Translations under genes and position numbers: made by a program | Shown: positions 1 through 22,641 of the stretch, one piece after another | Numbering within the stretch: the first letter of the stretch is position 1 | Layout of the letters: the number at the start of each line of letters is the position of its first letter | From: a virus | DNA length: 22,641 bases | Reading direction: 5' to 3' (one strand) | IMG/VR virus record: IMGVR_UViG_3300027733_000217 | Span: 1-22,641 of that record | Notes under the pieces: model-generated | The model's database searches: none | Seen by the model: the letters and a program-made list of their open reading frames with translations, nothing else | What the model was told of the DNA's origin: nothing

Positions 1-693
1 GTTATATTGACCAGGAATGTTTCCGTTTGTTTGTCCGTTATTTATTTTAATCAGAGTTCCTTTTTCAGGTCCAGCATCTATTATCCATCTAGCTTCACTT
101 ACTTCATCAGTTAATGCAAACCAAATATTTGATTGAGGTACATTATTATAAATAAATGCATCTTCATCTGCAGAAGTAATTGTTACCAAATATCCCTTCT
201 GTCCTTTGAATGTTGTTGCTAATGCTGCATCTCTAGCTACTGTGTAATATGCTCCAGTTGATACGGGTTTATAAAAGTGTCCGTTTACACCATTAAAATA
301 ATATCCCGTTGGGTTTACAGTTGCTGCTACTGAAATATTAATATCTCCCGTTATTGTTCCTGTGTTTATCTTTAATGCTGATAATGCCGTATTGATACTA
401 GCCATTGTTCCAGTTACTACCAAACGAGTTTTATTACCCGTTAAAGTAAATCCACTTGCAGCAGTTAAACCTGTTATTGTTCCTAAAGAGAATGTTGTAC
501 CGGAAGGTGGATTAACTAAACTGATTGAAGTTAGTAAAGTTGCTGTTGCACTAAATCCAGTTAATTCAAATCCACTAGCATCTTGTCCCGTTGTATTGAC
601 GGTAAATGATTTAGGGTCTGGTGCATTTACTGCTTGCCCAAACCCTAAATTCACCATTAATATTAAAAATAAGAGAGTAACTAATTTTTTCAT
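1..693 (-). CDS. Secreted protein with C-type-lectin-like domain (3' end cut off by window edge)
   Basis: The first 231 codons of a minus-strand gene are present; it starts at ATG 693 and stays open to base 1. The N-terminus (MKKLVTLLFLILMVNLGFGQ) is a Sec signal peptide of Bacteroidota type. Residues 25-125 are rich in Thr, Ser, Gly and Val and look like a beta-sandwich stretch. From about residue 138 the sequence follows the C-type lectin fold: HFYKPV start, ARDAAL helix, GYLVTITSADEDAF, then IWFALTDE, ARWI and a GPEKG turn. The rest of the domain lies outside the window. It starts 4 bases after the stop of the 555-aa secreted protein upstream, so the two are probably co-transcribed. C-type-lectin folds act as receptor- or glycan-binding modules in phages, but a signal peptide is unusual for a virion protein. 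The ligand is unknown. The domain call is by eye from motif order. Confidence 0.72.
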   Translation of the reverse strand, partial: MKKLVTLLFLILMVNLGFGQAVNAPDPKSFTVNTTGQDASGFELTGFSATATLLTSISLVNPPSGTTFSLGTITGLTAASGFTLTGNKTRLVVTGTMASINTALSALKINTGTITGDINISVAATVNPTGYYFNGVNGHFYKPVSTGAYYTVARDAALATTFKGQKGYLVTITSADEDAFIYNNVPQSNIWFALTDEVSEARWIIDAGPEKGTLIKINNGQTNGNIPGQYN

Positions 694-697
694 TTTA

Positions 698-2365
698 TTA
701 TTCTACGATTAAGTTTACTTTGTTACCACTAGCATCTACTGCATCTGAAAGAACAGTAAAGAATAAACCAGTTGTATTTTGTAAAGGTACTTTTGAAGTG
801 AACATTAATTTGTATGGAGTACCCACTTTAATCTTTGATGTTTTGTTTTGGTCTATTGAACCGAATGTTAATCTTCCGTTATTATGAGTTGAAAAGTTTG
901 TCATTGTATTACCAGTATCAAATACTACATTATCCAAAGTTAATTTAGAATCATCGTAGTTCATTATTACTTGCAATCCAGCCAAATCAGCTGCTGTTAA
1001 TGTACCAACTAATACTACGCTTGTTCCTGAAATTGAAGAAACTAAACTTAATGTTGAGTTTGCTAATTTAGCCGGCTGATATGCTATTGTTGCAAATGAT
1101 GCTACCGAATTAACTGAATTAGCTTTTACACTAATTGTACTTCCAATTGGATTAACACTCATACCAGTAACTGCTCCAGTTATTGAAGCTGGGTCAGTTG
1201 AGTTTGAGTAATCCAAATCTCCACCATATGCGAAAGCAAAATCATTTGTTTGTGTTGCTGATGTTACTTCTATAATGTTATCAGTTAAAACTCCAGTGTG
1301 CCATACATCCTTTTTACCATATAAGAAGTTGAATGAAGTTGCTGCTTTAGTTGGTATCTTAGCTTTTGCTGCTATATCAATTCCCATTACATAAGAGAAT
1401 AGATTGTATGCATCATCGTTACCAAATGTACTATTAGCAATTGTTACATTACCAATTTTCTTTTCTAATGTTGGATATTGGAAATAGTTTGTAGTACCAT
1501 TGATACCAACAGATGCGTTTTGTAAGAATGCTTTATATGCATCAGATACAGTTACAATATTATCTAAATAAGCCGTACCAATTGCTGGAGTTATTATTAC
1601 ACCAAATTTATCACCCACTTTTGGTTTTGTGAAAGAAGCGATACCAGTTGTACTAAAGTTAGCAGTTTCTATTACAGTCCCTGCCATATTAACAGTACCA
1701 TTAGTATTAAGTGGATATAGTTTTGCGGTTAAGTATTTTACCGAAGTATCTGTTGATGGGAAAGCTACTCTTACATTAAATGCTGCCAAACCACCAGTTA
1801 CAGTTCCTAAAGAAACTGCGGTACCTGTTGTTGTAATTGGTGAAATGTATGCACCACTTGCGTTATATGAATATGCTAAATCTAATTTGTGAATATCAGT
1901 ATAATCTTCTTTAGCCAATACAATATATTTTTGTGTTGCTATAATCCCATCAACACTAGCATCAGTTCTTTGTACAGTCAATTGTCCAGCATTCCAATCA
2001 GAGTTTACTGCGTAAGCCCAAGGAGATACTTGATATTGCTCATACAATGAAGTTGCTACTTTGTTGTTAGTAGTGTTTGGTGTGAAACCATAGTTACTCC
2101 AACCTGTGTAGAATGTTTGAGATGAAGTACCTTGTGAGAATGTAGTTGATACATAACTCAAAGCCTTATTATTGAATCGGTATCTTAACCAAAAATAACG
2201 GGGAGTAGTTGTTCCTTTCGCAACGGTGTACTTTATAGAAATGGTATCACCCACTTTATAAGGTGCTGCCGTTGTAATAGCTTGGTCCACAGTCAATTGT
2301 GCCTGTGCCGTAAATGATGATAGGGATATAACTAGTACCCCTAAAATTGTTAATAATCTTTTCAT
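698..2365 (-). CDS. Large secreted protein with C-terminal cohesin-like domain
   Basis: A 555-residue protein with a clear signal peptide (residues 1-22, cleavage expected after AQA). The mature part is Thr, Ser, Asn and Val rich with few charged residues, as in extracellular beta-sandwich proteins. Residues about 429-555 resemble a cohesin-type module: a LAGLQVIMNYDDSKLTL strand pair, then GRLTFGS, then a final strand with TGLFFTVLSDAVDASGN. The N-terminal part (KVGDTISIKY, then FWLRYRFNNKALSYV) may be a second related domain. It lies 1 base after the membrane-protein gene upstream and 4 bases before the lectin-like gene, suggesting one three-gene operon. Enzymatic motifs were not seen. It could be a virion or adhesion protein, or a protein displayed by the infected cell. 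The export signal is well supported; the cohesin similarity is moderate. Confidence 0.7.
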   Translation of the reverse strand: MKRLLTILGVLVISLSSFTAQAQLTVDQAITTAAPYKVGDTISIKYTVAKGTTTPRYFWLRYRFNNKALSYVSTTFSQGTSSQTFYTGWSNYGFTPNTTNNKVATSLYEQYQVSPWAYAVNSDWNAGQLTVQRTDASVDGIIATQKYIVLAKEDYTDIHKLDLAYSYNASGAYISPITTTGTAVSLGTVTGGLAAFNVRVAFPSTDTSVKYLTAKLYPLNTNGTVNMAGTVIETANFSTTGIASFTKPKVGDKFGVIITPAIGTAYLDNIVTVSDAYKAFLQNASVGINGTTNYFQYPTLEKKIGNVTIANSTFGNDDAYNLFSYVMGIDIAAKAKIPTKAATSFNFLYGKKDVWHTGVLTDNIIEVTSATQTNDFAFAYGGDLDYSNSTDPASITGAVTGMSVNPIGSTISVKANSVNSVASFATIAYQPAKLANSTLSLVSSISGTSVVLVGTLTAADLAGLQVIMNYDDSKLTLDNVVFDTGNTMTNFSTHNNGRLTFGSIDQNKTSKIKVGTPYKLMFTSKVPLQNTTGLFFTVLSDAVDASGNKVNLIVE

Positions 2366-2366
2366 A

Positions 2367-3017
2367 TTATTTTTTTCCCAATAATTTTGTTATTAGCTTA
2401 TCGGATGCTTTTTTCAATGCGTTGCTAAGAGAGGTTTGATTGAATTTTCCACCCTCATCAACTATTAACGTAGACATTGAGATTTCTGATGATGATTCTT
2501 CAACCACTATCTCTTTCTCTTTCTTTCCTTCTTTATATAGGATACCTTGCAATCTAACTACCACTTCTTCTTCTCCTTTATGGAATACTGAAATGTTGGT
2601 TTTTGTTGTAAGTACGTCCAAATAAACAATATTAACTTTTAAGTGATATTTTGCATCTTGCGAAAGGTCATATCCCTTTTCTTGGATATATTCCTCTAAG
2701 ATGTTTTTTACTCCAAATGCAAGATTACGATTTCCTGCTAATTTACCAATCTTAACTTGGTTTTCTACACCATCAACCCATACATGTTCTTCAGCAACAT
2801 ACATAATGTTACCTGGTGAATTTTTAAATGTACCATCAAATTTCCAGCTTAACTCATTAACAATTGTTCTAGTTAATTCAGTTTTACCAGATACTTCCAA
2901 TACTACCATAAATATTTGAAATGCTAATGCTAGCACTACAAATACACAAGCTAATTTAACAAATAGCAATGCTAATTGTTCTTTCCAATTTAGTACAAAC
3001 GCTTTAATGTAAGACAT
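2367..3017 (-). CDS. Membrane-anchored protein of unknown function
   Basis: 216 residues. One hydrophobic helix at about 14-38 (ALLFVKLACVFVVLALAF) follows a short N-terminal segment, so this is a signal-anchor protein with the bulk (40-216) probably in the periplasm. The soluble part alternates beta strands (YHLKVNIVYLDVL, EEEVVVRLQGILY) and ends in an amphipathic helix (LSNALKKASDKLITKLL). This broadly recalls small YajG- or CsgG-like envelope lipoprotein domains, but the resemblance is weak and no function is assigned. It is the first gene of the exported-protein operon, with a leader of about 100 bases after the terminator at 3113-3152. No TTTG-class promoter was found upstream. An AATATTTATC sequence (complement of 3133-3142, in the terminator loop) is a weak second-class promoter candidate. 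Confidence 0.6.
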   Translation of the reverse strand: MSYIKAFVLNWKEQLALLFVKLACVFVVLALAFQIFMVVLEVSGKTELTRTIVNELSWKFDGTFKNSPGNIMYVAEEHVWVDGVENQVKIGKLAGNRNLAFGVKNILEEYIQEKGYDLSQDAKYHLKVNIVYLDVLTTKTNISVFHKGEEEVVVRLQGILYKEGKKEKEIVVEESSSEISMSTLIVDEGGKFNQTSLSNALKKASDKLITKLLGKK

Positions 3018-3112
3018 AATTTTTACCTTTTAGTTATTACCATAACCAATTGCGGTAACATAGTTAATGAAATTTATTAAAAAAACCTATTGAGAGGGAA
3101 CGTATTTTGGAC

Positions 3113-3152
3113 AATAAAAAAGGTTATCCAATGATAAATATTGAATAACCTT
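3113..3152 (-). terminator. Intrinsic terminator after the sigma / Dps-like operon
   Basis: Bases 3120-3127 (aaggttat) pair with 3145-3152 (ataacctt), and an inner caat/attg pairing (3129-3132 with 3140-3143) extends the stem. Read on the minus strand the hairpin is followed by a T-rich tract (complement of 3113-3121). It lies 27 bases past the stop codon at 3179, where transcription from the 4596 promoter would end. Confidence 0.75.
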
Positions 3153-3178
3153 AAAATAGTATTAATTGTAGTGTTAAA

Positions 3179-3601
3179 TTATTGTAGATTAACTAATTTG
3201 TATTTTGTAGAGTATAAAAGTTGTGAAATGTTATCTATTTGGTTTTGTATCCAAGAATCTTGCAATTTAGTATCTTGTCTTTCCTTTTCTAAGAATGTAC
3301 AAAGATTTGTGAAATATTTGATTATATTTTCAACAGAAGCATCATTATCTAAATTGTTTACTTCTTTGAATTCTATGATTCCGTATTTTCCTTGGTATGA
3401 TTCTACTAAACCATCAATTATACCTACTATTTCATCATAGTATGTATTTAATGCAGAATGTGCTGCAAATGCTCCCGGTCCTTTAACTCTTAGATGAAAC
3501 ACATGCGCTTGTGTACGGCTGTGAAAAAACATTGATGCTATTCGTTCCATAAAAATACTTAATTTACCATTATAAGTATTCGTCTTCCCAAAATTCATCA
3601 C
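3179..3601 (-). CDS. Ferritin/Dps-like phage protein (DUF5856-type)
   Basis: 140 residues, helical. The segment AHVFHLRVKG then AAHSALNTYYDEIVGIIDGL and ESYQGKYGI (residues 32-75) matches the pattern of a family of phage proteins related to Dps/ferritin: His33, His36, His48, Asp56/Glu57, Asp63 and Glu67 have the spacing of ferritin-like metal ligands. The C-terminal half is a second long helical region. Iron binding or DNA protection is therefore possible, but unproven here. The start at 3601 overlaps the sigma-factor gene by 32 bases; an internal Met at residue 18 is an alternative start that keeps the whole domain. It is the last gene of the operon before the terminator at 3113-3152. Confidence 0.6.
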   Translation of the reverse strand: MMNFGKTNTYNGKLSIFMERIASMFFHSRTQAHVFHLRVKGPGAFAAHSALNTYYDEIVGIIDGLVESYQGKYGIIEFKEVNNLDNDASVENIIKYFTNLCTFLEKERQDTKLQDSWIQNQIDNISQLLYSTKYKLVNLQ

Positions 3602-4292
3602 TTTTTGATGTAATCATTCCGTGGTCTAAATAATCATTTAAAAGTTTTCGTTGATGTTTTTTCATTTCATTTACTACTTTTGTAATATAATGAGTCTTAC
3701 AATCCGTCATTTCTCTGATTAAAAGATATAGATGTTTTTTATTAAAGTTTTCAATATATTTACTTCTACGGAATAATTCTAATACTGCATCTGCTATTTG
3801 TATATCTCTTTTCTTTGTGAATACTCTAGTAAGATTTTGGTCCCAATATTTTAGCATCAATTCTTTAAATTCATTTAGTTCTTCGCCAAACTCCTCCTCT
3901 TTAAAATCATTTTCAGGATTCCAACTTTCAGGCATTTCTGATATAGGGGTTGTTTTTTTAAAGCGTTTATAATTACCATTATTTTTAAGAATCAAATGAT
4001 TCTTTGCAACAATACTAAAATAAGAGAAAGCTTTACCCTTTCCTTCCTGAAACATATGTATTTTTTCAATTAATGTAGATACCACTTCCATTTGAATATC
4101 CGATTTGGGTACATCAAAATATGAAAATTTGAAAGTATTTAAAATATTTTCAGCCAATTTCTCAAAAGCATATTGAATACTTTCAACATAAATTTTATTT
4201 CGCCTTGCAAAGTCTGTTGATTTGTTATATTCAATAATTGCGTTTTCTGTGTCTTGGCTAAAATAAATTTTGTTCTTTCTTTTACGTGGCAT
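3570..4292 (-). CDS. gp55-like late-transcription sigma factor
   Basis: 240 residues with a sigma-70 region-2-like core at about 40-112: a helix with AFEKLAENILN, a short aromatic segment (FKFSYFDVP), SDIQMEVVSTLIEKIHMF, then KGKAFSYFSIVAKNHLI, closely following the 'FD...NPFAYFTQI' pattern of T4-type gp55. A basic stretch (NYKRFKK, 106-112) follows. Residues about 160-220 are helical and basic (LYLLIREMTD, ITKVVNEMKKHQRKLL) and could be a region-4-like or core-binding part. In T4, gp55 directs RNA polymerase to late promoters together with the sliding clamp. It sits 2 bases after the membrane-protein gene, under the host-like promoter at 4596-4627. A second, TTTG-less promoter motif occurs elsewhere in the window and is a candidate target. 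The call is by motif layout, not alignment. Confidence 0.75.
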   Translation of the reverse strand: MPRKRKNKIYFSQDTENAIIEYNKSTDFARRNKIYVESIQYAFEKLAENILNTFKFSYFDVPKSDIQMEVVSTLIEKIHMFQEGKGKAFSYFSIVAKNHLILKNNGNYKRFKKTTPISEMPESWNPENDFKEEEFGEELNEFKELMLKYWDQNLTRVFTKKRDIQIADAVLELFRRSKYIENFNKKHLYLLIREMTDCKTHYITKVVNEMKKHQRKLLNDYLDHGMITSKSDEFWEDEYL

Positions 4293-4294
4293 TT

Positions 4295-4576
4295 TTAGAT
4301 TTCGTTTTTATAGGTTTCTATGAGATTAATAATTTCTTTATAAGCTCCTCCAACTTCATCATCGGATTCAAAAGCCCCCTTAATATCATATTCTCTCATT
4401 TGCTCTAGTAAACTTTTTAATTTATTTAGAGTTTCTTGTCTTTCATTTTGAACAATATACAATACATCATTTAATTTTTCATTTTCTTTTATCACATTTA
4501 ATCCTTTACCAATAAGGATTATATTTAAAACAATAGATGCTGGTAATAATATTACCATTAAAAACATTTCAATCAT
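4295..4576 (-). CDS. Small single-pass membrane protein with coiled coil
   Basis: 93 residues. Residues 4-24 are a hydrophobic helix (FLMVILLPASIVLNIILIG). The rest is charged and helical with heptad-like spacing (LNDVLYIVQNERQETLNKL), ending in an acidic tail. The layout resembles phage-encoded small inner-membrane proteins with a cytoplasmic coiled coil. No family is recognised. It is the first gene of the operon that also holds the gp55-like sigma factor and the Dps-like protein; the promoter box ends 19 bases before its ATG. Confidence 0.6.
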   Translation of the reverse strand: MIEMFLMVILLPASIVLNIILIGKGLNVIKENEKLNDVLYIVQNERQETLNKLKSLLEQMREYDIKGAFESDDEVGGAYKEIINLIETYKNEI

Positions 4577-4595
4577 ATTAATTTAATTAATTATA

Positions 4596-4627
4596 CAAAT
4601 ATACAACTTTTTATTGAAACTACCAAA
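4596..4627 (-). promoter_or_regulatory. Host-like promoter for the sigma-factor operon
   Basis: On the minus strand: TTTG (4627-4624), exactly 20 bases, then TATATTTG (4603-4596), matching the Bacteroidota consensus TTTG ... TAnnTTTG. The -33 box touches the stop codon of the gene ending at 4629, so this promoter is squeezed between two operons. Confidence 0.75.
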
Positions 4628-4628
4628 T

Positions 4629-4865
4629 TTAAGCCTCCCCCATTTGATTTCCAAATATTTTACCTTTCAAATAATCAATTTCAACTTCTTCTCTGGCTTT
4701 ATCTAATTCAGATTGAGCCCATTCCATTTTAGCTAAAAATCGGACATCAAGATTTTTTTCTTTTACTTTTTTAGTTTCAATTAATTCATCTACTAAGGCT
4801 TCTACTAGCATTTGTAAGGTTAGTATTCTTTTATTTTGTGCTGCTATTAAATCGTGTGGTGTCAT
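4629..4865 (-). CDS. Small helical protein of unknown function
   Basis: 78 residues, predicted to be almost all helix with coiled-coil character (ILTLQMLVEALVDELIETKK, then AKMEWAQSELDKAREEVEID). No catalytic motif or family is recognised. Its ATG overlaps the upstream stop codon by four bases (ATGA), so it is probably translationally coupled to the 81-aa gene. It is the last gene of the long operon that starts at the UV endonuclease. Confidence 0.6.
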   Translation of the reverse strand: MTPHDLIAAQNKRILTLQMLVEALVDELIETKKVKEKNLDVRFLAKMEWAQSELDKAREEVEIDYLKGKIFGNQMGEA

Positions 4866-5107
4866 AAATAGGATCCTGTTTGTGCGTACATTAATGGATT
4901 AGTTGATATTTCCTCTTGCCAATTTTTTTCTTTATATTCTTGTCCAAACGCTTTCTTAACCGATAACGATGTATATCCCATAGCCCCTGCCATCCTAACA
5001 CACATTCTTTTGTATTCCCAAACATCCATATCGTTTGGTACTTCAAATTCTATTTTTGAAGCTTCTCTATTTTCGGATGCATCTATAATAAATATTAAAT
5101 TTGCCAT
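4862..5107 (-). CDS. Small conserved-looking phage protein, function unknown
   Basis: 81 residues. It opens with a beta strand (ANLIFIID), then a second (SKIEFEVP), an Arg/Met-rich helix (WEYKRMCVRMAGAMGY) and a polar C-terminus. The shape could be a small alpha/beta fold, but no family is recognised. It lies between the deformylase-like gene (10 bases upstream) and the 78-aa gene, with which its stop overlaps. Confidence 0.55.
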   Translation of the reverse strand: MANLIFIIDASENREASKIEFEVPNDMDVWEYKRMCVRMAGAMGYTSLSVKKAFGQEYKEKNWQEEISTNPLMYAQTGSYL

Positions 5108-5117
5108 TTGTTTAAAA

Positions 5118-5690
5118 TTAAATTTGTTTCCATCCCTTTTGTAAATAGGAATCTAATTTTTTAGATTTTACAAATTCCATTTCATCATTAGGTCCTTGTA
5201 ACATTACTCTTTCATTTCTACCCGGCTCTTTATCTTTTGTAACAGTTTCGGAATATTGTCTTATAGAATTTGTAATATCAATACCATTAATAGCATCTAT
5301 CAATCTTTGTACCAATACAGCTTCCATCAACCCTTTATCTCCAAAGAATTCATCAGAATCTTTCCATTCATTTTTTTCTGCTTTAAATTCTACTTTACCT
5401 AAATTATCTGTATTGACTATAAGATATGGAAAGCGAATTGTTTTGCGAATCTTTTCTTTATTAGAATCTTTTTCAAAATAAACTAGAGGTTGCTCTGATG
5501 TTTTTTCTATTATAGGATTTACTAATGTTAGTTCATCTTCTACATTTCCCAATCTAATTGTTACAATTCTTTTATCAATATTAGCGTCAGCTGCGGTAAA
5601 CATAAATCCTTCCAATTTTGATATTTTATTTTTATAATCCGAAATATCGTCTTGAGTAATAGGCGATTCTTTAATTTTGTGTACTTTCAT
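5118..5690 (-). CDS. Peptide-deformylase-like protein lacking the active site (tentative)
   Basis: 190 residues. The order of segments follows peptide deformylase: GFMFTAADANIDKRIVTI (28-45) in place of the GLAAxQxG...KRI motif, LTLVNPIIEKTSE (55-66) in place of the INP...S strand, VYFEKDS (70-76) where the family has E-G-C-L-S, IVNTDNLGK (91-99), and AVLVQRLIDAING (124-136) where the family has LQHExDHLNG. The two metal His and the catalytic Glu would be Arg129, Ala133 and Leu130, and the metal Cys is absent, so it could not work as a normal zinc or iron deformylase. The last 35 residues (ending SYLQKGWKQI) are an extra tail seen in other phage proteins. Phages often encode active deformylases, so this may be a repurposed relative. 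The reading is by eye; an unrelated fold is possible. It overlaps the upstream 62-aa gene by 20 bases. Confidence 0.5.
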   Translation of the reverse strand: MKVHKIKESPITQDDISDYKNKISKLEGFMFTAADANIDKRIVTIRLGNVEDELTLVNPIIEKTSEQPLVYFEKDSNKEKIRKTIRFPYLIVNTDNLGKVEFKAEKNEWKDSDEFFGDKGLMEAVLVQRLIDAINGIDITNSIRQYSETVTKDKEPGRNERVMLQGPNDEMEFVKSKKLDSYLQKGWKQI

Positions 5691-5859
5691 TTTTTTTATT
5701 TTTAATATGTTCTTCTATTTTGTTTGTTATATAATCTATTGTTCCTTCAGGTCCTTCAAATCCCTCATACTTTAAGTATATTTTAATTTTTTCAGGATTT
5801 TCTTCTAATTCTTTTTTAAGTTCTTCCAATGAAGGAAGATGTTTTGTTATATATGTCAT
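5671..5859 (-). CDS. Small acidic/basic protein of unknown function
   Basis: 62 residues, Lys and Glu rich: LEELKKELEENPEKIKIYLK, then a Gly-containing turn (EGFEGPEG), then ITNKIEEHIKNKK. Two helices joined by a loop are likely. No family is recognised. Its start overlaps the stop of the cupin gene by one base and its end overlaps the next gene by 20 bases, which fits translational coupling and supports it as a real gene. Confidence 0.5.
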   Translation of the reverse strand: MTYITKHLPSLEELKKELEENPEKIKIYLKYEGFEGPEGTIDYITNKIEEHIKNKKNESTQN

Positions 5860-6245
5860 TATTCTAAATCACTTGGTTGGTTTCGGTAAATTCTATAACT
5901 ATCTTCATCAAAGTGTTGAGTACTAACTTCAAAGATAGTTGCTTCTTCAGTTAATGCGGTAAGTTGATGTGGTAATCCTTTTTTAATTTCAACAATATCT
6001 CCTTTTTGTAATTGTGTATAACATCGTTCTCCATTTTCAGTATCAATCCAATCAAATTGAAATGCTCCACTTTGAACATACCAAGTTTCATCTTTAATCA
6101 TATGATAGTGCATTGAAAACTTATCTCCTGAATTATTAAATACTAATAACTTTCCACAATAATCCGTATCGTTATGTATGCAAAGTTCATATCCCCACTT
6201 CTTTTCAATTCGTTTAGGAGTTTGTATTTTTACATCGTATATCAT
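5859..6245 (-). CDS. Single-domain cupin protein
   Basis: 128 residues forming one cupin barrel. Motif 1 is SMHYHMIKDETWYVQSG (44-60), with His46, His48 and Glu53 as metal ligands. Motif 2 is KGDIVEIKKGLPHQ (81-94), with His93. The start (KKWGYELCIHN, YCGKLL) is like the cupin half of type II phosphomannose isomerase and related sugar-nucleotide enzymes, but the nucleotidyltransferase half is absent. It may act on a small sugar or act as a sugar-binding protein; the substrate cannot be read from the sequence. It sits directly after three 2OG-Fe(II) oxygenases in the same operon (1 base spacing), so a shared modification pathway is possible. Confidence 0.75.
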   Translation of the reverse strand: MIYDVKIQTPKRIEKKWGYELCIHNDTDYCGKLLVFNNSGDKFSMHYHMIKDETWYVQSGAFQFDWIDTENGERCYTQLQKGDIVEIKKGLPHQLTALTEEATIFEVSTQHFDEDSYRIYRNQPSDLE

Positions 6246-6246
6246 A

Positions 6247-6864
6247 TTATAATTTTAATTCAGTTAAACCTTTAGCATCTCCAATAGTTCCTCTAAAAAA
6301 TGAATTGAATGCTAAACTTATTCTTGTATCCTCATTTTTAACAGGTGGTACTCTATGATAAAGACCAGATGGAAATAATAATAAATCATATGTTTCTATT
6401 GTAAACGAACATTCTGGAGTGTTAAAATCGTTTCTTTTTTTTGTAAGAATTTCATATTGATTTTGAGAATCGGGTTTATTAAAAATAATTTCATCATATT
6501 TTTTATTTGCACTCATATAAAATACACCACTAATAATACTATTTGGATGTGTATGTGCATGATGAAATTCACCTTTTTTTGTATAGTTAATCCAAGATTG
6601 AGTTAATTCTAAATTACATGTATTAAAAGATGGACAATATATCTTTTCAAAATATGAATCTAAACAGCTTTGACAAAACTTAAATATATCTTTCATAGAT
6701 TCATCGTTTAAGATGTAGTTATCTTTGGTAGTATAATTTCCATAATTTTTATTAATTTCATTTTTTATTTCATCAAAAAAAGTTATTTCAATATTATTGA
6801 ATTTCCTTGGGAATTTGTATTTTATTACTGGGGTTGGAAATATAGTATATAATTTACCTTCCAT
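6247..6864 (-). CDS. 2OG-Fe(II) oxygenase, phage type
   Basis: 205 residues with the signature of the phage-rich 2OG-Fe(II) oxygenase group (PF13759-like): QSWINYTKKGEFHHAHTHP (89-107), SGVFYM, then LLLFPSGLYHRVPP (161-174) and TRISLAFN (180-187). Likely iron ligands are His104 or His106 and distal His170; Arg181 should bind 2-oxoglutarate. The usual HxD is read here as HxH. The substrate (protein, nucleic acid or small molecule) is unknown; such genes are common in T4-like marine and freshwater phages. It is the most divergent of three neighbouring oxygenases and overlaps the second by one base. Confidence 0.8.
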   Translation of the reverse strand: MEGKLYTIFPTPVIKYKFPRKFNNIEITFFDEIKNEINKNYGNYTTKDNYILNDESMKDIFKFCQSCLDSYFEKIYCPSFNTCNLELTQSWINYTKKGEFHHAHTHPNSIISGVFYMSANKKYDEIIFNKPDSQNQYEILTKKRNDFNTPECSFTIETYDLLLFPSGLYHRVPPVKNEDTRISLAFNSFFRGTIGDAKGLTELKL

Positions 6865-7469
6865 TATTTATGCTTTAAAGAAAAATTTGTTGTCAATACC
6901 CATCTACGTTCATTTGAATTATTTGGTTCTGTTCTATGTCTTAACCAACCAGGAAATATTAAAACATCACCAGTTTTTGCAGGTACTTTTTTCCACATCC
7001 ACAATTCTTCATTTTTATTATGTAATGTAAATCCTCTATAATGTTCCAGTGGATTTTTAAATTCAATATACCCCCCGTTTTCAGGAAGATTTAAATAAGT
7101 GGTTGCAACTAATATAGTAGACCCATGATGATGCTCTTTTGTATAACCAGTATTATCATGATAATTTACCCAAGATTTTATAAAATTATAATCATACGCC
7201 TCAAATAATTCCCATTCTTTTTTTATAATATGATTTGCTATTGGAACTAACCACTTATAAAAATCTTCAAATTCTGGTTGAATATGTGGATTATTTGGAT
7301 TGCTGACTGAACTTGATGCGTTACCATTTTCTAAATATGATAATCCTTTACTATCTTCTATTAGTTTTTGACATATCGGTTCTAACTTATCCCAATTAAA
7401 ATTATTGTAATGGGTTTTAATAATCAATGGTTCAAACGGATTTACATCTATAAGTTTTGGTGTATTCAT
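6864..7469 (-). CDS. 2OG-Fe(II) oxygenase, phage type (tandem copy 2)
   Basis: 201 residues. KSWVNYHDNTGYTKEHHHGS (98-117), VATTYLNLPENGGYIEFKNP (121-140) and GDVLIFPGWLRHRTEP (167-182) give the iron ligands (His113 or His115, and His178), with Arg188/Arg189 for 2-oxoglutarate. The N-terminal half (PKLIDVNPFEPLIIKTHY) is clearly homologous to the next gene upstream, whose protein opens AKLIDITPFGPTIIKVHY, so the pair arose by tandem duplication. The substrate is unknown. Confidence 0.8.
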   Translation of the reverse strand: MNTPKLIDVNPFEPLIIKTHYNNFNWDKLEPICQKLIEDSKGLSYLENGNASSSVSNPNNPHIQPEFEDFYKWLVPIANHIIKKEWELFEAYDYNFIKSWVNYHDNTGYTKEHHHGSTILVATTYLNLPENGGYIEFKNPLEHYRGFTLHNKNEELWMWKKVPAKTGDVLIFPGWLRHRTEPNNSNERRWVLTTNFSLKHK

Positions 7470-7471
7470 AA

Positions 7472-8092
7472 TTATTTAATTCCTTTATGTTTACCGTCCG
7501 ATAATATATTGGTAGTAAGTACCCATCTATCTAAATTAGATTTATTATATTCCGTTCTATGTTTTAACCAACCTGGAAATAAAAACACATCACCTGTTTC
7601 AGCTGGAACAGTATGGTAATCTCCCACATATTCGGGTTTTCTAGAATGAAAAGATTTAAGATATTCTAATGGGTCTTTAAATTGAATATATCCCGATTTT
7701 TCGGGTAATTGTAAATATGCAGTTGCAACCATTACAGATGAACCATGACTATGTTCGGTAGTTACTCCACCGTTTGGATGTACATTAACCCAAGAATTCC
7801 CATAATAATATCCAAATTCTTTTAAAAGTTTCCATTCTTCTAAAAGAATATGATTAACTATTGGAGTTAGCCATTCGTAGAATTTTTTAAAAGCGGGATT
7901 CTTATGTGGTTGATTTTGCCAATTATAAACTGAACTACTACCTCCTCCAATTTCTAATTGAGCGTTTTCAGGAGATTTTATAATCATCTCATCACATATT
8001 GGTTTTAATTCACTCCAATTAAATCCATCATAATGAACTTTAATAATTGTAGGACCAAATGGAGTTATATCTATAAGTTTTGCTGTACTCAT
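7472..8092 (-). CDS. 2OG-Fe(II) oxygenase, phage type (tandem copy 1)
   Basis: 206 residues and a paralogue of the following gene. NSWVNVHPNGGVTTEHSHGS (99-118), ATAYLQLPEKSGYIQFKDP and GDVFLFPGWLKHRTEY (167-182) contain the ligands His114 or His116 and His178, with Arg189 for 2-oxoglutarate. It lies 3 bases after the UV-endonuclease gene and 2 bases before copy 2. The pair differs most around residues 40-65 and 145-162, so the substrates may have diverged. Confidence 0.8.
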   Translation of the reverse strand: MSTAKLIDITPFGPTIIKVHYDGFNWSELKPICDEMIIKSPENAQLEIGGGSSSVYNWQNQPHKNPAFKKFYEWLTPIVNHILLEEWKLLKEFGYYYGNSWVNVHPNGGVTTEHSHGSSVMVATAYLQLPEKSGYIQFKDPLEYLKSFHSRKPEYVGDYHTVPAETGDVFLFPGWLKHRTEYNKSNLDRWVLTTNILSDGKHKGIK

Positions 8093-8095
8093 AAT

Positions 8096-8989
8096 TTATT
8101 TAATGAAAGGTAAAATTGCCAATTCTTTTGCTTTTGCCTCAACCATAATATCTACATTGATACCATATGTATTTGGTAAATGTTTAATATAATCTGAATG
8201 AGCTTGTGGTTTTACTTTTGAATCGTTTTCATGTAATGCTTTTGATTCTGAATAATGAACAACAGGAGTAATACCAATTGGCCAAGTTGATACTGCTAAT
8301 TCTAATGCTTCATCTTCCGATAACACACCTTTACAAAATTGGTAGTGGTGATAATCAAATACAATAGGTATTTTGATTCTTTCGTGAATATACATTAAAT
8401 CACATACCGAATACATAGATGCTTTATCATCATTCTCAACAGTCAAACGTGATTGTACTGATTTAGATAATCTTTTGAAATTTTTACAAAATCTATCCAT
8501 TGCCGATATTTTGTCGCCATATACTCCGTTACAATGTATGTTAATTTTGTTATAAGGAGTTTTAGATAACCCCATCATATCAAATATCTTACCATGTAAT
8601 TCTAAATCTTTAATAGCTGCTTCTACAACATTTTCTTTTGGTGAAGTTAGAACTACAAATGGACCAGGATGTGATGTAATACGAATTCCCCAATATTTTG
8701 CAAAATCCCCTGCTTTCTTTAACTCACTCTTAATCTCTTTATAATCTTTTAATTGAGTTAAATCAATATTATCTCCCCAAGGTACAATAGCAGATGATAA
8801 ACGAAAGAATTTAATTCCGTTTAATCTATTCCATTCTAAAATTTTAATGATATCTTTTGCATTGAGTAACGCAAGTTCTGATACATAATCTAAACCTTTT
8901 GCTTGAAAAGTACGTTTAACCATACTTCGGTTAGTAGTTACTTTTTTACCTATACTCATATTAATACATGCATATCCTAAGTTCATCAT
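8096..8989 (-). CDS. uvsE: UV damage endonuclease (UvsE/UVDE family)
   Basis: 297 residues covering the whole UVDE TIM barrel. The protein family nicks DNA 5' of cyclobutane dimers and 6-4 photoproducts, giving a repair route independent of photolyase and UvrABC. Visible family motifs: FRLSSAIVPWG (62-72), SHPGPF (106-111, His107), NIHCNGVYGDK (150-160, His152), TVENDD (183-188, Glu185), IVFDYHHYQF (209-218, Asp212 and His214/215), VVHYSES (243-249, His245), AHSDYI (263-268), VDIMVEAKAKELA (279-291, Glu284). All expected metal ligands are present, so it should be active. It is the first gene of the operon that ends at 4629, with the promoter box 22 bases before its ATG. Of two tandem ATGs, the first is used here. 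Confidence 0.92.
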   Translation of the reverse strand: MMNLGYACINMSIGKKVTTNRSMVKRTFQAKGLDYVSELALLNAKDIIKILEWNRLNGIKFFRLSSAIVPWGDNIDLTQLKDYKEIKSELKKAGDFAKYWGIRITSHPGPFVVLTSPKENVVEAAIKDLELHGKIFDMMGLSKTPYNKINIHCNGVYGDKISAMDRFCKNFKRLSKSVQSRLTVENDDKASMYSVCDLMYIHERIKIPIVFDYHHYQFCKGVLSEDEALELAVSTWPIGITPVVHYSESKALHENDSKVKPQAHSDYIKHLPNTYGINVDIMVEAKAKELAILPFIK

Positions 8990-9011
8990 TTCGATATAAT
9001 TTGTTGTTATA

Positions 9012-9043
9012 CAAATATACGAAAATTATTTCACTTTACCAAA
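9012..9043 (-). promoter_or_regulatory. Host-like promoter for the UV endonuclease / oxygenase operon
   Basis: Minus strand: TTTGG from 9043, 20-base spacer ending in TTTTCG, then TATATTTG (9019-9012). The -33 box begins 3 bases after the upstream gene's stop codon (9046). It is the best match to the shared promoter pattern in this window. Confidence 0.8.
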
Positions 9044-9045
9044 TA

Positions 9046-10485
9046 TTAATATGATTTTCCTGAGAAGTCAGTTGGGTATTGGGAAGGCTTAATGTTTTTT
9101 ATCCAATAATTAACCGCATTTTGGTCATTTATCCAATTCTTACGGTCATCCCAATTAAATTCAGGCTTAGCGTAGTAAGGTAACATATTCTTTATTGCGG
9201 ATGCTCTACTTGGATGTTCTGCTCTTACTATATCTATTATACCATCGCCATTTGTATCATATCCATCAATAGTACCATCATTATCATAATCAATAGGTCT
9301 CTTTGAATAATCCGTTTGGAGGTTCATCAGTATTTCATCAGTTATTTCAGGCTCCAATGCTTTCTTATCTTCATCAGTTAGTGTTACTTCATATTCTTCC
9401 ACATTTTTTGTATCGGAATCAATTTCTTTTTTTTTTATGTCCTCTTTTTGAAGTAATTTCTCTTTATATTTTTCAGCTGCCTTTATAAGCTCCTCACTTG
9501 GAGTTGGTGAGTTCTCTATTGTATTAAAGAATACATCTGAATCGGTTTCAGATGCTAATATTGGTTCATTATCATAATGCAATCCTTCATTTCCGTTTTG
9601 CCCGATAATATCCATTCTTTTATTATTTTCCGCCTCAATATCACCATATAACTCATAATTTTTGTAATTTTCTTCCATTAAATCATCTAAATCACTTAAA
9701 TTATGGGAATTTTTTCCACTATTTTCGTTTATTTGGTGATTTTTTTCGATTATAGTACGTTTTTTACCAATTAATCCGTTAAATGCTATAATTAGAGCGA
9801 TTGCAAGAGGGTCAAACACTATTACAATCAAAAATATAAAGAATTTTACTACATTTTTCAATTCTATACCAAATGCTTCGGCAATAAAACGAAATCCACC
9901 TACTTCTTTCTCTAATCCTAAATTTTTTATCTTAATTTCGTTAATTTTTTCGGTATTTTTAGCGTTTTCATCTTGCAAAGTGCTAATTTTCTTATTAATT
10001 GTAGCAACTTGCTTATCTTTATTATCAATTGAACGTAAAAGTCGGTTATTTATCTTACCCTTATCTAAAATTGTGTTTTGTGTTGAGGATAATTGCCCTA
10101 ATTGAGTATTTAATTGAGTAATTTGAGAGTTACTTTGCTCAATTTTAGTAGAATATACTAATACTTCTCTATCTACTTGCTGTAATTGAAGGGATTGTGC
10201 TTGGAAAGCGTTAGAAAGGTATCCAAATATACCAGCAGATGTAATCATCATAAGAATTCCTACTGCTATTGTTAAATACCACTTATTAAAACCCTTAATT
10301 TCATCCCACATTTGCTTTAGGTACGTTGCAGCAACTAATTTAGCAAACTCTAATGAGCCTGCCATCACCATAACTGCCGTTGATGCTCCACTAAATAGTA
10401 CACCCAATCCAGTTACTGAAAAGAATGCTGCACATCCAGCAATAATTAGTGCTGAAAATCCAACTAAGAACTTTAACCAATTCAT
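9046..10485 (-). CDS. Multi-pass membrane protein with coiled coil and calcium-binding-like repeats
   Basis: 479 residues. Membrane helices at about 4-30, 34-55, 70-91 and 212-240 frame a long coiled coil (96-192, rich in Gln, Asn, Leu and Lys, with heptads such as STKIEQSNSQITQLNTQLGQ). After the last helix come a basic turn (GKKRTIIEKNH) and an acidic, probably unstructured cytoplasmic or periplasmic part. Residues 399-418 form two linked Asp-rich loops (DYDNDGTIDGYDTNGDGIID) like those of dockerin, thrombospondin type-3 or EF-hand calcium sites. The C-terminus is aromatic and basic. No enzyme motif is seen. It follows a 59-aa gene with overlapping stop and start (TAATG). A promoter of the second class at 10687-10696 drives the pair, so expression may be late. 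A role in envelope interaction or lysis timing is possible but unsupported. Confidence 0.7.
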   Translation of the reverse strand: MNWLKFLVGFSALIIAGCAAFFSVTGLGVLFSGASTAVMVMAGSLEFAKLVAATYLKQMWDEIKGFNKWYLTIAVGILMMITSAGIFGYLSNAFQAQSLQLQQVDREVLVYSTKIEQSNSQITQLNTQLGQLSSTQNTILDKGKINNRLLRSIDNKDKQVATINKKISTLQDENAKNTEKINEIKIKNLGLEKEVGGFRFIAEAFGIELKNVVKFFIFLIVIVFDPLAIALIIAFNGLIGKKRTIIEKNHQINENSGKNSHNLSDLDDLMEENYKNYELYGDIEAENNKRMDIIGQNGNEGLHYDNEPILASETDSDVFFNTIENSPTPSEELIKAAEKYKEKLLQKEDIKKKEIDSDTKNVEEYEVTLTDEDKKALEPEITDEILMNLQTDYSKRPIDYDNDGTIDGYDTNGDGIIDIVRAEHPSRASAIKNMLPYYAKPEFNWDDRKNWINDQNAVNYWIKNIKPSQYPTDFSGKSY

Positions 10486-10664
10486 TATGATAAATCTACG
10501 ATGTTTGTTGTTAATTCTACCAATCTTTCGATTTCATTTGATAACTTAATTGCTTGTGCTTGGTCTGCAGGTCTTTCACCTTTTAACATTTCAGCAATAA
10601 CTTTAGCTCTTTTAGTAATAGCTTCTAAATGCTCTTGAGCTCTCATTTTGTATTCTGGTTTCAT
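10485..10664 (-). CDS. 59-aa helical protein, translationally coupled
   Basis: A short reading frame of 59 codons: starts MKPEYKMRAQEHLEAITKRA and ends with ERLVELTTNIVDLS. It is likely a two-helix, coiled-coil-like protein. Its stop codon overlaps the ATG of the 479-aa gene (TAATG at 10487-10483), and a TATATTTATA promoter box lies 24 bases upstream of its ATG with a terminator just before that, so it fits exactly as the first gene of a transcription unit. Function unknown. Confidence 0.7.
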   Translation of the reverse strand: MKPEYKMRAQEHLEAITKRAKVIAEMLKGERPADQAQAIKLSNEIERLVELTTNIVDLS

Positions 10665-10686
10665 AATTTGTTTTTTAAATTGTATA

Positions 10687-10696
10687 TATAAATATA
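10687..10696 (-). promoter_or_regulatory. Second-class (candidate late) promoter box TATATTTATA
   Basis: Minus strand TATATTTATA at 10696-10687. No TTTG is found 20 bases upstream, unlike the first promoter class. It lies between the Hsp20 terminator (10701-10730) and the 59-aa gene. Confidence 0.5.
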
Positions 10697-10700
10697 CTCT

Positions 10701-10730
10701 AAATAAAAATGAGGGTGATTTTACTCACCC
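10701..10730 (-). terminator. Intrinsic terminator after hsp20
   Basis: Stem gggtga (10713-10718) with tcaccc (10725-10730), loop of six, followed on the minus strand by TCATTTTTATTT (complement of 10701-10712). It lies 32 bases past the hsp20 stop codon at 10762. Confidence 0.75.
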
Positions 10731-10761
10731 CCACTATTGTTAGTTTGTTTGTTTAGTTAAA

Positions 10762-11241
10762 TTAACCAATTGAAACCGTTCGTTTCTTTGGTTTTTCGGG
10801 TTCTCTCTTTGGTATTTGTAACTCCAATACACCATCTTCAAATGATGCTTTTACACTATCTAAATCAAAGATTTTAGAATCAGCCGTAAAACTTCTTAAA
10901 AACGATGAACGTTTAACTTCTCTACGAAGATATACTCCACCTTCTTTTTCGGTTGCTTTACTTGATTTTTCTCCTTTTAGTGTAATCACATCACCATCTA
11001 CATCAATGGTAATTTGTTCTTTGGTTAGTCCCGGAACTTCTGCTACAATCTCAATACGGTCATCAAAATTAATGATGTCACATTTTGGATAAGCTGCTTG
11101 TTGAAATGCGTTGATACCAATTTCCTTTGATAATTCAGGAAATGATTCTGAAAATACTTTATCAAATAAAGTATCTAATGGTGAGAAGAACTCGTCCCTA
11201 AATTGGGGAATAGGGAATCCCTTTTGAATTTGTGCTTTCAT
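10762..11241 (-). CDS. hsp20: Small heat shock protein, Hsp20/alpha-crystallin family
   Basis: 159 residues. The alpha-crystallin domain runs from about residue 50 to 150: KCDIINFDDRIEIVAEVPGL, TIDVDGDVITLKGEK, YLRREVKRSSFLRSF, VKASFEDGVLELQIPK. It ends with the RTVSIG tail, which contains the IxI-like motif used for oligomer assembly (here VSI). The N-terminal arm (DEFFSPLDTLFDKVF) is of the usual bacterial kind. Members are ATP-independent holdases that keep unfolding proteins soluble; T4-like phages often carry one. The 70-base leader carries two adjacent hairpins (11266-11312), and a second-class promoter box sits just upstream, so it may be expressed late and controlled after transcription. 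Confidence 0.93.
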   Translation of the reverse strand: MKAQIQKGFPIPQFRDEFFSPLDTLFDKVFSESFPELSKEIGINAFQQAAYPKCDIINFDDRIEIVAEVPGLTKEQITIDVDGDVITLKGEKSSKATEKEGGVYLRREVKRSSFLRSFTADSKIFDLDSVKASFEDGVLELQIPKREPEKPKKRTVSIG

Positions 11242-11265
11242 TTTTACTTTTTTAAGCGTTAATTT

Positions 11266-11312
11266 GTATCTCCTTTTGGATGATACGCCGATATGCTGGC
11301 CAGCTCTATCGG
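11266..11312 (-). promoter_or_regulatory. Two tandem hairpins in the hsp20 5' leader
   Basis: On the RNA sense strand the first hairpin starts at or near the predicted 5' end: CCGATA pairs with TATCGG around an inner GCTGGCCAGC palindrome (11312-11288). The second is GTATC-A-TCC, loop AAAA, GGA-GATAC (11286-11266), which places the only GGAG in a stem. The GGAG is about 30 bases from the ATG, so it is not an ordinary ribosome binding site. RNA thermometer or 5' stabiliser are both possible. Confidence 0.5.
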
Positions 11313-11314
11313 TT

Positions 11315-11324
11315 TATAAATATA
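11315..11324 (-). promoter_or_regulatory. Second-class (candidate late) promoter box for hsp20
   Basis: Minus strand TATATTTATA at 11324-11315, with no TTTG 20 bases upstream. A transcript starting a few bases later would begin directly at the first leader hairpin. Confidence 0.5.
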
Positions 11325-11330
11325 ATGAAA

Positions 11331-11996
11331 TTAAAATTTAATTCCATTTTTATATTCTGAACTTTCAATTCTACAACTCATATGGTCTGCCCAATGTAAC
11401 AAATATGGTAATTCAGTTTTTAATGAAAACTCCTCACTGTAAGAAATAAAATATTTTTCGTTAGCTTTGTTATATAAACCATCAGCTAACATAATACCAA
11501 TCATTTCTTTTTGTGTAAACTCAATACCATACTTTTGTAATAACCACAATGCTCTATGTGTTACATCCATATAATGTAATTGTCCGTTTTGTGTAAATAC
11601 TGAACCTTGATTCTTACGATGCCAATCACTTTCTTGTGGGATGTAATAAGGACCTGCTGCATCTCCTAATTTTCCTAAATCATGATGTAATGCTGCAAAT
11701 AATAATTCTTCAACTTCAAAATCAATAGTACCACCATTGTTTTTAAATTGTGTCATTTGCCCAATTGCATTTTTACATACATTCATAACATGGTCAATAT
11801 AACCACCAATGTATGCCGAATGAAAATGCAGTCTACCACTTGCCGGAGCTACCGTTAATTCCATACCCAATTCTTCTGGGGAATACATATGTAATAGCTT
11901 CTCTAATCTTTTAGGTTGTGAAGCAAATGCTTTTTTAACGAAGGCTATAAACTTATCATAGTTAGCCTGTAATTGTTGTTCTGTGTAATTTCTCAT
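11331..11996 (-). CDS. HD-domain phosphohydrolase
   Basis: 221 residues with the HD metal motif: His69 (IDHVMNV), HHDLGK at 104-109 (His105-Asp106), and Asp204 (HWADHMS) as the last ligand. HD enzymes hydrolyse phosphate esters of nucleotides or RNA ends; phage members often act on dNTPs or nucleotide signals, but the substrate cannot be decided. The domain seems complete. The ATG is only 4 bases after the TATATTTG promoter box at 12008-12001, so the mRNA is probably leaderless. Its promoter overlaps the 3' end of the preceding gene. Between its stop and the hsp20 promoter there are only 6 bases. Confidence 0.85.
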   Translation of the reverse strand: MRNYTEQQLQANYDKFIAFVKKAFASQPKRLEKLLHMYSPEELGMELTVAPASGRLHFHSAYIGGYIDHVMNVCKNAIGQMTQFKNNGGTIDFEVEELLFAALHHDLGKLGDAAGPYYIPQESDWHRKNQGSVFTQNGQLHYMDVTHRALWLLQKYGIEFTQKEMIGIMLADGLYNKANEKYFISYSEEFSLKTELPYLLHWADHMSCRIESSEYKNGIKF

Positions 11997-12000
11997 AATA

Positions 12001-12032
12001 CAAATATACGATTTATTTTTTAATTCTCCAAA
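12001..12032 (-). promoter_or_regulatory. Host-like promoter for the HD hydrolase gene
   Basis: Minus strand TTTG (12032-12029), 20-base spacer ending AAATCG, TATATTTG (12008-12001). The -33 box lies inside the last codons of the 120-aa gene. The ATG follows the box after only 4 bases. Confidence 0.75.
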
Positions 12033-12382
12033 TTTTCTTCAATATCATCTCCAGTAAGAGCGTTATATAATATAGATAATTCTTCCTCACTACTACAAAA
12101 TCCAAGTCCATCCATATCCATTAACTCAATAAAATATTGCCCTGGCTTTAAACCAATATCTCTCAAAATGATTAACTCATCAGTTGCATTTGATACAAAC
12201 ATTGTTGCAAATTCATCATCTCTATCTTTTGGTATTGGTAGTGTAAAATAATAATGCTCTCCACTATCATCTGGTGCCTCATCATCGAATCCATCTCCAC
12301 TTGATATTTTTTTCCAACCTTGTCTTTTAAATGTTTTTTCAGTTATTGGAGTTAATGGTAATTTTATTTCTTTCTTTCTCAT
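12020..12382 (-). CDS. Acidic protein of unknown function
   Basis: 120 residues. A basic start (MRKKEIKLPL) leads into TFKRQGWKKISSGDGFDDEA, then strands HYYFTLPIP and ATMFVSN, and an acidic C-terminus (ALTGDDIEENLEN). It may be a small beta-rich domain; no family is recognised. The start codon overlaps the stop of the lipoprotein gene by one base (TAATG), so the two are probably coupled. Its last codons contain the -33 element of the next promoter. Confidence 0.6.
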   Translation of the reverse strand: MRKKEIKLPLTPITEKTFKRQGWKKISSGDGFDDEAPDDSGEHYYFTLPIPKDRDDEFATMFVSNATDELIILRDIGLKPGQYFIELMDMDGLGFCSSEEELSILYNALTGDDIEENLEN

Positions 12383-12921
12383 TATTCTAAAACTATTTTT
12401 GTATATATTATTTTATTTGATGGAGTATGTTTAGCTTTTAAAATAAGAGTATCACCTTTCATTCTACCAATTGGTGCTATCATATTATTTATTTCACCAC
12501 CATTACCACTATATGATGCAAAATTACTTGTTGGTACTAATTCATCTTTAGATGCTATTAATGGTGGTAAATTAACAATAGTATATTGGCCTGTGAAATA
12601 GTTTACATAAGCTTTAGTAATATATGCTACCGTATCTCCTTTTTTAAGCCACCAATATAAATTACTTTCCCAATCAATTTTTTCAGGTGGATATGGTTCT
12701 TTACCATCTAATAATACTTTACCAGTAACTCTACTTAATGTTTGATTTTGTCTTACATCAAGTTTAAGGTGATAGTATCCATTAGCATCAAATAATAAAG
12801 ATTTAGTTCCACTTGAATTTAAAACAGAATCTATTTTTATAGAATATGTTTTTTGTGATATAACTAAATCTTCTTTAGAACATGCTGAAAATAAAAGTAA
12901 GAGGGGTATTATTTTTTTCAT
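12382..12921 (-). CDS. Predicted surface-exposed lipoprotein
   Basis: 179 residues with a lipoprotein signal peptide: MKKIIPLLLLFSAC, with Cys14 as the lipidated residue. The next residues, Ser-Lys-Glu-Asp, match the lipoprotein export signal described in Bacteroidota (acidic residues after Lys just behind the Cys), which directs lipoproteins to the outer face of the outer membrane. The mature part is beta-rich with Tyr, Thr and Asn (GYYHLKLDVRQNQTL, YVNYFTGQYTIVNLPPL), but matches no family I recognise. It lies 1 base after the HAD-like gene and overlaps the next gene by one base. By analogy with T5 Llp, a lipoprotein that blocks the phage receptor, it could stop superinfection; this is inference. 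Confidence 0.75.
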   Translation of the reverse strand: MKKIIPLLLLFSACSKEDLVISQKTYSIKIDSVLNSSGTKSLLFDANGYYHLKLDVRQNQTLSRVTGKVLLDGKEPYPPEKIDWESNLYWWLKKGDTVAYITKAYVNYFTGQYTIVNLPPLIASKDELVPTSNFASYSGNGGEINNMIAPIGRMKGDTLILKAKHTPSNKIIYTKIVLE

Positions 12922-12922
12922 A

Positions 12923-13384
12923 TTATAATAAATGTTTTAAAACGGCCTCCCAATTGGGAAACTTATCAGTTGCGAAATGTATATGTTCACCTTTAAACTC
13001 ACCTGCTCCATTAGCAGTTCTATCATCAATTAAATAATCTCCAATCAATAAATTCTTTAAATGAGTAATAGCCATTTTTTTATGGAATATTCTACCAAAG
13101 TGTTCTTCAATCCAAAATCTTTTATCCATAGCTCCCATAGGATTCCCCCAAGGTGATGCGGTAGCAATATACAAATGATATTTTTCACTTGCTATTAATT
13201 GATGGATAGCATCAATAGCTCTTTCAATTGGTGGTGGATTTCTAAATATACCAGGTATGTGGTCATATCTACCTTTATAGTTTTCTTTTAAGAATGTGTT
13301 TTCTGAAATAGTATTTTCAACATGCTTGCCGAAATCTACCAAAACACCATCCATATCAATCCATACAATCTTTTTGTTTGTCAT
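12923..13384 (-). CDS. HAD-family 5'(3')-deoxyribonucleotidase-like protein
   Basis: 153 residues with the HAD signature in order: motif I WIDMDGVLVDFG (8-19; nucleophile Asp10, acid/base Asp12), motif II YIATASPWGNP (72-82), Lys109-110 region (motif III), and motif IV GDYLIDDRTANGAGEF (115-130; Asp120, Asp121). This is the pattern of the NT5C-type pyrimidine deoxynucleotidases, which dephosphorylate dNMPs; phage copies probably adjust nucleotide pools. GIFRNPPPIERAIDAIHQL is the cap helix. It is the first gene of an operon with the lipoprotein and the 120-aa protein, with the promoter box 23 bases before its ATG. Confidence 0.85.
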   Translation of the reverse strand: MTNKKIVWIDMDGVLVDFGKHVENTISENTFLKENYKGRYDHIPGIFRNPPPIERAIDAIHQLIASEKYHLYIATASPWGNPMGAMDKRFWIEEHFGRIFHKKMAITHLKNLLIGDYLIDDRTANGAGEFKGEHIHFATDKFPNWEAVLKHLL

Positions 13385-13407
13385 ATTTTTATTGGTTATT
13401 TACTATG

Positions 13408-13439
13408 TAAAGATACGAAAAATACATCAATTTACCAAA
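13408..13439 (-). promoter_or_regulatory. Host-like promoter for the nucleotidase / lipoprotein operon
   Basis: Minus strand TTTGGTAA from 13439, 20-base spacer ending TTTTCG, then TATCTTTA (13415-13408). The last base of the -7 box is A rather than G, as in the helicase promoter. Confidence 0.75.
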
Positions 13440-13445
13440 TAAAAG

Positions 13446-13478
13446 ACAAAAAATAACCCGTTGAAAATCAACGAGTTA
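13446..13478 (-). terminator. Strong intrinsic terminator after phoH
   Basis: An 11-bp stem (one G-U pair): 13454-13464 with 13468-13478 and a three-base loop, followed on the minus strand by TTTTTTG (complement of 13447-13453). It lies 22 bases past the phoH stop and just before the next promoter. The plus side also ends in a T-rich tract, so it may work both ways. Confidence 0.85.
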
Positions 13479-13499
13479 TAATTTATTTTTGATTATATA

Positions 13500-14330
13500 T
13501 TAATTTTCTATAATATGTACTCCCTCAATTAGCTCTCCTTCTGATGGTGCCTCTAAATTTAATTCAAATGGATTACTTTCACCTAATATAATTTCTTCTT
13601 CTAATTCATATCTTTCAAGTACCCTTCTAACAATGCCTGAACGAATACAATCCGATGAAGCAAATTCTATTTGATAAGCTCCCTTCATTCCTGCTAATCG
13701 TTTCCATATATCATAGAATCCACTTTTTTGATAAGCAGGTACTCCATTAGCACGATACTTGTCACATTGAGAAAGGTCACCTTCTATAATTAATTTTGAA
13801 TCATCTGAAATTCTAGTGATTAAAGTTTTCAATTGTAGTGGTGAGGCATTTTGTGCCTCATCTAAAATAATATAACTTTTTTCAAAGTTAATACCTCTTA
13901 AAAAGTTCATAACCCTAAACTCTAACTTTTTGTTTTCAATTAATTTCTTAACTTCAACAGGTCCGATAATTTTGTTTAAGATAAATAAAGATGATTCATT
14001 GTGTACTTCTATCTTTTCCATCAAATCACCAGGCAGATGACCTAACTTATCTTCGTTGCCAACATCTACGGTTGGGTTAATTATAATAAGATAAGCAATT
14101 GGTGATGATTTGTGTAATAATAGTTCTAATCCTTTTTGTATTGATATGTAAGTTTTTCCAGCTCCGGCTAAGGCATGTGCCATTATAATATTATTCCCTT
14201 CGTTTTCTATTGCTTTGTAAAATCTTTTTTGGTTTTTTGTTTTAAATTTAATTCTCTTTATAACTTTTGGTAGTGAATGAATAACTTCTTTTGGTTCTTC
14301 AGCAACTGGTGCTTTTTCTTTTCTTGCCAT
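13500..14330 (-). CDS. phoH: PhoH-like ATPase
   Basis: 276 residues. Walker A is ALAGAGKTY (53-61), Walker B is YIILDEAQNA (153-162), and IEGDLSQCD (182-190) and the LGHLPGDL segment (96-103) are typical PhoH positions. The leading RIKFKTKNQKRFYKAI is the usual substrate-entry motif of the family. Phage PhoH proteins are common in T4-like phages; they are P-loop NTPases with proposed RNA-related or phosphate-stress roles, and the true function is unsettled. It follows a 113-aa gene by 17 bases and is followed by a strong terminator, so the pair forms one unit. Confidence 0.92.
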   Translation of the reverse strand: MARKEKAPVAEEPKEVIHSLPKVIKRIKFKTKNQKRFYKAIENEGNNIIMAHALAGAGKTYISIQKGLELLLHKSSPIAYLIIINPTVDVGNEDKLGHLPGDLMEKIEVHNESSLFILNKIIGPVEVKKLIENKKLEFRVMNFLRGINFEKSYIILDEAQNASPLQLKTLITRISDDSKLIIEGDLSQCDKYRANGVPAYQKSGFYDIWKRLAGMKGAYQIEFASSDCIRSGIVRRVLERYELEEEIILGESNPFELNLEAPSEGELIEGVHIIEN

Positions 14331-14347
14331 GTTCTAATTTTTTGTTA

Positions 14348-14689
14348 TTAGGAACTTATAACTAAAGGTTTTTCTTTAACCTTTCTTTTTCTTTTTATAG
14401 AATTAATTGTTGTATGTATATCTTTACACAATTCATATTTTTCCAAATTAACGCATAATTGAAGAAGATACTCTAATGCAAGTATGTAATCTTTCATTTC
14501 AATTGTAGCAACAATATCTGATTGTTTAAAACGGATTAAAATAATTTGTGATTTTCTTTTTTGATGAGCTAACTTAATTCGCTGAAATGTTTGTGTGATA
14601 AATGCATCACCAAAATCGCTAAGATAATTGTTAATAATTGGGTTAGAACTATTTAAGTATTTTTTCCAATCTACTTTTAGCAACACCAT
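14348..14689 (-). CDS. Small basic protein of unknown function
   Basis: 113 residues. The N-terminal part (VDWKKYLNSSNPIINNYLSD) and the middle (DYILALEYLLQLCVNLEKY) look helical; the C-terminus is very basic (NSIKRKRKVKEKPL), which would suit nucleic-acid contact. No family is recognised. It is the first gene of the unit with phoH, 22 bases after a second-class promoter box. Confidence 0.55.
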   Translation of the reverse strand: MVLLKVDWKKYLNSSNPIINNYLSDFGDAFITQTFQRIKLAHQKRKSQIILIRFKQSDIVATIEMKDYILALEYLLQLCVNLEKYELCKDIHTTINSIKRKRKVKEKPLVISS

Positions 14690-14709
14690 ATATGGAACAT
14701 TTAATTACA

Positions 14710-14719
14710 TATAAATATA
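14710..14719 (-). promoter_or_regulatory. Second-class (candidate late) promoter box for the phoH unit
   Basis: Minus strand TATATTTATA at 14719-14710; no TTTG 20 bases upstream. Confidence 0.5.
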
Positions 14720-14752
14720 AGTTAATAAAGGAAATCGGTTTATATATTTAGA

Positions 14753-16057
14753 TTAACCACCTGGTAATTTTGGTGCATCTGGTAATTTAGGAATATCAGG
14801 TACTTTTGGTGCATCTGGTAATTTAGGAACTTCAGGTGCTTTTGGCATTCCAGGTAATCCCATTTTTTTAAACTTTTTAGCAACTTTTGGTTTCTTTGGT
14901 TTAAACAATTTAATAGGCGGTAATTTTAAACTTGGTAATTTAGGTAATTTAGGAAGTTTAGGTAACGCTGGTAATAATGATGCAGCTAATCCTATTAAAT
15001 CAGGTATAGATGGAATTTTTGGTATTGCTGGAATTTTTGGTAATTTAGGTAGTTGTGGAATTTTTGGTAAATCCGGTATAGTAGGTAGTTTTGTTGATGG
15101 GGATTTTAAATTATTAACAGTTTGTGTGGCCACATCTATTTTAGTTTGTTCTGAAGCTTTTTGTTTTTGTAAAATAGCAATTCTTTCATTCATTTTTTTA
15201 ATAACCTCTTCTACCAATTTATTTCTATTTGAAGATTGACCACTTGTATATGTTATATCCGATACTAAAACCGATACTTGCTTTATATCAAAGTATATAA
15301 TTTTTGTTGAAAAATTCTTTTGTGTTGATTTTTCTGTATTAAGTGCTAATATCTCTGCATCTATTTTAGCCATTTGAAGTTGCGATAATTTTAAATCAGC
15401 TTGAGCTAGTAGTTGCTTTTCTGAATTATCTAATATATCTTTTGATAGTGCTCCAATACCAAATGATGCGGATATATTTGTACCAATTTTCATTGTTACA
15501 TAATTACCATCCAATACATCCCATCCAGCTAAAGTTGTTGATGGAATTACACTATTGGATTCTTCATATAAAGAATTTGGTTTTTCTACCACCCAATCAA
15601 TATAAGTTACTAAATTATCATAATCAAGTATTCCACCTTTTCTAAACATTATATTTTGCCTCATTGAAACAAAATTGCTAAGTTCACCAGCACCCAAACT
15701 ATTAAATTTAGTTACTAAATCATTTACAACAACTTTTACTATATATTTTGGATTAAAGCTTGCTTGTACAAAGTATGGATTGTTTTCATTTATACTTGAA
15801 ATCAAATTATTATAATGGTCTTCAGATGTATAGTATACTGGGGATGTATCTTTTATATCTTTGAATATTGCTAGTATAAATTTAAACGTAGTTCCTTTTA
15901 CCCATTTTAAATCATCTAATGCTGGTATTTTGAAATTTACCATATTAGTGGTCGCATACTCACCATATAATACTAATGTATTTTCAGCAGTACCAATTTT
16001 ATAATTTTTAATATTGGGATACTGATTATCTAACTCAGGTAATTTTTTATAATCCAT
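14753..16057 (-). CDS. Putative structural protein with coiled coil and proline-rich repeat tail
   Basis: 434 residues in three parts. Residues 1-210 are a globular, beta-rich domain (ENTLVLYGEYATTNMVNF, GWDVLDGNYVTMKIGTNI). Residues about 212-316 are largely coiled coil (KQLLAQADLKLSQLQMAKID, KKMNERIAILQKQKASEQTK). Residues 321-434 are a low-complexity tail of Pro every third or fourth residue (LPKLPKIPAIPKIP, LPDAPKVPDIPKLPDAPKLP), broken by a Leu/Ala patch (354-362) and a Lys-rich patch (384-399). The tail is encoded by imperfect DNA repeats at 14757-14850. Such extended tails occur in virion and surface fibre-like proteins, but no family is recognised. A second-class promoter box ends 5 bases before the ATG, so the mRNA may be leaderless. 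That promoter class fits a late, structural gene. Confidence 0.6.
   Translation of the reverse strand: MDYKKLPELDNQYPNIKNYKIGTAENTLVLYGEYATTNMVNFKIPALDDLKWVKGTTFKFILAIFKDIKDTSPVYYTSEDHYNNLISSINENNPYFVQASFNPKYIVKVVVNDLVTKFNSLGAGELSNFVSMRQNIMFRKGGILDYDNLVTYIDWVVEKPNSLYEESNSVIPSTTLAGWDVLDGNYVTMKIGTNISASFGIGALSKDILDNSEKQLLAQADLKLSQLQMAKIDAEILALNTEKSTQKNFSTKIIYFDIKQVSVLVSDITYTSGQSSNRNKLVEEVIKKMNERIAILQKQKASEQTKIDVATQTVNNLKSPSTKLPTIPDLPKIPQLPKLPKIPAIPKIPSIPDLIGLAASLLPALPKLPKLPKLPSLKLPPIKLFKPKKPKVAKKFKKMGLPGMPKAPEVPKLPDAPKVPDIPKLPDAPKLPGG
14757..14850. repeat. Imperfect direct repeats coding for the Pro/Lys tail
   Basis: Units such as ggtgcatctggtaattta (near 14772 and 14808) recur with small changes and encode LPDAP/KLPDAPK-type blocks at the C-terminus of the 434-aa protein. 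The repeat number could vary between isolates by slippage. Confidence 0.65.
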
Positions 16058-16060
16058 ATA

Positions 16061-16070
16061 GATAAATATA
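16061..16070 (-). promoter_or_regulatory. Second-class (candidate late) promoter box, very close to the start codon
   Basis: Minus strand TATATTTATC at 16070-16061. The ATG at 16057 follows the eight-base core after only 5 bases; no TTTG 20 bases upstream. Confidence 0.5.
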
Positions 16071-16084
16071 CGGACTGTAAATTA

Positions 16085-16324
16085 TTATTTTTGTAGGTTT
16101 TCTATCTTACGATTGAGGTAAAATGCGGCTTTCTTTAAATCTTCTAATTCCTTTTGAGGGTCTTTCTTGCCGGCTCTTGCTATGTATTTAGCAACATTGA
16201 ATAGGTATGCATCTTTATCTAAACCCCAAGCTTCACATACTTTAATTACTTCGTATGGATTATCAACTCCACCATAGTAAGATGGATTTTTAACTGCTTC
16301 TTTGATGTTTGGTTTAGCTGGCAT
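16085..16324 (-). CDS. DUF3310 family phage protein
   Basis: 79 residues: NPSYYGGVDNPYEVIKVCEA, then FNVAKYIARAGKKDPQKELE and DLKKAAFYLNRKIENL. This is the whole DUF3310 (SaV-like) domain, frequent in phages and sometimes labelled nucleotide kinase; its activity is not established. The frame stays open to 16381, but a promoter at 16351-16382 lies inside that extension, so translation must start downstream at the ATG at 16324 (26 bases after the box), which is also where the conserved domain begins. Confidence 0.88.
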   Translation of the reverse strand: MPAKPNIKEAVKNPSYYGGVDNPYEVIKVCEAWGLDKDAYLFNVAKYIARAGKKDPQKELEDLKKAAFYLNRKIENLQK

Positions 16325-16350
16325 ATATGTAGATATTTTTATTCGTTTTA

Positions 16351-16382
16351 CAAATATACGAAAAATATTTGATACTACCAAG
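16351..16382 (-). promoter_or_regulatory. Host-like promoter for the DUF3310 gene
   Basis: Minus strand CTTG (16382-16379), 20-base spacer ending TTTTCG, then TATATTTG (16358-16351). The -33 box has C instead of the first T; the rest matches the other promoters of this class. Confidence 0.7.
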
Positions 16383-16455
16383 CAAAACCATGTATCTTTT
16401 TTATTTTGCTAAATTTATCCACATTTCTTTACGTTTGGGATTTTTGCGCTATATC

Positions 16456-16535
16456 TATACTGGACTACTTGGAACTGTATAAAAAGAAACTGGGACTGAA
16501 ACTGGGAAACTGTAATACCAGGAAAATACTAGGAA
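16456..16535. repeat. Cluster of short ACTGG-type direct repeats in an intergenic gap
   Basis: The 147-base gap between the 78-aa gene and the DUF3310 promoter holds several copies of a short word: actgg (16459), acttgg, then gaaactggga twice with two bases between (about 16486-16507), accagg and actagg. It is more G-rich than the surrounding DNA and has no reading frame I can support. A single TTATCCACA word (a consensus DnaA box) lies nearby at 16415-16423. A protein-binding or replication site is possible. Confidence 0.4.
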
Positions 16536-16765
16536 ACATCTGAGAATGTTCCATCTTCATTTTTACTTACTACTTTATAAATTCTAGCGGTTGGGTCATT
16601 TGCAAACAAAGTTGCTGCATGTGATTGAGCTTCTTCTATCGTTTCAAATTCATCGATAGTATCATTTGCATTTAATCTTAATACCCAAATTTGTCTTTTT
16701 GCCCAATGTGGGTCTCCTGCGTTTACATCCGTAGGTATTAATTGTTTGTGTATAAAATAAGCCAT
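16529..16765 (-). CDS. Small protein of unknown function
   Basis: 78 residues. Strands AYFIHKQLIP and RQIWVLRLN, a helix with IEEAQSHAATLFAND, then strand ARIYKVVSKN: the pattern resembles a small alpha/beta phage protein with a 'T-x-E-E-A' helix, common in short hypothetical phage proteins. No function is recognised. The start abuts the stop of the 54-aa membrane-protein gene with no spacing, so the two are coupled. Confidence 0.6.
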   Translation of the reverse strand: MAYFIHKQLIPTDVNAGDPHWAKRQIWVLRLNANDTIDEFETIEEAQSHAATLFANDPTARIYKVVSKNEDGTFSDVS

Positions 16766-16930
16766 TTATAATAATTTTTTAAATAATATCTTTTTAATCC
16801 AAGCACTTCTCAAACCCACCCATTGATAATATCTATATCTTAATTTTTGTGTTAATATATAAAAACTAATAAAACCAAACACCAATAGTAAAAAATTAAT
16901 AATTTTCGATATGGTGGATGGAGTGTACAT
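16766..16930 (-). CDS. 54-aa single-pass membrane protein
   Basis: A 54-codon frame: start MYTPSTISKI, hydrophobic helix INFLLLVFGFISFYIL (11-26), then a Tyr/Arg and Lys-rich tail (KLRYRYYQWVGLRSAW, IKKILFKKLL). The ATG has a GGAG sequence 7 bases upstream, rare in this window, and its stop directly abuts the next start codon. The positive-inside pattern suggests an N-out, C-in orientation. Small phage membrane proteins of this size include lysis and exclusion proteins, but no specific similarity is seen. Confidence 0.6.
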   Translation of the reverse strand: MYTPSTISKIINFLLLVFGFISFYILTQKLRYRYYQWVGLRSAWIKKILFKKLL

Positions 16931-16976
16931 ATTATCTCCAATCCTGTTTAATATGGTTAAACGAAGATATCATGCA

Positions 16977-16986
16977 TATAAATATC
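16977..16986 (-). promoter_or_regulatory. Second-class promoter box upstream of the 54-aa gene
   Basis: Minus strand GATATTTATA at 16986-16977, directly after the helicase stop codon (16994); first base differs from the usual T. The leader to the 54-aa gene would be about 40 bases. Confidence 0.4.
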
Positions 16987-16993
16987 TTAAAAT

Positions 16994-18382
16994 TTAAATA
17001 CCAATATCTTTCAATCTTAATATCTCTTTTTCAATATGGCGATTATATCCGTTCCATTTAATATTTTCCAACATCCATTTACGATACCATACAGGAATTG
17101 ATTTAATATCCCTACCTTTGTATTTTCCAAATGTCATTAATATAGGACCAACTACATTAGCCATATCTTGTGGTGATGGCTTGCCTTCTATATGTAATCC
17201 AATCTCATCTAAAGGAATGCCTGTTAATTGTTTCTTACCCTCTCCATATAGTTTCCAATCAAATGGAAAATGTTCTTCATCTTTTTTGAAATATAACTCC
17301 TCTACCTTACCAAAACGAGGAACACTACCTACAAAATCAATAACCAATCCATCTTTTTTATTAGGATGAATACGAGTAACCCTCCCTACAAACTGATACC
17401 ACCAACTCAATGATGCGGTGGGTCTGCCTGTTATTATGCAATCTAATTCTGGATGGTCAAACCCTACTGATAATATAGTAACTTGAACAACTATCCTCAA
17501 ACGTAGGTTCTTAAAATCATCAATAATCCGCTCTCTATCACTATCAGCCATACCACTATATACTGCTTCACAACTTGGTAACTTTGTGGATAATTCAATT
17601 GCCGCATCAACGGATGGTACTGCTACTAATATTGATTTTCTATTGGGCATATCCGCAATTTTCTTCATTATCTTACCACCAATGTCTTGTTGCTTATATG
17701 CTCGTTGTATTGAATCATCCGTATAATCAGCATATGATGAATTGTAAACCAACCCACCTGTTTCAAAATCGTAAGCTTCATATACTAAAGGTGACCAATA
17801 CCCATTTTGTACCATATCTTCGATTTGAGCCACATGTATTACCTCTTTGAAGTAATTCCCCTTTTTAGATTTTGAAGTCAGCATGACCAGCTTAGAATAA
17901 GACCTACCCACATCGTTAAGGTTTGTTTGTAACTTCAATGGAGTTGCGGTTAATCCTAATACGTGAGTGATTTTAGCTGCAGTTAAGAACCTTCGCATCA
18001 TCCCACCTGGCTCTCTTGGGAATCTATCACACTCATCTATAATAACCTTTCGAATACCTAATGTATGAAATTTATGTGCTATATTAACAATAGAACCAAT
18101 CGTAGCATATGTAACCTCACCTATTTCTTTTTCACCCATTGCCGCACTATATATGGATGCTTTACCACCTAAATTGATAAATTTGTTATAGTTTTGCTCT
18201 AATAACTCTTTTGATGGCTGAATCACCAATAACTTTTCACCCAATTGATGCGCAATATCAGCTATCACAATAGACTTACCAAATGCGGTAGGGGCTACTA
18301 TAATAGATGGAACTGATTTCTTTTGTTGAAAAAATTCAACACCTTTTTTAACAGGTTCTACCTGATTTTCTCTTAGTTTCAA
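16994..18382 (-). CDS. UvsW-like SF2 helicase with an ExoX-type C-terminal domain
   Basis: 462 residues from a TTG start. SF2 motifs in order (numbered from this start): Q-like NQVEPVKKG, motif I APTAFGKS (30-37), motif II IIDECD (114-119), motif III GLTATP (143-148), motif V TILSVGFDHPELDCII, motif VI YQFVGRVTRIHP. This is the layout of T4 UvsW, which rewinds and branch-migrates DNA in replication and recombination. After the helicase core, MTFGKYKGRDIKSIPVWYRK with WMLEN forms the small domain found at the C-terminus of exonuclease X and related proteins. The frame is open to 18433, but a promoter (18403-18434) covers that stretch; the TTG at 18382 lies 20 bases after the promoter box, as at the other genes of this class, and directly precedes the conserved domain. 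Confidence 0.82.
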   Translation of the reverse strand: MKLRENQVEPVKKGVEFFQQKKSVPSIIVAPTAFGKSIVIADIAHQLGEKLLVIQPSKELLEQNYNKFINLGGKASIYSAAMGEKEIGEVTYATIGSIVNIAHKFHTLGIRKVIIDECDRFPREPGGMMRRFLTAAKITHVLGLTATPLKLQTNLNDVGRSYSKLVMLTSKSKKGNYFKEVIHVAQIEDMVQNGYWSPLVYEAYDFETGGLVYNSSYADYTDDSIQRAYKQQDIGGKIMKKIADMPNRKSILVAVPSVDAAIELSTKLPSCEAVYSGMADSDRERIIDDFKNLRLRIVVQVTILSVGFDHPELDCIITGRPTASLSWWYQFVGRVTRIHPNKKDGLVIDFVGSVPRFGKVEELYFKKDEEHFPFDWKLYGEGKKQLTGIPLDEIGLHIEGKPSPQDMANVVGPILMTFGKYKGRDIKSIPVWYRKWMLENIKWNGYNRHIEKEILRLKDIGI

Positions 18383-18402
18383 ATTTTTACAATTTACAAT
18401 TG

Positions 18403-18434
18403 TAAAGATACAAAAAATACCTGATATATCCAAA
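18403..18434 (-). promoter_or_regulatory. Host-like promoter for the helicase
   Basis: Minus strand TTTG (18434-18431), 20-base spacer ending TTTTTG, then TATCTTTA (18410-18403). It faces away from the receptor promoter, with 20 bases between the two -33 boxes. Confidence 0.72.
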
Positions 18435-18454
18435 TATTTTTATTTATATATTAA

Positions 18455-18486
18455 TTTGGTAATGTGGATATTATTTCGTATCTTTG
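18455..18486 (+). promoter_or_regulatory. Host-like promoter upstream of the TonB-dependent receptor
   Basis: TTTGGTAA at 18455-18462, 20-base spacer ending ATTTCG, then TATCTTTG at 18479-18486. It matches the minus-strand promoters of this class almost word for word, which ties the receptor gene to the phage's own transcription programme. Confidence 0.75.
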
Positions 18487-18492
18487 TGAAAC

Positions 18493-18645
18493 ATTTTAAC
18501 AAATCATTATAGTTATTGCGGTAATGCTTATGAGTAGAGAAAAAAATATTATATTATATACATATAGAAAAAATTCAGCCATTTTAGCAAACGGAATGGT
18601 GGGATGACCAAGTAGGTGTGGATTAATTCGCACCTTTTTTATTTT
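18493..18645 (+). ncRNA. Candidate attenuated leader RNA of the receptor gene
   Basis: From the predicted transcription start to the end of the terminator is about 150 bases. It holds a possible 27-codon leader frame (ATG 18524, stop TGA 18605-18607), a small hairpin (ccatt about 18580, aatgg about 18596), and the terminator at 18614-18645. No known riboswitch class is recognised. It could also be an independent small RNA. Confidence 0.45.
18614..18645 (+). terminator. Intrinsic terminator in front of the receptor gene
   Basis: Seven-bp stem aggtgtg (18614-18620) with cgcacct (18629-18635), eight-base loop, followed by tttttt and attttaaa. It lies between the only promoter seen and the receptor ATG at 18677. 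Confidence 0.75.
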
Positions 18646-18676
18646 AAACAATTAAACAAACAAAACAAAAAACAGC

Positions 18677-21600
18677 ATGAAAAATCTGAAAAAACTGATG
18701 TTACTTACGATTATGTTCGCATTATCCTTCGTAGCAAAAGCACAAGAGACTACATCTGAAATCCAAGGAAATGTTTTGGCAGGTAAGAATGGTTTAGCGG
18801 GCGCAACCGTAACAGCTATTCATCAACCAACAGGAACGAAGTACAAAACAAGTGCTCGTGCCGATGGAAGATACAACCTACCAAACCTTAAGATTGGAGG
18901 ACCTTATGTAGTAACAGTATCATTTGTTGGATTCAAAGAAGAATCGCAAAGTGATATTCAATTAGTCTTAGGACAAACCTATAAAGCTAATTTTAGTTTA
19001 GTAGAGAAATCAACTTCATTGAAAGAAGTTGTTGTGAGAGCTAACCAAAGTAAAGTATTTAACAATGCTAGAACTGGTACGCAAGAGAACTTTAATAGAA
19101 CACAATTGACAGGTTTACCTTCAACTTCTCGTTCTTATAAGGATATCTTAAAATTAGTTCCTACCAACAATAACTTTTCATTTGGTGGTATCAGTTCACA
19201 ATTAAACAACATCACAGTAGATGGAGCTAACTTTAATAACTCTTTCGGATTGGCTAGTGATATTGGTGGACAAACTGGGGCAACGGCCATCTCTTTAGAT
19301 GCTATTGACCAAATTCAAGTAAACACTTCTCCTTTTGATGTACGTCAGGGTGGTTTCGCAGGTGGTGCAGTGAATTCGGTAACTCGTAGTGGTACAAATA
19401 AATCTTTTGGTTCTGTTTATCAATATTTTAAGAATAAAGATTTACAGGGTTACAAAGTAGGTGATGTTGAATTACCTAAGCAAGATTACACTTATGATTT
19501 AAAAGGTTTCACAGTAGGTGGAGCATTAGTTAAAAATAAGTTATTCTATTTTATTAATGGTGAGCAAGAAAGTAGAGAAGCTCCAGCAACATTATGGACA
19601 GCTAACGATGCTACTCATCCAGCTAATGGTACAACAGTATCTAACGCTAATGGGGCTCAGTTAGATGCTTTAAAACAATTCTTAATTACTAAGTATCAAT
19701 ACAATCCCGGTGAATATCAGGGGTATTCTTACAAATCACAATCAAAGAGATTAACTGCTAAGATTGATTGGAACATTAATACTAACAATACATTCACATT
19801 GAAGTATAGTTATTTAAAATCTTCTAACCAAATTCCTCCATCTAATAGTGGTTCAGTTAATAGCTCTTATGGTAGAACACCTGGTCAGTACGCATTACCT
19901 TTTAATGGTGCTGGTTATGAAATTAATAACAACGCTAACGTATTTACTGCTGAGTTAAACACTCGTTTCTCAAATAGTATGAACAACAAATTACAAGTTG
20001 GTTATACTCAATTAAGAGATTATAGAAGTGCATTAAGTAGCGCTAATTTCCCATTAGTAGATATCTTAGATGGTAACGGACAACCTTTCACATCTTTTGG
20101 ATATGAGCAATATACTTTTGGTAACAAATTAAATACCGATGTATATCAGTTCAATGATATCCTTTCTATCTATAAAGGAAAACATGAGATTACATTAGGT
20201 ACTCAAAATTCTTACAAAGAATATTCAAATGGGTTCTCACCTTCTTATCAGGGTGTTTATCGTTTCAATAGCTTAGCTGATTTCTACGCATCTGCGGCAG
20301 GAACTAAAGCAGCTGCTAGATACGATTTATCATACACATTAGGTGGTGGTGAATTTCCATTAGTAGGACCTAAAGATTTAGAGTTAGGTGTATTCATTCA
20401 AGACAAATATAGAGCAACTGATAAATTAACTCTTACCTATGGTTTGAGAGCTGATTATACTCAATTCTATAATACATTCTTATACAACCCAGTTGTAGAT
20501 ACATTAACTCAATTCTATAATGGTACTCATGCTAATACAGGTTTAGCACCAAACAAAGCAGTTCAATTCTCTCCAAGAGCAGGATTTAACTATGATGTAT
20601 TAGGTGACCAAACACTACAAGTAAGAGGTGGTACTGGTTTATTCTCTGGCCCTCCTCCATTTGTTTGGATTAGTAACCAAGCTTCAAATAGCGGTATGGC
20701 ATTATTTGGAAGTATCTCAGCAGGTACTACTTATATGTTTGACCCAAATGTTGATAAGTATAGACCATCTGCAACAGCGGCATTATCTAAATCTTATTCA
20801 ATAAATGTAACTGACCCAAGCTACAAATTCCCACAAGTATGGAAATCAACTTTAGCGGTTGATAAGAAAATTGCAGGTGGATTTGTTATAACTGCTGAAG
20901 GTACATATACAAAGAATATTAACGCTTCAGTATTTCAAAATATCGCTTTACCAACAACAGGTTTAATTACCTTAAGTGATGGTAGAATTAGATATCCAAA
21001 GACTTCAGTATATCCTATTGGTGGTTCAGCATTAGCATCAGCTAGTAACCCATCAATCGGTAACGCTATCTATATGACTAACGCTAACGCGGGTTATGTA
21101 TTGACAGGTACTTTACAAATTCAAAAGGTATCTAAGAATTTAGTAGCTACATTAGCTTACACTAGACAAGAAGCTAAAGATGCTACAATCAATGGTTCTA
21201 CCGCAGGAACAATGTGGGGAGCTAAGCCGGTTGTAGGTGGTGCTAATAATTTTGAAGTAGGTTATTCAAACAACTACTTACCTCATAGAATCGTAGGTTC
21301 TTTGGTTTATGGTAGAGAGTTAATTAAGAATACAAGAACATCAGTAGGTGTTATCTATGAAGGTTCTCCTAATAACGCTCCTACATCAACTTCATTCATC
21401 TACAATGGTGATTTGAATGGTGATGGTTACTCAAATGATTTAATGTTCATCCCTAAAGATGCATCTCAAATCAAATTAGTAAACGCAGCAGCGGTAAGTG
21501 GAGTAGCTGATACTCGTACACAAACTGAATTATGGAATCAATTAGATGCTTTCATTTCAGGCAATCCTTACTTATCTAAACATAGAGGAGATTTTGCAGA

Positions 21601-21940
21601 AAGACAAGCAATGGTATTACCTTGGGTTAATAGATTCGATTTAAACTTCACACAAGATGTTTATTTAAATGTTAAAGGAAACAAACACACTTTAAGATTT
21701 ACAGCTGATATCTATAACTTCACAAACTTATTAAATAATGAGTGGGGTACATATCAATTACCAACAACAACAGCTCCTTTAACTTTCACTAAGTTAGATA
21801 CTGATGGTAAGACTCCATTATTCTCATTCCCTTATTTAGATGGTAAAAACAAAGTTCCATATACTAATTCATTCAAAAATGATGTAAGTGGTATTTCTCG
21901 TTACACTATCCAATTAGGAGTTAGATATTTGTTTAACTAA
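18677..21940 (+). CDS. TonB-dependent outer-membrane receptor, Oar/SusC-like
   Basis: 1087 residues, full length for the family. Signal peptide 1-22 (LSFVAKA then Gln). Residues 27-110 are a carboxypeptidase-regulatory-like beta-sandwich (SEIQGNVLAGKNGLAGATVT, DGRYNLPNL, VSFVGFKEE). LKEVVVRAN (115-123) is the probable TonB box. The plug follows at about 130-250 (SYKDILKLVP, NNITVDGANFNNSFG, VNTSPFDVRQGGFAGGAVNS), the last of these typical of the Oar-type group. The rest is a 22-strand-type barrel with alternating aromatic strands, ending YTIQLGVRYLFN. Such receptors take up large ligands through the outer membrane with TonB energy; the ligand here is unknown. Nothing is truncated. It is the only long plus-strand gene, with phage-type promoter and terminators on both sides, so it appears to be a real phage gene acquired from a Bacteroidota host. 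Confidence 0.93.
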   Translation: MKNLKKLMLLTIMFALSFVAKAQETTSEIQGNVLAGKNGLAGATVTAIHQPTGTKYKTSARADGRYNLPNLKIGGPYVVTVSFVGFKEESQSDIQLVLGQTYKANFSLVEKSTSLKEVVVRANQSKVFNNARTGTQENFNRTQLTGLPSTSRSYKDILKLVPTNNNFSFGGISSQLNNITVDGANFNNSFGLASDIGGQTGATAISLDAIDQIQVNTSPFDVRQGGFAGGAVNSVTRSGTNKSFGSVYQYFKNKDLQGYKVGDVELPKQDYTYDLKGFTVGGALVKNKLFYFINGEQESREAPATLWTANDATHPANGTTVSNANGAQLDALKQFLITKYQYNPGEYQGYSYKSQSKRLTAKIDWNINTNNTFTLKYSYLKSSNQIPPSNSGSVNSSYGRTPGQYALPFNGAGYEINNNANVFTAELNTRFSNSMNNKLQVGYTQLRDYRSALSSANFPLVDILDGNGQPFTSFGYEQYTFGNKLNTDVYQFNDILSIYKGKHEITLGTQNSYKEYSNGFSPSYQGVYRFNSLADFYASAAGTKAAARYDLSYTLGGGEFPLVGPKDLELGVFIQDKYRATDKLTLTYGLRADYTQFYNTFLYNPVVDTLTQFYNGTHANTGLAPNKAVQFSPRAGFNYDVLGDQTLQVRGGTGLFSGPPPFVWISNQASNSGMALFGSISAGTTYMFDPNVDKYRPSATAALSKSYSINVTDPSYKFPQVWKSTLAVDKKIAGGFVITAEGTYTKNINASVFQNIALPTTGLITLSDGRIRYPKTSVYPIGGSALASASNPSIGNAIYMTNANAGYVLTGTLQIQKVSKNLVATLAYTRQEAKDATINGSTAGTMWGAKPVVGGANNFEVGYSNNYLPHRIVGSLVYGRELIKNTRTSVGVIYEGSPNNAPTSTSFIYNGDLNGDGYSNDLMFIPKDASQIKLVNAAAVSGVADTRTQTELWNQLDAFISGNPYLSKHRGDFAERQAMVLPWVNRFDLNFTQDVYLNVKGNKHTLRFTADIYNFTNLLNNEWGTYQLPTTTAPLTFTKLDTDGKTPLFSFPYLDGKNKVPYTNSFKNDVSGISRYTIQLGVRYLFN

Positions 21941-21965
21941 CAATTAATAGTATATTATAAAGTTA

Positions 21966-21997
21966 AAACCCTCACAATATGTGGGGGTTTACTTTTT
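21966..21997 (+). terminator. Intrinsic terminator after the receptor gene
   Basis: Ten-bp stem (one G-U): aaaccctcac (21966-21975) with gtgggggttt (21981-21990), loop aatat, then actttttg. Confidence 0.85.
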
Positions 21998-22014
21998 GCT
22001 ATTAAGTTTATGTT

Positions 22015-22026
22015 AATATTTATTTA
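22015..22026 (+). promoter_or_regulatory. Possible second-class promoter box for the 36-aa gene
   Basis: AATATTTATTTA at 22015-22026 on the plus strand resembles TATATTTATA. It is 60 bases before the ATG, between the receptor terminator and the small gene. The match is weak. Confidence 0.3.
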
Positions 22027-22085
22027 AACTCGGCGCCTGTTTTATAAAGTAAAGTTACCCTTTATTCATTTTAAACAGAAAAGAC

Positions 22086-22196
22086 ATGCAAAATGTATTA
22101 GATTTCGTTTTCAACTTTCACTTCTTAGGAGGTTTTGTAGTTGGATTAGTTTTGAGACCATACCTTATGAAGTTGGTGGCAAAATTCACAAAGTAA
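22086..22196 (+). CDS. 36-aa hydrophobic small protein
   Basis: A 36-codon frame: MQNVLDFVFNFHFLGGFVVG, then LVLRPYLMKLVAKFTK. One membrane helix (about 5-23, with a Gly-Gly-x-x-x-Gly stretch) is followed by a basic amphipathic tail. It is enclosed by terminators on both sides (21966 and 22224), which supports a separate small transcription unit. The context before its ATG (aaacagaaaagacatg) is similar to that of the receptor gene (aaaaaacagcatg). Function unknown; too short for a family call. Confidence 0.55.
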   Translation: MQNVLDFVFNFHFLGGFVVGLVLRPYLMKLVAKFTK

Positions 22197-22223
22197 AAAG
22201 TAGATTATTAGTACTAATCAAAG

Positions 22224-22247
22224 AACCCCCTTAATTGGGGGTTTTTT
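22224..22247. terminator. Shared terminator between convergent genes
   Basis: aaccccc (22224-22230) pairs with gggggtt (22237-22243), loop ttaatt, followed by a T tract on the plus strand. It lies between the 36-aa gene (plus) and the 105-aa gene (minus, stop at 22252). The minus side has only a short A/T-rich tail, so it is clearest for the plus direction. A perfect 12-base palindrome (attagtactaat, 22207-22218) lies just before it. Confidence 0.8.
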
Positions 22248-22251
22248 ATTT

Positions 22252-22569
22252 TTAATTATCAAACTTTTCATCAAACATTTTACGAAATTTACCATGAGGT
22301 TTTTCTCTATACATTACCCTATCTCTATTGATAACTATTGGTCTTAATTTATTATAATCTTCTTTATTGAAAATTAAAATAACCTTATCTCCTTTAACCG
22401 TTACACTTAATGGTTTTGGATAAAATGGAAATTGATGATTTCTAAATTGAGGTCTTTGCTGAAAGTTTCCTCTCATTTCAACGTTACCTTCGTGTCTAAA
22501 TGGAGCTTGTTGTGAAAATGCGGCAATAGATGTAATCATCAGTAAGGCTGCGAATAATACTTTTTTCAT
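22252..22569 (-). CDS. Small secreted protein of unknown function
   Basis: 105 residues from the ATG at 22569. MKKVLFAALLMITSIAAFSQ is a typical Bacteroidota signal peptide. The mature protein starts Gln- and Arg-rich (GNVEMRGNFQQRPQFRNHQF), has one strand pair (PLSVTVKGDKVILIFNKEDY) and a basic tail. No family is recognised. The frame is open further upstream to 22617, but that extension precedes the signal peptide and contains the promoter-like box at 22584-22593, so the later ATG is preferred. Confidence 0.65.
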   Translation of the reverse strand: MKKVLFAALLMITSIAAFSQQAPFRHEGNVEMRGNFQQRPQFRNHQFPFYPKPLSVTVKGDKVILIFNKEDYNKLRPIVINRDRVMYREKPHGKFRKMFDEKFDN

Positions 22570-22583
22570 ATTGGTTTGTTTTA

Positions 22584-22593
22584 TATAAATACA
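22584..22593 (-). promoter_or_regulatory. Second-class promoter box for the small secreted protein
   Basis: Minus strand TGTATTTATA at 22593-22584, 16 bases (from the eight-base core) before the preferred ATG; no TTTG at the 20-base distance. Confidence 0.4.
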
Positions 22594-22641
22594 TTTGTGT
22601 AATATGATTGATAACACAAAACACCCTATTTTATACCGCTT

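Follow-up and report, generated by a model that had tools for sequence, protein, structure and literature searches.

The window analysed here is one entire IMG/VR record of 22,641 bp. It encodes a TonB-dependent receptor (TBDR) that lies beside a UvsW-like DNA helicase gene, is preceded by a promoter and a structured leader, and is followed by a gene for a small exported protein (Table 1).

Table 1. Features of the receptor locus (positions in the window)
Feature	Position	Strand	Basis
UvsW-like DNA helicase bounding the slot	16994..18433	-	phrog_16, E 7e-65; Pfam ResIII and Helicase_C
Bacteroidota-type promoter TTG-N20-TATCTTTG (motif TTG-N20-TATxTTTG)	18456..18486	+	motif recurrence
Small leader ORF, 27 aa, MLMSREKNIILYTYRKNSAILANGMVG	18524..18607	+	ATG ORF recurrence; predicted
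Terminator-like hairpin and U-run in the TBDR leader	18611..18641	+	single-sequence fold
Oar-like TonB-dependent receptor (TBDR), 1087 aa	18677..21940	+	ORF list, Pfam, AlphaFold2 model, fold matches
TBDR signal peptide, residues 1-22, MKNLKKLMLLTIMFALSFVAKA	18677..18742	+	sequence reading; N-terminal helix low-confidence in model
TBDR CarboxypepD_reg domain, residues 29-108	18761..19000	+	PF13620, E 3e-16
TBDR TonB box LKEVVV, residues 115-120	19019..19036	+	sequence reading; aligned in phage and bacterial copies
TBDR plug, about residues 133-240	19073..19396	+	PF07715 at residues 163-232; model
TBDR outer-membrane beta-barrel, residues 241-1087	19397..21937	+	PF25183, E 1.5e-41; model
Small exported protein, next gene after the TBDR	22252..22569	-	no Pfam family; homologue in L014

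The receptor ORF runs uninterrupted from ATG to stop. Pfam searches matched the barrel to OMP_b-brl_4 (residues 235-1020, 143 bits against a cut-off of 30) and the plug to its family (26.0 bits against a cut-off of 23.9), and the TonB-box residues L115, V118 and V120 are near-invariant across 36 homologues. An AlphaFold2 model, likewise built from 36 homologues, contained both plug and barrel (mean pLDDT 84, pTM 0.80), with approximately 22-23 barrel strands as judged by secondary structure. A fold search with this model returned TonB-dependent transporters as the best matches, headed by FusA (E 2.6e-39, 11% identity), while a sequence search of the PDB found no relatives at E 0.01. The preliminary description had presented the protein as an intact 1087-residue receptor of the Oar/SusC kind. 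Its intactness is borne out by the unbroken ORF together with the signal peptide, CarboxypepD_reg domain, TonB box, plug and barrel, and the PF25183 match upholds the Oar-like part of the assignment. The SusC-like part had to be given up: since NCBIfam gave no match to the SusC/RagA signature and no SusD-like gene was found among the ORFs adjoining the receptor in the window, we class the protein as Oar-like rather than SusC-like. In domain order, length, TonB box and model it matches the Oar-like TBDRs of Bacteroidota, which combine PF25183 with CarboxypepD_reg and Plug; unlike these, it is encoded by a phage, belongs to phage-only clades and is preceded by a phage leader not seen on the bacterial copies.

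Scanning IMG/VR revealed 20 further contigs, from 18 metagenome numbers, that encode the receptor at 67-97% identity. Adding the window itself and two contigs found via the helicase gives a set of 23 contigs with what we call the type-1 TBDR. A second receptor, type 2, which is 38% identical to type 1, was found on 38 additional phage contigs, so that at least 61 phage contigs carry one type or the other. The contiguous, T4-like contig G002 (273,997 bp) has a type-1 TBDR at 28,749-32,009 and also encodes gp23 (E 8e-75, at 230 kb), a tail sheath, the large terminase, a family-B DNA polymerase (PolB) and SbcCD; 304 of its 324 called ORFs lie on the strand opposite to the receptor. Across the collection, gp23 scored above the Pfam cut-off on seven TBDR contigs, and the T4-type structural genes lie outside the 22.6-kb window itself. 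No PHROGs family matched the receptor.

These contigs bear directly on whether a bacterial gene might have been joined to a phage contig during assembly, or picked up recently and without function. Taken by itself, the window is a fragment of 22.6 kb, and the G+C content of its TBDR is 34.5% compared to 30% in the phage core, both of which would fit such an origin. However, the GC3 of the gene (0.21) falls inside the range of the phage genes, the gene has its own recurrent leader, and the phage copies form phage-only clades under purifying selection. The 23 type-1 contigs share the junction with the helicase, and a chimera is excluded because the 20 other contigs, at 67-97% identity, have this same junction in every locus examined. 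Recurrence across contigs, combined with a position inside a 274-kb phage contig, likewise rules out a bacterial contig or a prophage boundary, and purifying selection (dN/dS) rules out a decayed or passenger gene. An artefactual or passenger origin is thus exceedingly improbable, and the 23 type-1 contigs, with gp23, sheath, terminase and PolB on G002, identify the receptor as a true T4-like phage gene.

Additional genes were noticed in the same phages. Three tandem proteins of ~200 aa, encoded on the minus strand of the window at 6247-8092, resemble 2OG-Fe(II) oxygenases (motifs by eye). Exported proteins that recur in TBDR phages are encoded at 1-3017 of the window (minus strand), L102:7348-11976 and L152:19180-23277; of these, one resembles C-type lectins and, weakly, cohesins (762 aa in G002), a second (~555 aa) matches no Pfam family, and a third has ~216 aa.

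We then compared the position of the gene between phages. As originally described for the window, the receptor adjoins a UvsW-like helicase, and this holds, in divergent orientation, for all type-1 loci examined, so that orthologues occupy the same place in related phages. In these genomes the slot that holds the receptor is flanked by the helicase on one side and a Zn-ribbon gene on the other, and the L014 homologue of the small exported protein lies just past the Zn-ribbon gene that closes it. The type-2 TBDR occupies the helicase slot in five of the 38 contigs, and in others, from related phages, it lies elsewhere; near one type-2 TBDR we observed a second, distinct TBDR-like protein with a PF14905 barrel and a Plug domain, cut by the contig end (L039:3-1778, minus strand). 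Other slots hold other genes. L251 and L253 have a TBDR of a third type, ~905 aa long and with a barrel of family PF00593 (checked on the helicase side only), and a full OmpA is present in the slot of a single contig of 266 kb that also encodes gp23 (G019/L045). The slot of L249, L250 and L254 contains a family-2 glycosyltransferase together with a phosphoesterase whose match to LpxH stays below threshold (54 bits against a cut-off of 134), a pair that stands in place of an outer-membrane protein at L249:8360-9768 (minus strand). Remoter relatives of the helicase have different genes at this position.

The receptor had also been reported to share the promoter type of the phage genes. This agrees with the motif in the window and with its recurrence in 22 of 26 related phage loci, where it precedes the start codon of the TBDR by about 220-300 nt. 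Promoter, small ATG ORF, terminator-like hairpin with U-run and start codon follow one another in this order in the leader. A small ATG ORF of 25-60 codons was present in the leader of all 27 slot loci examined, a count to be read with the ease with which short ORFs arise by chance in such leaders. A hairpin defined by strict rules was found upstream of the TBDR gene in 28 of 39 phage sequences compared to 1 of 99 bacterial ones. The leader of the window (18487-18676) is of a near-constant length, mostly 190-205 nt, that is shared by L002-L021, L142, L150, L158, L168 and L176. Rfam gave no match in the leader, and RNAalifold recovered only three pairs from the leader alignment because MAFFT had put the stems out of register, whereas the single-sequence folds are clear. 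In type-2 phages with a co-directional upstream gene, the hairpin may just end transcription of that gene. In the helicase slot, where the genes diverge, it is required by no called gene, so that attenuation is a real possibility there, as is a small gene from which transcription reads through into the TBDR.

To place the phage receptors among bacterial ones, we examined a tree of 139 proteins, in which they formed three supported phage-only clades nested among bacterial genes: A, which includes the receptor of the window, and B, which together make up type 1, and C, which corresponds to type 2. The nearest bacterial relatives of clades A and B are freshwater Chitinophagaceae/Sediminibacterium, the receptor of the window being 66-71% identical to freshwater Chitinophagaceae copies; for clade C they reached 59-60% in a phylum-wide sample as against no more than 51% in the Chitinophagaceae sample. 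Oar-type proteins are a small minority of the TBDRs of Chitinophagaceae, and since the searches were seeded with this subfamily, its repeated use is not interpreted here. The full-length trees hinted at separate captures of clades A and B, a scenario that was dropped because an AU test on the full-length protein does not reject A and B as one clade (p 0.112) and because splitting the protein exposed a mosaic. For the N-terminal and plug part a single A+B clade is rejected (p 0.020) and A groups with bacteria (96/94), while for the C-terminal half of the barrel A and B form a single phage clade (98/96). The simplest reading is a single phage lineage in which the plug half has undergone recombination with a copy from bacteria, and the mosaic of clade A indeed looks as if its plug had been renewed from a host.

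Comparison with the flanking genes showed exchange between phages as well. The closest relatives of the window in core genes, L022 and L044 (Hsp20 99%, PhoH 97%, helicase 98-99%), have receptors only 67-68% identical to its own, yet the receptor of L023 is 97% identical although this phage is more distant in its core genes (PhoH 91%, membrane protein 69%). TBDR alleles thus differ between phages whose flanking genes are 97-99% identical, a pattern in which swapping between close phages is visible.

Median pairwise dN/dS of the receptor, calculated by pooling non-independent pairs, was 0.23 for clade A, 0.14 for B and 0.16 for C, with 0.17 for the bacterial sister clade. Among the structured parts, the plug was under the tightest constraint in clades B and C, with values of 0.045 and 0.070, respectively, compared to 0.103 in bacteria; clade A, with three sequences, gave 0.16. 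Conservation of the plug and TonB box is similar to that in bacteria or stronger. Using a loop assignment that is approximate because it was taken from the secondary structure of the model, the long loops of clades B and C were not faster than those of bacteria (0.17-0.19 compared to 0.21), nor were the differences between A and B concentrated in loops. Hypervariable outer loops, the mark expected of a receptor arms race, were looked for in the phage TBDRs and were absent, the phage loops evolving no faster than the bacterial ones. With phage clades nested among bacterial genes and dN/dS between 0.14 and 0.23, the receptor combines the bacterial origin and the retention under selection that characterize auxiliary metabolic genes. 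We have little doubt that large T4-like Bacteroidota phages carry it as a standing gene, of bacterial origin, residing in an exchangeable slot with a phage-type promoter and leader, and kept by selection.

What the phage gains from this gene can be approached through the same data. We consider it most likely that the receptor serves the infected cell as a functional importer, though we hold to this only tentatively. The infecting phage would transcribe the TBDR gene, perhaps governed by read-through at the leader hairpin; the Sec and BAM machinery of the host would export and fold the protein, and host TonB would power it. A scarce nutrient, such as an iron chelate, a vitamin or a peptide, could then keep entering via the phage receptor, which would compensate for import when the infected cell's own synthesis of envelope proteins is shut off, making it an outer-membrane counterpart of cyanophage PstS. 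The intact domains, the plugged-barrel model, the transporter fold matches and dN/dS values like those of bacteria all speak for import, and we favour it because of the conserved plug and TonB box, the bacteria-like loops and the host-like plug of clade A. Also counted in its favour is an iron-sulfur theme in some type-2 phages, where the TBDR lies near IscU-, IscA- and ferredoxin-like genes; at L152:8747-15822 and L160:8430-15262 the type-2 TBDR stands among genes that read as IscU, IscA (L152), GroEL and ferredoxin (L152). Against import, OmpA, which is no importer of the TBDR kind, fills the slot of one related phage, the swapping of alleles between close phages is not required by nutrient uptake alone, and the plug may be conserved from the mere need for a closed barrel. 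The bacterial neighbourhoods, with an aminotransferase-like gene adjacent to type 1, and phosphoglucose isomerase and a fasciclin-domain gene adjacent to type 2, were uninformative on the substrate.

Both TBDRs and OmpA are familiar as receptors for phages. A phage version of such an abundant outer-membrane protein might therefore dilute, replace or mask the receptor used by the phage itself or by its competitors, resulting in superinfection exclusion or a rewritten cell surface. What favours this reading is that the alternative contents of the slot (TBDR types 1, 2 and 3, OmpA, and the glycosyltransferase with the LpxH-like phosphoesterase) are all plausibly envelope-related and that alleles turn over between phages with near-identical flanks; in addition, the C-terminal barrel half of type 1, which bears many of the outer loops, keeps a phage-only ancestry. 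Nevertheless, the outer loops have not diversified above the bacterial level, blocking a receptor by means of a 3.3-kb transporter whose plug and TonB box are conserved is expensive, and a short lytic infection does not remove the receptors already in place, so that we rate exclusion as rather unlikely and place it after import.

Two further uses rank behind these. The phage may supply an abundant structural outer-membrane protein, either an Oar-like TBDR or OmpA, that keeps the envelope intact during a long infection; the OmpA of G019 would suit this role, as would the large genomes, since contigs of 266-274 kb suggest long infections. There is, however, no sign that loss of a TBDR weakens the envelope, and a structural role does not need strong conservation of the TonB box, which leaves envelope maintenance improbable. 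More improbable still is that vesicles or debris bearing the TBDR absorb competing phages or hand the receptor to resistant neighbours. A complete receptor and its exchange between phages would fit, the rest being speculation, but if debris bore the receptor of the phage itself, its progeny would be trapped too.

Finally, we asked how the receptor compares with known phage genes. No paper describing phage-encoded TBDRs was found in the literature searched, which covered few subscription journals, and in a 2026 review of jumbo phages the word 'receptor' occurs once, unrelated to phage-encoded TBDRs. There are two database precedents. UniProt A0A8D9FQQ5, a single viral entry, is named 'TonB-dependent receptor SusC [uncultured marine phage]', and gp64 of the cultured Bacteroides phage BS-TP3 (PQ571276.1:53880-57062, L312) is annotated as a hypothetical protein, yet is a full TBDR with CarboxypepD_reg, Plug and a PF00593 barrel, adjoined by a thioredoxin-domain gene. 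BS-TP3 may be Mu-like, given the presence of a Mor-domain protein. Both are TBDR-type proteins in phage records, as in the window, but they are distant in sequence or have another barrel family (PF00593 in BS-TP3), their function is undescribed, and their phages are unrelated to that of the window as far as seen. Many human-fecal 'Bacteriophage sp.' fragments in GenBank also encode TBDRs; these were excluded as evidence because they are short and unannotated and may be bacterial DNA.

Functional parallels come from other systems. The pstS gene of cyanophages, an auxiliary metabolic gene of T4-like phages whose product binds phosphate, is likewise host-derived, kept by selection in a lytic-type phage and a possible aid to uptake, whereas the gene described here encodes an integral outer-membrane receptor of putative metabolic effect. 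The Lc porin, encoded by the temperate lambdoid phage PA-2, displaces the host's receptor porin in the outer membrane; it is also a barrel of host type, but a porin in a temperate lambdoid phage rather than a TonB-dependent receptor in large T4-like phages. The Llp protein of T5 is a small phage protein that blocks a host TBDR. Similarly, Cor of phi80 and N15 inactivates FhuA (PMC11436027). As here, a TonB-dependent receptor is involved, but Cor and Llp are small blockers of the host receptor whereas the protein of the window is the receptor itself. We regard the gene as a host-derived auxiliary gene, in this case a complete TonB-dependent receptor in an exchangeable slot.

Taken together, our results strongly support the conclusion that large T4-like viruses of lake-dwelling Bacteroidota carry a complete TBDR as a conserved, actively exchanged gene. 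With it, these phages are apparently able to rewrite the surface of infected cells. It is possible, if somewhat doubtful, that this T4-like lineage reserves a slot prone to recombination for outer-membrane proteins of bacteria (OmpA and several TBDR types), which are swapped among phages, with the plug half renewed from hosts and a switch formed by leader ORF and terminator, which would give the infected cell a receptor surface of the phage's choosing. TBDRs are a main nutrient gate of Bacteroidota. A conserved phage TBDR in at least 61 contigs offers a direct handle on what phages gain from remodelling the outer membrane, whether feeding the infected cell or shutting out rivals. In addition, whole surface receptors are moved between phages and, apparently, hosts, which could spread both phage sensitivity and nutrient niches.
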